A stretch of 64,000 nt of DNA. Source: Caldicellulosiruptor danielii (GTDB lineage: Bacteria > Bacillota > Thermoanaerobacteria > Caldicellulosiruptorales > Caldicellulosiruptoraceae). Of this stretch, positions 1 through 64,000 are shown in pieces. Both the position numbers and the translations under genes were made by a program. Positions within the stretch are counted from its first letter, which is position 1, and each line of letters begins with the position of its first letter. The notes under the pieces were generated by a model. The model was not told where the DNA came from, made no database searches, and was given only the letters and a program-made list of their open reading frames with translations. The stretch is from positions 1,077,001-1,141,000 of the forward strand of contig NZ_CP139957.1 of the NCBI RefSeq assembly GCF_034343125.1. Direction: 5' to 3'.

Positions 1-1244
1 TTTTACTTGTGGATGATGCTCTTTATAACCTTGAAAAAGAGATTGTCAGAAAGATGATTGCAGAGGAAGGAAAACGACCTGATGGTAGAAAGTTTGATGA
101 GATAAGGCCGCTTTATGCTGAGGTTGGTATTTTGCCAAGAACACATGGTTCTGCGCTGTTCAAAAGAGGTTACACTCAGGTTTTGACAGTTGCAACTCTT
201 GGTACAAAAGGCGAGATGCAGTTTTTAGACGGTCTTGAAGAAGAAGAGGCAAAAAGGTATATGCATCATTATAACTTCCCGCCGTTTTCTACAGGTGAAT
301 CAAAACCTGTAAGAGGTCCAGGAAGAAGAGAGATAGGACATGGTGCATTGGCTGAAAGGGCACTTGAGCCTGTCATTCCTTCAGAGGATGAATTCCCTTA
401 CACCATTCGACTTGTATCTGAGGTTTTGACATCTAACGGTTCAACGTCACAGGCAAGTGTTTGTGGCAGTACTCTTGCGCTTATGGATGCTGGTGTGCCG
501 ATCAAAGCGCCTGTTGCAGGAATTTCTATCGGCCTTATTACAAAAGATGACCACAGTTTTATTTTACTTACCGACATTCAAGGTATAGAAGACTTCTTTG
601 GAGATATGGACTTTAAGGTAGCAGGAACCAGAGAAGGTATTACTGCCATTCAGCTTGACATAAAAATCCATGGGCTTACAAGAGAAATTATCGAAAAGGC
701 ACTCTATCAGGCAAGAGAAGCAAGACTCAAAATTTTGGATTTTATGCAGACTGTAATTGACAAGCCAAGAAGCGATCTTTCACCTTATGCTCCAAAGATA
801 TTCAAAACTACAGTTGACCCTGAAAAGATTCGAGATATAATTGGACCAGGTGGAAAGATGATTAACAAAATCATCGCAGAAACAAATGTTAAGATTGATA
901 TAGAACCAGACGGAAGAATATTTGTAGCAGCCCCTGATGATATATCTGGTAACAGGGCAATTAGCATGATTGAGGGAATTGGTCGTGAAATTGAAGTTGG
1001 TCAGTTTTTCCTTGGCAAGGTGACAAGAACCGCATCTTATGGAGCGTTTGTTGAAATATATCCTGGAAAAGAAGGACTTGTGCATATATCTCAATTAGAT
1101 GAGAGAAGATTAAAGTCTGTAGACGAAGTTGTAAAAGTTGGAGATTTAGTACTTGTAAAGGTAATAGGGATTGATAAACTTGGCAGACTTTCACTTTCAC
1201 GAAAAGAAGCACTGAACGTCACATACTCAAGAAAAGCAAAATAA
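1..1244 (+). CDS. pnp: Polyribonucleotide nucleotidyltransferase (PNPase), 3' part
   Basis: This is the C-terminal part of PNPase, the phosphate-dependent 3'-5' exoribonuclease of RNA turnover. The reading frame is open to base 1, so the gene begins upstream; about 413 of the roughly 700 residues usual for the family are present. The second RNase PH domain comes first (motifs EGKRPDGRK and FPPFSTGE), then a KH domain (IIGPGGKMI) and an S1 RNA-binding domain ([19 protein letters not shown]). The protein ends soon after S1. A strong hairpin terminator follows directly. Identification is firm; the missing 5' end is only the window edge. Confidence 0.97.
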
Positions 1245-1293
1245 AAGAAAGCATAAACCATTCGAAGATGGCTTATGCTTTCTTTTATTTTTG
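1243..1293 (+). terminator. Rho-independent terminator after pnp
   Basis: A 14-bp perfect inverted repeat (AAAAGAAAGCATAA with its complement at 1273-1286) is followed by a T-rich tail. It overlaps the pnp stop codon. The facing minus-strand exporter gene ends just beyond, so it may serve both directions. Confidence 0.85.
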
Positions 1294-1305
1294 TTTATGT
1301 TAAGT

Positions 1306-1752
1306 TTAAGATTTTCTTTGAAAGGCTTTGAACACCCAGTTAAAAGACGTTACAATCATTATCGCAACTGCAATTGAACCTGCAATCAAAAGAGTTTGCA
1401 TACCTGTTTTGATAGCAAGTTCAAACTGGCTTTTGAGAAGTGCTATCATTGTATTGTACATGCCAGCTCCTGGCACAAGCGGTATCAATCCCGGTATGAG
1501 AAAAATTGGCACAGGATTTTTGAGAAATCTTGCAAATATTTCTGACAGTACATTTATGGCAAGTGCAGCAAAGAAAACAGATAAAATTTGAGAAAATCCA
1601 AATTGCAGTAAAAGTAAATTGACAAGCCAGCCACACATTCCATTTATTCCGCAGCATAGCAGACTCTTGCGTGATGAGTTTGTTAGGATGGCAAAAGAAA
1701 AACTTACAATGAACGCTGAAGTTAGCTGTAGTAACAAACTTCTTTCCAACAT
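1306..1752 (-). CDS. Threonine/serine exporter family, small subunit (YjjB/ThrE C-terminal half)
   Basis: A 148-residue membrane protein with about four to five hydrophobic segments and the loop PGLIPLVPGAGMY, typical of the ThrE_2 (DUF3815) half of split threonine/serine exporters. The partner half is encoded directly upstream on the same strand, 21 bp away, so the two probably form one transporter made as two chains. The ATG start has a good GGAGG site 6 bp before it. Family membership is clear; the actual substrate (threonine, serine or another small metabolite) cannot be read from the sequence. Confidence 0.85.
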   Translation of the reverse strand: MLERSLLLQLTSAFIVSFSFAILTNSSRKSLLCCGINGMCGWLVNLLLLQFGFSQILSVFFAALAINVLSEIFARFLKNPVPIFLIPGLIPLVPGAGMYNTMIALLKSQFELAIKTGMQTLLIAGSIAVAIMIVTSFNWVFKAFQRKS

Positions 1753-1773
1753 TTTTTCCTCCTTTTTTTGGGG

Positions 1774-2526
1774 CTATCTAAAAAGACTGAGTGCAATACC
1801 AGCTCCTGTAGCAATAAACACAGCTATCAAGAAAGCTTCAACTCCTCTTGCAACACCAGATAGAAGGTCGCCTGCGATAGTATCTCTTATTGCGTTTGTA
1901 ATTGCAACACCTGGTGTCATTATCATTACAGAGCCAATGATTATTTTATCTAAATGAATACCTATGTTGAAGTTTACTGTTATGATAGCCATCAGAGCAG
2001 TTATAGCTCCTCCCATGATGTATGATATGAAATAAGAAAAATTTCTGGAATTCATAAAATTCAAAATAGTTTGAGTGACAATACCTACTAAAAAAGCAGA
2101 AAGTGCATCTCTGAGGTTTCCTCCAAACAAAATTGTAGAAAAACAACACACAAGTGCTGCTGCAAAAGGTAGTAAATAAGAAGCATATCCTTTTTTATTT
2201 TTAATCTTATTCAAGATTTCGATTGCTTGTTCGTAAGTGTAGTCATGGGTTTGAAAATCACGGGAAAACTGATTTACAAGTGAGATTTTGTTAAGGTCAA
2301 TTGTTCTACTCTTTATTCTTTTTGAGACAGTAACCAGATTATTATTTTCATCTACAACTGTTGCAACAATCACTGTTGGTATTACAAAACTTTCAGCAAA
2401 CTTTAATTTTCCTTTAGTGCATATTCTAACCATTGTATCTTCTACTCTATGTGTTTCAGCGCCGTTTGTGAGCATTATCTCACCTGCTAAGAGCGCAATC
2501 TCTATAAGTTGTTTTGAGCTCATCAT
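1774..2526 (-). CDS. Threonine/serine exporter family, large subunit (YjjP/ThrE N-terminal half)
   Basis: A 250-residue protein of the ThrE/DUF1212 family. The soluble N-terminal region holds the family motif around NGAETHRVEDTM (residues about 20-32), and about five membrane segments follow from residue 115 on, including FGGNLRDALSAF and MTPGVAITNAIRDT. It is the first gene of a two-gene minus-strand unit with the small subunit. The first two codons are both ATG; the second may be the true start. It is divergent from glyA across a 219-bp gap. Confidence 0.85.
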   Translation of the reverse strand: MMSSKQLIEIALLAGEIMLTNGAETHRVEDTMVRICTKGKLKFAESFVIPTVIVATVVDENNNLVTVSKRIKSRTIDLNKISLVNQFSRDFQTHDYTYEQAIEILNKIKNKKGYASYLLPFAAALVCCFSTILFGGNLRDALSAFLVGIVTQTILNFMNSRNFSYFISYIMGGAITALMAIITVNFNIGIHLDKIIIGSVMIMTPGVAITNAIRDTIAGDLLSGVARGVEAFLIAVFIATGAGIALSLFR

Positions 2527-2604
2527 TTTTGGTAGATAGCCTCCATCTTTTGATTTTTCACAGTAAGATTATATAGTATTTGTGCCAATATGTGAACATT
2601 AAAC

Positions 2605-2616
2605 TTTGTGCACAAA
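2605..2616. promoter_or_regulatory. 12-bp perfect palindrome upstream of the glyA promoter
   Basis: TTTGTGCACAAA is a perfect palindrome lying about 14 bp upstream of the glyA -35 box, in the divergent region shared with the exporter genes. It could be a binding site for a dimeric regulator; no regulator is identified. Confidence 0.3.
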
Positions 2617-2629
2617 TATGTTTAAATGG

Positions 2630-2659
2630 TTGACTTTTAAAATTGGGCTAAAATATAAT
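2630..2659 (+). promoter_or_regulatory. Sigma-A promoter of glyA
   Basis: TTGACT at 2630-2635 and TATAAT at 2654-2659 are separated by 18 bp. The position, about 85 bp before the coding start, fits glyA. A GAATGTT/AACATTC inverted repeat lies in the leader just before the ribosome binding site. Confidence 0.7.
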
Positions 2660-2745
2660 ATACACAAAGAAGGAATTGATGTATAATCATAAGGTATGAA
2701 TGTTCGAATATCTTTGCTACAAAACATTCGGAAAGGGAGATGGAA

Positions 2746-3993
2746 ATGTATTTTTACAATTTAGTAAAAAACACAGACCCAGAGATAGCTGAGGCAATAA
2801 AAAGTGAACTTAAAAGACAGCAGAATAAAATTGAGCTTATTGCATCTGAGAACTTTGTTTCAATTGCAGTGATGGCAGCAATGGGTTCACCTTTGACAAA
2901 TAAATATGCAGAAGGATATCCAGGAAAAAGATATTATGGTGGATGCGAATATATCGATATTGTTGAGTCTATTGCAATTGAGAGAGCTAAAAAACTGTTT
3001 GGAGCTGAACATGCTAATGTCCAGCCACACTCAGGAGCACAGGCGAACATGGCTGTATATTTTGCAGTGTTAAAACCGGGTGATACCATTCTTGGAATGA
3101 ATCTTTCGCATGGTGGACATCTGACTCATGGCAGTCCTGTGAATTTTTCCGGAAAACTCTACAACATTGTATCATATGGGGTTGCCCCTGAAACAGAGAC
3201 AATTAATTATGATGAGGTATTAAGACTTGCAAAGGAGCACAGACCAAAACTTATCTTGGCAGGAGCATCGGCGTATCCAAGAGTTATCGATTTTAAAAAG
3301 TTCAGAGAGATAGCTGATGAAGTGGGAGCTTATTTGATGGTAGATATGGCACATATCGCTGGGCTTGTTGCTGCAGGGCTTCATCCATCACCTGTTGAAT
3401 ATGCTGATTTTGTTACAACCACAACACACAAAACCCTCAGAGGTCCGCGCGGTGGTCTTATTCTTTGCAAAGAGAAGTATGCAAAGCTGATTGACAAAAC
3501 CATTTTCCCTGGAATTCAAGGTGGACCGCTTGAACATGTAATAGCTGCTAAAGCTGTTGCTCTCAAAGAGGCAATGACAGAAGAGTTTAAAAACTATCAG
3601 GTTCAAATATTGAAAAATGCAAAGGCTCTGAGCGCAAGACTCATCGAAAAAGGGTTCAGGCTTGTGAGCGGTGGAACAGACAATCATTTAATGCTGGTAG
3701 ACTTGAGAAATAAAGGCATCACAGGGAAAGATGCTGAAAAGATATTGGATGAGCACAATATAACGTGTAACAAAAACGCAATTCCTTTTGATACTCAAAG
3801 TCCAATGATAACAAGCGGGATAAGACTTGGAACGCCGGCTGTCACAACCCGAGGGTTTAAAGAAGAGGATATGATTGAGGTGGCAGATATAATCCATGAC
3901 GCCCTGACAAATTCTGATACCAAAGAAAATATTTTGAGCAGAGTGAAAGTTCTTTGCGAAAAACATCCTTTGTATAAAGAATTTGATAAATAA
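2746..3993 (+). CDS. glyA: Serine hydroxymethyltransferase
   Basis: PLP enzyme interconverting serine plus tetrahydrofolate with glycine plus methylenetetrahydrofolate; the main one-carbon source of the cell. The protein of about 415 residues has the family's usual length and motifs: [11 protein letters not shown] near the N-terminus, [11 protein letters not shown], the active-site lysine in [14 protein letters not shown], and FPGIQGGP. Two in-frame ATGs lie 6 bp apart (2740 and 2746). The GGAAAGGGAG site touches the first and is well spaced for the second, so 2746 is chosen. It has its own promoter, and rarA follows on the same strand 50 bp on. Confidence 0.97.
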
Positions 3994-4043
3994 GCTTAAG
4001 GTGAATTAAAATAGACTTTTTCCAATATCTTAGTGAAAAGAGG

Positions 4044-5336
4044 TTGAAAAAAGAATCTCCTCTTGCTTACAAGCTCAGACCTAAACGTCTTGAGGAAATT
4101 GTGGGACAGGAACATATTTTAAGCCCTGGCAAACCTCTTTATAACTTAATAAAAAACGATAGACTTACTTCAATAATTCTGTATGGGCCGCCTGGGACTG
4201 GGAAAACTACAATTGCACATGTGATTGCAAATGCTACAGGAAAGACTTTCAAAACCATAAATGCTACAATTGCAGGTGTAAATGATATAAAAAAGATTAT
4301 AGAAGAAGCCAAACTTGAGTTTACTCAAATAGGTAGAAAAACAATTCTTTTTATTGACGAGATACACAGGTTTAATAAACTTCAGCAGGATGCACTTTTG
4401 CCTTCTGTAGAAGAAGGAATATTAATCTTGATTGGGGCAACAACCGAAAATCCCTTTTATGAAGTCAATAAAGCGCTTGTATCAAGGTCTTTGGTATTTG
4501 AGCTTTTTCCACTTAAAGAGGAAGATATATTAAAAATTATTGAGAGAGCAATTTCGGATAAAGAAAATGGACTTGGTGAGCTAAATATTCAGATAGAAGA
4601 GAGTGCTAAAAAGCTAATAGCAAGGCTCTCAGGCGGAGATGCAAGAGTTGCTTTGAACATCTTAGAAGCTGTGGTGTATTCTTCTCGAGCTCAAGATAAC
4701 GGCAAGATTTATATTTCAGAGGAATCTGTTATAAATCTTTCAAATAGGAAGACAGCATTGTATGATGCTACGGGAGATATGCACTATGACACCATTTCTG
4801 CCTTTATAAAAAGTGTGAGAGGGTCTGACCCTGATGCAGCACTGTTTTACTTGGCAAAGATGCTTGACAGTGGGGAGGATATAAAGTTCATCGCAAGACG
4901 ACTTATAATTCTGGCAGCAGAGGACATTGGCTTGGCAGACCCGATGGCACTCACAATCGCAGTTTCTGCAGCAACGGCATGCGAATTTGTGGGAATGCCC
5001 GAGGCAAGAATTATTTTAGCTGAGGCAACAATATATCTTGCATGCAGCCCGAAAAGCAACTCAGCATATTTGGCAATTGAAAGGGCATTAGAAGATGCTA
5101 AAAATGTAAGTATAAAAAGTATTCCCATGCATCTTAGAATGGCAACACATGGAGAAGAAAAGCTTGGCCATGGGGTTGGATACCTGTATCCTCACGACTA
5201 TAAAAATCACTGGGTTTTGCAGCAATATCTACCTGATGAACTTGTTGGCAGAAAATACTATTTTCCAACCGAGATGGGAAAAGAAAAGTTTATAGCTGAA
5301 TATATTAAGAAGTTGAAAGAACAGATTGATAGCTAA
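4044..5336 (+). CDS. rarA: Replication-associated recombination protein RarA (MgsA)
   Basis: AAA+ ATPase of the RarA/Mgs1/WRNIP1 family, which acts at stalled replication forks. Walker A is GPPGTGKTTIAH (about residue 50), Walker B is [11 protein letters not shown], and sensor 1 lies in GATTENPFYEV; the C-terminal part with VRGSDPDAALFYL and YPHDYKNHWV is the family's tetramerisation region. Length (430) is normal. The start is unusual: TTG at 4044 sits directly behind AAAGAGG, leaving no spacer, and there is no upstream ATG/GTG in frame. The TTG assignment is therefore provisional, though the N-terminal sequence SPLAYKLRPKRLEEIVGQ is right for the family. Confidence 0.93.
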   Translation: MKKESPLAYKLRPKRLEEIVGQEHILSPGKPLYNLIKNDRLTSIILYGPPGTGKTTIAHVIANATGKTFKTINATIAGVNDIKKIIEEAKLEFTQIGRKTILFIDEIHRFNKLQQDALLPSVEEGILILIGATTENPFYEVNKALVSRSLVFELFPLKEEDILKIIERAISDKENGLGELNIQIEESAKKLIARLSGGDARVALNILEAVVYSSRAQDNGKIYISEESVINLSNRKTALYDATGDMHYDTISAFIKSVRGSDPDAALFYLAKMLDSGEDIKFIARRLIILAAEDIGLADPMALTIAVSAATACEFVGMPEARIILAEATIYLACSPKSNSAYLAIERALEDAKNVSIKSIPMHLRMATHGEEKLGHGVGYLYPHDYKNHWVLQQYLPDELVGRKYYFPTEMGKEKFIAEYIKKLKEQIDS

Positions 5337-5387
5337 AAAATTGAGAGTTTTTATCTATAAAAGAATGTGAGAGGAGAAAATAAAAGG

Positions 5388-6611
5388 ATGGACATAAAAA
5401 CGCTCGCCTTACAGCTTCATAAAGAGCATAAGGGGAAGATTGCCATCAAAAGCAAAGTTAGTGTGAGTAATCAGCACGGCCTCAGCATATACTATACACC
5501 TGGTGTTGCAGAACCTTGCAGAGAGATTGCAAAAGACAAATCTCTTGTGTATGAATATACATCTAAGTACAACTGGGTTGCAGTAGTTACAAATGGTACG
5601 GCTGTTTTGGGGTTGGGAGACATTGGGGTTCACGCTTCTTTGCCTGTTATGGAAGGCAAGGCAATTTTATTTAAGCAGTTTGGTGGAGTTGATGCATTTC
5701 CTATATGCATAGCTTCAAAAGATGTTGATGAGATTGTAAAGACGATAAAGCTTATTGAAACATCTTTTGGAGGAATAAACTTAGAGGATATAGGTGCACC
5801 AGCATGCTTTGAAATTGAAGAGAAGCTGATAGAAAGTCTTGATATTCCTGTGTTTCATGATGACCAGCATGGAACTGCTGTAGTAGCTTTAGCAGCTTTG
5901 ATAAATTCTCTAAAAATTGTAGGAAAAAGAATCTCGGAAGTCAAAATAGTTATAAACGGTGCTGGTGCTGCTGGAATTGCAACTGCAAAGCTTTTATTAA
6001 AGTATGGAGCAAAAAATATTGTTGTTTGTGATAGGCATGGAGCTATATTTGAAGGAAGAGAAGAGGATATGAATAAGTACAAAGAGGAAATAGCAAAGGT
6101 TACCAATAGGGAAGGAATAAAGGGTCTACTTTCCAGAGCTATTGAAGGTGCTGATGTGTTTATTGGTCTTTCTGTTGCGAATATCCTGGGTGAAGATGAT
6201 ATCAAAAAGATGTCAAATGATGCAATTGTGATGGCAATGGCAAATCCGATACCAGAGATTATGCCAGATATTGCAAAAAAGGCTGGAGCAAGAATTGTTT
6301 GCACAGGAAGGTCTGATTTTAATAACCAGGTCAATAATGTGCTGGCATTTCCAGGCATTTTTAGAGGAGCGCTTGATGTCATGGCAACAAGAATAACAGA
6401 TGAGATGAAGATAGCAGCTGCAGAGGCTATAGCCAAGGTTGCAGAAGAAGAACTTTCTGAAGACTATGTAATTCCAAAGCCTTTTGACAAGAAAGTAGCC
6501 TTTGAAGTGGCTTTAGCAGTTGCAAAAAAGGCAATGGAACAAAAGGTTGCGCGGCTGTATCTGAATGATGATGAGCTAACATCAAGGATTTTATCTATGT
6601 TAAGTATGTAA
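5388..6611 (+). CDS. NAD(P)-dependent malic enzyme (oxaloacetate-decarboxylating)
   Basis: Converts malate to pyruvate and CO2 with reduction of NAD(P). Family motifs: YYTPGVAEP, VTNGTAVLGLGDIG, the metal/substrate region GGINLEDIGAPACFEIE, FHDDQHGTAVV, and the Rossmann motif INGAGAAGIA. At about 407 residues it is the short bacterial/archaeal form without a phosphotransacetylase-like C-terminal domain. ATG 5388 is chosen because the protein then starts MDIKTLALQLHKEHKGK; GAGAGGAG lies 11 bp upstream. A GTG at 5367 would add seven residues. A strong terminator closes the gene. NAD versus NADP preference is not decided. Confidence 0.93.
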   Translation: MDIKTLALQLHKEHKGKIAIKSKVSVSNQHGLSIYYTPGVAEPCREIAKDKSLVYEYTSKYNWVAVVTNGTAVLGLGDIGVHASLPVMEGKAILFKQFGGVDAFPICIASKDVDEIVKTIKLIETSFGGINLEDIGAPACFEIEEKLIESLDIPVFHDDQHGTAVVALAALINSLKIVGKRISEVKIVINGAGAAGIATAKLLLKYGAKNIVVCDRHGAIFEGREEDMNKYKEEIAKVTNREGIKGLLSRAIEGADVFIGLSVANILGEDDIKKMSNDAIVMAMANPIPEIMPDIAKKAGARIVCTGRSDFNNQVNNVLAFPGIFRGALDVMATRITDEMKIAAAEAIAKVAEEELSEDYVIPKPFDKKVAFEVALAVAKKAMEQKVARLYLNDDELTSRILSMLSM

Positions 6612-6623
6612 AGGGTCAAAAAC

Positions 6624-6668
6624 AGAGTTAGGTAAAATTTTGGTGCCTAACTCTGATTTTTTATTTTC
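6624..6668 (+). terminator. Rho-independent terminator after malic enzyme
   Basis: CAGAGTTAGG pairs with CCTAACTCTG across a 13-nt loop, followed by a T-rich run. It begins 13 bp after the stop codon. Confidence 0.88.
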
Positions 6669-6721
6669 TCATTTCTTACCATCGTAAATAGAAAGATTGT
6701 CTTTAATCGACAATGTTACTA

Positions 6722-6750
6722 TTGACAAAGTAGTGATGGGCTTTTAAAAT
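6722..6750 (+). promoter_or_regulatory. Sigma-A promoter of rho
   Basis: TTGACA at 6722-6727 and TAAAAT at 6745-6750 with a 17-bp spacer. Transcription would start near 6757, leaving a leader of about 100 nt that contains a hairpin. Confidence 0.7.
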
Positions 6751-6773
6751 AAAAGGTGACAGGTTAAAGTCAT

Positions 6774-6826
6774 CTCTTGCAATTAACTTCCCCAGACAGA
6801 AGTTAATAGAATATAAGTGCAAGAAA
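6774..6826 (+). promoter_or_regulatory. Hairpin in the rho 5' leader
   Basis: CTTGC plus ATTAACTTC (6776-6790) can pair with GAAGTTAAT (6799-6807) and TGCAAG (6818-6823), leaving an internal bulge on the 3' side. There is no T-run after it, so it is not a plain terminator; it sits between the promoter and the AGGAGGG ribosome site at 6844. A role in self-regulation of rho is possible by analogy with rho leader attenuation in other bacteria, but this is inference. Confidence 0.45.
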
Positions 6827-6856
6827 TGAGAAATCAGTAGGCAAGGAGGGAAAAGA

Positions 6857-8527
6857 GTGCCTGGGTCACTTGATGAGTTTTTAAAGGGAAAGTCTATTAT
6901 TGAACTTAGAGAAATAGCAAAAAGTCTTGGTATTCAAAAATATTCTCTACTCAAAAAAGGCGAATTGATGGAAGCTATTAAAAATTTTCTTGGAAGTTCA
7001 GATGAAGATACGACAGTTCTTGAGGGCATAGGTAAAAAAGAAAAAGGTAGAAGAGGAAGAAAGAAGAAATCAGAAACTGTAGAAGCTCAGCAGACTTTTG
7101 AATTAAAAAGCGAAGAGCAGGAATCAAAGTTTGAAGAGACTAAAGAAAATGAAGAGGTAAAACCAAATGAAATGGAAAATAAAGAAGAAGATAACATAAA
7201 AGAGCAAACTTTGTTGCAGAACACGCAAAGAGAAGAAGAAAAAACTAAAGAGCCTGCAGATGTTACCTTAGGTGAGGAGGAAAAAGAAGAGAGTAAAGTA
7301 ATAGAATTAAAACCCAAAAAAGAAGAAAAAAAAGAGGACAAGATGCAGATAGAAATTCCACCAGAATTAAAAGAACTTGAAGGTAAAGTGGAGATAGGCG
7401 GCATAGGAGAAGGAGTTTTGGAGATAATTTATGAGCCTGGTGGCGGTGGCGGTTATGGATTTTTGCGCGACGATTCGTTTGTTCCTGGCCCAAACGACAT
7501 ATATGTTTCGCCATCTCAAATCAGAAAATTCAATCTCAAAACCGGAGATAAAATTAGAGGTCCCATTAGACTTCCAAAAGAAAATGAGAAGTTTGCAGGA
7601 CTTTTGTATGTTCAGAGTGTCAACGATATGAAACCAGAAGAAGTTGCAAAACGCACTCCTTTTGAAGACCTTACCCCTATTTTCCCAAACAAAAGAATAA
7701 TTTTAGAAAATAGAAATGAACCTAAGGATTTAGCGGTAAGACTCATAGACCTTATTGCGCCAATTGGAAGAGGCCAAAGAGGATTAATTGTAGCACCACC
7801 AAAAGCAGGTAAAACTACACTATTAAAGAAAATAGCAAATAGTATTCTGACAAACTATGATGATTTGCATTTGATTGTGCTTTTGATTGATGAAAGACCT
7901 GAAGAAGTCACTGATATGCAGGACTCAATAAAAGCAGAGATACATTACTCTACCTTTGACGAGACACCAGAACACCACATAAAAGTTGCTGAAATGGTAT
8001 TAGAAAGGGCAATGAGGCTTGTTGAGTGTAAAAAAGATGTTGTCATTTTATTGGATAGTTTGACAAGGCTTGCACGTGCTTATAACTTGGTTGAACCACC
8101 TTCTGGAAGAACACTTTCTGGCGGTCTTGACCCGAATGCTCTTCACAAGCCTAAAAAGTTTTTTGGTGCTGCAAGAAACCTTAAAGAGGGTGGCAGCCTT
8201 ACCATCCTTGCAACAGCGTTAATTGAAACAGGGTCACGAATGGATGATGTCATATTTGAAGAGTTCAAGGGTACTGGCAATATGGAGTTGCACCTTGACA
8301 GAAAACTTTCTGAAAAACGAATATTCCCTGCTATTGATATAAACAAATCAGGGACACGAAGAGAGGAGCTTTTGCTGTCTGAGGAAGAAAAAGCAGCTGT
8401 TGATGCTATCAGAAGAGCACTTTCTAACTTTGGAACAGCAGAGACCACAGAGAGAATTATAAGTATGCTTTCCCAAACAAAATCAAATGAAGAATTTATA
8501 AGAAAGATATTACAAAATTTGAGATAA
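6857..8527 (+). CDS. rho: Transcription termination factor Rho with long charged insertion
   Basis: Hexameric RNA-dependent ATPase that ends transcription. At 556 residues it is far longer than the roughly 420 of E. coli Rho. Order: Rho_N/SAP-like domain (residues 1-47), a Lys/Glu-rich low-complexity stretch (about 55-170) with no predicted fold, the RNA-binding cold-shock-like domain ([10 protein letters not shown], about 200-265), then the RecA-type ATPase with Walker [11 protein letters not shown] (about 314-323), the [14 protein letters not shown] Walker B region, and the Q/R-loop region with [25 protein letters not shown] start with AGGAGGG 6 bp upstream. Own promoter, leader hairpin and terminator make it monocistronic. 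Confidence 0.96.
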
Positions 8528-8590
8528 AAATACAAAATAATTTTAAAAGAAATTGAGATTTGAACAAATCAAATTGATATTTAGGAGAAA

Positions 8591-8628
8591 GTAGCTGCTA
8601 TTTTAAGCAAAATAGCAGCTACTTTTTT
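8591..8628 (+). terminator. Rho-independent terminator after rho
   Basis: A 14-bp perfect inverted repeat (GTAGCTGCTATTTT and its complement) with a 4-nt loop, followed by six Ts. Confidence 0.92.
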
Positions 8629-8701
8629 ATTTCTGAGCATTTTTTTAAATTTCACAAACATGATGAATTTAGAATACATTGATTTTGAGGAGGTGAAAAG
8701 C

Positions 8702-9265
8702 ATGAAGGTATGTGTAGACCCAGGTCATGGCGGGAAAGACCCCGGAGCAATAGGGAAAAATAGCACCAGAGAAAAAGATATAACACTTGCAATTGCTAAG
8801 AAGTTAAAATTCATTTTAGAAGGTAGTACAAACGCCAAAGTGGTTTTGACAAGAGACTCTGATACTTTGCCGTGGGGTGAAAAAGGTGTTAAAGAAGACT
8901 TAAAAGCAAGGTGTGATATAGCAAACAAAAATTTAGTGGACATTTTTGTCAGCATTCATTGCAACAGCAGTAAAAATGAATCTGCAAGAGGTATAGAGAC
9001 TTTTTATTACAAAATCAGCCAGAAAGGATTTTTGTTGGCCATTGAGGTGCAAAAAAGCATAGTTGAGTCGATTAAAACCATTAATCGTGGAGTTAAATCT
9101 GCTAACTTTTATGTCTTGAAAGCTACCAAAATGCCTGCAATCTTAATAGAGTGCGGTTTTTTGAGCAATCCTGAAGAGGAAAGGATGCTAAACAATCAAA
9201 ATTACCAGACTCAAATTGCTTTAGCAATTGCAAAAGGAATTGTGAATTATCAAAAAAAGTATTGA
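8702..9265 (+). CDS. N-acetylmuramoyl-L-alanine amidase (Amidase_3), cytosolic-looking
   Basis: Zinc amidase that cleaves the bond between N-acetylmuramic acid and L-alanine in peptidoglycan. The whole protein (187 residues) is one Amidase_3 domain: zinc ligands in DPGHGGKDPGA and SIHCN, the Glu in TREKDI, and the catalytic Glu in ILIECGFLSN. There is no signal peptide, wall-binding domain or membrane segment. ATG 8702 is chosen because GAGGAGGTG ends 6 bp before it; an upstream ATG at 8660 has no such site. How an unexported amidase reaches the wall is unclear; release by lysis or a role on cytosolic muropeptides is possible. Flanked by terminators. Confidence 0.9.
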   Translation: MKVCVDPGHGGKDPGAIGKNSTREKDITLAIAKKLKFILEGSTNAKVVLTRDSDTLPWGEKGVKEDLKARCDIANKNLVDIFVSIHCNSSKNESARGIETFYYKISQKGFLLAIEVQKSIVESIKTINRGVKSANFYVLKATKMPAILIECGFLSNPEEERMLNNQNYQTQIALAIAKGIVNYQKKY

Positions 9266-9303
9266 TAAAGTATAAAAAATGCTGTATTCTTATATTTAAA
9301 AAT

Positions 9304-9333
9304 AGAGCCAAGAACAAATTGGCTCTTTTTGTT
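9304..9333 (+). terminator. Rho-independent terminator after amidase
   Basis: GAGCCAA and TTGGCTC form a 7-bp stem with a 7-nt loop followed by a T-run. Confidence 0.85.
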
Positions 9334-9368
9334 TTACAACACAAATAATTGGAAAGGAATGAATTTTT

Positions 9369-10223
9369 TTGAACATAAAAGAATATACGGATTTTCTTCG
9401 CATAAGTGGAGTAGAGATTAATTTTGATGCAACATTTTTTAGTGGACAGTGTTTTAGATGGAAAAAGGCAGAATATGGATACATAGGAGTTGTAAATAGA
9501 AAAATAGTTTTAATATATCCACAGGATAGCAATACTTTTGACATATACAACTGTTCGCTTGATGAGTTTAAAAAATTTTTTTACTGGTATTTTGACTTAG
9601 ACAAAGATTATGATTTGATTTTGAAAGAGCTTTCTGAGCATGATGAGATTTTGAAAAAAGCTGTTAAAAGGTATAGAGGGATGAGACTTTTAAATCAAGA
9701 ACCTTTTGAATGTATGATTTCTTTTATTATATCTCAGAATAACAACATAAAAAGAATTCAAATGCTTGTGGAAAGACTTTGCCAGGCTTATGGGGAAAAA
9801 ATAGAATACAGAGGATTTTCTTCTTGGACATTTCCAGAAATTGAGGACTTAAAAAAGATTTCAACAGAAGAATTTAAACGCTTAGGGTTAGGTTATAGAG
9901 CAGAGTATATTAAAGATGCAATTGCCAAATTAGATGAAGGTAAAATTGAATTTGAAAGTCTTGTATCTTTGAAAAGTGATGAAGCAAAGAAAATTTTAAA
10001 AACGGTAAAAGGGATAGGAGACAAGGTTGCTGATTGTATATTGCTATACTCACTGCAAAAATATGATGTGTTCCCTGTTGATGTGTGGGTGAAGCGTGCC
10101 TTGAGAGAATATTATGGAATTGAAAATACAAAACAGCTGAAGCAATTTATAAAGTCGTTTGGTGAACTTGCCGGGTATGCTCAGCTTTTTTTATTTCACT
10201 ATATTAGAAATAGCGAGAAATAA
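9369..10223 (+). CDS. OGG1-type 8-oxoguanine DNA glycosylase/AP lyase
   Basis: Base-excision repair enzyme of the HhH-GPD superfamily. An OGG_N-like beta domain (SGQCFRWKK) is followed by the helix-hairpin-helix in VKGIGDKVADCILL. Lys219 in GDKVADC matches the catalytic lysine of OGG1, and Asp238 in PVDVWVKRAL matches the conserved aspartate, so lyase activity is expected. Length 284. The start is TTG 9369, behind GGAAAGGAA; a nearby ATG at 9359 is out of frame. DNA-3-methyladenine glycosylases (AlkA) share the fold but lack this lysine. PrsW and MFS genes follow closely on the same strand. Confidence 0.88.
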   Translation: MNIKEYTDFLRISGVEINFDATFFSGQCFRWKKAEYGYIGVVNRKIVLIYPQDSNTFDIYNCSLDEFKKFFYWYFDLDKDYDLILKELSEHDEILKKAVKRYRGMRLLNQEPFECMISFIISQNNNIKRIQMLVERLCQAYGEKIEYRGFSSWTFPEIEDLKKISTEEFKRLGLGYRAEYIKDAIAKLDEGKIEFESLVSLKSDEAKKILKTVKGIGDKVADCILLYSLQKYDVFPVDVWVKRALREYYGIENTKQLKQFIKSFGELAGYAQLFLFHYIRNSEK

Positions 10224-10253
10224 ACAAAAGTGAACAAATGGAGGTAAATTAAT

Positions 10254-10958
10254 GTGACGCTTTATAAACTGATTATTTTGAGCATAGCTCCTTCTTTGTT
10301 CATAGCTCTTTATATCTATTTTAGGGACAAGTTTGAAAAGGAACCTCTTCATCTTCTTTTAAAAACCTTTGTATGGGGGATACTGATTAGCTCTATTGTT
10401 GTGCCAATTGAATATTTTTTGATGGCATATGGGAGCATTTCTGCCTCCAGCAGGCTTTCATTTATTGCATTTGAGGCATTTATTGTTGCAGGTCTTACAG
10501 AAGAGTATTTCAAAAGGCTTGTGGTTCTAAGGGTGGCTTTTGATAGTCCTCATTTTAACCAACCATTTGACGGAATAGTTTACTGTGTATTCTCTGCAGT
10601 TGGGTTTGCTGCAATTGAGAATGTAGCTTATGTTTATCAAGCTTTTCAAGCCTCATATGATGCTGCAGTTTCTGTCCTTGTTCTAAGAGGTGTGATGGCA
10701 GTACCTGCACATGCTATGTTTGGAATTGTAATGGGATACTATTTGGGCTTTGCGAAGTTTGCACCCGAGAGCAGAAGTTATTGGTATTTCAAGGCTTCTT
10801 TAATTATCCCTATGTTTTTTCATGGATTTTATGATTTTGTGCTTATGTTAAATGTCTATGGAGCATTGGCCATAGTTGGCGCATATGAGATTTTATTGTT
10901 TGCTTATTGTTTGAGATTAATTAGAAAAAGTCAAGAAATTTCCAGGTTGTACTTTTAA
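10254..10958 (+). CDS. PrsW-family intramembrane metalloprotease
   Basis: A 234-residue protein with about seven hydrophobic segments. The family's conserved intramembrane motifs are present: TEEYFKR (Glu-Glu), FAAIENVAYV (Glu), PAHAMFGIVMGYYLG (His) and FFHGFYDFVL (His). B. subtilis PrsW performs the first cut of the anti-sigma factor RsiW; no sigma/anti-sigma pair is near here, so the substrate is unknown. The start is GTG 10254 with GGAGG upstream; the overlapping ATG is followed at once by a stop in its frame. The next gene (MFS) starts 3 bp after the stop or slightly later, suggesting co-transcription. Confidence 0.85.
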   Translation: MTLYKLIILSIAPSLFIALYIYFRDKFEKEPLHLLLKTFVWGILISSIVVPIEYFLMAYGSISASSRLSFIAFEAFIVAGLTEEYFKRLVVLRVAFDSPHFNQPFDGIVYCVFSAVGFAAIENVAYVYQAFQASYDAAVSVLVLRGVMAVPAHAMFGIVMGYYLGFAKFAPESRSYWYFKASLIIPMFFHGFYDFVLMLNVYGALAIVGAYEILLFAYCLRLIRKSQEISRLYF

Positions 10959-10961
10959 AAC

Positions 10962-12266
10962 TTGCAGGATTTTATTAAGGAGATGAGCCTAAAAGTGACA
11001 TCTGAAGACCAAGAACGGGAACTTAAAGAACTTGAGGTTTTTGCCTATAAAAATTTAAAGAGAAATTCTATCATTTCGATTGCAGATGGTGCAATATTTG
11101 CAATAGGGAGCGGTATGCTACCAGTCTCTACTGTGATAGTTTATTTTATTTCAAACTATGTTCATTCAAATACACTGATTGGACTTTTGACCACTTTAAA
11201 TGTACTTTTGTCAAATTCTCCACAGATACTTGTTGCTAAAAAATTGGAGATGCTTGAGAACTACAAAGAGTACTTTATCAAGGTTGCCTTACTTATGAGA
11301 CTGATGTGGTTTTTGCTGGCAATTGATGTGTTTGTGTTTGCCACCACAAATGAACTTTTATTTATAATTCTCTTTTACTTCATTTTTAGCCTTCAAGGTT
11401 TTTTTGCTTCATTTGCCAATATAACATGGTTCAATCTAATACTAAAGCTTGTACCTGAAAGACAGAGAAGCAAGTTTTTTGGGATAAGGTCCTCGATTGG
11501 GGGACTGTGTGAGACATTTGGAGCCTTTTTGATGGGAAGAATACTAAAACTTTTACACTTTCCGTATAACTATGGTCTTCTATTCTTAATTTCGTTTTTA
11601 ATAATGATGACCTCATTGTACATAGCTTCTATGATGAAAGAGGTTCCTATTAAAAAGCCCAAAGAGGAGATTGACAACAAGCATTATTTAAGGAATATGT
11701 TTTTGATATTAAAGGAGGATAGGAATTTTACATATTATCTTCTCTCAGTTTTATTTATTGGTGCACTGGGTAAAATGCCGTTTGGGTTTCAAACCATATT
11801 TGCAAAAAATAGCTTGAGTATTTCAACACAACATGTTGCAATTGCCACTACAATATTGCTTTTTTCTCAAACAATAGGATATATGATATGGGGATTAGTT
11901 GGTTCAAGATACGGGTTTAAAAGTACCCTTTTGATCTCTGCGTTGATATTTTTGCCCGCAATATATTTTACATACCTTATGAGTTCTGTAAGCATTTATT
12001 ATCTTTCTGTTGCCTTATTCGGAGTTGCTCAAAGTGCGAGGAATGTAAACGAAAGCAATATGGCTGCAAAACTTTGCAGAGACCCTTTAAAGCAACCATC
12101 TTATATTGGTCTTAGAAACTTTTTGATGGGACCATTTTTCGCTTTTAATTCTATAATAGCTGGAGGTATAATTGATACTCTTGGTAAAAACCTTCTCTTT
12201 TTAATTTCGTTTGGTTGCATGGTACTCGGATTTTTTATTCTGTGTTTTTTAGTTAGAGAGGATTAA
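10962..12266 (+). CDS. Major facilitator superfamily transporter
   Basis: A 434-residue membrane protein with about 12 hydrophobic segments split by a charged central loop (residues about 225-245, rich in Lys/Glu), the usual MFS 6+6 layout. Motif GIRSSIGGLCETFGAFLMG lies in the N-terminal half. The substrate cannot be named; efflux-type MFS proteins are the closest general picture. The start is uncertain: TTG 10962 gives the longest frame but a weak site; ATG 10983 lies directly behind AAGGAG; GTG 10995 is 12 bp from it. It is tightly linked to the PrsW gene upstream. Confidence 0.8.
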   Translation: MQDFIKEMSLKVTSEDQERELKELEVFAYKNLKRNSIISIADGAIFAIGSGMLPVSTVIVYFISNYVHSNTLIGLLTTLNVLLSNSPQILVAKKLEMLENYKEYFIKVALLMRLMWFLLAIDVFVFATTNELLFIILFYFIFSLQGFFASFANITWFNLILKLVPERQRSKFFGIRSSIGGLCETFGAFLMGRILKLLHFPYNYGLLFLISFLIMMTSLYIASMMKEVPIKKPKEEIDNKHYLRNMFLILKEDRNFTYYLLSVLFIGALGKMPFGFQTIFAKNSLSISTQHVAIATTILLFSQTIGYMIWGLVGSRYGFKSTLLISALIFLPAIYFTYLMSSVSIYYLSVALFGVAQSARNVNESNMAAKLCRDPLKQPSYIGLRNFLMGPFFAFNSIIAGGIIDTLGKNLLFLISFGCMVLGFFILCFLVRED

Positions 12267-12295
12267 TCTTTCAATCCCCAGTTTCGAAAAAACTC

Positions 12296-12324
12296 TTGTA
12301 AAAGGGAAATAACTGTTGTAAAAT
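12296..12324 (+). promoter_or_regulatory. Sigma-A promoter of rpmE
   Basis: TTGTAA at 12296-12301 and TAAAAT at 12319-12324 with a 17-bp spacer. The following leader of about 80 nt has a small hairpin (GTTATT/AATAAC, near 12353-12375) that may belong to an L31-type autoregulatory leader, but I cannot confirm that. Confidence 0.6.
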
Positions 12325-12411
12325 ATTTTTGCGCCTTTATGGGTATAAGCAAGTTATTGATTTTGGGAATAACAAAAATTTTTTGTATAAATTTTGCAGG
12401 AGGTGAAAGTA

Positions 12412-12621
12412 ATGAAAGAAGGAATTCATCCGACATATTACCATGACGCAGTTGTCAGATGCGCATGCGGTGAGACATTTATTACTGGTTCAACCAAAAA
12501 AGAAATTCATGTGGAAATTTGCTCAAAGTGCCATCCATTCTTTACAGGTAAACAAAAGTTTGTTGATACAACAGGTAGAGTAGAAAGGTTTATGAAAAAG
12601 TATGGTCTTGATCAGAAATAG
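12412..12621 (+). CDS. rpmE: 50S ribosomal protein L31 (zinc-binding type)
   Basis: Ribosomal protein bL31, 69 residues. The zinc ligands are all present: Cys17 and Cys19 in RCACG, Cys37 and Cys40 in CSKCHPF, so this is the C+ form and not the Cys-free paralogue made under zinc shortage. ATG 12412 follows AGGAGGTGA at the right distance; the upstream TTG would translate the ribosome site itself. It has its own promoter, and a strong terminator follows. Confidence 0.96.
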
Positions 12622-12642
12622 AAAAAGAATCTACTGCAGGAA

Positions 12643-12672
12643 GGGGATTAGCCTGTGCTAATCCTTTTTATT
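12643..12672 (+). terminator. Rho-independent terminator after rpmE
   Basis: GGATTAGC-CTGT-GCTAATCC is a perfect 8-bp stem with a 4-nt loop, followed by a T-rich tail. Confidence 0.9.
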
Positions 12673-12702
12673 TTATAAATTAGCAAAGATAGGAAGATGA
12701 GT

Positions 12703-13644
12703 ATGAAAAAAACTACTATCGGTGGAATGGCTCTGATAGAAGGTATAATGATGAAAGGACCCAAGAAAATTTCAATTGTCATAAGAAAGCCGAATGGCGA
12801 GCTTTACAGAGAGGTAAAAGATTTAACCATTGATGATACAAACAAACTTAAAAAGATTCCTTTTGTAAGAGGAGTGTTTATCCTTTTTGAACAGATGGTT
12901 CTTGGTACAAAAGCTTTGATGAAATCTGCTAACATTGCTTTAGAAGAGTTGCCAGATGAAGAGAAAGAAAAACGGAAAGATTTTGTGGATAAACTTTTCG
13001 AAAAAAAGGTTTTCCAAAAGCTTGGTATTACCGATATAGCTATTTATTTTTCTGTAATATTATCCCTACTTGTCGGAATACTTCTGTTTTTTTATATTCC
13101 TACTTGGTCTGTCGAAATATTCAAAAGTTTTGAACTCAATAGTTTTTGGAAAAACATGATAGAGGGGATAGTAAGAGTAATAGTTTTTATTCTTTATCTT
13201 TTATTTGCATCCCAGATAAAAGAAATAAAAAGGGTCTTTGAGTATCACGGAGCAGAACACAAAACAATCTTTGCATATGAAAATGGTGAAGAGTTGACGG
13301 CTGAGAATATAAAAAAATATTCTACACACCATCCAAGATGTGGAACAAGCTTCTTATTTATTGTTATAATTATCAGTATTATCGTTTTTACATTATCTGG
13401 TTGGCAGTCTGTGGTTATGAGAACTCTAATACGACTTTTACTTCTTCCTGTAATTGTTGGTATATCATATGAGATAATAAGATGGGCTGGTAAAAGTGAA
13501 AGCATTTTGGCAAGGATAATCTCATATCCTGGTCTTTGGCTTCAGAACATTACGACAAAAGAGCCTGACGAAAAGCAGATAGAAGTTGCAATTGAGGCAT
13601 TAAAGGAGGTAGTTCCGGAGGATAAAAAGCTTGATGAGTGGTAG
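12703..13644 (+). CDS. DUF1385 (YqhQ-like) membrane protein
   Basis: A 313-residue protein of the YqhQ/DUF1385 family, usually found next to prmC-prfA in Firmicutes as here. It starts with the conserved GGMALIEGIMMKGP, has two membrane segments around residues 110-165, the family motif EYHGAEHKTIFAYE with conserved His/Glu, THHPRCGTSFLF, and two more hydrophobic segments. The family has been annotated as a putative metal-dependent enzyme, but no reaction is established. ATG 12703 is better spaced from AGGAAG than ATG 12697. The next gene starts inside its last codons. Confidence 0.87.
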   Translation: MKKTTIGGMALIEGIMMKGPKKISIVIRKPNGELYREVKDLTIDDTNKLKKIPFVRGVFILFEQMVLGTKALMKSANIALEELPDEEKEKRKDFVDKLFEKKVFQKLGITDIAIYFSVILSLLVGILLFFYIPTWSVEIFKSFELNSFWKNMIEGIVRVIVFILYLLFASQIKEIKRVFEYHGAEHKTIFAYENGEELTAENIKKYSTHHPRCGTSFLFIVIIISIIVFTLSGWQSVVMRTLIRLLLLPVIVGISYEIIRWAGKSESILARIISYPGLWLQNITTKEPDEKQIEVAIEALKEVVPEDKKLDEW

Positions 13645-13740
13645 ATTAAAGACCATTGGCGAGGTTTTGAATGAAGCTGCCCTGATGTTAAGAGATTATT
13701 GTGAAAAGAAAAAGAAGACTACAAGAAGATTGCTCTTATG
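13634..13740 (+). pseudogene. prmC: Displaced N-terminal segment of PrmC (frameshifted)
   Basis: From ATG 13634, overlapping the end of yqhQ, this frame reads a typical PrmC N-terminus (KTIGEVLNEAALMLRDYCEKKK) and then hits TGA at 13738-13740. The rest of PrmC continues in the -1 frame. One extra A in the A5 run at 13709-13713 would join the two as CEKKKEDYKKIALMIVSQ, a normal PrmC helical domain. So the gene is either broken by a one-base deletion, mis-sequenced, or read by slippage. Confidence 0.75.
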
Positions 13741-14499
13741 ATAGTTTCGCAGATACTTGACATGGATAAAACAGAGGTTATTCTAAATAAAGGTTTACCT
13801 GTAGGACAGGGCAAATATGAAAAGATTGTAAATGCTGTATCAAAATATTTACATGACAATCCTCTTCAATATTGTACAAATAAAGCTTTCTTTATGGGTC
13901 TTGAATTTTATGTTGATGAAAATGTTTTAATTCCGCGATTTGACACAGAGGTTTTGGTAGAGGTTGCTATAGAAATCTTCAAAGGTAAGAAAAATCTGTA
14001 CTTTTTAGATATTGGCACGGGTAGTGGATGCATTGCAGTGGCTCTTTGCAAATTTTTAGATTGCAGGGTTTTAGCTGTTGATATTTCAGAAAGAGCACTT
14101 GATGTTGCAAGGAAGAATGCTAAATTAAATGGTGTGGAAAATAAGATTTCGTTCATAAGAAGCAACTTATTTGAAGATATTCCCAAAAATCTTGAATTTG
14201 ATGCCATACTTAGCAATCCACCTTATATCTCTAAGAATGAAATTTTTGAACTTGACCAACGGGTTTTAAAAGAGCCGCATATTGCTCTGTTTTCAAAAGA
14301 AGATGGGCTTTGGTTTTTCAAAGAGATTGCAAACAAAGCAAAGCTATATCTCAAAGATGATGGTTATATTATTTTTGAAGTTGGATTTTCTCAAGCTGAA
14401 GAAGTCAAGAGAATTTTAGAACAAAGCGGTTATAAGAATATAAAGTCAAGAAAGGATTTGAACAATATTGAAAGATGTATCTTTGCAATAAATGGGTAA
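13738..14499 (+). CDS. prmC: Peptide chain release factor N5-glutamine methyltransferase (catalytic part)
   Basis: SAM-dependent enzyme that methylates the glutamine of the GGQ motif in release factors; the substrate RF1 is encoded next door. SAM motif DIGTGSGCIAVAL, post-motif VDISERALDVARKNA, and the defining NPPY tetrapeptide in LSNPPYIS are all intact. The first ATG of this frame (13738) has no convincing ribosome site and starts in the middle of the N-terminal helical domain, whose first part lies upstream in another frame. As one frame the protein has 253 residues; the joined product would have about 288, the usual length. Followed by prfA after 24 bp. Confidence 0.9.
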   Translation: MIVSQILDMDKTEVILNKGLPVGQGKYEKIVNAVSKYLHDNPLQYCTNKAFFMGLEFYVDENVLIPRFDTEVLVEVAIEIFKGKKNLYFLDIGTGSGCIAVALCKFLDCRVLAVDISERALDVARKNAKLNGVENKISFIRSNLFEDIPKNLEFDAILSNPPYISKNEIFELDQRVLKEPHIALFSKEDGLWFFKEIANKAKLYLKDDGYIIFEVGFSQAEEVKRILEQSGYKNIKSRKDLNNIERCIFAING

Positions 14500-14523
14500 G
14501 AATATATTGGATGGGGTGATTGA

Positions 14524-15591
14524 ATGATAGAGAAGCTTCAAGTAATTGAGGAAAAATATTTAGAACTTGAAAAAAAGATTGCAGATCCTGAGATAATAAG
14601 CCAACCACAAGAATGGCAAAAACTTATGAAAGAACACAGCAATCTTCAGCCAATTGTGGAAAAGTTCAGAGAATACAAGAGAATTTTAAATACCATTAAA
14701 GAAGCTGAAGAGCTTTTAGATACAGACCTTGACGAGGATTTCGAAAAACTTGTAAAAGAAGAGCTAAATCAGGCAAAAGAACAGAAAGAAATTGTTGAAA
14801 CGCAGCTTAAGATTTTACTTTTGCCCAAGGACCCAAACGACGAAAAAAATGTTATAATGGAGATAAGAGCAGGTGCAGGTGGCGAGGAAGCAGCATTATT
14901 TGCAGCCGAGCTTTTTAGGATGTATTCAAGATATGCTGAGAGGAAAAACTGGAAGGTTGAAGTGATGTCAACAAGTGAGAGTGACTTGGACGGGTTTAAA
15001 GAAGTAATTTTCATGATAAGCGGAAAAGGTGCATATAGCAGGCTCAAATATGAAAGTGGAGTTCATAGGGTTCAAAGAGTGCCTGTGACAGAGTCAGGTG
15101 GAAGAATTCATACATCAACAGCAACTGTTGCGGTTTTGCCAGAAGTTGAGGATGTTGAAGTTGAGATAAGAGAAGAGGACCTTGAGATAGACACATTCAG
15201 AGCAGGCGGTGCAGGAGGTCAGCATGTAAACAAGACAGAGTCAGCCGTCAGAATTGTTCACAAACCCACAGGAATTGTTGTGACCTGCCAGGACGAAAGG
15301 TCGCAGCATGCAAACAGGGACAGGGCAATGAAGATACTCAGAGCAAGGCTTTATGATTACTATCAGAGCATTCAGCAGAAAGAAATAGAAAGTCAAAGAA
15401 GAAGCCAGGTTGGAACAGGTGACAGAAGCGAAAGAATAAGAACATATAACTTCCCTCAGGGACGTGTAACAGACCACAGGATTGGTCTTACTTTGTACAA
15501 GCTTGAGCAGGTTTTAGACGGTGAGCTTGATGAGATTATCGATGCGCTGATTACTCACTTTCAGACAGAGAGATTAAAAGAAGTAAGTTAA
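14524..15591 (+). CDS. prfA: Peptide chain release factor 1
   Basis: Class I release factor reading UAA and UAG. At 355 residues it has family length. Present: the N-terminal helical domain, the [16 protein letters not shown] region with the stop-codon reading loop, and GGQ in [17 protein letters not shown], whose glutamine is the target of PrmC encoded just upstream. ATG 14524 is preceded by GGGGTGA. The sigma-D-like promoter of motAB begins within the last codons of this gene. Confidence 0.97.
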
Positions 15592-15602
15592 ATTGCCGAT
15601 AA
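15575..15602 (+). promoter_or_regulatory. Sigma-D (FliA-type) motility promoter for motAB
   Basis: TAAA at 15575-15578 and GCCGATAA at 15595-15602, 16 bp apart, closely fit the flagellar sigma-D consensus (TAAA, 14-16 bp, GCCGATAT). It straddles the prfA stop codon and lies 53 bp before motA. No comparable sigma-A box is seen in this gap. Confidence 0.75.
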
Positions 15603-15655
15603 ATATTATGATTGAGCGCGCAAAATTATAACCAGAAAAGGGATGATGATGAAAG

Positions 15656-16453
15656 ATGGATATTCTTTCAATTGGCGGGTTGATATTGGGATTTGGTTCT
15701 CTTTTAACTGCATTTATAATTGAGAAAGGTAATCCTGCAAAACTTTTACAGATTTCAGCAGCTATGATTGTTTTTGGTGGAACAATTTCGGCGGTACTTG
15801 TATCATATCCAATGTCAGAGATTAAACTTGCAATAAAACATTTAAAAATGGTTTTTATGGATAAAAAGATTGATTTTTCAAGCATTGTTGAGCAGCTTGT
15901 TCAGCTTTCTGACAGGGCAAGAAAAGAAGGTCTGTTGGCTTTAGAGCAGGAGATTCCCAATATTCAAAATCCACTCTTAAAAAAGGGTTTAGGACTTGTT
16001 GTTGATGGTATTGAAGGTGAGGTTATAAGAGACATTTTGGATAGAGAGGTTTATCTTGCAGAGAATGAACTAAAGGCTGCAGCAGAGGTTTTTGAAGCAG
16101 CAGGTGGTTATTCACCTACAATGGGTATTATAGGTACTGTAATGGGGCTAATTTCAGTTTTAAGCAATATATCAAATCCTGACGAAGTTGCACCAGCTAT
16201 CGCTGTTGCGTTTGTTGCAACACTTTACGGTGTTTCATTTGCGAATCTTGTGTGGCTCAACTTTGGAAAAAAGATAAAAACAAAGGCAAAACAGGAGAGA
16301 ATGCTAAATGAAATAATTGTGGAAGGTCTTTTATCAATTCAAGCTGGCGAAAATCCAAGAATACTTAGAGAAAAAATTGGAGGAATACTTCAAGAAGAGA
16401 AGCAACGACAAGCCCAAGCTAGTGAGACTGCGTCAGCTACAATTGGAGGGTGA
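15656..16453 (+). CDS. motA: Flagellar motor stator protein MotA
   Basis: Membrane stator subunit of 265 residues. Four hydrophobic segments are visible: residues 4-22, 31-52, and the pair around 145-165 and 180-205. The cytoplasmic loop between segments 2 and 3 carries the charged stretch that contacts FliG, and the pore region reads GGYSPTMGIIGTVMGLI. motB follows after 5 bp, so the two are one unit. Expression is probably tied to flagellar sigma-D through the promoter at the end of prfA. Proton versus sodium use cannot be decided from the sequence. Confidence 0.94.
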   Translation: MDILSIGGLILGFGSLLTAFIIEKGNPAKLLQISAAMIVFGGTISAVLVSYPMSEIKLAIKHLKMVFMDKKIDFSSIVEQLVQLSDRARKEGLLALEQEIPNIQNPLLKKGLGLVVDGIEGEVIRDILDREVYLAENELKAAAEVFEAAGGYSPTMGIIGTVMGLISVLSNISNPDEVAPAIAVAFVATLYGVSFANLVWLNFGKKIKTKAKQERMLNEIIVEGLLSIQAGENPRILREKIGGILQEEKQRQAQASETASATIGG

Positions 16454-16458
16454 TATAA

Positions 16459-17232
16459 ATGGGCAGAAGAAGAGGGGAAGAGCTTGAAAAAGAAAATCAC
16501 GAGCGATGGCTTATTACGTATGCTGATTTAATTACCCTTTTACTCATTTACTTTGTGGTTTTATATTCAATGAGTAAGATTGATATAGACAAGTACAAAA
16601 ATTTTACAGAATCACTAACATCTGTTTTGAAAGGTACAGCTTATATCTTTGAAAACTCTGGTCCCTCTATATTGGAAGGATTGTCTGGAAAGAATGTCAA
16701 AGGAACAAACACTGATGTTGGTGGGACAACGAAAAATAGACAGATGACTGAGGAAGAACTCATAAATGATATACAGAAACAGGTTTTGGGGCTTATAAAA
16801 GAACATGGCATTGAAGGTAAAGTGCTTGTGATACAGGAAGAGAGAGGATTATCAATTTTACTTAAAGATGTGTTATTTGACACAGGTTCCGCGAAGCTTA
16901 CACCCCAGGCAAAAGAAGTTGTGCATGAGATTGCAAAGATTTTAGAGAAGGTTCCGAATAACAATATCAGAATTGAAGGACATACAGACAATGTCCCTAT
17001 ACACAACAAATACTTTTATTCTAACTGGGAACTTTCAACAGCAAGAGCTACATCTGTATTGCAGGAAATTCTTAGAGTTTCAAAAGTGAGGCCCGAGAGA
17101 TTTTCTGTTGTTGGCTATGGAGAGTACAGACCAATTGCTTCTAATAAAACACCAGAAGGAAGAGCACTCAACAGAAGAGTTACAATTGTGATAATGAGAA
17201 CAGTCTACAGCAAAGCGGAACCTGTAAGATAA
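16459..17232 (+). CDS. motB: Flagellar motor stator protein MotB
   Basis: Stator partner of MotA, 257 residues. A short cytoplasmic N-terminus leads to a single membrane helix beginning TYADLITLLL; Asp23 matches the ion-carrying aspartate of MotB. A linker of about 90 residues is followed by an OmpA-like peptidoglycan-binding domain (IEGHTDNVPI, NWELSTARATSV, NRRVTIVI). All parts needed for a working stator are intact. Co-transcribed with motA. No flagellar structural genes occur in this window. Confidence 0.95.
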   Translation: MGRRRGEELEKENHERWLITYADLITLLLIYFVVLYSMSKIDIDKYKNFTESLTSVLKGTAYIFENSGPSILEGLSGKNVKGTNTDVGGTTKNRQMTEEELINDIQKQVLGLIKEHGIEGKVLVIQEERGLSILLKDVLFDTGSAKLTPQAKEVVHEIAKILEKVPNNNIRIEGHTDNVPIHNKYFYSNWELSTARATSVLQEILRVSKVRPERFSVVGYGEYRPIASNKTPEGRALNRRVTIVIMRTVYSKAEPVR

Positions 17233-17295
17233 GAGAATTTGTTAAATATGTGCTTGAAATGTTTATAAAAGGGATAAAATTTTCATAATATTTAA

Positions 17296-18063
17296 ATGAA
17301 ATTGGTTAATTTTAAACTTGCTTTGTTAAAAATAAATTTTTTGATTTTCAACCTTTTTGGTTTTTTTTGTGGGATAGCCGGAGCATTTGTTGGTGCACTG
17401 ACGGGTTTGGTCCTGCCTTTAAATGATGAAAAGGTGAGAGATTCTTTAATTGGTTTTACCTCGGGACTTATGCTTGGTTTAATTTGCTTTGGACTTATCC
17501 CTGAAGCTGTAAGCATTTCAAACTTGCTCGTGTGTATTTTAGTATTGATTGCTTCATACTTTATGATTGGAATATTAGAAAAAGCACTGACAATGAGATA
17601 TTTACTTTCACAGAACAGATATCTCAAAAGTGGAATACTTATTTTAGTTGCTCTTTCTCTTCACAACTTTCCTGAAGGGTTAGCAATAGGAAGTAGCTTT
17701 GCTGTAGAAAAGAGTTTCGGGATTTTAGTAGGTATTATGATAATAATTCATGATATTCCAGAAGGCTTTGTTCTTTCGCTACCTTTGAAAATAGCGAAAC
17801 AAAGTAAAAATAAAATACTAAAATATGCAATATTGTCAGGAGTTCCCACAGGTATTGGATGTTTAACTGGAAGTATGATAAGCTATATTAACAAGTGTGT
17901 GGTAGCAGGATGTCTTACTTGTGCAGCAGGTGCAATGCTGTATGTTGTGATGAATGAGCTTATTCCAGAGTATAGCCGAAAAGAAAACATTAAAATGGCA
18001 ACAATCTCAAACATTATGGGCATTATTATAGCATTATTACTTTTGGAGTGGTTGGAATTATGA
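17296..18063 (+). CDS. ZIP-family divalent metal transporter
   Basis: A 255-residue protein with about eight hydrophobic segments and the ZIP signature LHNFPEGLAIGSSF, followed by IIHDIPEGFVLSLPL, which together form the metal site. ZIP proteins move zinc or other divalent metals into the cytosol; the exact metal is not decidable. The ATG 17296 start has no clear ribosome site close by, so it is uncertain. The stop overlaps the start of the next gene (ATGA), suggesting coupling with the Sua5-type gene. Confidence 0.86.
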   Translation: MKLVNFKLALLKINFLIFNLFGFFCGIAGAFVGALTGLVLPLNDEKVRDSLIGFTSGLMLGLICFGLIPEAVSISNLLVCILVLIASYFMIGILEKALTMRYLLSQNRYLKSGILILVALSLHNFPEGLAIGSSFAVEKSFGILVGIMIIIHDIPEGFVLSLPLKIAKQSKNKILKYAILSGVPTGIGCLTGSMISYINKCVVAGCLTCAAGAMLYVVMNELIPEYSRKENIKMATISNIMGIIIALLLLEWLEL

Positions 18064-19112
18064 CAATTATCATTGATGCAAAAGAAGGTATAGATTATAA
18101 AAAGCTTGAAAAAGCAGCTTTGATATTGAAAGAAGGTGGGCTTGTTGCCTTTCCAACAGAAACTGTTTATGGTGTCGGAGCAAACGCTCTCTTAAAAGAT
18201 GCTGTAGATAAGATTTTTTGGGCTAAAGGAAGACCTCAGGACAATCCGTTGATTGTTCATGTATCTTCGAAAGATATGCTTGAGATGTGTGCTGAAATTA
18301 CAGATGAAAGGGTTTATATGCTCATAGAAAGATTTTGGCCAGGACCGCTTACAATTGTTCTACCCAAGAAAAATGTTATTCCTGACAACGTCACAGCAAG
18401 TCTTTCGACGGTTGGTGTTAGAATGCCTGCGAATAGAATCGCGCTTGAACTAATAAAACTTGCTGGAGTACCAGTGGCAGCACCATCAGCAAACGTCTCT
18501 GGAAAACCAAGTCCTACAGAAGCTAAGCATGTAATAGAAGACCTGATGAATAAAGTGGATGTCATAATAGATGGAGGCAAATGTTCTTTTGGACTTGAAT
18601 CAACTGTGGTGGATTTGAGCGGCGAAAAAGCTGTGATTTTAAGACCTGGCGCAATTTCATATTTTGCTTTGAAAGAGGTGCTTGGTAATATAGAGTTAGA
18701 GTATAGCAAAGCGGTGGTGGAAGGACTAACTGGAACTGTACCAAGGTCACCTGGCATGAAGTACAAGCACTATGCACCCGATGCCAAGCTCATAATAGTA
18801 AAAGGAAGAATTGATAAGAGGATTGACAAAATAAATGATATGAAAAAGGAGTTTGAGTATAAAGGATACAAGGTTGGGATTTTGTGCTTTTATGAGACAG
18901 TTCACAATTTTGATTCGCAGTACAAACTCATTTTAGGAAGCATGTTTGATGCAAAAGAGTGTGGAAGAAATCTGTTTTCGATACTCAGAAAGTTCAATCA
19001 ACTTGGTGTTGATTATATACTTTGTGAGTGGGGGGAGTTTGACTTAGAATTTCTTGCTCTGGAAAATAGACTTTACAAAGCAGCAGCAAACAACATTGTT
19101 GAGGTGTTGTGA
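18060..19112 (+). CDS. ywlC: L-threonylcarbamoyladenylate synthase (Sua5/YwlC)
   Basis: Makes threonylcarbamoyl-AMP from threonine, bicarbonate and ATP for the t6A37 modification of ANN-decoding tRNAs. The YrdC-like domain (residues about 10-200) has AFPTETVYGVGANA, KGRPQDNPLIVH and PVAAPSANVSGKPSPT; the rest is the Sua5 C-terminal domain with SPGMKYKHYAP. At 350 residues it is the long Sua5 form and not the short TsaC form. ATG 18060 overlaps the ZIP stop as ATGA. It heads a run with a phosphatase and rlmH that matches the ywlC-ywlE neighbourhood of Bacilli. Confidence 0.94.
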   Translation: MTIIIDAKEGIDYKKLEKAALILKEGGLVAFPTETVYGVGANALLKDAVDKIFWAKGRPQDNPLIVHVSSKDMLEMCAEITDERVYMLIERFWPGPLTIVLPKKNVIPDNVTASLSTVGVRMPANRIALELIKLAGVPVAAPSANVSGKPSPTEAKHVIEDLMNKVDVIIDGGKCSFGLESTVVDLSGEKAVILRPGAISYFALKEVLGNIELEYSKAVVEGLTGTVPRSPGMKYKHYAPDAKLIIVKGRIDKRIDKINDMKKEFEYKGYKVGILCFYETVHNFDSQYKLILGSMFDAKECGRNLFSILRKFNQLGVDYILCEWGEFDLEFLALENRLYKAAANNIVEVL

Positions 19113-19114
19113 TA

Positions 19115-19579
19115 TTGAAAAAGAAAATACTTTTTGTGTGCACAGGTAATACCTGCAGAAGTCCTATGGCAGAACATCTTTTGAAGGAAAAGCTAAAAAA
19201 GATGAATATAGATAACATTGAAGTTGAATCAGCAGGACTTTCTGCATTTTTTCCACAAAAGGCTTCAAAAAATGCTATTTTGGCAATGAATGAAATTGGT
19301 ATTGATATCTCATCGCATGTATCAAGACTTATAAATGAGGAGATGATAAAAAAAAGCACCCTTATTTTGACAATGGAAAGGTATCATAAAGATGTAATTA
19401 CAAAAATGTATCCAGGTGTGATGGACAAGGTGTTTACTCTAAAAGAGTATGTCTTGGATGACAAAAAAGAATTGGATGTTGTGGACCCTTATGGTGGAAA
19501 TATAGAAGAATACAGAAGGTGTAGAGATGAACTGAGTAATCTTCTTGACAAACTTTTGTCGAAAGTGGATGATATATGA
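19115..19579 (+). CDS. Low-molecular-weight protein-tyrosine/arginine phosphatase
   Basis: A 154-residue protein of the LMW-PTP family. The catalytic P-loop CTGNTCRSP at the N-terminus and the general-acid region VVDPYGG near residue 127 are present. In B. subtilis the neighbour of ywlC is YwlE, a protein-arginine phosphatase; this one has Thr after Asn in the loop (CTGNTCRS), as in YwlE-type enzymes, so arginine specificity is plausible but not proven. TTG 19115 is chosen since GAGGTG lies 8 bp upstream; GTG 19109 would leave only 2 bp. Confidence 0.88.
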   Translation: MKKKILFVCTGNTCRSPMAEHLLKEKLKKMNIDNIEVESAGLSAFFPQKASKNAILAMNEIGIDISSHVSRLINEEMIKKSTLILTMERYHKDVITKMYPGVMDKVFTLKEYVLDDKKELDVVDPYGGNIEEYRRCRDELSNLLDKLLSKVDDI

Positions 19580-20040
19580 TAAGGATAATCAGTGTTGGAA
19601 CAATAAAAGAGAAATATTTTCTACAGGCATGTGAAGAGTACAAAAAAAGACTTTTGCGGTGGGTAAAAATCGAAGAAATAGAGATAAAAGAAGAAGATGA
19701 AAATAAATATTCCAATATCAAAACGCTTTTAGAAAGAGAAGCTGATAAGATTTTAAATCATATAAAGAAAGACGAATTTATAATAGTATGCGATGTTAAC
19801 GGAATTGAGTTTTCATCAGAAGAATTTTCTGAGATTCTAAGGAAAAACATAAACAGTAGCAAGGATATTGCTTTTATCATTGGCAGTTCTAATGGTCTTT
19901 CAAATGAAGTGAAAAGAAGAGCTGATTTGCTTTTATCATTTTCAAAACTTACTTTTCCTCATCAGCTTTTTAGAGTTTTACTTTATGAACAGATTTACAG
20001 AGGGTTGTCAATTATTTATAAGACAAAGTACCATAAATAA
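19576..20040 (+). CDS. rlmH: 23S rRNA (pseudouridine1915-N3)-methyltransferase RlmH
   Basis: SPOUT-fold methyltransferase, 154 residues, modifying helix 69 of 23S rRNA. It begins with IISVGTIKEKYF, and the SAM-binding knot region FIIGSSNGLSNEV and the C-terminal SFSKLTFPHQLFRVLLYEQIYRG are both intact and diagnostic. The start overlaps the phosphatase stop as ATGA, so the two are translationally coupled. The stop codon lies inside the stem of a terminator shared with argB on the other strand. Confidence 0.96.
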   Translation: MIRIISVGTIKEKYFLQACEEYKKRLLRWVKIEEIEIKEEDENKYSNIKTLLEREADKILNHIKKDEFIIVCDVNGIEFSSEEFSEILRKNINSSKDIAFIIGSSNGLSNEVKRRADLLLSFSKLTFPHQLFRVLLYEQIYRGLSIIYKTKYHK

Positions 20041-20079
20041 ACGGGGCTATGGTCAAGAAGGATAAAGCCCCGTTTATTT
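20035..20079. terminator. Bidirectional terminator between rlmH and argB
   Basis: AAATAAACGGGGCT pairs with its perfect complement at 20066-20079 across a 17-nt loop. A/T-rich ends on both sides give T-runs in each direction, fitting the convergent genes. Confidence 0.88.
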
Positions 20080-20100
20080 GTAACTGAAATATTAAAGTTT

Positions 20101-20982
20101 TTACAGATGAATCATTGTTCCAATGCCTTTATCTGTAAATATCTCAAGCAAAATACAATGAGGAATTCTTCCATCAAGTATGTGTGTACGATTGACGCCA
20201 TGCTTTAGTGCGTCAATGCACCCTAACACTTTTGGAATCATCCCACCGTCAATCTTTCCTTCCTCAATCATCTTTAAAACTTCATCGGCACTTATCGCTG
20301 ATATAATTTCTTTGCTGTTTTTATCGTATTTTAAACCTTCGACGTCTGTCATAAACATTAGCTTTTCAGCCTTAATTGCCTTTGCAATCTCCGCAGCAAC
20401 AGTATCTGCATTAATGTTGTAGCTTGTGCCATCTTCTCCAATACCAATTGGTGCAACAACAGGTATATATTCATCCTTGGCAAGCATTTCTAAAACCTTA
20501 GCGTTTATTGACACAACCTCTCCTACATAACCCAAGTCAACTTTTTCACCATTTACATACTCATAATGTTTTCGTGCTTGAATTAAATTTCCATCAATTC
20601 CGCAAATGCCTATTGCCTTTCCGCCTTTTTGGTTTAACATTGATACAAGTTCTTTGTTTGTCTTTCCTACCAGTACCATTTGAGCAACTTCCATAGTTTG
20701 CATATCTGTTACTCTGAGCCCATTGACAAACTGACTTTCAACATTGAGCTTTTTGAGGACTGAATTTATGTCAGGTCCACCGCCATGAACAACTATTGGG
20801 TTTACACCAATGTATTTGAGCAAAGTTATATCCTCCATAACCCAGTTTTTAAGCTTTTCATTTATCATAGCATTCCCGCCATATTTTATTACAACAGTCT
20901 TTCCATAAAGCTTTTGTATGTAGGGAAGAGCTTCAATTAATATACTTGCTTTTTCAATCAAAGTGTCCATTTCTTCATACAT
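20101..20982 (-). CDS. argB: Acetylglutamate kinase
   Basis: Second step of arginine synthesis: phosphorylates N-acetylglutamate. At 293 residues it has family length. Motifs: VIKYGGNAM (ATP binding), [10 protein letters not shown], and the C-terminal [14 protein letters not shown] with [11 protein letters not shown]. The N-terminal helix (residues 1-25) is of the kind found in hexameric, arginine-inhibited enzymes, so feedback inhibition is plausible. Encoded 30 bp downstream of argC on the same strand. ATG 20982 with AAGGGATGA upstream. Confidence 0.96.
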
Positions 20983-21012
20983 GTTTGGTCATCCCTTCAA
21001 ATTAATTATTTT

Positions 21013-22044
21013 TTAAAAATATTCTCCCACCATTACAAGACCTGTTTTTTCATCAAGAGAAAATCTTATATTCATATTCTGAATTGCCTGGCCAGCAGCA
21101 CCTTTAATAAGATTATCAATGCATGAAATTATAATAACTTTATTTGTCTTCTTGTCAATTTCAAATCCAATGTCCACAAAGTTTGTTCCTCTTACATACT
21201 TAAGTTCAGGTAACTCATTTTCAAAAATACGAACAAAGTATTCATCTTTATAAAATTCATTATAGATTTCAACAAGATTACTCTTATCAATGTTCTTAAC
21301 AAGTGTAGCATATATAGTTGACAATATTCCTCTTTTTACAGGCAGAAGATGTGGTGTAAATGATAAATTCAAATCTTCACCAAATAGCAAACTACATTTC
21401 TCTTCAATTTCGCTTGTGTGTCTGTGTTTTGCAACCGAATATGCTTTGAAATTCTCATCAAGTTCGCAAAAACTATATGCAAAATCAGATTTTTTACCAG
21501 CTCCAGAAACACCTGACTTTGAGTCTATTATAATACCATTTTTGTCTATGAGCTTGCTTTTCAAAAGTGGAGCAAGGCCAAGTATTGCACTTGTTGGATA
21601 ACATCCCGGATTTCCAATGATCTGAGCATTTTTAATCTCTCCTCTATTTATTTCACAAAGTCCATATGCACTTTTTTGCAAAAGTTCAGGGTATTTATGC
21701 TCAGTATAATCTTTTGCATATTTTTGCGAATCTTTGTACCTAAAATCGGCACTTAAATCAATCACAACCTTGCCAAGGTCATATCCTATTTTGACATATT
21801 CCTGTGAAATACCGTGAGGCAGAGCACAAAATATTACATCTGCCTTTTCTATAGCTTCTATTTTAAATTCCTCAAATACAAGGGCTGAAACCTTTTTAAA
21901 CTGAGGGTTTGTTTTATCAATTGAAAGCTGATTACTACTTGATGATATGATGGATACAATTTCAACTTCAGGATGTCTTAACAAAAGACGAATAAGCTCC
22001 AATCCCACATATCCTGATGCTCCTATAATACTTGCTTTTATCAA
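21013..22044 (-). CDS. argC: N-acetyl-gamma-glutamyl-phosphate reductase
   Basis: Third step of arginine synthesis, NADPH-dependent. Motifs: IIGASGYVGLELIRLL at the N-terminus, the active-site cysteine in GNPGCYPTSAIL, and HRHTSEIEE. About 343 residues. ATG 22053 sits directly on AGAGGAG, with no spacer; TTG 22044 is 9 bp from it and gives the usual family start (Met-Ile-Lys-Ala-Ser-Ile-Ile-Gly), so 22044 is chosen. First gene of argCB, transcribed from a promoter overlapped by a palindrome. Confidence 0.95.
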   Translation of the reverse strand: MIKASIIGASGYVGLELIRLLLRHPEVEIVSIISSSSNQLSIDKTNPQFKKVSALVFEEFKIEAIEKADVIFCALPHGISQEYVKIGYDLGKVVIDLSADFRYKDSQKYAKDYTEHKYPELLQKSAYGLCEINRGEIKNAQIIGNPGCYPTSAILGLAPLLKSKLIDKNGIIIDSKSGVSGAGKKSDFAYSFCELDENFKAYSVAKHRHTSEIEEKCSLLFGEDLNLSFTPHLLPVKRGILSTIYATLVKNIDKSNLVEIYNEFYKDEYFVRIFENELPELKYVRGTNFVDIGFEIDKKTNKVIIISCIDNLIKGAAGQAIQNMNIRFSLDEKTGLVMVGEYF

Positions 22045-22097
22045 CTTGGTCATCTCCTCTTTGGATTAATGAAGTTTTGTTTTCAACTATGCAAATA

Positions 22098-22126
22098 ATT
22101 ATACACCACAGTGTATAAAAATACAA
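22098..22126 (-). promoter_or_regulatory. argCB promoter overlapped by operator-like palindrome
   Basis: Reading the minus strand, TTGTAT (22121-22126) and TATAAT (22098-22103) are 17 bp apart. TTATACAC (22099-22106) and GTGTATAA (22111-22118) form a perfect inverted repeat with a 4-bp centre lying over the -10 and spacer, where a repressor would block RNA polymerase. ArgR is the obvious candidate for an arginine operon, but the sequence is not a clear textbook ARG box. Confidence 0.6.
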
Positions 22127-22146
22127 TACGTTGGCAAATATTTAAA

Positions 22147-22175
22147 TTGATTTATTCGACAAAATGGGGTATTAT
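22147..22175 (+). promoter_or_regulatory. Sigma-A promoter of the AMIN-domain amidase
   Basis: TTGATT (22147-22152) and TATTAT (22170-22175) with a 17-bp spacer, about 40 bp before the coding start. Confidence 0.6.
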
Positions 22176-22213
22176 ATACCTATAAATTACATTTTTTGCG
22201 GGGTAGATCTTTG

Positions 22214-24325
22214 ATGAACAAAATAAAAAACTTAGCAGCAGTAATTCCAATATTCTTATTGGTTTTTATTACTGCTTTTGCAGCCACCTCATACAAACTC
22301 TATGTTGATAACAAGCAAGTCTTTTCAGTTAAAATTTTAGAAAGCAAAGGCAATGTTTACTTTGCACTTGCTGACTTTTTCAAATTAAAAGGGTTTAGTG
22401 TTTCATATAATTCAAAATCTAAATCTATCTTAGCAAAAAAGTCCAAGGATACATATCAGTTCTATGTTGACAAGGCATTTTATTATTACAACAAAAGCAA
22501 AAAGACTCTTTCAGCCAAAGTTTTTATAAGTGGAGGTAAATCTTATATTTTAGCAAAAGATATGGCTTTGATTTTTGGTTACCACGTTCAAATTGATAAA
22601 ACAAAAAAGATGGTAAGGTTGAGTACCAAAAAGTTACAGGTTGTTCAATCAAGTTCTTCAAAAAAGCAACCTTCGAATACTTTGACTTCAAGAAGCAGTT
22701 TACCAAGAACTGTACAGGAGACAAATTATCTTACTGACATAAAGTATACTATAGAAAATAATAAGTTTACACTGATTGTTTCAGCAACTCAAACTTTGTC
22801 TTATAAAGACTACAAACTTTTTAATCCTGATAGGATTGTTTTAGATGTTTTAAATAGTATTGATAATTTGCAAAATAACAGAATAGAAATAAACAAAAAT
22901 GGTATCTTTAGAATAAGACATGCACAAAATATCGATTCAAGTGGCAACAAATTTTCGCGCATTGTAGTAGATTATGATTCAAGTTTGATAAAGGATTACA
23001 AGGTACTATACAAGGGTAACCAAATCAAAATTGAAATAGATTTACCAAAAGTTATAGAGTCAAAGACAAATATAGACAGCAGTGAAGATTATCAGAATCC
23101 AGGTTCTCAAAATTCGGACGTTTCTCCTTCCCAAATATATATAATTCAAAAAATTGATGTTATACCTTCTGATGGCTTTACTCTTGCCCAAATTGAAATT
23201 AGTCCAACAGTTGTAAGTGATATTTACAGAGCTGATGAGTCTTTTGTGGTTTTGAATTTGAAGGGAGCCCAATTTTTAGTTCAAAATAATAATCTTTATC
23301 AAGTAAATGATGGTAGAGTAGATTTTTATGTTCTATCAAACATTGATCAAGATAGAAGCCAGATTATCTTTTCTTCAAAGGCAAAAGTCTTTGTTTTAAA
23401 CAAACTGGATGGAAAGTTAGAAGTGGTGTTTGCTGACCAGTATTCAAGCTTAAGAGTAAATTCGCCATCCAGCCTTGTTTTGAGTTCGCCATTTGTATCT
23501 CAGATAAGCTATTTTTACGACCAGAGCAGCAATACCATAAGACTTGAGAGCCAATATCCTATCACCATTGCAGACGATGTGTATTCTTTACAAGGTTCAG
23601 TTGTGACGACTGTATATTCTGTTTATCAACAGGACAAGTGCGTTGTTTACATTCAAATTAATCCAAACTACATAGCAAACATAAACAAAAGTGGAACTAA
23701 TATTACAATGAGTTTTTCACAAAAATTACAAAAACCTCAGAAAAGATTGAAAATATTTATCGACCCTGGTCATGGAGGGTCAGACCCAGGTGCTATATAC
23801 ACCAAAGTGATAGATGGCAAAAAGGTAACTTATAGTGAGAAAGATTTTAATTTAGATATTTCATTAAGACTAAGAGAAAAGCTCAAAAGCTTTGGTTATG
23901 AAGTTTATATGTCGCGAGATAAAGATGTATATGTTGACCTTTATGATAGAACGAGGATGGCAAATAACTTGAATGTGGACTTATTCATTTCTATTCACAA
24001 TAATGCAATTGAAAATTCATCTGTGCGCGGAACAATGGTTTTGTATAAAGAGAAGCAGCAAAATGGAGTTATTTCGGACAAACAGTTTGCCCAGATTGTG
24101 CTTGAGAGTATAGTCAAACAGGTTGGTACACAGAACAAGGGTATTGTGGAAAGACCTAACTTGGTTGTGCTAAGGACATCAAATATGCCTGCCGTACTGG
24201 TTGAAGTTGCTTTTGGAACAAACCCTCAAGATTTGGACCTTCTTTTGAACGATAGTTTTAAAGATTCAGTTGCAAAGGCTATAGCTGATGCTGTTGAGTA
24301 TATAAATACAAACTACAACAAATGA
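22214..24325 (+). CDS. Secreted N-acetylmuramoyl-L-alanine amidase with AMIN domains
   Basis: Exported cell-wall hydrolase of about 703 residues. A signal peptide (charged start, then AAVIPIFLLVFITAFAATS) is followed by a copper-amine-oxidase-N-like stalk-type domain (about 25-110), a Ser-rich linker, two AMIN-like domains (about 170-280 and 310-400) that target peptidoglycan or septa, and a C-terminal Amidase_3 domain with zinc ligands in DPGHGGSDPGA and SIHNN, the EKD Glu, and catalytic Glu in LVEVAFG. ATG 22214 is preferred because it starts the signal peptide; TTG 22196 would extend it. A likely role is wall turnover or daughter-cell separation. Monocistronic. Confidence 0.92.
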   Translation: MNKIKNLAAVIPIFLLVFITAFAATSYKLYVDNKQVFSVKILESKGNVYFALADFFKLKGFSVSYNSKSKSILAKKSKDTYQFYVDKAFYYYNKSKKTLSAKVFISGGKSYILAKDMALIFGYHVQIDKTKKMVRLSTKKLQVVQSSSSKKQPSNTLTSRSSLPRTVQETNYLTDIKYTIENNKFTLIVSATQTLSYKDYKLFNPDRIVLDVLNSIDNLQNNRIEINKNGIFRIRHAQNIDSSGNKFSRIVVDYDSSLIKDYKVLYKGNQIKIEIDLPKVIESKTNIDSSEDYQNPGSQNSDVSPSQIYIIQKIDVIPSDGFTLAQIEISPTVVSDIYRADESFVVLNLKGAQFLVQNNNLYQVNDGRVDFYVLSNIDQDRSQIIFSSKAKVFVLNKLDGKLEVVFADQYSSLRVNSPSSLVLSSPFVSQISYFYDQSSNTIRLESQYPITIADDVYSLQGSVVTTVYSVYQQDKCVVYIQINPNYIANINKSGTNITMSFSQKLQKPQKRLKIFIDPGHGGSDPGAIYTKVIDGKKVTYSEKDFNLDISLRLREKLKSFGYEVYMSRDKDVYVDLYDRTRMANNLNVDLFISIHNNAIENSSVRGTMVLYKEKQQNGVISDKQFAQIVLESIVKQVGTQNKGIVERPNLVVLRTSNMPAVLVEVAFGTNPQDLDLLLNDSFKDSVAKAIADAVEYINTNYNK

Positions 24326-24341
24326 AGGATTGGCTAATAAT

Positions 24342-24383
24342 AAAAGAGGGATGGGGAAGCAAAACTTTTACCCATCCCTTTTC
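24342..24383. terminator. Bidirectional terminator between amidase and HAD gene
   Basis: GGGATGGG and CCCATCCC with flanking A and T runs form a stem across a 14-nt loop. It overlaps the last codons of the minus-strand HAD gene. Confidence 0.8.
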
Positions 24384-25222
24384 ATTATGAACCTTTCAAT
24401 AGCTTCAGCAACAGCACCTTCATTGTTGGTTTTGAAGGTTACAAACTTTGCAGCTTTTTTTACTTCCTCCGGCGCATTTGCAACTGCCACGCTTATACCA
24501 GAGATTTTGAACATTCCAACGTCGTTGAAATTATCACCGATAGACATTAAGTTTTCAGGTGAAATATTTTTGTAGCTCATAAATTGCAGAAGAGCTTTTT
24601 CTTTTGATACATTACTGTTCAAGACTTCTAAAAAACCATATTCTTTGTTGTCTGATGCATAGTAGAGAATAATGTTACAATCAAGCTCAAGTGTTTCAAG
24701 GATTTCTTTTATTCTTATGAGTTTTTCGTATTTGCCTACAATTCCAATGTGACTAATAGGGTATTCTAAAAACTTTAAAAGTTTTTCTGCGGGATATGTA
24801 GGTTTAAATTGTTTGCGACCATTTACAAAGCTTAGAAAATAGCTATCAAAATTAGTTCTCTCTTTATAAATCATCTGAAAATCTTGTTCATATCCCAGTA
24901 CGATATAGAAGTCTATTTCAAAATGATTATTATCAAGAAATCCAATTAATGCTTTTTTCTGAGCTTCTGAAAAATAATTTTTTATGATAGGTGGAAAATC
25001 AGGATTTTCAAAGACATAAACACCATTTGCCGAAATTAATGAACATGGCAGCTCTAAGTCTTTTGCAATCTTAAAGGCTGAAGCGCCTCTTCCTGTGCAA
25101 AGTACTATTCTCACTTTATGCTTTTGAACAGCAATTTTTAAAAACTCTTTATTTATTTTTGGTATGTTGCCTCTCTCATCCAAAAGTGTTCCATCAATAT
25201 CCAGTGCAATTAATTTTATCAA
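24368..25222 (-). CDS. Cof-type HAD-IIB hydrolase
   Basis: A 284-residue phosphatase of the HAD superfamily, Cof/YwpJ group. Motif I is ALDIDGTLLDERG (nucleophile and acid Asp), motif II is LCTGRGASAF, and motif III/IV reads MSIGDNFNDVGMF with the metal-binding aspartates; the C2B-type cap lies between. Members dephosphorylate sugar phosphates, FMN or pyridoxal phosphate; the substrate here is not known. The start is TTG 25222 with GAAGGTGAG upstream. It is divergent from the Ech hydrogenase operon. Confidence 0.88.
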   Translation of the reverse strand: MIKLIALDIDGTLLDERGNIPKINKEFLKIAVQKHKVRIVLCTGRGASAFKIAKDLELPCSLISANGVYVFENPDFPPIIKNYFSEAQKKALIGFLDNNHFEIDFYIVLGYEQDFQMIYKERTNFDSYFLSFVNGRKQFKPTYPAEKLLKFLEYPISHIGIVGKYEKLIRIKEILETLELDCNIILYYASDNKEYGFLEVLNSNVSKEKALLQFMSYKNISPENLMSIGDNFNDVGMFKISGISVAVANAPEEVKKAAKFVTFKTNNEGAVAEAIERFIMKRDG

Positions 25223-25287
25223 GACTTCTCACCTTCTTTTAAAATGTTGAACAAAAAATAGTAAGAATTTCACCTGTATTCTGGAGT

Positions 25288-25322
25288 TTGTTAACAAATT
25301 AACTTTTGCATACTGTATACAA
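25288..25322. promoter_or_regulatory. Two inverted repeats upstream of the Ech promoter
   Basis: TTGTTAA-CAAA-TTAACTT (25288-25305) resembles the TTGTTAA-N4-TTAACAA Rex box of clostridia, differing in the last two bases. Next to it TTGCATAC-T-GTATACAA (25306-25322) is a 7-of-8 inverted repeat overlapping the -35 region. Rex senses NADH/NAD and often controls hydrogenase genes, so redox control is plausible; it is not shown. Confidence 0.4.
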
Positions 25323-25335
25323 GACAAAGATTATG

Positions 25336-25344
25336 TGCTATAAT
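25336..25344 (+). promoter_or_regulatory. Extended -10 promoter of the Ech operon
   Basis: TGCTATAAT is a perfect extended -10 (TGN-TATAAT) about 54 bp before echA; the -35 region is poor, which suits a regulated promoter. Confidence 0.55.
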
Positions 25345-25397
25345 CTTTAATAGCAATAGTTTATCATCACAAATAGAAAGGGGCAAGAAAAAAACAG

Positions 25398-27308
25398 ATG
25401 GCGAGCATCTATTTACTCCTAATTTTTCTACCAATTATAGCAGCACTTTTTATTCTTCTTATTAACAATAGCAGTTTTAGAAAAGCTATTGTTTTTTTGA
25501 TGTCTGCAGTATTAATTGGTGTAGCTTTATATTCTATTTCACAGGGTGATAAATCAATTAAACTTTCTCATTCTTTAAATTCTGTACTTGAGTATCTTAT
25601 AACGTTTGCTGACTATTTACTGTTAGCAATGATCTTTTTAATTGGTACAAAACTTAAAAACAAGCTCATTAGCCTTCTTGCAATTTTGCAATTTGTTTTA
25701 ATGTTCGTGTTTGAGTTTAAAGTAGGGAAATTAGAGGTTGAAAATGTATTTTTTGTTGACCATTTGAGCTTTATTATGCTTCTTTTGATAAACATAATAG
25801 GACCTCTTATTGCAATATTTGCGCTTTCTTATATAGATGAGCATGAAAAACACCTTCATCTTGAAAGGAGTAGACAAAACATATTTTTTGCAATAATCAT
25901 GCTCTTTTTAGGTGCAATGAACGGTCTTGTTATTTCGAACAACATATTGTGGGTATACTTTTTCTGGGAGATTACCACACTCTGTTCGTTCCTGCTAATT
26001 TCTCATGATCAAAATGAAGAGAGTATTAAAAATGCAACAAGAGCGCTTCTTTTAAATTCGATAGGTGGACTTAGCTTTGTTGTAGGGATAATATTTATGT
26101 ACTACAAATCTGGTACAGTTGCTTTAAATGAGATTATATCTTCACAAGACAGCAGTATTTTGATGATACCAATTGCATTTTTGGCTCTTGCAGCATTTAC
26201 AAAGTCTGCACAGATGCCATTCCAGAGCTGGCTGCTTGGCGCTATGGTGGCACCAACACCTGTGTCTGCCCTACTACACTCAAGCACAATGGTAAAAGCA
26301 GGGGTTTATCTGGTTTTGAGATTATCACCGGTATTTATTGATACATGGCTGGGAAGAATAGTTGCGGTGGCAGGTGCTTATACTTTTGTGTCAGCCGCAC
26401 TTTTAGCCATCTTTCAGTCAAATGCAAAAAGAGTGTTGGCATACTCCACAATTTCTAATTTGGGTCTTATAATTGCGTTGTCATCCATAGCAAATGTGTA
26501 TGCGATATATGCAGCTGCACTTTTGATAGTTTTACATGGAGTATCTAAAGCCCTTTTGTTCTTGTGTGTGGGTTCAATAGAACAGGGTATAGGTTCCCGA
26601 AACATAGAGGATATGGATGGAATCAAGTATAAAATGCCAGTTGTTGCTTTTCTGACTCTTTTAGGAAGTGTGTCAATGCTGCTTCCGCCATTTGGTGTTT
26701 TAATTACAAAATGGATTGCTATTGAGGTGTCAACTCAAAATATAGTTGCAATGCTTGAGATAATCTTAGGAAGTGCTTTTACAGTTGTTTTCTGGACAAA
26801 ATTCATAGGCAAGGTTCTTTCTGATGGCAAAGAGAGAAACAAGGTTGAAAAATTTGAATTTTTAAGACATGTTCCATTAATGGTTATATCAGCACTTGTA
26901 GTTTTAGTAAGCATTTTTTTGACACAGTTTACCAACAAATTTGTTGTACCATTTTTCAAGTCTTCTTTTGCAAGGTATTCAGGGGTAGGCAGCAGCAATA
27001 TAAAAGATTTGTATGTGAAAGATTTCTTTGGTTTTAATCCGCTTGTATTTTTTGGTGTGCTGGTAGCCGCAGTTGTTCTGGGAGCTTTAGTATATAGAAT
27101 GTTTAAGCCAAAAAGATATGTGCCTGTGTATATGTCATGTGAAAATTCGGATAATTTTGGTTTCAGAGGCGAAAAAGATAGAGTTGTGCCGTTTGAATTC
27201 AAAAATTATTATTTTGAAACACTCACAAATGAGAAGACAGTAACACTTATTGTAAATATTCTTTCAATTGCATTAATCGCAATAATGTTTGGGGTGATTT
27301 TAAAGTGA
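25398..27308 (+). CDS. echA: Ech hydrogenase subunit EchA (antiporter-like, NuoL-type)
   Basis: The large ion-translocating membrane subunit of an energy-converting NiFe hydrogenase. At 636 residues it has about 16 hydrophobic segments and the proton-channel antiporter motifs: SFLLISHDQNEESIKNATRAL, AAFTKSAQMPFQSWLLGAM with the conserved lysine, and the following TPVSALLHSSTMVKAGVYL. These are the Proton_antipo_M signatures shared with NuoL and Mrp antiporters. First gene of echABCDEF. ATG 25398 lies 14 bp after GAAAGGGG, a little far. Whether protons or sodium are moved is not decidable. Confidence 0.94.
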   Translation: MASIYLLLIFLPIIAALFILLINNSSFRKAIVFLMSAVLIGVALYSISQGDKSIKLSHSLNSVLEYLITFADYLLLAMIFLIGTKLKNKLISLLAILQFVLMFVFEFKVGKLEVENVFFVDHLSFIMLLLINIIGPLIAIFALSYIDEHEKHLHLERSRQNIFFAIIMLFLGAMNGLVISNNILWVYFFWEITTLCSFLLISHDQNEESIKNATRALLLNSIGGLSFVVGIIFMYYKSGTVALNEIISSQDSSILMIPIAFLALAAFTKSAQMPFQSWLLGAMVAPTPVSALLHSSTMVKAGVYLVLRLSPVFIDTWLGRIVAVAGAYTFVSAALLAIFQSNAKRVLAYSTISNLGLIIALSSIANVYAIYAAALLIVLHGVSKALLFLCVGSIEQGIGSRNIEDMDGIKYKMPVVAFLTLLGSVSMLLPPFGVLITKWIAIEVSTQNIVAMLEIILGSAFTVVFWTKFIGKVLSDGKERNKVEKFEFLRHVPLMVISALVVLVSIFLTQFTNKFVVPFFKSSFARYSGVGSSNIKDLYVKDFFGFNPLVFFGVLVAAVVLGALVYRMFKPKRYVPVYMSCENSDNFGFRGEKDRVVPFEFKNYYFETLTNEKTVTLIVNILSIALIAIMFGVILK

Positions 27309-28165
27309 AAGAAATATGGATTACACTGGCAACTGTCATAGTTGCACCTTTAGTTGGTGGAGTTGTAACAGGAATTGATAGAAAAATAACTGCGCGAATG
27401 CAAAACAGGTTTGGACCACCTATCTTGCAGCCTTTTTACGACCTTTTTAAACTATTTTCAAAAGAGACCATTGTTGTCTCGAACACTCAGATTTTATATG
27501 CATTTTTGTTTTTGGTATTTAACATTGTTGCAGTTGTGATGTTTGTGCTCAAAATGGACCTTCTTTTGATTTTATTTATTCTTGCATTTGCTACAACAGC
27601 GCTCATTCTTGGAGCAATGGCAACAAATTCGCCATATTCAAGGATAGGTGCTCACAGGGAATTGATATCTGTGCTTGCATATGAGCCTGTTTTGATTGCC
27701 ATGACAGTAGCAATTTACTTTGTAACTGGGAGTTTCAATATAGAAGATATTTTGAAACACAACAGCTTTTTGATATTAGATTTACCATTTATCTTCATAG
27801 CATTCAGTTATGTTTTAACTATCAAACTGCGAAAATCTCCATTTGATTTATCAACTTCACACCATGGTCATCAGGAACTTGTAAAGGGTATTACAACAGA
27901 GTTTGCAGGACCTGTGTTGGGCTTGATTGAACTTGGTCACTGGTACGAACTTGTACTTTTACTTCTTTTTGTATGGCTATTTTTTGCAAAAAATATCTTT
28001 GTAGCAATAGCAGCAATTTTAATTTGCTACTTTTTAGAGATTGTAATTGACAATATCTCAGCAAGGCTTACATGGAAGATAATGCTACAGCTTACTTGGT
28101 CAGTAGCATTTGGTTTTGCGCTTGTCAATCTCATTTGGGTATATATAAAGTATAGGTTATTATAA
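27305..28165 (+). CDS. echB: Ech hydrogenase subunit EchB (NuoH-type)
   Basis: Membrane subunit related to NuoH/HycD, 286 residues, about eight hydrophobic segments. The conserved loop after the first segment, RKITARMQNRFGPPILQPFYDLFKLF, and the acidic AHRELISVLAYEPVL match the quinone-site-like loops that contact the hydrogenase small and large subunits. GTG start overlaps the echA stop, with GGGGTGA 6 bp before it. It anchors the soluble arm to the membrane. Confidence 0.95.
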   Translation: MKEIWITLATVIVAPLVGGVVTGIDRKITARMQNRFGPPILQPFYDLFKLFSKETIVVSNTQILYAFLFLVFNIVAVVMFVLKMDLLLILFILAFATTALILGAMATNSPYSRIGAHRELISVLAYEPVLIAMTVAIYFVTGSFNIEDILKHNSFLILDLPFIFIAFSYVLTIKLRKSPFDLSTSHHGHQELVKGITTEFAGPVLGLIELGHWYELVLLLLFVWLFFAKNIFVAIAAILICYFLEIVIDNISARLTWKIMLQLTWSVAFGFALVNLIWVYIKYRLL

Positions 28166-28187
28166 AAAACAGGGGTGAAAATAAAAA

Positions 28188-28652
28188 GTGTTATTCAGAA
28201 AGACATTGAAAAAGTCTCCATGGATTGTTCACTATGATTGTAACAGCTGCAACGGCTGTGATATAGAAATACTGGCAACGTTAACACCTGTATATGACGT
28301 TGAGAGATTTGGAATTATAAATGTAGGTAATCCCAAACATGCTGATATATTGGTTGTGTCAGGTTCTGTTAACCACAGAAATGCAAGAGTTTTAAAGACA
28401 ATATATGATCAGATGCCACATCCAAAAGCTGTTGTAGCAATTGGCGCATGTGCGTGCTCCGGTGGGATATTCAAAGAATGTTACAATACCCTTGGAGGTG
28501 CTGATACAGTAATTCCTGTCGATGTTTATGTTCCTGGATGCGCGCCACGACCGGAGGCCATTATGGAAGGAATATTAAAAGCTGCCCAGCTTTTAGAAGA
28601 AAAGAAAAAGAATATAAAAAAGGGTGAGATTTTGAATGTTGCAAAATCTTAA
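28188..28652 (+). CDS. echC: Ech hydrogenase small subunit EchC (NuoB-type)
   Basis: NiFe hydrogenase small subunit with the proximal [4Fe-4S] cluster, 154 residues. Cluster ligands: DCNSCNGCDIE, GACACSGGIF and VPGCAPRPEAI. The short form without extra clusters is typical for group 4 enzymes. GTG 28188 follows AGGGGTGA with 9-bp spacing. The end overlaps echD. Confidence 0.96.
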   Translation: MLFRKTLKKSPWIVHYDCNSCNGCDIEILATLTPVYDVERFGIINVGNPKHADILVVSGSVNHRNARVLKTIYDQMPHPKAVVAIGACACSGGIFKECYNTLGGADTVIPVDVYVPGCAPRPEAIMEGILKAAQLLEEKKKNIKKGEILNVAKS

Positions 28653-29007
28653 AGAGCTTCAGAAAGAGGATTTGAGGAAAGAAGTTTTAGTCTTAAAAGC
28701 TGATGGGTATAGATTTGTCACAGCAACATGTGTTGATTTGGGCGATGGAAGGTTTGATATAATCTATCATTTTGATAAGGATTACCAACTGACAAATATA
28801 AGAGTTACTATAGCAGCAGAGGAAAAAGTTCCCTCTATTTCGGATATATATTTTGCAGCTGTGTTTGTTGAAAATGAGATAAAAGATTTATTTGGCGTAG
28901 AATTTGAAAATCTTTTGATTGATTACGAAGGAAAGTTCATGATAACAGAAGAGTTAGAATCTCCTATGCGTAAAAAGCCAATGGTAAAAGTAAAGAAAGG
29001 AGAGTAA
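28636..29007 (+). CDS. echD: Ech hydrogenase subunit EchD (NuoC-type)
   Basis: A 123-residue subunit equivalent to the 30-kDa NuoC chain. The diagnostic acidic motif reads FVENEIKDLFGVEFEN. It lacks metal ligands and stabilises the large subunit. ATG 28636 is inside the end of echC and follows AAGGGTGAGA, implying translational coupling. Confidence 0.93.
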   Translation: MLQNLKELQKEDLRKEVLVLKADGYRFVTATCVDLGDGRFDIIYHFDKDYQLTNIRVTIAAEEKVPSISDIYFAAVFVENEIKDLFGVEFENLLIDYEGKFMITEELESPMRKKPMVKVKKGE

Positions 29008-29014
29008 GAAGCCT

Positions 29015-30094
29015 TTGGGGAAAAGAACTATTGTTCCATTTGGTCCACAGCATCCTGTTTTGCCAGAACCCTTGCAGCTTAGGCTTGTTTTAGAAGACGA
29101 AAAAGTTGTTGAAGCGATACCTGCAATAGGTTATGTTCATAGAGGACTTGAAAAACTTGCTGAGGAAAAGGACATAAACCAAAACATATATGTGGTTGAA
29201 AGAGTTTGTGGTATATGTAGTTTTCAACAGGCTTTGGCTTACTGTCAGGGAATTGAAGAGCTAATGGGTATTGATGTGCCAGACAGAGCAAAATATTTGC
29301 GAGTTATTTGGGCAGAGCTTCACAGACTTCACAGCCACCATTTGTGGCTTGGGCTATTGGCTGACGCTTTTGGTTTTGAAAGTCTTTTTATGCAGTGCTG
29401 GAGAAATAGAGAGCTTGTGATGGACCTTATGGAAGCAACAGCAGGTTCAAGAGTTATAATTTCCACAAATATAATTGGTGGGGTTAGAAGAGATATAGAC
29501 CTTGAGAAGCAAAAGTTCATTTTAAATAACCTTGCAAAATTGGAAGAGGAGCTAAAGAGAATAGAAGGTTCGTTTTTGAATGATTATACAGTCAAGAAAA
29601 GACTTGTAGGTGTAGGTGTTCTAACCAAGCAAGAAGCTTACGAGCTTGGCTGTGTAGGACCAATGGCAAGGGCAAGCGGTATAAAGATGGACCTAAGAAC
29701 TCTTGGATATGCAGCATACGGCGAACTTGATTTTGAACCTGTTGTGGAAAATGATGGGGACTGCTATTCAAGACTTAAAGTGAGACTTCGCGAGTGCTAT
29801 CAATCAATTGACCTTATTCGTCAGGCTGTATCTAAGATGCCACAAGGCGAGATTTCAACGCCGGTCAAAGGATTTCCAAACGGTGAGGTTATTTCAAGGG
29901 TTGAACAGCCACGAGGTGAAGATGTATATTATATAAAGGCAAACGGGACAAAGAATTTAGAAAGACTCAGAATCAGAACACCAACATTTGCAAATATTCC
30001 TGCGCTAGTTAAAATGCTTCAGGGTGTGGATTTTGCGGATGTACCAATGCTTGTTTTGACAATCGATCCATGTATTTCGTGTACCGAAAGGTAA
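29015..30094 (+). CDS. echE: Ech hydrogenase large subunit EchE (NiFe catalytic)
   Basis: Catalytic subunit, 359 residues, carrying the NiFe site that makes H2 from reduced ferredoxin. Ligand pairs: Cys65 and Cys68 in ERVCGICSF, Cys353 and Cys356 in DPCISCTER. Other family marks are FGPQHPVLPEP, AIGYVHRGLEKLAE and HRLHSHHLWLG. The chain stops three residues after the last cysteine, so there is no C-terminal peptide for a maturation protease to remove, and no such protease gene is in the cluster. TTG 29015 lies 12 bp after GGAG. Confidence 0.97.
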   Translation: MGKRTIVPFGPQHPVLPEPLQLRLVLEDEKVVEAIPAIGYVHRGLEKLAEEKDINQNIYVVERVCGICSFQQALAYCQGIEELMGIDVPDRAKYLRVIWAELHRLHSHHLWLGLLADAFGFESLFMQCWRNRELVMDLMEATAGSRVIISTNIIGGVRRDIDLEKQKFILNNLAKLEEELKRIEGSFLNDYTVKKRLVGVGVLTKQEAYELGCVGPMARASGIKMDLRTLGYAAYGELDFEPVVENDGDCYSRLKVRLRECYQSIDLIRQAVSKMPQGEISTPVKGFPNGEVISRVEQPRGEDVYYIKANGTKNLERLRIRTPTFANIPALVKMLQGVDFADVPMLVLTIDPCISCTER

Positions 30095-30123
30095 AAAAGT
30101 TTTTGTAGAAGAGGGATGGTAAA

Positions 30124-30504
30124 ATGTTTGGGATGCTTAAAAATGTTTTTGTCAACCTGTTTTCGAAGCCTGCAACAAGGCTTTATCCGAAGGAAAAGAG
30201 GCCATTTTTTAAAGATACAAGAGGAAGCCTTGAGATAGAGATAGAGAAATGTATCTTTTGTGGTATTTGCCAGAGAAAATGTCCTTCAAATGCGATAGTG
30301 GTGGACAGAAACTCAAGGACATGGCAGCTAAATCAGTACAAGTGCGTGCTCTGCAATGTATGTGTTGAGTCCTGTCCCAAAAAGTGTTTAATTTCAAAAG
30401 AGCAATTTAACGTTCCAACCACTTATAAAGAGTTTTACATCAAAAAGCAGGAAGTAAAAGATGAGGTGCAGCCAAAGGCACAGGCTGCTGCAACTAATGG
30501 TTAA
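30124..30504 (+). CDS. echF: Ech hydrogenase ferredoxin-type subunit EchF (NuoI-type)
   Basis: Electron-entry subunit with two [4Fe-4S] clusters: CIFCGICQRKCP and CVLCNVCVESCP. 126 residues, the C-terminal 30 being charged and probably flexible. It accepts electrons from reduced ferredoxin and passes them to EchC. Last of the six ech genes; the hyp genes follow after 50 bp in which only a weak hairpin is seen, so read-through is likely. Confidence 0.94.
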   Translation: MFGMLKNVFVNLFSKPATRLYPKEKRPFFKDTRGSLEIEIEKCIFCGICQRKCPSNAIVVDRNSRTWQLNQYKCVLCNVCVESCPKKCLISKEQFNVPTTYKEFYIKKQEVKDEVQPKAQAAATNG

Positions 30505-30554
30505 ATATAAAAGACTCTGCTAAAGATTAAAGCAGAAGTGGAAGGAAATGAAAA

Positions 30555-30896
30555 ATGCATGAGTATTTTGTTACAAGGCAGCTTGTAAAGATTGCTGAAG
30601 ATGCGCTAAAAGATGTCAGCTTTAAAAGGGTTACAAGAATTAAAGTTGTAGTTGGGGAGCTGAGTGGAATTATTGACGAGTCGCTGAAATTTTATTTTGA
30701 TATCCTAACAAAGGGAACAATCTTAGAAGGTGCTCAGCTTAAAATAATTCCCAAAAAGGCTCTTTTGTACTGTCAAAAATGCAGTGAATATTTTGAAAGG
30801 ACAAAAGATTTTACCTGTCCAAAATGTTTGTCGCTGGGCAAGCTTACTGAACATGGAAAAGAATTTTATATTGAGTCTATAGAGGTAGATGATTGA
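30555..30896 (+). CDS. hypA: Hydrogenase nickel incorporation protein HypA
   Basis: Nickel chaperone, 113 residues. It starts Met-His-Glu, where His2 is the conserved nickel ligand, and has a zinc ribbon with two CxxC pairs (CQKCSEYF and CPKCLSLG). ATG 30555 follows AAGGAA. Start of the maturation set hypABFCDE, directly behind its client hydrogenase. Confidence 0.96.
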   Translation: MHEYFVTRQLVKIAEDALKDVSFKRVTRIKVVVGELSGIIDESLKFYFDILTKGTILEGAQLKIIPKKALLYCQKCSEYFERTKDFTCPKCLSLGKLTEHGKEFYIESIEVDD

Positions 30897-31560
30897 GATG
30901 GAGATAAAGGTAATAAAAAATATTTTAGAGAGGAATCAAAATGCAGCCTACAATATAAGAAGGTTAGCAGATGAAAATAAATGGTATATTATGAATGTGA
31001 TGGGGTCGCCTGGTGCAGGTAAGACATCTTTTATTAAGTGTATGATAGAAAATCTTAAAGATGTATTTAACATTGCAGTTATTGAAGGCGATGTTGCCTC
31101 AACAATTGATGCTCAGCAAATTGCAAGCTATGGAGTTAAAGTTTTGCAGATAAACACAGGTGGTGCCTGCCATTTAGTTGCAGATAGTATTGCAGAGGCA
31201 ATAGATAGTCTTGCTCTTACCCCTCAAACAGTTGTGTTTATTGAAAACATTGGCAATCTTATCTGTCCATCTTCGTTTGATTTGGGAGAAAACCTGAGAG
31301 TTGTTGTCTCTTCTGCTGCAGAAGGTGATGACAAACCATATAAATATCCAATAATGTTTGAAAAAGCTGACGTTGTTGTTCTGTCAAAGATTGATATAAT
31401 GGATGCCATTGGTTTTGATAAGCAAAGATACCAAAAGGGTTTAGAGGCTATAAAAGATAAAGATTTAAAACTATTTGAGGTATCGTTCAGGACAAAAGAA
31501 GGTGTGGAAGGTCTCATTGATTACTTTTATACTCTTTTAGATTCATATTTCAAAAAATAG
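30889..31560 (+). CDS. hypB: Hydrogenase nickel incorporation GTPase HypB
   Basis: SIMIBI-class GTPase that drives nickel insertion with HypA, 223 residues. P-loop NVMGSPGAGKTSF, IEGDVASTIDAQQIA, the metal-site region GGACHLVADSIA, and the guanine motif LSKID. The N-terminal histidine-rich or CXXCGC nickel-storage stretches of some HypB proteins are absent. ATG 30889 overlaps hypA; a second ATG at 30898 is possible. Confidence 0.96.
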   Translation: MIEMEIKVIKNILERNQNAAYNIRRLADENKWYIMNVMGSPGAGKTSFIKCMIENLKDVFNIAVIEGDVASTIDAQQIASYGVKVLQINTGGACHLVADSIAEAIDSLALTPQTVVFIENIGNLICPSSFDLGENLRVVVSSAAEGDDKPYKYPIMFEKADVVVLSKIDIMDAIGFDKQRYQKGLEAIKDKDLKLFEVSFRTKEGVEGLIDYFYTLLDSYFKK

Positions 31561-31566
31561 GGGAAA

Positions 31567-33840
31567 ATGATTATGAAAAGGTATAGGTTTATATTTAAAG
31601 GGCTTGTGCAAGGGGTCGGTTTCCGACCCTTTATTTATAGTATTGCAAGAAAACTTGGGCTTACCGGGTTTGTAAAAAATACTGGTGAAGGCGTTTTGGC
31701 AGAATTTCAAGGTGATTTAGCTTCAGAGCAAATAACACAGTATATTATATCCAACCTTCCTAAAAATGCTATTTTAGAGAAAATTGAAGTTTATGAGATT
31801 GAGCCGGTAGAAGGTGAAAAAGAGTTTTGTATTATTGAAAGTGAAAAAAATAAAATTTCAACAGTTCTTCCTTATGACTTAGGGATGTGTGAGGATTGTA
31901 GAAGAGAGTTTTATGACAAATCTCACAGACACTATCACAACGTATTTATTAGCTGTACAAACTGCGGACCAAGATACACAATTATTGAAATTTTACCGTA
32001 CGATAGAGAAAATACATCTATGAAACAATTTAAGTTTTGCAATGATTGTGAAAGGGAATACTTCTCTGCGGACAACAGAAGATTCAATGCACAGTCAACA
32101 ACCTGCCCAGTATGTGGACCAAGACTTTTTCTTTTTTCATTTGCTGAAAAAAAACATATCCATGGAGAGGCAATTGAACTTTTAGATTTTGTTTCTCAAA
32201 AAATTGAAGAGGGATATATAGTCGCATTAAAAGGAATAGGCGGCTTTCACTTGGTGTGTGATCCGTACAATGAAACTGTAGTCAAAAGACTATTTGAAAG
32301 CAAAAGACGAGAAGGCAAGCCTTTAGCACTTGTTGCCCGGGACATTGAAGTAGTAAAAAAATACTGCTATGTAAATGAAATGGAGAAAGATATTTTTTCT
32401 TCTCCACGATGTCCTATAATTCTTTTCGAAAGAAAGACTGAGCTTTTTTCGCATGTGAATAGCAGTCTTCACACCCTCGGTATAATGAGGGCGTACACCC
32501 CTATTTTGGACTATATCCTGAACAAAACTGGCAGGGACTTTTTAATTGCAACCTCTGCCAACCTTTCAGGAATTCCAATGATTATTGACGAAATCGATGC
32601 TATTCAAAAACTTGATGGTACCTGTGACTATGTGCTTTATCACAATAGAAAAATAGTTCGAAGATGCGATGACAGTGTCGGCTTTGTTATAAAAGATAAG
32701 TTTGTACTGACAAGACCGGGAAGAGGTTTTGCTCCTCTGAGGATAAAGCTTTCTTTGTCACAAACTGTAGAGGAAAATATCTTAGCTTTAGGAGGTCATG
32801 AAAAAACTACAGTTGCTTTAAAAAAAGATGATGAGGTTATTATGAGTCAATACTTAGGTGACCTTGATACAAAAGAGTATATAGACTTTTACATGTCTGC
32901 GCTAAGTGACCTTCTTTTTCTTTACAACTTAGAATATGATTATATTGCCTGTGATCTGCACAAAAACTATTTTACAACCTCTCTTGCTGAGCATATTGCC
33001 ACGAAAGATGAGAAAAAAATTGTGTATGTCCAGCATCATATAGCTCATGTGTTTTCGTGCATGCTTGAAAATAATTTGGATAGCTGTATAGGCTTTGCAT
33101 TTGACGGAACAGGCTTGGGATTAGATGGGAACATATGGGGAAGTGAAGGATTTATAATTGATAAAAGCAATGTGAAAAGGGTATTTCATCTAAAATACTA
33201 TCCCTTAGTGGGCGGAGAAAAATCTATAAAAGAGCCTGTGAGACTGGCATACTATTTTGCATATGAAATTGATAAAAACTTTGCAAAAGAGTATTTTGCA
33301 AATTCTAATTATCTTTCAAAAATTGTAAAGGCAGCAAGGTTACTGAATTATCCTCTTTGCTCAAGTTTTGGAAGGATATTTGATGTTGTGGGTGTACTTT
33401 TAAGATGTGGAGAGAAAAACAATTTTGAAGCACAGATTCCAATGATTTTAGAAAGTATTGCTGATAAGACAGAAGAAGGGTTTTATAATTTTGTTATGAA
33501 TTTTGAACATGAAATTGAAATAGATATTGTGTATATATTACAACAAATCATTAATGATATTAAAAGAAAGACTGACATATGCTTGATTTCTGCGAAATTT
33601 CACAACACCGTTGCAAAAATAGTTGTTGAAGTGGCAAAAAGGTTGAGAGAAAATTATAATAAAGATGTTGTAGTACTATCTGGTGGAGTATTCCAAAACA
33701 GGCTTTTGCTTGAAAAGACAGTGTCTATGCTTGAGAAAGAGCACTTTAAAGTGTATTTTAATTCTTTTTTCCCTATAAACGATGGGGGAATTTCAGCTGG
33801 ACAAGTATATTATACAATCCAATTATTAAAAAACTGTTAA
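31567..33840 (+). CDS. hypF: Carbamoyltransferase HypF
   Basis: Makes the thiocyanate ligand precursor for Fe(CN)2CO from carbamoyl phosphate. 757 residues in the normal order: acylphosphatase domain (GLVQGVGFRPFIYSIAR), two zinc-finger units (CEDCRREF, CTNCGPRYTI, CNDCEREYF, CPVCGPRLF), a YrdC-like domain (about 200-380) and a Kae1/O-carbamoyltransferase domain (VQHHIAHVFSCM, FAFDGTGLG, LSGGVFQN). Complete. Possible starts at 31567 and 31573. Confidence 0.96.
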   Translation: MIMKRYRFIFKGLVQGVGFRPFIYSIARKLGLTGFVKNTGEGVLAEFQGDLASEQITQYIISNLPKNAILEKIEVYEIEPVEGEKEFCIIESEKNKISTVLPYDLGMCEDCRREFYDKSHRHYHNVFISCTNCGPRYTIIEILPYDRENTSMKQFKFCNDCEREYFSADNRRFNAQSTTCPVCGPRLFLFSFAEKKHIHGEAIELLDFVSQKIEEGYIVALKGIGGFHLVCDPYNETVVKRLFESKRREGKPLALVARDIEVVKKYCYVNEMEKDIFSSPRCPIILFERKTELFSHVNSSLHTLGIMRAYTPILDYILNKTGRDFLIATSANLSGIPMIIDEIDAIQKLDGTCDYVLYHNRKIVRRCDDSVGFVIKDKFVLTRPGRGFAPLRIKLSLSQTVEENILALGGHEKTTVALKKDDEVIMSQYLGDLDTKEYIDFYMSALSDLLFLYNLEYDYIACDLHKNYFTTSLAEHIATKDEKKIVYVQHHIAHVFSCMLENNLDSCIGFAFDGTGLGLDGNIWGSEGFIIDKSNVKRVFHLKYYPLVGGEKSIKEPVRLAYYFAYEIDKNFAKEYFANSNYLSKIVKAARLLNYPLCSSFGRIFDVVGVLLRCGEKNNFEAQIPMILESIADKTEEGFYNFVMNFEHEIEIDIVYILQQIINDIKRKTDICLISAKFHNTVAKIVVEVAKRLRENYNKDVVVLSGGVFQNRLLLEKTVSMLEKEHFKVYFNSFFPINDGGISAGQVYYTIQLLKNC

Positions 33841-33855
33841 GGGAGTTTTAAAAAT

Positions 33856-34083
33856 ATGTGTTTAGGGTATCCTGCAAAGGTAGTCGAAATTTTAGAAGAT
33901 GGCAAAAAAGCTATTGTTGACTATTTAGGTTTGAAGAAAACTATAAATGTGTCTCTCATAAAAGGAGTAGCTGTTGGTGATTATTTACTTATTCATTCAG
34001 GAGTTGCAATTGAAAAAATAGATGAAAAAGAAGCCGAGGAAATAGAAAAACTTTTTGGTGAGGTAAGAAATGCAAACTTATGA
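33856..34083 (+). CDS. hypC: Hydrogenase assembly chaperone HypC
   Basis: Small chaperone, 75 residues, starting MCLGYPAKV. The Cys2 exposed after Met removal binds the iron centre with HypD, and it escorts the iron group to the large subunit. The end overlaps the start of hypD by 14 bp. Confidence 0.95.
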   Translation: MCLGYPAKVVEILEDGKKAIVDYLGLKKTINVSLIKGVAVGDYLLIHSGVAIEKIDEKEAEEIEKLFGEVRNANL

Positions 34084-35125
34084 TGCTGTAAATACTATTG
34101 TTAACATAATAAAAAACAACATTGAAAAGATTGGCAGGCAGCTAAGAATAATTGAGGTGTGTGGTACCCATACTGTTTCAATTTACCGAAACGGTTTTCA
34201 TACTCTTTTTAAAGGATATATAGATTTTATTTCAGGTCCCGGCTGTCCAGTTTGTGTAACTCATGAAGGGTATATAAATAATCTCATTGAGCTTGCAAAA
34301 ATGAACTATACTATCTACACTTTTGGAGACCTACTGAAGGTACCAGGAAAGAGTATGTCTTTAGCTGAGGCAAGAGCAGAAGGTGCCAAGATTAAAATTA
34401 TGTATTCACCGGTTGATATTGTTGAGAATATATCCGAAAATGAAGAAGCAATCATTGCTGCAATAGGATTTGAGACAACAGTGCCAGCCTTTGCTCTGAG
34501 CATAGAAAAGGTATTAGAAAGGGGTCTGAAAAATGTCAAGTTTGCATGTGAGCTTAAAACCATTGACCAGCCGCTAAAAGTTCTCTTAAAAGATCACATA
34601 AAAGTGGATGGACTTATCCTGCCAGGACATGTTGCAACAATCTTGGGTGTTGATGGATTTAAGTTTGTTGAAGAGTTTAAGATTCCTTCTGTAATATCTG
34701 GATTTGAAAAGTATGATATTTTGCTTTCTTTGATGAGTTTAACACAAAGTATCTTAGATAGTGATTTTACAGTAAAAAATGAGTACAAAAGAGTAGTAAA
34801 AAAAGAAGGTAACACAGTTGCAAAAAGGTATATAGAGAGGTTCTTTGATAGAACTGATGCGTATTTTAGAGGACTTGGCTTGATTGAGGGAGGTGGGTTG
34901 AGACTTAAAAGTGAGTATTCTGCCTTTTCAGTCCAGCTTAAATATGACTATGAAAGTCTTTCTAATTCTGCGTGCAGGTGTGCAGATGTGCTCACAGGCA
35001 AATTAAAGCCTTTTGAATGTCCTCTTTTTGAAAAGGTGTGCACACCTCAGACCCCAAAAGGTGCATGTATGGTATCACAAGAAGGTTCTTGCAATGCATA
35101 CTTTAGATTTGGGAAGTGGAAATGA
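34070..35125 (+). CDS. hypD: Hydrogenase maturation protein HypD
   Basis: Fe-S scaffold on which Fe(CN)2CO is built with HypC, 351 residues. Motifs: EVCGTHTVSIYRNGF, SGPGCPVCVT with the conserved cysteines, FGDLLKVPG, GFETTVPA, and the C-terminal cluster ligands CRCADVLTG, FECPLF, VCTPQTPKGACMVS, GSCNAYF. Translational overlaps exist on both sides. Confidence 0.96.
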   Translation: MQTYDAVNTIVNIIKNNIEKIGRQLRIIEVCGTHTVSIYRNGFHTLFKGYIDFISGPGCPVCVTHEGYINNLIELAKMNYTIYTFGDLLKVPGKSMSLAEARAEGAKIKIMYSPVDIVENISENEEAIIAAIGFETTVPAFALSIEKVLERGLKNVKFACELKTIDQPLKVLLKDHIKVDGLILPGHVATILGVDGFKFVEEFKIPSVISGFEKYDILLSLMSLTQSILDSDFTVKNEYKRVVKKEGNTVAKRYIERFFDRTDAYFRGLGLIEGGGLRLKSEYSAFSVQLKYDYESLSNSACRCADVLTGKLKPFECPLFEKVCTPQTPKGACMVSQEGSCNAYFRFGKWK

Positions 35126-36123
35126 TGAGGACTATTCGCAAGGAACATGGCAATGGCGGGAAACAGACATATGAGCTGATTGACAGACTTTTCAAGCCAA
35201 TATTTGGTTCTGAAATATTGAAAAGTGGTGATGATTCAACAGTATTTTCTTTAAACGGATTGATAGTTGGAATATCAACAGATTCTTTTGTAGTAAAGCC
35301 ATATTTTTTTAATGGAGGAGATATTGGAAAGCTTTCGGTATGTGGCACAGTAAATGACTTAGCTGTTGCAGGACTTGAACCAAAGTATATTACCGTGTCT
35401 TTTATAATTGAAGAAGGATTTTCCATGGATGATTTAGAGAAAATTACAAGATCAATAAAGAAATATGCAGATATAGCAAAGGTTGAGGTTGTTGCAGGAG
35501 ATACGAAGGTTGTAGAAAAAGGTGCGGCAGATGGAGTATTCATAAATACGACCGGTTTAGGTGTTGCAAAAGATGTCGAAAAATTGCCTTCAATTTCAAA
35601 GATAAAAAGTGGTCAAATTGTGATTGTCAGTGGGGATATAGGAAGACATGGAGCATGCATATATTCTCACAATGAAGACCTTGGGTTTGAAGACAGGATA
35701 GAATCTGACTGTGGGCTTTTGTCAGATGCAATTTCAGAGCTGATGCGAGAGGTAGATGTTGTTTATATGAAAGACCTTACAAGAGGTGGACTTGCCACAG
35801 CTTTAAATGAGATTGTTCAAAAATCTGGCTTTGATATAAGAGTTGAGGAAAACAGAATACCTGTGGCAGATGAGGTAAAAGCTCTGTGTGATATCCTGGG
35901 GCTTGATAGCTATTATCTTGCCTGTGAAGGTAGGTTTGTTGCCATAGTAAATGGTGATGAAAAAGATAAAGCTATTGAGATTTTGAGAAAATACAATGGG
36001 TTTGCATGTGAAATTGGGATGGTTGAAGAAAGTAGAGAAAAGAGAGTATATCTGTCAACCACCTTTGGCGGCACGAGAATTTTGGACATGCTTTATTATG
36101 AGATGTTACCAAGAATTTGCTAA
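35122..36123 (+). CDS. hypE: Hydrogenase maturation protein HypE
   Basis: Accepts the carbamoyl group from HypF on its C-terminal cysteine and dehydrates it to thiocyanate. About 333 residues; N-terminal HGNGGKQTYELI, ATP site region STDSFVVKPYFFNGG, MKDLTRGGLATALNEI, and the C-terminal PRIC ending with the essential cysteine as the last residue. ATG 35122 overlaps the hypD stop. This completes the maturation set, apart from a protease that EchE seems not to need. Confidence 0.96.
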   Translation: MMRTIRKEHGNGGKQTYELIDRLFKPIFGSEILKSGDDSTVFSLNGLIVGISTDSFVVKPYFFNGGDIGKLSVCGTVNDLAVAGLEPKYITVSFIIEEGFSMDDLEKITRSIKKYADIAKVEVVAGDTKVVEKGAADGVFINTTGLGVAKDVEKLPSISKIKSGQIVIVSGDIGRHGACIYSHNEDLGFEDRIESDCGLLSDAISELMREVDVVYMKDLTRGGLATALNEIVQKSGFDIRVEENRIPVADEVKALCDILGLDSYYLACEGRFVAIVNGDEKDKAIEILRKYNGFACEIGMVEESREKRVYLSTTFGGTRILDMLYYEMLPRIC

Positions 36124-36162
36124 GAAGAATTTGTGACGGGGATGAGGGTGAAAGGAATGTGC

Positions 36163-36846
36163 ATGACAGTACCTTTGAGTTTTGTCAACAGGAAAACAAA
36201 CATCTTTGTCGGGACGGCGGGAAGTGGCAAAAGTGAGATAGCTCTGAATGTTTCTTTGGAGCTTGGAGAGTTTTTCAACGTAAATTTAATCGATGCAGAT
36301 GTAATAAATTTTTATTATAACCTGAGAAGTATTAAGCATATTATTGAGAATAAAAATATAAATTTTATCTCCACACACTTTGAGGACAAAAGCATAGACC
36401 TTCCAGTTCTTTCTGGCAGGGTTTTTGAAGCGCTGAGCAGTTCAAACGGAGTCAACATAATAGATGTTGGTGGCGATGAGCTTGGCAGTAGAGTTGTTGG
36501 CCAGTTCAAAGAACTGCTTGACAAAAAAGGATACAGTCTTTTTTATGTTGCCAACATATACAGGCCGTTTAATTCAAATGAGGAAGAAATCTTGCAGAAC
36601 ATGCATGAAATTGAGAGCATTCTGGGGATGAACATTACAGCTATTATAAATAATTCACATCTTCTTTCAGAAACAAAGCCAAAAGATATTATAAGAAGTC
36701 TTAAAATTATCCAAAACGTAGCTAACCAAAAAGATATTCCCTACATTCTTACTGTGGTAGAAGAAAAACTATTTGAAGAAGAGCTTTTAGAAGAGATAAA
36801 AAAATATTCTCTTGTATATGCCATTAAAAGGTATATAATAAGATAA
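36163..36846 (+). CDS. P-loop ATPase of unknown role in the hydrogenase-oxidoreductase cluster
   Basis: About 227 residues. Walker A is GTAGSGKSEIA (residues about 17-27), followed by NLIDADVINFYY, which resembles the switch region of MinD/CooC/CobQ-like (SIMIBI) ATPases, and IIDVGGDELG as the Walker B/switch II candidate. It lacks the deviant KGG-type P-loop lysine of MinD/ParA. No membrane or metal motifs are seen. It lies between hypE (39 bp) and the oxidoreductase ferredoxin subunit (about 24 bp). A role in metal or cofactor insertion is a guess from context only. Alternative starts are GTG 36133 and ATG 36157; ATG 36163 has AAAGGA 6 bp upstream. Confidence 0.7.
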   Translation: MTVPLSFVNRKTNIFVGTAGSGKSEIALNVSLELGEFFNVNLIDADVINFYYNLRSIKHIIENKNINFISTHFEDKSIDLPVLSGRVFEALSSSNGVNIIDVGGDELGSRVVGQFKELLDKKGYSLFYVANIYRPFNSNEEEILQNMHEIESILGMNITAIINNSHLLSETKPKDIIRSLKIIQNVANQKDIPYILTVVEEKLFEEELLEEIKKYSLVYAIKRYIIR

Positions 36847-36870
36847 GAAGCCATTTTGGGGGTTGATAAG

Positions 36871-37074
36871 TTGAAGCTCAAAATCGAGTATGATAAGTGC
36901 AAAAGTTGTGGACTTTGTGTGGAAATCTGTCCCAAGAAAATCTTGTATATAGACAGGAGCAGAATAAACAAAAAAGGGTATAACCCTGTTGAAGTAAAAG
37001 ACCAAAACTCATGTATTGGCTGTGGAAGCTGTTATAAGGTTTGTCCTGATATAGTGTTTGAGGTAGGTGAGTAA
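36871..37074 (+). CDS. korD: 2-oxoacid:ferredoxin oxidoreductase, ferredoxin (delta) subunit
   Basis: A 67-residue ferredoxin with two [4Fe-4S] motifs, CKSCGLCVEICP and CIGCGSCYKVCP. TTG 36871 is chosen because GGGGG ends about 8 bp upstream; the longer frame from 36856 would translate the ribosome site. It forms the electron exit of the oxidoreductase encoded by the next three genes. Confidence 0.92.
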   Translation: MKLKIEYDKCKSCGLCVEICPKKILYIDRSRINKKGYNPVEVKDQNSCIGCGSCYKVCPDIVFEVGE

Positions 37075-37077
37075 ACT

Positions 37078-38130
37078 TTGAAAATTCTTATGAAAGGAAA
37101 TGAAGCCATCGCTGAGGCAGCACTGAGAGCTGGTTGTGACTGTTTTTTTGGATACCCAATCACACCTCAGACAGAACTTTTGCAGTATATGGCTAAGAAG
37201 CTTTTGAAAAGTGGCGGGGTGTTTATCCAAGCGGAGAGCGAAGTTGGAGCAATCAACATGGCATACGGTGCAGCAAGCTGTGGCAAGCGGGTTATGACAT
37301 CATCATCTGGGCCTGGGATAAGCTTAAAACAAGAGGGTATATCATATTTAGCAGGTGCTCAGCTTCCATGTGTGATTGTCAACATTATGAGAGGTGGACC
37401 AGGGCTTGGAAATATAAACGCTGCCCAGTCTGATTATCTTCAGGCTACAAAAGGTGGCGGACATGGAGATTATAAAGTGATTGTGCTTGCGCCATCTTCT
37501 GTGCAAGAAGCTGTAGAGCTTACAATGAAGGCGTTTGACCTTGCAGACAAGTACCGAAACCCTGTTATGATTTTAGGTGATGGAATGCTTGGACAGATGA
37601 TGGAGGTTGTTGAGTTTGACGATAGCTATCAACCACAAAAGATGGAAAAACCATGGGCGGTGACGGGTGACAGGAATAGAGAAAAAAGAGTGACAAACTC
37701 TCTCTATATTGTTCCTGAGGAACTTGAAAAGCATAATTTAAAGCTAAGGGAGAAATACAAAAAGATAAAAGAAAATGAGGTAATGGTTGAAGAGTACTTG
37801 GCAGACGATGCAAGGGTTATTTTTGTCTCATTTGGAATGTGTGCAAGGATTGTAAAAAGTGCTGTAAACAGATTAAGACAAGCAGGCGAGAAGGTTGGGC
37901 TTGTAAGGCCAATTACGCTTTGGCCATTTCCAGAAAATGAGCTAAAAAGTTATGCATCAAAAGAGGAAGTAGAATTTTTTATTGACATTGAGATGAATTT
38001 GGGACAAATGCTTGAGGATGTTAAGCTTTCTGTAGAGGGGAAAAAAGAAGTACATTTTTATGGAAGAACAGGTGGTATGGTTCCCACAATTCAAGAGATA
38101 ATGGACTTTTATTATTCCCTTGAAAAATAG
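37078..38130 (+). CDS. korA: 2-oxoacid:ferredoxin oxidoreductase, alpha subunit
   Basis: A 350-residue subunit combining the POR_N pyrimidine-binding domain (GCDCFFGYPITPQTELLQYM, QAESEVGAINMAYGAA) with the transketolase-C-like domain (VRPITLWPFPENEL). The four-subunit delta-alpha-beta-gamma order matches KorDABC/VorDABC enzymes that oxidise 2-oxoglutarate or branched-chain 2-oxoacids to acyl-CoA with ferredoxin reduction. The exact substrate is undecided. TTG start 3 bp after the ferredoxin stop. Confidence 0.92.
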   Translation: MKILMKGNEAIAEAALRAGCDCFFGYPITPQTELLQYMAKKLLKSGGVFIQAESEVGAINMAYGAASCGKRVMTSSSGPGISLKQEGISYLAGAQLPCVIVNIMRGGPGLGNINAAQSDYLQATKGGGHGDYKVIVLAPSSVQEAVELTMKAFDLADKYRNPVMILGDGMLGQMMEVVEFDDSYQPQKMEKPWAVTGDRNREKRVTNSLYIVPEELEKHNLKLREKYKKIKENEVMVEEYLADDARVIFVSFGMCARIVKSAVNRLRQAGEKVGLVRPITLWPFPENELKSYASKEEVEFFIDIEMNLGQMLEDVKLSVEGKKEVHFYGRTGGMVPTIQEIMDFYYSLEK

Positions 38131-38160
38131 CAAATAGGGCACACCAAATTTGAGAGGAAG

Positions 38161-38910
38161 ATGATTAGGATGAAGTTCAAAAGACCTGATTGTTTGACAA
38201 AAGAAAGTATGCATTATTGCCCAGGGTGCGGTCACGGAATCATTCACAGACTGATTGCCGAGGTTATTGACGAGGATTACAAAGAGAGTAAAATAATAGG
38301 TGTAGCTCCTGTCGGTTGTGCAGTTTTTATATATGACTATTTTAATTTTGACTTTGTAGCAGCAGCTCATGGAAGAGCCACAGCCGCTGCAACAGGGGTA
38401 AAAAGAAGCATTCCAGATGCTCTTGTGTTTTCATATCAAGGTGATGGTGATATTGCAGCCATCGGAACATCTGAGGTCATACATGCAGCAACCCGTGGTG
38501 AAAACTTTACAGCCATTTTTGTCAACAACGGAGTTTATGCTATGACAGGTGGTCAAATGGCTCCGACAACAATTCCTGGTCAGGTAACAGTTTCATCTCC
38601 ATATGGACGTGACCCAAAGGTGCAAGGTTATCATATAAAACTTTGTGAAATGCTTGTGCCACTTGACGGTGTTGCTTTTGTTGCAAGAACATCAATACAT
38701 AACTTAAAAAATATTGAGCTTACCAAAAAAGCTATAAAAAGAGCTTTTGAAGTTCAGATGAACAATGAAGGCTTTTCTATTATAGAAGTGCTTTCAAACT
38801 GCCCTACAAACTGGGGACTTTCGCCTTGTGAGAGTATGAAGAGGATAGAAAATGAGGTGCTAAAATACTACAGTTTAGGAATTTTCAAGGATAAAGGTAG
38901 GGGAATTTGA
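38161..38910 (+). CDS. korB: 2-oxoacid:ferredoxin oxidoreductase, beta (TPP) subunit
   Basis: Thiamine-diphosphate subunit, 249 residues. CPGCGHGIIHRL near the N-terminus, HGRATAAATGVKR, the TPP/Mg motif in YQGDGDIAAIGTSE, and NNGVYAMTGGQMAPTT are all diagnostic of the Kor/Vor beta chain. Two possible ATGs (38161 and 38170) share one GAGAGG site. No fused iron-sulfur domain is present. Confidence 0.94.
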   Translation: MIRMKFKRPDCLTKESMHYCPGCGHGIIHRLIAEVIDEDYKESKIIGVAPVGCAVFIYDYFNFDFVAAAHGRATAAATGVKRSIPDALVFSYQGDGDIAAIGTSEVIHAATRGENFTAIFVNNGVYAMTGGQMAPTTIPGQVTVSSPYGRDPKVQGYHIKLCEMLVPLDGVAFVARTSIHNLKNIELTKKAIKRAFEVQMNNEGFSIIEVLSNCPTNWGLSPCESMKRIENEVLKYYSLGIFKDKGRGI

Positions 38911-39452
38911 AGATGACAGAGGAGATTTTAATTGCAGGATTTGGTGGGCAAGGAGTCCTTTTTTTAGGCCAGGTGTTTGCCTATCTTGGAATGAAAAAGG
39001 GATTTAATGTATCATGGCTTCCATCGTACGGACCTGAAATGAGGGGTGGGACAGCAAACTGCAGTGTTATAATCTCAAATGATATGATTGGTTCTCCTGT
39101 TGTGTTTAATCCCGATACATTATTTGTCTTAAATAAACCATCGCTTGAAAAATTTGAACCTACAATAAAAAAAAGTGGTTTGTTACTTGTAAACAGTTCT
39201 CTTGTGGATATTTTGGCAAATAGAAATGATATAGAAGTTCATTATATTCCAGCAACTGAGATTGCTTCAAGTGTTGGAAATGTCAGAGTTGCAAACATCG
39301 TAATGTTTGGTGCATATTTGGCAATAAAGCAAAACTTTTCAGCTTATGAGGCGAAAGGTGTTTTAAGAGAGTTTTCAAAAACTGAAGAAATTTATAATTT
39401 AAATTGTTTGGCTCTTGAAAAGGGTTTTGAAGCAATTGCTGGACGGGGGTAA
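38907..39452 (+). CDS. korC: 2-oxoacid:ferredoxin oxidoreductase, gamma subunit
   Basis: A 181-residue POR-type gamma subunit with the N-terminal GFGGQGVLFLGQVFAY and SYGPEMRGGTANCSV motifs. The start overlaps the stop of korB by 4 bp. This completes the heterotetramer. Together with Ech this could link 2-oxoacid oxidation to H2 evolution. Confidence 0.94.
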   Translation: MKMTEEILIAGFGGQGVLFLGQVFAYLGMKKGFNVSWLPSYGPEMRGGTANCSVIISNDMIGSPVVFNPDTLFVLNKPSLEKFEPTIKKSGLLLVNSSLVDILANRNDIEVHYIPATEIASSVGNVRVANIVMFGAYLAIKQNFSAYEAKGVLREFSKTEEIYNLNCLALEKGFEAIAGRG

Positions 39453-39460
39453 AATTTGAG

Positions 39461-40837
39461 GTGAAAAAGTATATATTGATTGGGATTGTAGTAGTGCTTT
39501 TGATAGCAAGCACAGTTTTAGGATATACTCTTTATGACAATGTTACAAAAGTTCTTAACACAGATAGGATTTATAAGGGTGTTTATGTTGAGGGTGTTCA
39601 TTTGGGTGGACTTACCACAGAAGAGGCTCTTGAGCTTTTAAAAAAGACTTATTTTGAACCACTGCAGAACAAAAAAATTGAAGTTATAGTTGAAGATAAG
39701 AGCTATTTTCTTGAGTATTCATCTCTTGGAATAAAGATGGATATAGACAAGGCTGTAGAAAAGGCATATTCAATTGGCAGAAAGGGCAACCTTGCAACAC
39801 GGTTTAAAGAGATAAAAAAGGTTTATGAAAATCCGATGGTCATAAGACTTAATTTCGAATATGATGAAAACAAACTCAAAAATTTTGTAGATGAGCTTTT
39901 CAACACATACTTTCAATCGTCTGTTAATGCAAGTATCAAAAAAGTAGGAGACCACTTTGTTATAACTCCAGAGAGAGTAGGGAAAAAAATTGATTATGCC
40001 TATCTTTTGAATAAATTAAAAGATATGATTAAAAACAAGCAAGAAGGCAAGATTTATGCAAGATTTTTAAGAGTAATGCCGCGAATCACAGCAAGTGAAC
40101 TTTCGAAGGTAAAAGAAATAATAGGTTCGTTTACCACAAAGTTTGATAGTTCAAATGTTGCAAGAAGCGAAAATATAAGGGTGGCTGCACAAAAGATAAA
40201 TGGTAGCTTAGTGATGCCGGGCGAAATATTTTCGCTGTCAAAGGCAATTGGACCTGTAACAGTTGAGAATGGTTTTAAAATTGCAAAAGTAATTGTCAAC
40301 AATGAGTTTGTAGACGGTGTTGGTGGCGGGCTTTGTCAAATAGCAACAACTATATACAATGCAGTTTTGATGGCTCAGCTGAAGGTTGTGGAAAGAGCAC
40401 CACATTCAGCTCTAATTTCGTACATGCCACCTGGCAGGGATGCAACAATTGCTTCAGGTTCAATAGATTTTAAATTCAAGAACACAACAAGTGCGCCTAT
40501 CTATGTTGAAAGTTATACTTCCAAAAATACTGTGACGGTTAACCTTTATGGCAAAAATAATCACAAGGGTGAAGTGGTTAAGTTCGAATCGGAAGTAATC
40601 GAAAAAATACCATACAAAAAAGTTTACAAAAACGACCCAACACTTCCTCAAGGAGTAGAAAAGCTTTCCAATAAACCCCAGAATGGCTTAAAGGTAAAGA
40701 CTTATATGCTTGTTTATAAAGATGGCAGGTTAATAGAAAGAAAGCTTCTGTCCTATGACTATTATAAACCTGTAAATGCTGTGATACTGGTTGGAACAAA
40801 AGCAAAAGAGACAGTCTCTTCATCTGTTTATGAGTAA
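39461..40837 (+). CDS. VanW-family protein with G5-like C-terminal domain
   Basis: A 458-residue envelope protein. An N-terminal membrane anchor (KKYILIGIVVVLLIASTVLGYTL) is followed by PG_binding_4-type domains (about 40-220), the VanW domain (about 245-375: MPGEIFSLSKAIGP, GGGLCQIATTIYNAV, PGRDATIA), and a short G5-like end (KVKTYMLVYKDGRL). VanW is named from vancomycin-resistance clusters but its function is unknown, and nothing here suggests resistance. GTG start 9 bp after korC. It may share transcription with the hydrogenase cluster through lack of a terminator only. Confidence 0.88.
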   Translation: MKKYILIGIVVVLLIASTVLGYTLYDNVTKVLNTDRIYKGVYVEGVHLGGLTTEEALELLKKTYFEPLQNKKIEVIVEDKSYFLEYSSLGIKMDIDKAVEKAYSIGRKGNLATRFKEIKKVYENPMVIRLNFEYDENKLKNFVDELFNTYFQSSVNASIKKVGDHFVITPERVGKKIDYAYLLNKLKDMIKNKQEGKIYARFLRVMPRITASELSKVKEIIGSFTTKFDSSNVARSENIRVAAQKINGSLVMPGEIFSLSKAIGPVTVENGFKIAKVIVNNEFVDGVGGGLCQIATTIYNAVLMAQLKVVERAPHSALISYMPPGRDATIASGSIDFKFKNTTSAPIYVESYTSKNTVTVNLYGKNNHKGEVVKFESEVIEKIPYKKVYKNDPTLPQGVEKLSNKPQNGLKVKTYMLVYKDGRLIERKLLSYDYYKPVNAVILVGTKAKETVSSSVYE

Positions 40838-40855
40838 GGGGAGAGGATAAGAAAA

Positions 40856-41521
40856 ATGGACATTTATGAAAAGATATTAAAGTGCCCTGTATGCGGCAGT
40901 ACAATCAAAGCACCGTTTGTGAAAAGCTCAGCAATTTATGTAGAGAGCAGGGATACAGATCTTTGTGTTTACTACAAGGGTATCAATCCTCTTTTGTATG
41001 ATGTTATTGTCTGCGGGGAATGTGGCTATGCAGCGCTTAGCAAAAATTTTGGGAAACTTACAAAGTGGGATATAGAGTTATTGAAAGAAAAGGTTGCTTC
41101 AAAATGGGTAAAAAGAGAGATTCCATTTGAAAGAACAGTAGATGATGCTATTACGTTATATAAGCTTGCTTTGATTACAGCGACATCTAAACGAAAAATC
41201 AACAAATATGAGGTGGCAGGAATTTTACTGAGAATTTCATGGCTCTACAGACTAAATCAGGATAAAGAAAAAGAACTTGAGTTTCAAAAACTTGCTCTTC
41301 AGACATACAAGGATGCATTTGAACATGAAGAAGGCTCAGGAGACGAAATAGATCTGGCAACAGTCATGTATTTAATTGGTGAACTTTCGAGACGAGTAGG
41401 TGAAATTGAAGAGGCAAAAAAATGGTTTTCAAGGCTTATATCAAGCAAAGAAGCTCGAAACAATCCTCACATTCTTGAACTTGCAAGGGACCAGATTCAG
41501 ATTATGAAAGATATGGAATAA
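40856..41521 (+). CDS. DUF2225 family protein
   Basis: A 221-residue soluble protein with two CxxC pairs (CPVCGST and CGECGYA, residues about 11-62) that likely bind zinc, then an all-helical TPR-like region (KEKELEFQKLALQTYKDA, EEAKKWFSRLISSKEA). This matches DUF2225, conserved in Firmicutes without a known function. Good start: GGGAGAGG about 7 bp before the ATG. It is the last gene of the long + strand series that begins at echA. Confidence 0.85.
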   Translation: MDIYEKILKCPVCGSTIKAPFVKSSAIYVESRDTDLCVYYKGINPLLYDVIVCGECGYAALSKNFGKLTKWDIELLKEKVASKWVKREIPFERTVDDAITLYKLALITATSKRKINKYEVAGILLRISWLYRLNQDKEKELEFQKLALQTYKDAFEHEEGSGDEIDLATVMYLIGELSRRVGEIEEAKKWFSRLISSKEARNNPHILELARDQIQIMKDME

Positions 41522-41590
41522 AATATAATGAAAATTGACAGAAGATATGATATAATATTACCATAAAACTTGAAAATTCAGGAGGCAAAA

Positions 41591-42064
41591 ATGCCAGAAA
41601 ATGAAATTTTGCAAGCTATAGTTGCAAATCTTGAAAAGATTAATGAGCGACTTGATACTATTGAGAAAAGATTAGATAAGATTGAGCAAAGGCTTGATAT
41701 GGTTGAGCAAAGGCTTGATATGGTTGAGCAAAGGCTTGATATGGTTGAGCAAAGACTCGACATGGTTGAGCAAAGGGTTGTGAAGCTTGAGCAAGATGTT
41801 CAAATTATTAAACAGGATGTTGTTATATTGAAAGAAGGTAACAAGGAACTGACAAGAAGAATGAATGCTGTATATGACCAGGTTGCATTCTTGACGGAGT
41901 TTCGAACAGAGATGATTATGTTCAGAGATGAGGTGTACAAAAGATTTGACAATTTAGAGCAGCAGACAGGGAGATTAAAAGAAGGGTTTGAGTATTTGCG
42001 TGACATGACAGTTGAGCATGAAATTGATCTTCGATTTTTGAAAAAAGTTGTAAGAGCTTCATAG
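41591..42064 (+). CDS. Coiled-coil protein with heptad array from 21-bp repeats
   Basis: A 157-residue protein with no membrane segment or signal peptide. Residues about 15-75 are a run of seven-residue units of the type (I/V)EQRLDM, ideal coiled-coil heptads, continuing as less regular heptads to the end. At the DNA level units at 41682-41744 are identical 21-mers and their neighbours diverge, so the array grew by duplication. Similar proteins are loosely annotated as hypothetical or DUF-type coiled-coil proteins; the function is unknown. ATG 41591 follows AGGAGG at good spacing. The bidirectional terminator after it is shared with the regulator gene. Confidence 0.8.
   Translation: MPENEILQAIVANLEKINERLDTIEKRLDKIEQRLDMVEQRLDMVEQRLDMVEQRLDMVEQRVVKLEQDVQIIKQDVVILKEGNKELTRRMNAVYDQVAFLTEFRTEMIMFRDEVYKRFDNLEQQTGRLKEGFEYLRDMTVEHEIDLRFLKKVVRAS
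41640..41786 (+). repeat. Seven tandem 21-bp units inside the coiled-coil gene
   Basis: Period exactly 21 bp. Units starting at 41682, 41703 and 41724 are identical, 41745 nearly so; those at 41640, 41661 and 41766 are diverged. In-frame expansion or contraction would change coiled-coil length without breaking the gene. There are no spacers, so it is not CRISPR. Confidence 0.9.
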
Positions 42065-42099
42065 TTTACGTAAAAATTAAATTGAAATCTCGAGAGCTG

Positions 42100-42125
42100 A
42101 AAAGAGGGGAACATTCCCCTCTTTT
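42100..42125. terminator. Bidirectional terminator, coiled-coil gene / regulator gene
   Basis: A 26-bp near-continuous inverted repeat (AAAAGAGGGGAA with its complement, 2-bp centre) lies between the two convergent genes, with T-rich sequence on both sides. Confidence 0.88.
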
Positions 42126-42128
42126 GTT

Positions 42129-43043
42129 TTATACTTCCTCATAAAATATTCGAAACTTTATATCCTGGTCATAGTTTCCAAAATGCCTTCCGAATAAAGT
42201 AACTCCACCAATATTCTTTGCATGGTCAGGTACAGCAACTCTAAATCTTATTTCATTTTTGGACTCTATGTCAATATCTTTTATAGTGACATTAGAAATT
42301 TTAAATCCGTCTATATATGTCCCATCTTCTGAAATAGAAAGAAGTTTTAAAAGTCCATATTGGTTCCAATTTGGAAACCACCAATCAGGTGTAAAAATTC
42401 CTCTGACATCTCCTCCAAAATCCCCTGGGCTTGTCCAGTAGCCAAGTTCAACTCCATTTAAATAAAAATAGATATCTGACGGCCAGTTATTACTAACACC
42501 AGGGGCTTCTGAGGAAATTTCAAACGAAATCTGGATTTCAACAGCTTTCTGATTTTGACGCAGAAAATTAGGGATTATATATTCTACATAACCTTTTGTG
42601 AACCAGATAATATCACAGTTAACATGTTCAGGATGTGCAAAGTATTTTGGGTCATCCACCTCTCCAATTAACTTATCTTTTGTAGCAAGTCCGCAGGTTG
42701 GATAAACATCAAAAATAGAATAATTGCCCACTTTAATTTCGCACTCATATAATTTTTGAGGATGCTTTGTGACGATGTTAATAATTATCTTGTCTTCAAC
42801 AAGACGGCAAATCTTTTGATTGCCATGTTTTCCTGCAGCCGCACTGATTGTAACAATCCCAGCAGCAATTAGCTTTTTCATGTGCTGAGTAACTGCACCA
42901 TTTGTAAGCCCGAGTTTTTGTGCAATTTCATTCATATTCATTTCTCTGTACTTACTCAGAAGATTAATGATTTCTAACCTTGCATCAGACGCTAAGGCTT
43001 CAAAAAGAACTTTTGCTTCTTTGAGATTGTCAATTTGTTTCAT
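42129..43043 (-). CDS. ArsR-type winged-helix regulator fused to a beta-rich putative sensor domain
   Basis: About 304 residues. Residues about 12-85 form an ArsR winged helix-turn-helix (LASDARLEIINLL, MNMNEIAQKLGLTNGAVTQHMKKLIAAGIV) without the CxC metal site of SmtB/ArsR metal sensors. The remaining 215 residues are rich in Trp, Tyr, Gly and Asn (YFYLNGVELGYWTSPGDFGG, PDWWFPNWNQYG) and look like an all-beta, carbohydrate-binding-type fold; this is my reading, not a database hit. Its neighbour on the far side of an insertion sequence is a glycosidase cluster with a matching palindrome, so it probably senses a sugar. ATG 43043 is better spaced from GGGTGG than ATG 43052. Confidence 0.75.
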   Translation of the reverse strand: MKQIDNLKEAKVLFEALASDARLEIINLLSKYREMNMNEIAQKLGLTNGAVTQHMKKLIAAGIVTISAAAGKHGNQKICRLVEDKIIINIVTKHPQKLYECEIKVGNYSIFDVYPTCGLATKDKLIGEVDDPKYFAHPEHVNCDIIWFTKGYVEYIIPNFLRQNQKAVEIQISFEISSEAPGVSNNWPSDIYFYLNGVELGYWTSPGDFGGDVRGIFTPDWWFPNWNQYGLLKLLSISEDGTYIDGFKISNVTIKDIDIESKNEIRFRVAVPDHAKNIGGVTLFGRHFGNYDQDIKFRIFYEEV

Positions 43044-43061
43044 TTTCTGCATTCCACCCTT

Positions 43062-43077
43062 TTTAATAAGTATTAAA
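43062..43077. promoter_or_regulatory. 7-2-7 palindrome at the regulator's own start
   Basis: TTTAATA-AG-TATTAAA is a perfect inverted repeat just upstream of the regulator's ribosome site (minus strand), a fitting place for autoregulation. Its half-site recurs before the GH51 gene at 45438-45453. Confidence 0.45.
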
Positions 43078-43119
43078 CATTTTTATTTTAGCTGGTTTTA
43101 AAATAATCTGCAAGAAACA

Positions 43120-43130
43120 AGTAAAATTTG
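43120..43130. repeat. Direct repeat (target site duplication), left copy
   Basis: AGTAAAATTTG occurs here and again at 45323-45333, directly flanking the two ends of the ISLre2 element. This marks the ancestral insertion site. Confidence 0.8.
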
Positions 43131-43163
43131 ATAGTGTCAAGAGTTTGTAGGAAAAATTTTTTA

Positions 43164-43718
43164 TTAGAATACACCTGCATTGTAGAAGTCACAACTAATC
43201 AAAGATTTTAATGCTCTTCGTAACTGGTTAACTTTACCATTTTCTATAACTGGTATATTATTCCACTTCTCCACACCTCGCCTCACTTTCTTTCCGTTCT
43301 TTATAATATCTTCAGCTATCTCCTTCACTTCTTGCCTTTCTTGCCTTTTCGCTTTTATCCTCTCTAAATATACCTGCATAAGCCCAAATCCATTATATTT
43401 TAGACTCAATAGCTTTACCATCGTCTCTGCTACATCTTCGCTCCACCCTCTTGGTCTTGAACTCATCCTCTCAGCTAATACATGACTTACATGCCCTTCC
43501 GCACTGCAGCCCTTTATCTTTACATTTGCTGCTTCTAATACTATATTATCCCAGTGAGAAAGTATATATCTCCTACCCTTCTTTATCCTCCTCTTAGCTA
43601 CCTCATCTCCTTTAACCCTCTCTATCCCTTCTTTTACCAATGCCTCAAATCTCTCTCTATCCTTCTCTCTTAATGCCTTCATAATCTCTTTAAATAACTC
43701 CCTATCCCCTCCTGCGGG
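43164..43718 (-). pseudogene. ISLre2 transposase, C-terminal fragment
   Basis: About 185 residues of the UPF0236/ISLre2 transposase C-terminus, with the diagnostic GCSAEGHVSHVLAERMSSRPRGWS and the upstream GDRELFKEIMKALREKDRERF. The frame runs upstream past the first ATG (43682) to about 43718, where the IS256-type sequence begins, so the ATG is not a real start. The N-terminal part of the same gene lies at 45188 and below. Confidence 0.85.
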
Positions 43719-43747
43719 AGTTAAAATAAAATTGTGTCTACTGTATA

Positions 43748-45004
43748 ATGAAAATTAAAAGGGGGTCGATTACAATGGAAAAAGATATCATTTTTGAAAC
43801 AGCTAAAAACATGGCAATTGAGCAAGTATTAAATATGTATTGCTCTTCAGATGATCCTAATCGCCCTGCTCTCAAACAACTATTAGAACATTTATTAAAC
43901 TGCTATTGGGTTATCAGAACGAAAAATCTACCTTGAAAAAAAACCAGAATGATAAAGGCAACGGCTTTTATGACCGCATGCTTTCCACTCCAGTAGGTAA
44001 CCTCGAACCATCAAGCCACGAACAAGAACCAGTAATTTTCGCCCATCTGTCCTGCTATCCTGCCATACAAGAGAGTTGATTCATCTTATACAGATTTACT
44101 TATGTCTTTGGTTGCTAATGGCTACTCTGAAAGTTTGCTAATCCAAACCCTTAAAAGCCTTGACTTACCTTACTCAGAAGAGGAAATAACTAAAATTAAA
44201 AATGACCTCAAAAACGAACTCCAGCTCTTCAAACAAAGAGAACTACCCGAAAACGCCTTCGCTACTTTCAATTGATGGCTACCACTGTGAAATCAGAGAC
44301 AACTCAAAAGTCAAACAGGCTACATGCTATGTTGTTCTCGGCATCGATTTAGAAGGCAAAAAAGATATCTTTGGCATTTACACCTTCTTTGGCAAAGAAA
44401 ACAAAGCTGATTGGATGAAAGTTTTTGAAGATTTAATCACAAGGGGTCTAAAAAAAGTCCTAATAATTGTAAGCGATGACTTCCCTGGTATAATAGATGC
44501 AGTTAAAATCGCTTATCCTTATGCCGATCATCAATTATGTTTTGTCCACCTACAACGTAATGTAAAACGACATATGACAAAAGAAGATAGTTCAAAATTC
44601 AATAAAGAATTAGAAAGAATAAGATTATCTTCTTCTGATATTGATGAAGCTGTTTCCGCTTTTAATCAACTTTGCAATGAATACCTTTCTAAATATCCTC
44701 GCTTTTTAAAAGGAATTTTGGAGAAAGCTGAATATTACTTTGCTCATATAAGATATCCTGAGGAAATTAGAAAGCATATTTACACCACTAATGCAGTAGA
44801 GAGCATAAACAGCATAATTGAAAAGATAAGAATGAAATCGGGCGGATATTTTCAATCAACAGAGATTCTTGAGAAATTTGCTTTCAAAGAGAGAACTTTA
44901 AGCGTGGTAAATGGAAAAATGGGGTACCTCTTATTAAACACCACACTTACGAAATCTTACAACTTTTCAAATTACGCTATGAATTGGATACACAAAATTC
45001 TTGA
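43748..45004 (+). pseudogene. IS256-family (mutator-type) transposase, multiply frameshifted
   Basis: Pieces of one IS256-type transposase of about 400 residues read in several frames: 43748-43936 (start, ends with a frame break near LSERKIYLEKKPE), about 43940-44080 (NGFYDRMLSTPVGNLE), about 44080-44270 (VDSSYTDLLMSLVANGYSE, LPENAFATF), then the main piece to about 44895 with DGYHCEIRDNS, IIVSDDFPGI and HLQRNVKRHM, and finally WKNGVPLIK to YELDTQNS, with the stop at 45002. At least four shifts make it inactive. The left end keeps a full GTGTCTAC-type end sequence; at the right the match stops at TTGACA, so the outer inverted repeat is lost. Confidence 0.85.
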
Positions 45005-45009
45005 CAAGT

Positions 45010-45188
45010 CTCGATTCCTCTATAAATTTACATGCCTCCTCTATCATCTCCTTACCTATCTGGTCTAATTGCTTCTTGAGATCAATTGAATATTCTGTTA
45101 TATCCTTCTCCCTTCGCGCTAACTTCACTATTCCTTCCTCAAAAGTCTTTAAAAGTTCTTCTATTTTTGATACAATATTTTTAGTCAT
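45010..45188 (-). pseudogene. ISLre2 transposase, N-terminal fragment
   Basis: From ATG 45188 (AAAGGAGG upstream) this minus-strand frame reads about 58 residues of the typical charged ISLre2 N-terminus (TKNIVSKIEELLKTFEEGI, then KEMIEEACKFIEES) and then runs into the IS256-type sequence. It belongs with the C-terminal fragment at 43164-43718. Confidence 0.78.
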
Positions 45189-45322
45189 TTTGCTCCCTCC
45201 TTTGGTTTGTTTTTCCTTTTCTTTTTTCGTTTTTTTCAACTATATATTCTACATCATATTTTCTTTTCTACCAAGAGGAGGGAGCTTTTTTCCATCCAAA
45301 GTCCTATAAATATTTTACACTA

Positions 45323-45333
45323 AGTAAAATTTG
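45323..45333. repeat. Direct repeat (target site duplication), right copy
   Basis: Second copy of AGTAAAATTTG, directly after the right inverted repeat of the ISLre2 element. Confidence 0.8.
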
Positions 45334-45350
45334 TGAGTTCAAACTGAGTC

Positions 45351-45370
45351 AACTTGTATATATACAAGTT
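45351..45370. promoter_or_regulatory. 20-bp perfect palindrome upstream of the GH51 promoter
   Basis: AACTTGTATATATACAAGTT is fully symmetric and lies 25 bp before the -35 box. The half-site (A/T)(C/T)TTGT resembles AraR operator halves of Bacillus (ATTTGT-ACGT-ACAAAT), but the spacing is two bases longer. Either an AraR-like repressor or an activator could bind; no such regulator is in the window. Confidence 0.5.
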
Positions 45371-45395
45371 TTTATGAGAAGTGTAAATAGTGAAC

Positions 45396-45424
45396 TTGAT
45401 TATTTCAAATCCAGTTTGTATAAT
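45396..45424 (+). promoter_or_regulatory. Sigma-A promoter of the GH51 gene
   Basis: TTGATT (45396-45401) and TATAAT (45419-45424) with a 17-bp spacer. The leader is about 85 nt. Confidence 0.75.
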
Positions 45425-45426
45425 TT

Positions 45427-45453
45427 AATTAAAATATTTTAATTTGAATTAAA
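45427..45453. promoter_or_regulatory. Overlapping palindromes at the GH51 transcription start
   Basis: An 18-bp perfect palindrome (AATTAAAAT-ATTTTAATT, 45427-45444) overlaps TTTAATT-TG-AATTAAA (45438-45453). The second has the same 7-2-7 layout and TTTAAT half-site as the palindrome before the ArsR-type gene. Position over the start site suits a repressor. High AT content raises the chance of coincidence. Confidence 0.45.
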
Positions 45454-45501
45454 TAAAAGTGCGTGCATTGAAAATCTTCTCAAAGGATATCAAAAAGTTG
45501 A

Positions 45502-47034
<1,533 letters not shown>

Positions 47035-47052
47035 CCGTTTTCGCTTAAGGAG

Positions 47053-47105
47053 GCAAGACAGCTTCTTAAAAAGTATACATACAAGAAGCTGTCTTGTTTG
47101 TTTTA
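47053..47105 (+). terminator. Rho-independent terminator after the GH51 gene
   Basis: A 14-bp perfect stem (CAAGACAGCTTCTT and complement at 47082-47095) followed by a T-rich tail. The next two glycosidase genes would need read-through or another promoter in 47106-47200; only weak candidates are seen there. Confidence 0.88.
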
Positions 47106-47200
47106 TAAAATCTGATAGAAATTTCAAAATTATTAGATTTAAATACAGTAGCTAAAAACTTAAAATAAAAGATAAATTCATTATGGAAGGAGATGAGAGT

Positions 47201-48517
47201 ATGCTCAAAATAGCTATTATAGGGGCAGGAAGCGGAGTTTTTACAAGGAACTTGGTAAGAGACATTTTATCATATCCAGAGCTAAGAGATTCTACAATAG
47301 CGCTTATGGACATTGACAGTATAAGGCTTGAATTTATGAGAAGAGCTTTGCAAAAACTTATTGACCAAGAGAAGTATCCTACCCGGCTTGAAGCCACAAC
47401 TGATAGAAAAGAAGCTTTAAAAGGTGCAAAATATGTGATTGTCACAATACAGGTTGGAGGTTTAAAACCTTTCGAGTATGACATTTACATTCCTCTAAAA
47501 TATGGTGTAAAACAGGCGGTTGGTGACACAATAGGTCCAGGTGGAGTTTTCAGGGCTCTTAGAACAATACCAGTTTTGCTTGACATTGCAAAAGACATGG
47601 AAGAACTGTGCCCTGATGCTCTTCTTCTTAACTATGTAAATCCAATGGCAATGAATTGCTGGGCACTAAACAAAGCTACCAGTATAAAAAGTGTGGGGCT
47701 TTGTCACAGTGTTCAAGGAACTGCCGAATTTTTAGCAAAGATTATTGGGGCAAAAATGGAAGAGATTTCATACTTATGCGCAGGTATAAACCATATGGCG
47801 TGGTTTTTAAAATTTGAGTGGAATGGAAAAGATGCGTATCCTCTTATAAGAGAAAAAGCAAAAGACCCCGAGATTTATACCCAGGATGTTACAAAATTCG
47901 AGATACTAAAACATTTTGGATATTATGTTTCAGAGTCAAGTTTTCACATGTCTGAATATGTTCCCTATTTTAGAAAGAGCGACGATTGGATAAATAGGAT
48001 ACATAGAACCCATTCATGGCACAAAGAACATTACAATGGCATGTATTTGCACTGCTGCTTAGATGCTGCGAAAACTTTACTTGATGACCTGAAGAAAATG
48101 GCAGAGGCAGACTACATCGACCCAAAAAGAAGTAACGAATACTGTGCAACTATCATCCATTCCATAGAAACAAACACTCCAAGTGTGATAAATGGTAATG
48201 TTGAAAATAAAGGTTTGATTACAAATCTGCCTGAAGGATGCTGCGTTGAAGTGCCATGTTTGGTTGACAAAAATGGTATTCAGCCAACTCATGTAGGAGA
48301 TCTTCCACCGCAGCTTGCAGCTTTGAATAGGACTAATATAAACGTGCAGGAGCTTGCTGTGATTGCTGCTTTGACAGGTGATAGAGAAGCAGTTTATCAT
48401 GCAATTATGATGGACCCTCTCACAAGTAGCGTTTTAGATTTGGATGAAATACGCAAGATGGTAGATGAGATGTTTGAAGCAGAAAAAGAATGGCTGCCAG
48501 AAAAGTTTTACAAATAA
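47201..48517 (+). CDS. GH4 glycosidase, probable alpha-galactosidase (MelA-type)
   Basis: NAD- and Mn-dependent GH4 enzyme, 438 residues, cytosolic. The Rossmann motif IAIIGAGSGVFTRNLV starts the protein; NYVNPMAMNCW, then GLCHSVQG with Cys168 and His169, and GINHMAWF with His198 are the metal-site motifs. The CHS form of the cysteine motif is the one in MelA-type alpha-galactosidases, while GH4 alpha-glucosidases usually have other residues there, hence the call. Substrate is not proven. ATG 47201 has GGAGATGAG upstream; the ATG at 47183 is dismissed. GH31 follows after 21 bp. Confidence 0.88.
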   Translation: MLKIAIIGAGSGVFTRNLVRDILSYPELRDSTIALMDIDSIRLEFMRRALQKLIDQEKYPTRLEATTDRKEALKGAKYVIVTIQVGGLKPFEYDIYIPLKYGVKQAVGDTIGPGGVFRALRTIPVLLDIAKDMEELCPDALLLNYVNPMAMNCWALNKATSIKSVGLCHSVQGTAEFLAKIIGAKMEEISYLCAGINHMAWFLKFEWNGKDAYPLIREKAKDPEIYTQDVTKFEILKHFGYYVSESSFHMSEYVPYFRKSDDWINRIHRTHSWHKEHYNGMYLHCCLDAAKTLLDDLKKMAEADYIDPKRSNEYCATIIHSIETNTPSVINGNVENKGLITNLPEGCCVEVPCLVDKNGIQPTHVGDLPPQLAALNRTNINVQELAVIAALTGDREAVYHAIMMDPLTSSVLDLDEIRKMVDEMFEAEKEWLPEKFYK

Positions 48518-48538
48518 AGAGGAATGAGGTGAAAACAG

Positions 48539-50524
48539 ATGGCGAGGATTTTCTTGGTTCATGGAGATAGATTGATAAGTAAATACGATAAGGAGCTATT
48601 ATGGATTGAAGCATGGGGTAAAAACAGTTTGCGAGTTCGTGCAACACACGAAGGAAGTATGCCAGAAAATGATTGGGCTTTATTACCAAAGACTAAAATT
48701 AGTGGTAATAATATAGAAATTAAAATTTTGGACAATAGAGGAATAATAAAAAATGGTAATATATGTGCTGTAATTGAGTCAAGTGGTGATATTAAGTTTT
48801 ACAATCACGAAAACAAAATTATATTGCAAGAATATACTTCAAAATTCGCTGCAGGACTCCGCAAAAGAGGACGAGAATTTCAGCCCATATTAGGAGGTAG
48901 TTATCGATTAACTGTTCGTTTTGAATCAGAACCTAATGAAAAACTTTATGGAATGGGACAATATCAGCAACCATTCTTAAATCTAAAAGGCTGCTCTTTA
49001 GAACTTGCACATAGGAATTCTCAATCAAGTGTCCCGTTTGTGGTTTCAAACATTGGGTATGGCTTTTTATGGAACAATCCAGCAATTGGAAAGGTCGTAT
49101 TTGGCAAAAATATAACTGAGTGGGAAGCATATGTAACCAAAATTATGGATTATTGGATAACAGCAGGAAATACTCCTGCTGAAATTTTAGAACAATATAT
49201 GGAAGTAACAGGAACACCTCCAATGATGCCCGACTATGCAATGGGGTTTTGGCAAAGTAAACTAAGATATAGAAATGCTCAAGAGTTAATGGATATAGCA
49301 TATGAATATAAAAGACGCAATCTTCCTCTTGATGTAATTGTAATTGATTTTTTCCATTGGCCACATCAGGGAGACTGGAAATTTGATGAAGATTACTGGC
49401 CTTACCCAGAAAAAATGGTTGAAGAGCTCAGAAAAATGGGTATTGAAGTAATGGTATCTATATGGCCGACTGTTGAAAAAGAAAGCGAGAATTATGAAGA
49501 GATGCTTTCAAAGGGCTTACTTATAAGTACCGACCGAGGACCGCGAGTAACTATGCAGTTTGTCAATGACACTCTTTTTGTTGATATGACAAATCCCGAA
49601 GCACGTGAGTTTATGTGGGAAAAAGTTAAAGAAAATTATTTTTCAAAGGGTATTAAAATGTTCTGGCTTGATGAAGCTGAGCCAGAATTTCATAAATATG
49701 AATTTGATAATTATCGATATTACTTGGGACCATGTTTAGAAATAGGAAATATTTATCCTCTATTATATGCAAAAACTTTTTATGATGGATTAAGAAAGGA
49801 AGGTATAGAAAACATAATTAACTTAATTCGCTGTGCTTGGGCTGGTTCCCAACGCTATGGAGTGGTTGTGTGGTCAGGAGATATTGCATCAACCTTTGAA
49901 TCATTGAGGAATCAAGTAGCATGTGGCTTAAATATGGCAATGGCGGGGATACCATGGTGGACAAGCGACATAGGAGGTTTCTATGGTGGCGATCCAAATG
50001 ATCCTTCATTTAGGGAATTAATAATCAGATGGTTTCAATTTGGAGCATTTTGTCCTGTTTTTCGTATACATGGTGATAGAAAACCTTATATTCCACCAAC
50101 TAGTAATAAAGGTGGAGGAAAGGTAGGTTCTGGCGGTCCTAATGAAGTATGGAGTTATGGACAAGAAGCTTACGAAATTTTCAAGAAGTATCTCACTATA
50201 CGTGAAAAACTTAAACCGTATATTAAAAGACAAATGTTACTCACACATAAAAAAGGAACACCTATTATGAGACCACTATTTTATGATTTTCCATCTGATA
50301 CGAAATCGTGGGAGATTGAAGATGAATTCATGTTTGGACCTGATATATTAGTTGCTCCTGTCTTATATGAAGGTATGAGAGAAAGAGTTGTTTATCTACC
50401 TGAAGGTACTCACTGGAGAGAGTGGGAAACAGGAAAAGTATATGAAGGTGGAAAAGAAATTATTTGCCAAGCTCCTTTATCTACAATACCAGTTTTTATA
50501 CGAGATGGAGCTGAGTTGGTATAA
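48539..50524 (+). CDS. GH31 glycosidase, probable alpha-xylosidase
   Basis: 661 residues, no signal peptide. N-terminal beta-sandwich, then the catalytic barrel: nucleophile Asp378 in MFWLDEAEPE and acid/base Asp448 in VVWSGDIAST; YGMGQYQQ, IPWWTSDIGGF and FRIHGDRKPY are family features. The WLDEAEPE form is like bacterial alpha-xylosidases (YicI-type have WKTDFGE; alpha-glucosidases WNDMNEP), so alpha-xylosidase fits best but alpha-glucosidase is not excluded. Arginine codons of the CGN type appear more frequent than in neighbouring genes, a weak sign of recent transfer. Translated with the GH4 gene. Confidence 0.85.
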   Translation: MARIFLVHGDRLISKYDKELLWIEAWGKNSLRVRATHEGSMPENDWALLPKTKISGNNIEIKILDNRGIIKNGNICAVIESSGDIKFYNHENKIILQEYTSKFAAGLRKRGREFQPILGGSYRLTVRFESEPNEKLYGMGQYQQPFLNLKGCSLELAHRNSQSSVPFVVSNIGYGFLWNNPAIGKVVFGKNITEWEAYVTKIMDYWITAGNTPAEILEQYMEVTGTPPMMPDYAMGFWQSKLRYRNAQELMDIAYEYKRRNLPLDVIVIDFFHWPHQGDWKFDEDYWPYPEKMVEELRKMGIEVMVSIWPTVEKESENYEEMLSKGLLISTDRGPRVTMQFVNDTLFVDMTNPEAREFMWEKVKENYFSKGIKMFWLDEAEPEFHKYEFDNYRYYLGPCLEIGNIYPLLYAKTFYDGLRKEGIENIINLIRCAWAGSQRYGVVVWSGDIASTFESLRNQVACGLNMAMAGIPWWTSDIGGFYGGDPNDPSFRELIIRWFQFGAFCPVFRIHGDRKPYIPPTSNKGGGKVGSGGPNEVWSYGQEAYEIFKKYLTIREKLKPYIKRQMLLTHKKGTPIMRPLFYDFPSDTKSWEIEDEFMFGPDILVAPVLYEGMRERVVYLPEGTHWREWETGKVYEGGKEIICQAPLSTIPVFIRDGAELV

Positions 50525-50552
50525 ATTGTAAGCAGGTAAATTTACAAACAAA

Positions 50553-50603
50553 AAAGGGCTTTGCATAAACAAAAAATTTTGAGGTAATGTGCAAGGCCCT
50601 TTA
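50553..50603. terminator. Bidirectional terminator between GH31 and acetyltransferase genes
   Basis: AAAGGGCTTTGCA pairs with TGCAAGGCCCTTT (one G-U pair) across a long A/T loop, with A-run and T-run flanks. Confidence 0.82.
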
Positions 50604-51086
50604 ATTTTCTTCATCATACTCTTTACACAAAAGCGCTCTAATATACCCACTTTCATTTGAGGTTGACACAATATAAAATCCTCTTGCGTAGTAAAATCGA
50701 ACCAAATCTCTCACCTTAGATGCTGTATGAAGATAAACCTTTTTGACCCCAAGCTCTTTGAGTCTCTCATCTACAACCTTCATAAGTGCCTTGCCAACAC
50801 CGTTGTTTTGGTAGTTGAGTCTTACTCCAAATCGACTTATATACGCCGTTTTGTCAGGGAATATCTCCACTCTAATAGTGCCCACTATAATTCCATCCAT
50901 AAAAGCAACATAAACCTCTTTTGTGTCAATATCCCTTTTTATATCCTCTTCTGTTTCATTTACAGCCGCATTTTTAGCAGGGTCAATCCCTGCAAGCTCG
51001 CAGTATTTTGTAAACGCCTCTTTTGTTATTTCCTTTATTGCTTTTATATCATCATAAGTTGCTCTTCGAACCACAAATTCCATCAT
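50601..51086 (-). CDS. GNAT-family N-acetyltransferase
   Basis: A 161-residue single GNAT domain. Motif A (acetyl-CoA loop) is FGVRLNYQNNGVGKALMKVV, preceded by the beta-4 strand VGTIRVEIFP, and motif B is YARGFYIVS. The acceptor substrate is unknown. ATG 51086 has GGAGG six bases upstream; the track-longer start at 51101 would place the ribosome site inside the gene. Monocistronic on the minus strand, divergent from ruvC. Confidence 0.85.
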   Translation of the reverse strand: MMEFVVRRATYDDIKAIKEITKEAFTKYCELAGIDPAKNAAVNETEEDIKRDIDTKEVYVAFMDGIIVGTIRVEIFPDKTAYISRFGVRLNYQNNGVGKALMKVVDERLKELGVKKVYLHTASKVRDLVRFYYARGFYIVSTSNESGYIRALLCKEYDEEN

Positions 51087-51242
51087 TCTTTCCTCCTTCA
51101 ATGCATAATTATAAATTAAAAAGAATAAAAATGCAAGTATATATTAAGTGGATAAAAAAATTAAATTGTGCTAAAATGAATAAAGAATCAATGTTTGCGT
51201 GGTTTTATAATTCGAAATATTAAGGAAAGGATTTGAGAAAAG

Positions 51243-51742
51243 TTGCGAGTGCTTGGTATTGACCCTGGAATTGCGCTGACTGGTTATGGAATTATAGAGT
51301 CTAAAAATGGCTTAGAGTTTAAAGTAATCGACTATGGCAGAATAGAAACTTCGAGCAGTCTCAAAAAGTCGATGAGATTTTTACATCTTTATACCGAGCT
51401 TTGCAGCATAATTTCACTGTACCAGCCTGACGTTGTTGCAATTGAAGAACTTTTTTCAACAAAAACTCAAAAACTGCTATCACAATTGGTGAGGCAAGAG
51501 GTGTGATTATTCTCACATGTATTCAGAATAACCTGAGCATTTACGAATACACACCCCTGCAGGTCAAACAATCCATAACTGGATACGGTAGAGCTGATAA
51601 AACTCAAATACAGAAAATGGTAAAAAGCTTGCTGGGGCTATCTGAAATCCCCAAGCCAGATGATGTTGCGGATGCTTTAGCTGTTGCAATGTGTCATATA
51701 TTGTCAAGCTCTTCAGTACTTTATCAGGAGGATGAAGTATGA
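51243..51742 (+). pseudogene. ruvC: RuvC Holliday junction resolvase, apparent one-base frameshift
   Basis: Endonuclease that resolves Holliday junctions with RuvAB, encoded just downstream. The first frame (51243-51506) gives VLGIDPGIALTGYGI with the first catalytic Asp and [13 protein letters not shown] with the catalytic Glu, then leaves the family pattern. The -1 frame continues exactly where it should: [11 protein letters not shown], then [20 protein letters not shown] and [16 protein letters not shown] with the last catalytic acids. One more A in the A5 run at 51469-51473 restores a full protein of about 166 residues. TTG start. Either a sequencing error, a real mutation or slippage. 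Confidence 0.88.
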
Positions 51743-52329
51743 TAGATTCTATTGTGGGAATCATCCAAGAGGTATTTAGTAACTATGTTATCCTCAATTA
51801 TAACAATATATACATAAAAGTATTTTGCAATAGCCTAAAATTCTCTGAATTTTTAGGCAAAGAAAAGAGAGTGTATGTTAGTCTAAAGTTTAACGAAAAC
51901 TTATCAGAGATTGAATGTTACGGTTTTTTGACAAGAGAGGAAAGAGAACTTTTTTTAAAGCTTCAGAAGGTAACCGGTGTTGGCAGCAAATTAGCTCTTC
52001 AGATTCTTTCTTCAATAGATTTTCAAGAGCTTATTGTTGAGATTGCAAAGGGAAATGTGGCAAGACTTGAAAAGGTAAAGGGAATTGGGAAAAAAACTGC
52101 GAATAGGATAATTCTTGAGCTAAAAGAAACACTCAAAAAAGAATTTAAGGTGGCTGCTGGTGCCGATAAAGAAAAAACTTACGAAAAGCTTGAAGAAATA
52201 TCTTTGGCACTTTTATCCTTAGGGTATGACATTGATGAAGTCAACCAGGTTCTTTCATCCGAAGACTTTTCTGAATTTTCTTTGGAAGATGGAATAAAAC
52301 TTGCTTTGAAAAAGTTATCAAGGATTTGA
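51739..52329 (+). CDS. ruvA: Holliday junction DNA helicase subunit RuvA
   Basis: Junction-binding tetramer subunit, 196 residues. N-terminal OB-like domain ([18 protein letters not shown]), two helix-hairpin-helix motifs ([13 protein letters not shown] and [16 protein letters not shown]), and the flexible-linked C-terminal UBA-like domain that contacts RuvB ([21 protein letters not shown]). ATG overlaps the ruvC stop, with AGGAGG upstream. Part of ruvCAB. Confidence 0.97.
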
Positions 52330-52361
52330 GAAAAAATAGATCAAAAGAGGAATGAAACAAA

Positions 52362-53378
52362 ATGGAAAGATTGCTGGATAATAAATTTTCTATTGAAGAT
52401 GTTCATGAAGAATCGTTAAGACCAAAAACGCTTGAGGAGTATATAGGCCAGCAAAAGGTGAAAGAAAAAATTAGAATCTTTATTGAAGCTGCCAAAAAAA
52501 GAAAGGAACCGCTTGACCACGTACTGTTGTATGGTCCACCTGGTCTTGGAAAAACGACATTGGCAAACATCATTGCAAATGAAATGGGAGTTGACATAAA
52601 AGTAACATCTGGCCCTGCAATAGAAAGAGCAGGCGACCTTGTTGCCATTCTTACCAATATTGGTGAGAACAATATTCTGTTCATTGATGAAATTCATAGA
52701 CTTAACAGGACAATCGAAGAGGTTTTATATCCTGCAATGGAAGACAAAAAGGTTGATATTGTGATTGGGAAAGGTCCGTCTGCGAAAACAATAAGATTGA
52801 CTTTGCCACCTTTTACACTCATTGGAGCAACAACAAGGGCAGGTCTTTTGTCATCGCCGCTGAGGGACAGGTTTGGAATAATAGAAAGGCTTGACTATTA
52901 CACAGTTGAAGAGCTGAGCCAAATTGTTATGAGGTCTGCCAGCATTTTAAAGTGCGATATAGAAAAAGAAGCATGCATAGAGATTGCAAAGCGCTCAAGA
53001 GGAACTCCGAGGGTTGCAAACAGGCTACTTAGAAGACTTAGAGATTATGCTATAGTAAAGCACACAGGAAGTATAACATATGAGGTTGCAAGAAGTGGGC
53101 TTGAGATGTTGGAGGTAGACGAATATGGACTTGACCTTGTTGACAGGAACATTTTAGAAACAATAGTTTACAAGTTTGGTGGAGGACCTGTTGGACTTTC
53201 TACAATTGCAGCTGCAATTGGTGAAGATGAAGGGACAATTGAAGACATTTATGAACCTTATTTAATTCAGGAAGGTTTTTTAATAAAAACTGCGCGAGGA
53301 AGAGTTGCAACTCAAAAAGCCATAAATCACATAGCTAAAATAAAGTTTATGCTTAAAGAAAGTGGTGATAATAGATGA
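52362..53378 (+). CDS. ruvB: Holliday junction branch migration ATPase RuvB
   Basis: AAA+ motor of branch migration, 338 residues. Walker [12 protein letters not shown], Walker [13 protein letters not shown], sensor 1 [19 protein letters not shown], arginine finger region [15 protein letters not shown], and a winged-helix C-terminus. Own AGAGGAATGA site. queH overlaps the stop codon. Confidence 0.98.
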
Positions 53379-53911
53379 GGTTACTTATGCACACATGCTG
53401 TGGTCCTTGCAGTGTGTATCCTTTGGAAAAGCTTCTTGAAGAAGGGCATGAAGTTTTTGGGCTTTTTTTTAACCCCAATATTCATCCTTATACAGAATTT
53501 AAGAACAGATTAGATTCAGCAAAGCTTCTTTATGACCTGCGCGGTAAGAAACTTATTGTGATAGATGAGTACCCTTTGGAAGAGTTTTTGCGAAACTGTG
53601 CTTTTAGAGAAAATGCAAGATGCATTTATTGTTATTCTGTAAGGTTAGAGAAAGCTGCTTCAGTTGCCAAAAAAAGTGGGTTTGATGCTTTTACAACCTC
53701 TCTTTTGGTAAGTCCTTATCAAAAGCATGAACTTATAAAAGAACTTGGGGAAGCCATTTCAAAAAAGTACGAGATTGAATTTTATTATAGAGATTTCAGG
53801 GAAGGATTTAGAGAAGGAAGGCAAAAAGCAAGAGAAATGGGACTTTATATGCAAAAGTATTGTGGTTGTATTTACAGTGAAAAAGAGAGGTTTTACAAAG
53901 AAACAAAATGA
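53375..53911 (+). CDS. queH: Epoxyqueuosine reductase QueH
   Basis: Last step of queuosine synthesis, converting epoxyqueuosine to queuosine in tRNA; QueH (DUF208) is unrelated to cobalamin-dependent QueG. 178 residues with the family cysteines: [19 protein letters not shown] and YCGCIYSE, which bind the Fe-S cluster and extra iron. The ATG overlaps the ruvB stop by 4 bp, so it is translated with the ruv genes. Confidence 0.92.
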
Positions 53912-53945
53912 TAAGAAGGCAAAGGGTTTTGAGAAAAATTTGCTA

Positions 53946-53974
53946 TTGTAATGGGCAATATTCAATGCTATAAT
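53946..53974 (+). promoter_or_regulatory. Sigma-A promoter of the rplU operon
   Basis: TTGTAA (53946-53951) and TATAAT (53969-53974) with a 17-bp spacer. Confidence 0.75.
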
Positions 53975-53982
53975 ATTGAATG

Positions 53983-54060
53983 TTGTTTATAGCGCTCGCA
54001 AAGGGCAAATTGCTCCCGTAGCGGCGTGCATGTAGATTTAAAAAATTTCTTAAAAGCAGG
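53983..54060 (+). ncRNA. Ribosomal protein L21-type leader
   Basis: About 80 nt of GC-richer, foldable RNA between the promoter and rplU, including GGGCAA/TTGCTCCC and GCGCTCGC/GCGGCGTGC pairings. Firmicute rplU-ysxB-rpmA operons are known to carry an L21 leader (Rfam L21_leader) at this place. Assigned by position and gross structure; a covariance search would settle it. Confidence 0.6.
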
Positions 54061-54076
54061 AGGTATGAAAAAGAGG

Positions 54077-54388
54077 ATGTATGCAATAATTGAAACAGGC
54101 GGAAAACAATATAAAGTACAAGAAGGCGATGTTTTAAAAGTTGAAAAGCTGAAAGCTGATGTTGATTCTATGGTAAAGATTGACAAGGTGTTGGCAATTT
54201 CGTCCGACGATGGCTTTGTTGTTGGAAAGCCATATGTAGATGGCGCATATGTTGAAGCAAAGGTTTTGAAACATGCAAAGGATAAGAAAATCATAGTATT
54301 TACTTACAAATCAAAAACAGGTTATCACAGAAAGCTTGGACATCGCCAGTGGTATACAAAAATTCAGATAACAAAAATAGTAAAGTAA
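54077..54388 (+). CDS. rplU: 50S ribosomal protein L21
   Basis: Ribosomal protein bL21, 103 residues, [14 protein letters not shown] to [11 protein letters not shown], the usual length and motifs ([17 protein letters not shown]). Two ATGs are possible: 54065 is 1 bp after AGGAGG, 54077 is 13 bp after it and gives the canonical N-terminus, so 54077 is chosen with some doubt. Starts the rplU-prp-rpmA operon. Confidence 0.96.
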
Positions 54389-54407
54389 GTAAGTTAAATT
54401 GTCAACC

Positions 54408-54749
54408 ATGATTGAAGCTACTTTTTTAAAATCACAAAAGAAAGGGTATTATAAAATAGTTGTAAAAGGGCATAGCCATTTTGCTCCAAAAGGTAAAGAT
54501 ATAGTGTGCAGTGCAGTCTCTTCAATAGTGCTTGCAAATGTAAATGGCTGCATTGAGATATTGAAAGCTGAGCATTTGTTGAAACAAAAAGAAGGCTATT
54601 TGGAATTTGAAGTACTAAATAACAATGAAGAAGTAACGAAAGGTTGTTCACTTCTTCTTCAAACAGCATATTTAGCTTTAAAAGAGTTAGAACTTCAGTA
54701 TCCAAAACATGTTAAAGTGGAGGTGAAAGAAGATGAAGCTAATATTTGA
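54408..54749 (+). CDS. prp: Ribosomal-processing cysteine protease Prp
   Basis: Cysteine protease that removes the N-terminal extension of L27 in Firmicutes and relatives. About 113 residues; the catalytic pair is His in [12 protein letters not shown] and Cys in [10 protein letters not shown]. The substrate L27 encoded next has an extension ending in a Prp-type site. The start is not clear: ATG 54408 gives a family-like N-terminus (IEATFLKSQ), TTG 54399 would add three residues; neither has a strong ribosome site, so coupling to rplU is likely. Its end overlaps rpmA. Confidence 0.9.
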
Positions 54750-55032
54750 CATTCAGCTTTTTGCACACAAGAAAGCTGGTGGTTCAACAAGAAACGGAAG
54801 AGATAGCGAGTCAAAAAGACTTGGTGTTAAAAGGTCAGACGGTCAGTTTGTGTTAGCAGGCAACATCTTGGTAAGACAGAGAGGTACTAAATTCCATCCT
54901 GGCAAGAATGTCGGCCGTGGTGGAGACGATACCCTCTTTGCTCTGGTTACAGGGTATGTAAAGTTTGAAAACAAGAGAGGAAGAAAAGTTGTATCTGTTA
55001 TTCCAGCTGAAGAGATGGTTGCTGTTCAATAA
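54733..55032 (+). CDS. rpmA: 50S ribosomal protein L27, N-terminally extended precursor
   Basis: Ribosomal protein bL27, 99 residues. The mature protein should start at [15 protein letters not shown], whose first residues reach the peptidyl transferase centre. Ahead of it is [10 protein letters not shown], an extension ending in QLF like the LNLQFF of Staphylococcus L27, which Prp must remove. The gene overlaps prp by 17 bp and follows AGGTGAAAGAAG. A terminator closes the operon. Confidence 0.96.
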
Positions 55033-55054
55033 TTCAAAAATAGTATGACTTTTA

Positions 55055-55095
55055 AAAAAAGAGGCAAACTTAATTGAAGGTTTGTCTCTTTTTTT
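55055..55095 (+). terminator. Rho-independent terminator after rpmA
   Basis: AGAGGCAAAC and GTTTGTCTCT form a stem (one G-U pair) followed by seven or more Ts. Confidence 0.88.
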
Positions 55096-55147
55096 GTATC
55101 TTGAGAAATGATTTCTAATAGAGTTTTTCAAATAAGAGGTGAATTTT

Positions 55148-56431
55148 ATGTTTGTAGATGTTGCTAAAATTTACGTAAAAGCAGGAGATGGCGGAGATGG
55201 TATAGTTGCATTCAGACGCGAAAAGTACGTTCCAGCGGGTGGTCCTGCAGGAGGAGATGGTGGAAAAGGTGGAGATGTTATTTTTGTTGCAGATAGAGAG
55301 TTAAATACTTTGCTTGATTTTAAATACAAAAGGCATTACAAGGCACAAAACGGTGAGCGGGGCGGACCTAACAATATGCATGGAAAAGATGGCGAGGATT
55401 TGATAATAAAAGTTCCAGTTGGTACAGTTATAAAAGATGCTGAGACAGGTGAGACAATTGCAGACCTGTCACGCGAGGGTGACAGAGCAATTGTTGCCCA
55501 CGGTGGAAGAGGTGGAAGAGGAAATGCTCATTTTGCAACAGCAACAAGGCAGGTTCCAAGATTTGCCGAGGTTGGTGAAAAAGGTGATGAACTTTGGGTG
55601 ATATTGGAACTCAAAGTTTTAGCAGACGTTGGACTCATAGGCTATCCAAACGTTGGAAAGTCAACATTTTTATCTGTTGCTACAAACGCAAAGCCTGAGA
55701 TAGCAAACTATCCGTTTACAACAAAGTATCCCAACCTTGGGATTGTATATATTAGCGAGGGTGAGAGCTTTGTACTGGCAGACATACCAGGGCTTATTGA
55801 AGGGGCAAGTGAAGGAGCAGGTCTTGGACATCAATTTTTGCGACATGTAGAAAGGACAAAGGTTTTGATTCATGTTGTTGATGTGTCGGGAAGTGAAGGA
55901 AGAGAGCCTGTTGAGGATTTTATAAAAATCAATGATGAGCTTAAAAAATATAGTCCTGAGCTTGCACAAAAACCGCAAATTGTTGCAGCAAACAAGATGG
56001 ACCTTCCTGATGCCCAGGCGTATTTTGAACTTTTCAAGGAAGAAATTGAAAAGATAGGGTATGAAGTGTATCCTGTCTCTGCAGCAACAGGCATGGGTGT
56101 AAGAGAGGTTTTAAAAAGGGCTTATGAACTTTTGAAGCAGCAAAAAATGCTTGATAATGAGCAAGAGGATGCAAAGCCACGAACTTTTGTTTACTATAAG
56201 AAAAAGGATGTAAAGCCGCTGAGTATCAGAAAAGAAAATGGTGTATATGTTGTAGAAGGTACAGTTGTAGAGAAGGTTGCAAGAAACATAGTTTTAAATG
56301 ACCATGACTCTTTCAGGTATTTCCAAAATTTCTTAAACAAGCTTGGAGTCTTTGACAAGTTAAGAGAGATGGGAATCCAGGATGGCGATATTGTGAGGAT
56401 ACTTGATGTTGAGTTTGAATATTATGAATAA
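55148..56431 (+). CDS. obgE: GTPase Obg/CgtA
   Basis: Ribosome-associated GTPase involved in 50S assembly and stress signalling, 427 residues. Glycine-rich Obg fold (GGDGIVAFRREKYVPAGGPAGGDGGKGG), the G domain with G1 IGYPNVGKST, G3 DIPGLIEGASEG and G4 NKMDLP, and the C-terminal OCT domain found in Firmicute Obg. ATG 55148 has AAGAGGTGA upstream; the GTG at 55139 lies within that site. The gene follows the rpmA terminator, as in most Firmicutes. Confidence 0.97.
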   Translation: MFVDVAKIYVKAGDGGDGIVAFRREKYVPAGGPAGGDGGKGGDVIFVADRELNTLLDFKYKRHYKAQNGERGGPNNMHGKDGEDLIIKVPVGTVIKDAETGETIADLSREGDRAIVAHGGRGGRGNAHFATATRQVPRFAEVGEKGDELWVILELKVLADVGLIGYPNVGKSTFLSVATNAKPEIANYPFTTKYPNLGIVYISEGESFVLADIPGLIEGASEGAGLGHQFLRHVERTKVLIHVVDVSGSEGREPVEDFIKINDELKKYSPELAQKPQIVAANKMDLPDAQAYFELFKEEIEKIGYEVYPVSAATGMGVREVLKRAYELLKQQKMLDNEQEDAKPRTFVYYKKKDVKPLSIRKENGVYVVEGTVVEKVARNIVLNDHDSFRYFQNFLNKLGVFDKLREMGIQDGDIVRILDVEFEYYE

Positions 56432-56458
56432 GTTTTAGATTTATCATAAAAATGGATA

Positions 56459-56487
56459 TAGACAAAGAGGAAAAAATGAGGTAGAAT
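56459..56487 (+). promoter_or_regulatory. Possible sigma-A promoter of the small Cys-rich gene
   Basis: TAGACA (56459-56464) and TAGAAT (56482-56487) with a 17-bp spacer, about 35-50 bp before the small gene. Confidence 0.45.
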
Positions 56488-56519
56488 AAATCTCAAACAA
56501 AAAGAAATCTTATAAAGGT

Positions 56520-56726
56520 TTGGAGGTCATCTTTTCTGATATGGAGTGCATCAATTGTGGGAACTGCAAAGTAGGTAACAGCACATATTTTTGTTTTAAA
56601 GAAAATGGGTTTGTGGTGGATGTGTCAAAACAAAAGGTGGTTGAGAAGGTAAGAAGCGGCTGGAAAAAGGGGGATCCGGAATACGAGAAACAGCGGCGCA
56701 GGTCTCGAAAAGAAGTAGAGGTCTAA
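56520..56726 (+). CDS. Small Cys-rich protein, unrecognised
   Basis: Up to 68 residues. The N-terminal part has four cysteines (CINCGNCKVGNSTYFC), suited to binding zinc or a cluster; the C-terminal third is very basic (KQRRRSRKEVEV), hinting at nucleic-acid contact. I do not recognise the family. The start is unclear: TTG 56520 precedes the GGAGG at 56522, and ATG 56541 is 13 bp after it (61 residues). Supporting signs are a candidate promoter ahead and a strong terminator directly behind. Lies between obgE and yhbY. Confidence 0.6.
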   Translation: MEVIFSDMECINCGNCKVGNSTYFCFKENGFVVDVSKQKVVEKVRSGWKKGDPEYEKQRRRSRKEVEV

Positions 56727-56734
56727 AAATAAAA

Positions 56735-56778
56735 AAATGCCGGCAGAAAGGCAAGGTCCTTTCTGCCGTTTTAGTTTT
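56735..56778 (+). terminator. Rho-independent terminator after the small Cys-rich gene
   Basis: CGGCAGAAAGG and CCTTTCTGCCG form an 11-bp perfect stem with a 6-nt loop, followed by TTTTAGTTTT. The longest reading frame of the next gene would begin inside this stem, which argues against that start. Confidence 0.88.
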
Positions 56779-56817
56779 AAATCGAAAATTAAATTCATAA
56801 AAGAGGTGAAAAATATC

Positions 56818-57105
56818 TTGCTAACATCCAAACAAAGAGCAAAACTCAAGGGCATGGCAAACACAATGGATGCGATCATTCGAATTGGCAAGGAAGGGAT
56901 TACAGAAAGAGTACTTAAACAAATAGATGAAGCGCTCACTGCAAGAGAGCTTATAAAAATTGCCGTTGAGAAGAACTGCGAGGTAGAGCCAAAAGAAGCG
57001 ATAACTTATATATGCGAAAAACTAAATGCTGAGCCTGTACAGGTAATTGGCAGAAAGATTGTGATTTACAGAAGGTCAGAAGAAAACCCGAGAATTCAGA
57101 TTTAA
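56818..57105 (+). CDS. YhbY-family RNA-binding protein (CRM domain)
   Basis: A 95-residue single CRM domain, LTSKQRAKLKGMANTMDAI through IGKEGIT to IGRKIVIYRR, as in E. coli YhbY, which binds pre-50S particles. TTG 56818 is chosen: GAGGTGA lies 9-10 bp upstream and the family starts here; the ATG at 56737 falls in a terminator stem. It sits near obgE, another 50S assembly gene. Confidence 0.9.
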   Translation: MLTSKQRAKLKGMANTMDAIIRIGKEGITERVLKQIDEALTARELIKIAVEKNCEVEPKEAITYICEKLNAEPVQVIGRKIVIYRRSEENPRIQI

Positions 57106-57116
57106 AAACTATAGTA

Positions 57117-57145
57117 TTGACGCGTGTATTTTTAAGTGGTATAAT
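57117..57145 (+). promoter_or_regulatory. Sigma-A promoter of the SAM riboswitch-metY unit
   Basis: TTGACG (57117-57122) and TATAAT (57140-57145) with a 17-bp spacer; transcription would start about 25 nt before the aptamer. Confidence 0.8.
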
Positions 57146-57176
57146 CAAAGCAACAAAATTGAATACTAAGAAAATT

Positions 57177-57371
57177 ACTTCTTATCAAGAGTGGCGGAGG
57201 GACTGGCCCAATGAAGCCCGGCAACCGGAAAAAGGGAAAGCTTCAATCCTTTTTCTTGGTGCCAATTCCAGCAGGTATTTTTTTAAATACCTGGCAGATA
57301 AGAAGTAAGAAGATTTAGAAAGAAGTCTTCTTGTAGCTTATCTGCAGGAAGACTATTTTTTTATCTTTTTT
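57177..57371 (+). ncRNA. SAM-I (S-box) riboswitch with terminator/antiterminator
   Basis: The aptamer core is clear: AGAGTGGCGGAGGGACTGGCC, then GAAGCCCGGCAACC, GGTGCCAATTCCAGCAG and GGCAGATAAG. P1 is a perfect 10-bp helix (57177-57186 with 57297-57306). The off-state terminator pairs AGTCTTC (57324-57330) with GAAGACT (57348-57354) before a T-run. The on-state antiterminator pairs GCAGATAAG (57294-57302) with CTTATCTGC (57337-57345), using the 3' strand of P1. SAM binding should therefore stop transcription before metY. Confidence 0.96.
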
Positions 57372-57373
57372 GA

Positions 57374-58693
<1,320 letters not shown>

Positions 58694-58724
58694 AATAGTT
58701 TTTAAGCTGACATTTCAAGTAGCG

Positions 58725-58785
58725 ATGAAAGATTGCTCCAAAAATCAAAGTTTGTAAATAAAAATGGGGCAATCTTTCATTTTAA
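58725..58785 (+). terminator. Terminator-like hairpin between metY and metX
   Basis: ATGAAAGATTGC and GCAATCTTTCAT form a 12-bp stem across a long A-rich loop, followed by a T-rich stretch. It may end the metY transcript in part; no clear second promoter is seen before metX. Confidence 0.7.
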
Positions 58786-58816
58786 TTAATCTTTTTTTGG
58801 TGGGGGTAAAGAAAAG

Positions 58817-59962
58817 TTGGAAAAGTTTGAGTTCTGGGAAGAGGGTTATAAAAAATTTGTACGATTTGCTCACAACAAGGATTTTGTATTAGAAAGTGGA
58901 AAAACATTTGGACCAATCACAGTCGCATATGAAGTTTATGGAGAAATAAATAAAGAAAAGAATAATATCATCCTTATAACCCACGCTTTAACAGGTGATT
59001 CTCACGTTGCAAAACATTCAGAAGATGATCCCAAGCCCGGATGGTGGGACAAGTTTGTTGGCCCTGGTAAAATGATTGATACAAATAAATATTTTGTAAT
59101 ATGTTCAAATGTGTTTGGAGGCTGTCAGGGCACAACAGGTCCTTCTTCTATTGACCCTGAGACAGGGAAACCTTACGGTGCAAAGTTTCCTATAATAACC
59201 ATAAAAGACATGGTAAATGTTCAGAAAAAACTTTTAGAAGCTCTTGAGATAGACCATATCTTGTGTGTTGTTGGTGGGTCAATGGGTGGTATGCAGGCTT
59301 TGGAGTGGGCTGTGAGCTACCCGGATTTTATGGACGGGGTTATAAACATTGCATCACCATTGAAACTTAACGCACAGTCCATTGCTTTCAATGAAGTTAT
59401 GAGAAGGGCTATCATGGCAGACCCAAACTGGCACGGTGGAGACTACTATGATAAGACAGGACCTTCTCAGGGACTTTCAATTGCCAGAATGCTTGGTATG
59501 ATAACATACCAGTCTGATAAGCTCATGGACAGAAAGTTTAATCGCCGAATGAAAGACCCTGTTGAGAGCTTTTTTGAGTCGTTTAACACCGAGTTTGAAG
59601 TCGAAAGTTATTTACACTATCAGGGTATGAAACTTGTTCAAAGGTTTGATGCAAACACATATCTTTATCTCACACGCGCAATGGACCTTTATGATTTGGG
59701 AAGAACATATGGCAGCGAAGAGGAAGCTTTGAGACGAATAAAGGCAAAATTTTTACTCATTGCTATAACCTCGGATATACTTTTCCCGCTGTCTCAGATG
59801 AGATATATGAGAGACAGGCTTTTAGAAGCTGGGGTTGATCTTGTTTACAAAGAAATTGAGTCTGATTATGGTCATGACTCTTTTTTGGTGGAAGAGGAGA
59901 AGTACAGGAATATTATATCTGAATTTTTAGAATTACTATATAACAAGGAGATGATAAGATGA
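58817..59962 (+). CDS. metX: Homoserine O-acetyltransferase
   Basis: Alpha/beta hydrolase that acetylates homoserine with acetyl-CoA; 381 residues. The nucleophile serine is in GGSMGGMQALEW, the acid Asp in ITSDILFPLSQ and the His in YGHDSFLVE; LITHALTGDSHVAKH and NVFGGCQGTTGPSS are typical of MetX. TTG start behind GGTGGGGG. It provides the substrate of MetY upstream. The next gene overlaps its stop codon. Serine or succinyl variants of MetX cannot be excluded by sequence alone. Confidence 0.93.
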   Translation: MEKFEFWEEGYKKFVRFAHNKDFVLESGKTFGPITVAYEVYGEINKEKNNIILITHALTGDSHVAKHSEDDPKPGWWDKFVGPGKMIDTNKYFVICSNVFGGCQGTTGPSSIDPETGKPYGAKFPIITIKDMVNVQKKLLEALEIDHILCVVGGSMGGMQALEWAVSYPDFMDGVINIASPLKLNAQSIAFNEVMRRAIMADPNWHGGDYYDKTGPSQGLSIARMLGMITYQSDKLMDRKFNRRMKDPVESFFESFNTEFEVESYLHYQGMKLVQRFDANTYLYLTRAMDLYDLGRTYGSEEEALRRIKAKFLLIAITSDILFPLSQMRYMRDRLLEAGVDLVYKEIESDYGHDSFLVEEEKYRNIISEFLELLYNKEMIR

Positions 59963-60681
59963 TATTGAATATTTTGGGGGCAAGAGGACCTTATCCGGCA
60001 AAAGGTGAGCCCACATCAGGGTATCTTTTGAAGACAAAAGAGGCAAATATTCTACTTGAGTGTGGAAGTGGAGTTTTGACAAGGCTTTTAAACTTTATTT
60101 CTTTTGATGAGATTTCTTTTATCATCTGCAGCCACCTTCATGCTGACCACACAAGCGATCTGGGAGTTTTGAGGTACTATCTTGCATCAAGAGGAAAAGA
60201 AATAGACCTTTATATGCCTTCTGAGCCAAAAGAAGAATATGATTTGATAAGAAAAGGAGTATACAGAATTAAGGAAATTGAAAATAATATGGAAGCAAAA
60301 ATTGGAAATCTTACAATCAAGTTTTTGGAAGGTCAGCATCCCTACAAAAGCTTTGCTGTAAGAATTGAAGAGGATGATAAGGTTTTTGGATTCTCAGGTG
60401 ATACAGGATTTAAAGGAGAGCTGATAGAATTTTTCAAGGATGCAGATGTACTTTTGCTAAACTCAGCATACACAGACAAGGAAGCAGAGAAGATTGAACC
60501 TGAAAAAAGGTTTCATATGAGTCCAAAACAAGCAGCTGAAATTGCAAAAAAAGCAAATGCAAAGCTTCTTGTTTTGACACATTTAAAGCCTGAGTGCAAC
60601 GAAAAAGAACATCTTATGTCTGCGAAAGAGGTTTTTGAAAATGTTGTTCTTGCAACAGATAAAGATACAATAGAATTTTAA
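59959..60681 (+). CDS. MBL-fold metallo-hydrolase
   Basis: A 240-residue metallo-beta-lactamase-fold protein of the ribonuclease Z-like type: ICSHLHADHTSDLGVLRYYL holds the first zinc ligands, FGFSGDTGF the bridging Asp, and LLVLTHLKPE the last His. Short members of this kind are annotated as cAMP phosphodiesterase- or RNase Z-like, but the substrate is unknown. ATGA overlap with metX suggests coupling; a functional link to methionine synthesis is not evident. Confidence 0.87.
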   Translation: MILNILGARGPYPAKGEPTSGYLLKTKEANILLECGSGVLTRLLNFISFDEISFIICSHLHADHTSDLGVLRYYLASRGKEIDLYMPSEPKEEYDLIRKGVYRIKEIENNMEAKIGNLTIKFLEGQHPYKSFAVRIEEDDKVFGFSGDTGFKGELIEFFKDADVLLLNSAYTDKEAEKIEPEKRFHMSPKQAAEIAKKANAKLLVLTHLKPECNEKEHLMSAKEVFENVVLATDKDTIEF

Positions 60682-60709
60682 TATACAAAAAAATATAACG
60701 GTTTTAAAA

Positions 60710-61603
60710 ATGTTTGCAGATGCCCACAATGATATTTTAACTACTGCCTTTTCAAAAGGTGAAAATCTTTATAAAAATTCCTGCCAGTTTGACTTTGAGA
60801 GGGCAAAAAGCATTAACTTAAAACTCCAATACATGGCAATATGGCAAGACACACGTCAAAAAGGCATTAATTTTTTGAAAAATGCCTTTTATTTTTTGGA
60901 TAGAATAAATGAGTATGAAATAAACAATATAACCCAAAGCCAAAAAATCGAAGATGGCAGGATAAATATTTTACTTTCAATCGAGGATATATCTTTTATA
61001 AATGACGCGTATGAGGTAGAACTTCTAAAACAAAGAGGGGTAAAAAGTGCAACACTTTCCTGGAATTACGAAAATAAACTTTGCGGCGGTGCATATTCAG
61101 ATAAAGGTTTGACAAGTACAGGGCAGAAGGTTTTAAAAAAATTACTTGAAGAAAACTTTGTCATAGACCTTGCACATGCATCAAACAAGACTTTTTTTGA
61201 TGTTGTAAAGCATCTAAATAAACCTTTTATTGTAAGCCATTCTAATTGTTTTAGCATATGCCCGCACCCGCGAAACCTAACAGATGAACAGATAAAGATT
61301 GTAAGAGATTTTAATGGCATAATAGGAATCAATTTTTATTCTCCATTTGTAAAAGATAAAGGTAAAGCTAATTTGAATGATCTTGCCAAACACATAGCAT
61401 ATATTGCAGAGCTAATTGGTGCACAGTACATTTCATTTGGGTCTGATTTTGATGGAGCAGACGAATTTCCAGAAGGCTTAAGAGGAGTTGAGGATTTGCC
61501 AAATGTAAAAGAAGAACTCGGAAAATGGGGATTTTCAGAGAAAGAAATTGAAAATATTTGCTATTTAAACCTTGTGAGGTTTACAGAAAAATTTTTAAAA
61601 TGA
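60710..61603 (+). CDS. Membrane dipeptidase family (M19) metallopeptidase
   Basis: 297 residues, TIM-barrel amidohydrolase of the renal dipeptidase family. Metal ligands: FADAHNDIL (His and Asp), LLSIEDISFI (bridging Glu), IVSHSN and FGSDFDGAD. There is no signal peptide despite the family's name. It probably hydrolyses dipeptides in the cytosol; the D-amino acid preference of some members cannot be judged. No strong ribosome site before ATG 60710; 28 bp from the previous gene. Confidence 0.87.
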   Translation: MFADAHNDILTTAFSKGENLYKNSCQFDFERAKSINLKLQYMAIWQDTRQKGINFLKNAFYFLDRINEYEINNITQSQKIEDGRINILLSIEDISFINDAYEVELLKQRGVKSATLSWNYENKLCGGAYSDKGLTSTGQKVLKKLLEENFVIDLAHASNKTFFDVVKHLNKPFIVSHSNCFSICPHPRNLTDEQIKIVRDFNGIIGINFYSPFVKDKGKANLNDLAKHIAYIAELIGAQYISFGSDFDGADEFPEGLRGVEDLPNVKEELGKWGFSEKEIENICYLNLVRFTEKFLK

Positions 61604-61666
61604 AATTTTGGCAGCTACATCTTGCGTTTTTACTTGAAAAATTCTCAGTTTTCTGTATCAGTACTA

Positions 61667-61695
61667 TTGAAAAATGCATATAAATATGATATAGT
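61667..61695 (+). promoter_or_regulatory. Sigma-A promoter of the aminotransferase gene
   Basis: TTGAAA (61667-61672) and TATAGT (61690-61695) with a 17-bp spacer, about 38 bp before the start codon. Confidence 0.65.
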
Positions 61696-61732
61696 ATTGC
61701 AAAAATGATTTAAAGGAGAGAAGCGATAAAAA

Positions 61733-62926
61733 ATGAAATATTCTCAAAAGGCACTTAACATTTCAGCGTCACCGACACTTGCCATTGATAGCCTTGCAAA
61801 AAAATTAAAAGAAGCTGGTGAAAATGTAATTGGATTTGGTGCAGGTGAGCCTGATTTTGACACTCCAGATAATATTAAGTATGCTGCAGTTTCAGCTATT
61901 GTAAAAGGGTATACAAAATACACGCCAGTTGCGGGGATTAGCTGTTTAAAAGAAGCTGTTGCAAAGTATTACAAAGAGAATTATGCATTAGATTATTCTC
62001 CAGATGAAGTGGTTGTTTCAAATGGTGCTAAGCATTCACTTATGAACGTGTTTTTTGCACTTTTGAATGAAGGTGATGAGGTACTTCTTCCATCTCCATA
62101 TTGGGTTACATATCCAGAACTTATAAAACTTGCAGGTGGTAAGGTCGTAGTTGTACCAACAGCAAAAGAGTCAAATTATAAGGTAAGTGGCAGAGACTTA
62201 CAAAAGTATATCACATCTAAAACAAAGGCTCTTGTTTTAAATTCTCCGTCGAATCCAAGTGGGATGGTCTATACATATGAAGAGCTTAGAGAGATTGTTG
62301 AACTTTGTATACAGAATGAAATATTCATTATTTCAGATGAGATTTATGACAAGCTCATATATGATGGAAAGAAGCATATTTCACCAGCTTCTTTTGGTGA
62401 GAAAGCAAAAGAACTTACTATAATTGTAAATGGTGTTTCAAAGTCTTATGCAATGACAGGCTGGAGAATAGGGTATACTCTTTCAAATAAAGAACTTGCC
62501 AAGATTATGACAAACCTTCAAAGCCACACAACCTCAAATCCAAACTCAATTGCCCAGTATGCTGCATATGAGGCTCTGAGCGGTCCTCAAGAAAGTCTTA
62601 AGAAGATGGTACAAGAGTTTGCAAAAAGAAGAGATTTGATATATGAGCTTGTAAATGAGATTGAGGGTTTAAGTAGCATAAAACCCCAAGGGGCGTTTTA
62701 TATTTGGGTTGACTTATCAGGTGTTATTGGGAAAAGTTTTGAGGGGAAAGTTATAGACAGTGCAAATACCTTTGCAAAGCTTCTTTTAGAAAATGAAAAG
62801 GTTGCAGTTGTTCCAAGCGAAGGCTTTGGTATGGAAAATCATATAAGGCTTTCATATGCTACATCTGTGCAGAATATCAAAGAGGGCTTGGCCAGAATAA
62901 AGAGGTTTGTTGAAAAACTCAAATAA
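61733..62926 (+). CDS. Class I/II pyridoxal-phosphate aminotransferase, probable aspartate aminotransferase
   Basis: 397 residues, subgroup I-gamma/AAT-like. FGAGEPDFDTPDNIK and the following YTPVAGISCLKEAVA, NAKHS-type PLP site (VSNGAKHSLMN), NSPSNPSGMVY, ISDEIYDKLIYDG, the PLP lysine in GVSKSYAMTGWRIGY and the C-terminal arginine in HIRLSYATS are present. This is the pattern of bacterial AspB-type aspartate aminotransferases, which also accept other amino acids. AAGGAGAG precedes the ATG. It is followed closely by purB, which uses aspartate in an earlier step of its pathway. Confidence 0.92.
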   Translation: MKYSQKALNISASPTLAIDSLAKKLKEAGENVIGFGAGEPDFDTPDNIKYAAVSAIVKGYTKYTPVAGISCLKEAVAKYYKENYALDYSPDEVVVSNGAKHSLMNVFFALLNEGDEVLLPSPYWVTYPELIKLAGGKVVVVPTAKESNYKVSGRDLQKYITSKTKALVLNSPSNPSGMVYTYEELREIVELCIQNEIFIISDEIYDKLIYDGKKHISPASFGEKAKELTIIVNGVSKSYAMTGWRIGYTLSNKELAKIMTNLQSHTTSNPNSIAQYAAYEALSGPQESLKKMVQEFAKRRDLIYELVNEIEGLSSIKPQGAFYIWVDLSGVIGKSFEGKVIDSANTFAKLLLENEKVAVVPSEGFGMENHIRLSYATSVQNIKEGLARIKRFVEKLK

Positions 62927-62977
62927 AGGTATAATTAGAGATAGAAAATACAGAAAGATTAGGGGAAGTGAAGAAAG

Positions 62978-64000
62978 TTGCACCACATTTATGAGACACC
63001 ACTTAACTCACGTTATGCAAGCGATGAGATGAAAAGACTTTTTTCTGATGACACAAGATTTAAGCTTTGGCGCAAGCTTTGGATTGCTTTGGCAGAGGCA
63101 CAAAAAGAACTGGGGCTTGACATCTCTGATGAACAGATAGAAGAGATGAAAAAGTATGCCGATAACATAAACTATGATGTGGCAAAACAAAAGGAAAAAG
63201 AGCTTCGTCATGATGTAATGGCACATATTCATGCATTTGGCGAGCAGGCAAAAAAAGCAAGACCAATTATCCACCTTGGCGCAACAAGCTGCTTTGTGAC
63301 AGACAATGCAGATATCATCATAATGTATGAGGCAATGAAACTGATTAGAAAAAAGCTTGTCAGCTGCATAAAGGTGTTGTCTGAATTTGCTTTAAAGTAC
63401 AAAGACATGCCAACATTGGGTTTTACACATTTTCAGCCTGCTCAGCTAACAACAGTCGGCAAAAGAGCAATGCTTTGGGTTCAGGACCTGGTGATGGATT
63501 TAGAGTATTTAGAATATGTAATGGACCACACCTATTTAAGAGGTGTAAAAGGAACAACAGGTACACAAGCAAGTTTCATGGCGCTTTTTGATGGTGATGA
63601 AGAAAAAGTTAAAAAGCTTGACCAGCTTGTATGTAAGAAGATGGGTTTTGAAAAGAGCTTTCCGCTTACATCCCAGACGTATCCGCGAAAATTTGATTAT
63701 TTAGTTTTATCAGTGCTTACATCAATTGCACAAAGCGCTTATAAATTTGCAAACGATATAAGGCTTTTGCAGCACTTAAAAGAGATAGAAGAGCCATTTG
63801 AAAAGACACAGGTTGGGTCATCGGCAATGGCATACAAACGAAATCCTATGAGATGTGAGAGAATCTGTGCCTTAGCAAGATATGTAATGGTCAACATTCA
63901 AAATCCGCTGTTTACAGCATCTGTACAATGGCTGGAGCGTACTTTGGACGACTCTGCAAACAGGCGAATTGCAATCCCTGAGGCGTTTTTAGCAACAGAT
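62978..64000 (+). CDS. purB: Adenylosuccinate lyase, 5' part
   Basis: Catalyses two fumarate-releasing steps of purine synthesis (SAICAR to AICAR, adenylosuccinate to AMP). 341 codons are present and the frame is open at the window end. Motifs: [40 protein letters not shown], the active-site His in [14 protein letters not shown] region, and the family signature [20 protein letters not shown] 62978 with AGGGGAAGTGA upstream gives the expected N-terminus. Truncated only by the window edge. Confidence 0.95.

Follow-up and report, generated by a model that had tools for sequence, protein, structure and literature searches.

Repressors that respond to sugars are usually described with sensors of the LacI, GntR or ROK type, and the regulator of arabinose and arabinan genes, AraR, is itself a one-component sugar-responsive repressor. 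A further regulator, the ArsR-family protein ArbA (also called ArbR), was named in Caldicellulosiruptor by Rodionov et al. 2021 (PMC8579813), where its gene lies divergent to the GH51 gene abfA. According to the passages of that paper dealing with this regulator, the intergenic region between arbA and abfA holds one AraR site along with several ArbA sites, and ArbA was predicted to repress abfA from the mapping of transcription start sites, with no binding experiment. The arabinan cluster of Geobacillus 56T3 is also headed by a gene annotated as 'ArsR family' (PMC4428132, Table 7), and the araRS gene of L. rossiae is known as an annotation only. In our search of the literature no description of an ArsR protein fused to a carbohydrate-binding module (CBM) was found, nor any paper on ArsR genes with GH43 or GH51 genes in Butyrivibrio.

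The stretch of DNA analysed here, referred to as the window, is 64,000 nucleotides of Caldicellulosiruptor danielii (contig NZ_CP139957.1, positions 1,077,001 to 1,141,000), and it contains a gene that is almost certainly the arbA of PMC8579813 (Table 1). The gene and its role within the genus were already predicted in 2021, so that neither is new in itself; we found no earlier description of the CBM-like sensor fold, of how widely the family is distributed or of the operator outside the genus. The initial annotation knew of no characterised member, which needs amending in that the protein already has a name and a proposed role; that role too is a prediction. The reading frame lies on the minus strand from the ATG at 43043 to the stop at 42129, with an alternative in-frame ATG at 43052, and the plus strand of the same interval is blocked by stops. 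The coding sequence is undamaged despite the insertion-sequence remnants that neighbour it, and dN/dS against nine copies from the same genus is 0.03-0.05, indicating strong purifying selection. Directly downstream of arbA, at 41570-42064, is a gene for a coiled-coil protein with a 21-bp tandem repeat (seven residues, VEQRLDM) in 6.4 copies, and at 39461-40837 there is one for a VanW-like protein with PG_binding_4 and G5 domains.

Table 1. Features of the arbA-abfA region of the window (positions are those of the 64,000-nucleotide stretch; sites, promoter and target are predictions)
Feature	Position	Strand	Details
arbA	42129..43043	-	304 aa; ArsR-type winged helix and CBM-like C-terminal domain
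C-terminal sensor domain, putative	42132..42764	-	residues 94-304; galactose-binding-like jelly roll (predicted)
Winged-helix DNA-binding domain	42801..43025	-	about residues 7-81; recognition helix 48-60
Operator beside arbA	43086..43103		TTTTAGCTGGTTTTAAAA; 1 mismatch to TTTTAG-N6-CTAAAA; predicted
12-bp direct repeat, left copy	43119..43130	+	AAGTAAAATTTG; insertion border
Insertion block	43131..45321		two transposase remnants, 2.2 kb; empty site in L105 and L106
UPF0236 transposase remnant	43164-43682	-	in insertion block
Mutator/IS256-type transposase remnant	44202-45068	+	in insertion block; start missing
12-bp direct repeat, right copy	45322..45333	+	AAGTAAAATTTG; insertion border
AraR-like palindrome	45352..45369		ACTTGTATATATACAAGT; from sequence; one AraR site in the region in the relevant passages of PMC8579813
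Predicted abfA promoter	45396..45424	+	TTGATT-17-TATAAT; TTGA..-17-TATAAT in 9/9 congeners
Weak ArbA-type site	45437..45454		TTTTAATTTGAATTAAAT; 3 mismatches; 12 bp past the -10 box
abfA, GH51 alpha-L-arabinofuranosidase	45517..47034	+	Pfam Alpha-L-AF_C 3e-46; predicted target
GH4 glycosidase	47183..48517	+	Pfam; possible abfA operon member; also after abfA in congeners
GH31 glycosidase	48539..50524	+	Pfam; possible abfA operon member

The N-terminal part of the protein is matched by the Pfam models HTH_5/ArsR (residues 20-65, E 2e-10) and HTH_24 (E 8.5e-11), and in the full-length model the winged helix is like those of CadC, CzrA and SmtB, with a best VIA Z of 12.8 over 79 residues. Its cysteines are at positions 79, 101, 117 and 143, with none in residues 1-78, so that the winged helix has no CxC metal site, as the initial annotation had recognised. 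That annotation had also described a large C-terminal beta domain of no recognised family; this measures about 210 residues, no Pfam or NCBIfam model covers residues from about 115 to 304, and no CBM family is among the Pfam matches shown for ArbA at E <= 1.

An AlphaFold2 model of full-length ArbA, built from 40 homologues, reached a pLDDT of 88.6, and because winged helices filled the VIA search with this model the C-terminal domain was modelled separately (pLDDT 89.0, pTM 0.88). The top VIA match of the separate model is the CBM6 structure 2cdp (Z 9.7, rmsd 2.8, 121 residues), another CBM6 (2cdo, Z 9.6) is second and CBM35 and CBM36 come next on re-alignment, with the matches to these three families at Z 8.3-9.7 over about 116-129 residues. 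Counted by hand, 34 of the 50 VIA rows are CBMs or carbohydrate enzymes that bear one, the others being 11 Cry toxins and five ephrin receptors. Models with no true match commonly reach a best Z of 7-8, whereas here rank 50 still scores 8.3. Foldseek by itself gave mixed matches of low TM (BcsB, lectins, Cry toxins), so the VIA re-alignment was required, and a profile of the domain searched against PDB sequences had no match even at E 10. The domain is modelled confidently as a galactose-binding-like jelly roll nearest to CBM6/35/36; the initial annotation had suggested a fold search and had held that a known non-sugar fold would speak against its reading, an outcome that did not arise. A common fold is no proof of sugar binding. 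Conservation averages 0.75 over the domain but 0.88 in each of two loop-rich stretches (residues 175-193 and 204-231), which carry the motifs SSEAPG..WPSDI and TSPGDFGG..PDWW..NQYG and are the best conserved of the whole protein; among the highly conserved loop residues are W187, W203, W221, W222, D190, D208, N227 and Q228. These motifs are largely retained in proteins of Rhizobium, Deinococcus and Enterococcus, and occur in weaker form in a 710-residue frame with a lipoprotein-like start (L146:184-2316, minus strand) that has no winged helix and no Pfam match and is followed by a long unannotated region; the C-terminal domain thus appears to be a module in its own right.

It had been noted beforehand that three glycosidases lie beyond a single insertion sequence. 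Pfam places GH51, GH4 and GH31 enzymes there, but the block between the 12-bp repeats consists of the remains of two elements. With the insertion in place, the predicted operator still adjoins arbA, while the promoter, the AraR-like site and the weak ArbA-type site have stayed on the abfA side, so ArbA could still act in trans. Comparison with nine congeners shows that arbA is directly divergent to the GH51 gene abfA in L100, L105 and L106, which like the window have no transporter or glycoside hydrolase genes between the two. In the other six (L098, L099 and L101-L104) the gap is filled with ABC transporter and GH43 or GH51 genes, in operons of at least three distinct kinds, as if transporter modules were swapped under one regulator. 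Two further genomes of the genus (G007 and G008) have no arbA, and G007 still has a GH51 gene.

A pattern scan of genome_contigs found 201 stretches that encode relatives of ArbA, the best 80 of which were retained; these come mostly from Lachnospiraceae, but also from Paenibacillus and Treponema, and include homologues of 54-60% identity over the full length. Altogether more than 200 relatives are spread across Firmicutes, spirochaetes, Deinococcus and Alphaproteobacteria, and, as had been anticipated, they carry a generic name, 'ArsR family transcriptional regulator'. The C-terminal domain is found in 24 of the 398 genomes sampled from the phylum and in 260 plasmid records, mostly of Rhizobium and Sinorhizobium. 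Several genomes of Paenibacillus-like bacteria (G034, G228, G341, G381, G078) have 4-7 paralogues, which neighbour GH51, GH43 (arabinanase- and xylosidase-type), GH2 or solute-binding protein genes.

The nearest neighbours of the regulator across 37 deduplicated loci (n = 74) include 22 GH43 and 15 GH51 genes, against 6 and 2 among control genes about five genes away in the same loci (n = 52; Fisher p 6e-5), a statistic that, as with those for the motif below, is weakened by the kinship of the loci to one another, and is conservative where the controls hold true targets, since they were drawn from the same loci. In annotated plasmid loci the homologues of Rhizobium and Bosea adjoin genes for alpha-N-arabinofuranosidase and an ABC transporter, that of Deinococcus two GH43 genes and ABC genes, and that of Enterococcus a GH43 gene and an oligosaccharide MFS gene. 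Certain homologues adjoin GH43 enzymes with a xylosidase-type C-domain (beta-xylosidase) or GH2 enzymes and others have no carbohydrate gene alongside, so the ligand is not uniform across the family. The specificities of the paralogues probably differ, and each set of paralogues is possibly an expansion of oligosaccharide specificities.

The regions 250 bp upstream of the 37 homologues were searched for spaced inverted repeats with no preset motif and with shuffles as the null. TTTTA-N8-TAAAA occurs upstream of 14 of them (0.39 expected) and TTTAG-N6-CTAAA upstream of nine (0.01 expected), these being two views of the single palindrome TTTTAG-N6-CTAAAA. With up to two mismatches allowed, 25/37 regulators have a site upstream, as against 24/171 of the other genes in the same loci (p 1.7e-10, with the same reservation on kinship). 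Among the 32 other genes that have a site with at most one mismatch there are 10 GH43 and 10 SBP_bac_1 (solute-binding protein) genes, whereas the 64 genes lacking a site include six GH43 and, among the families listed, no SBP_bac_1. It is apparent that the palindrome is common to the upstream regions of distant ArbA homologues and of GH43 and solute-binding protein genes.

Palindromes had been flagged in the window near 43050-43090 and 45340-45460, and one was found on the arbA side and two on the abfA side (Table 1). The site beside arbA is probably autoregulatory; the matching position, between the start of arbA and the divergent promoter, is filled in all nine congeners. A site-like palindrome of varying quality also lies 12-32 bp past the divergent -10 box in the window and in 9/9 congeners, seven of which have stronger sites (0-2 mismatches, 25-32 bp past the box), a strong example being TTTTAGAAAATACTAAAA. 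The motif is not enriched over the whole genome, where it has 59 matches and the reversed pattern 90, and no arabinanase-type GH43_C domain was found; as the abfA-side site is degenerate as well, the regulon in this genome is small and local at most. The sole perfect match in the genome (759383), flanked by an alcohol-dehydrogenase-like frame and an ORF resembling lipB, was taken as chance.

It is very probable that this regulator controls genes for the digestion of arabinan, and likely that ArbA is a one-component repressor of arabinan-utilisation genes released by arabino-oligosaccharides. The ArsR-type winged helices, probably as a dimer, would bind TTTTAG-N6-CTAAAA palindromes before arbA itself and just past the promoter of the divergent genes, blocking transcription of abfA here and, in congeners, of abfA along with genes for an ABC transporter and for GH43/GH51 enzymes that are secreted or held at the surface. 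The CBM6/35-like jelly roll with its long, highly conserved loops would be the sensor, and the binding of an intracellular alpha-L-arabinofuranosyl oligosaccharide, or a product of one, would release the repressor. That the GH51 gene is under sugar-sensing control, as first suggested from the window, is well supported by the predicted CBM-like fold, the genome context and the shared operator motif.

The direction of control could be the reverse, with an inducer-bound form recruiting RNA polymerase to the arabinan genes as an activator, and one site does lie near the start of arbA, upstream of the divergent promoter. Yet all congeners also have a site downstream of the divergent -10 box, and 12-32 bp past this box is the position of a roadblock; the relevant passages of PMC8579813 likewise conclude repression from mapped start sites, and activation is thus improbable. 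An ordinary ArsR sensor of metal or redox state, near glycosidases by chance, would account for the ArsR head and for Cys117, which is invariant in homologues (PTCG motif). Against this, the winged helix has no CxC, and the linkage to GH43 and GH51 holds strongly throughout the family; metal sensing was rejected for want of the CxC and from the sugar-gene context, and this explanation is highly improbable.

Many sugar repressors sense monosaccharides, and as AraA adjoins certain homologues it is conceivable that the sensor reads not an oligosaccharide but L-arabinose or some phosphorylated intermediate. This is the less likely choice of ligand: the region also has an AraR-like site, through which arabinose is already sensed, so that a second arabinose sensor would be redundant, and a CBM-like fold with paralogues placed by different glycosidases fits oligosaccharides. 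The C-terminal domain may not be a sensor at all, but a structural part for dimerisation or protein-protein contact, jelly rolls being common and this one shared with ephrin receptors and Cry toxin domains; the model also has no ArsR-type C-terminal helix, so another element must dimerise the protein. A purely structural role is quite improbable, given that it is the loops and not the strands that are extremely conserved, that CBMs dominate the structural matches and that the genes are linked to glycosidases.

Beyond repression of arabinan genes by ArbA itself, we lean a little towards the view that the C-terminal domain represents an oligosaccharide sensor of a new, intracellular class: a CBM-like jelly roll, joined to an ArsR winged helix in several phyla, that reads oligosaccharides from arabinan and xylan directly. 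On this view the expanded paralogues of Paenibacillus-like bacteria differ in specificity, and the operator is conserved across the Firmicutes. If true, a fold that grips plant polysaccharides outside the cell would double inside it as a switch governing their utilisation. Members of this large and barely studied family are frequent in the Lachnospiraceae of rumen and gut, in Paenibacillus and in rhizobia, yet bear generic names. With an operator defined and a class of ligand predicted, hundreds of such regulators become open to testing, and oligosaccharide biosensors could follow, one of them derived from a thermophile.

Compared with the ArbA of PMC8579813, the window likewise has an ArsR-type regulator divergent to a GH51 abfA, and AraR-type and ArbA-type sites, the latter scored here by the motif derived in this work, and differs by the insertion-sequence remnants between the genes; the relevant passages of that paper cover the role and sites within the genus and not the fold, the wider family or the operator elsewhere. 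The winged helix (best Z 12.8) is shared with the ArsR/SmtB metalloregulators CadC, CzrA and SmtB, but ArbA has no CxC, is three times longer and lies among sugar genes, and the predicted monomer shows no helix over residues 61-131, after the wing, where those regulators have the dimerisation helix alpha5. AraR resembles ArbA, as proposed here, in being a one-component sugar-responsive repressor of arabinose and arabinan genes, although its GntR head and LacI-like sensor are both unrelated to the domains of ArbA and its palindrome is different. The predicted jelly-roll beta sandwich is held in common with CBM6, CBM35 and CBM36, from which the ArbA domain differs in having no sequence match in Pfam or the PDB and about 80 extra residues past the aligned core, and whereas those modules are found on secreted enzymes, this one is carried by an intracellular transcription factor.
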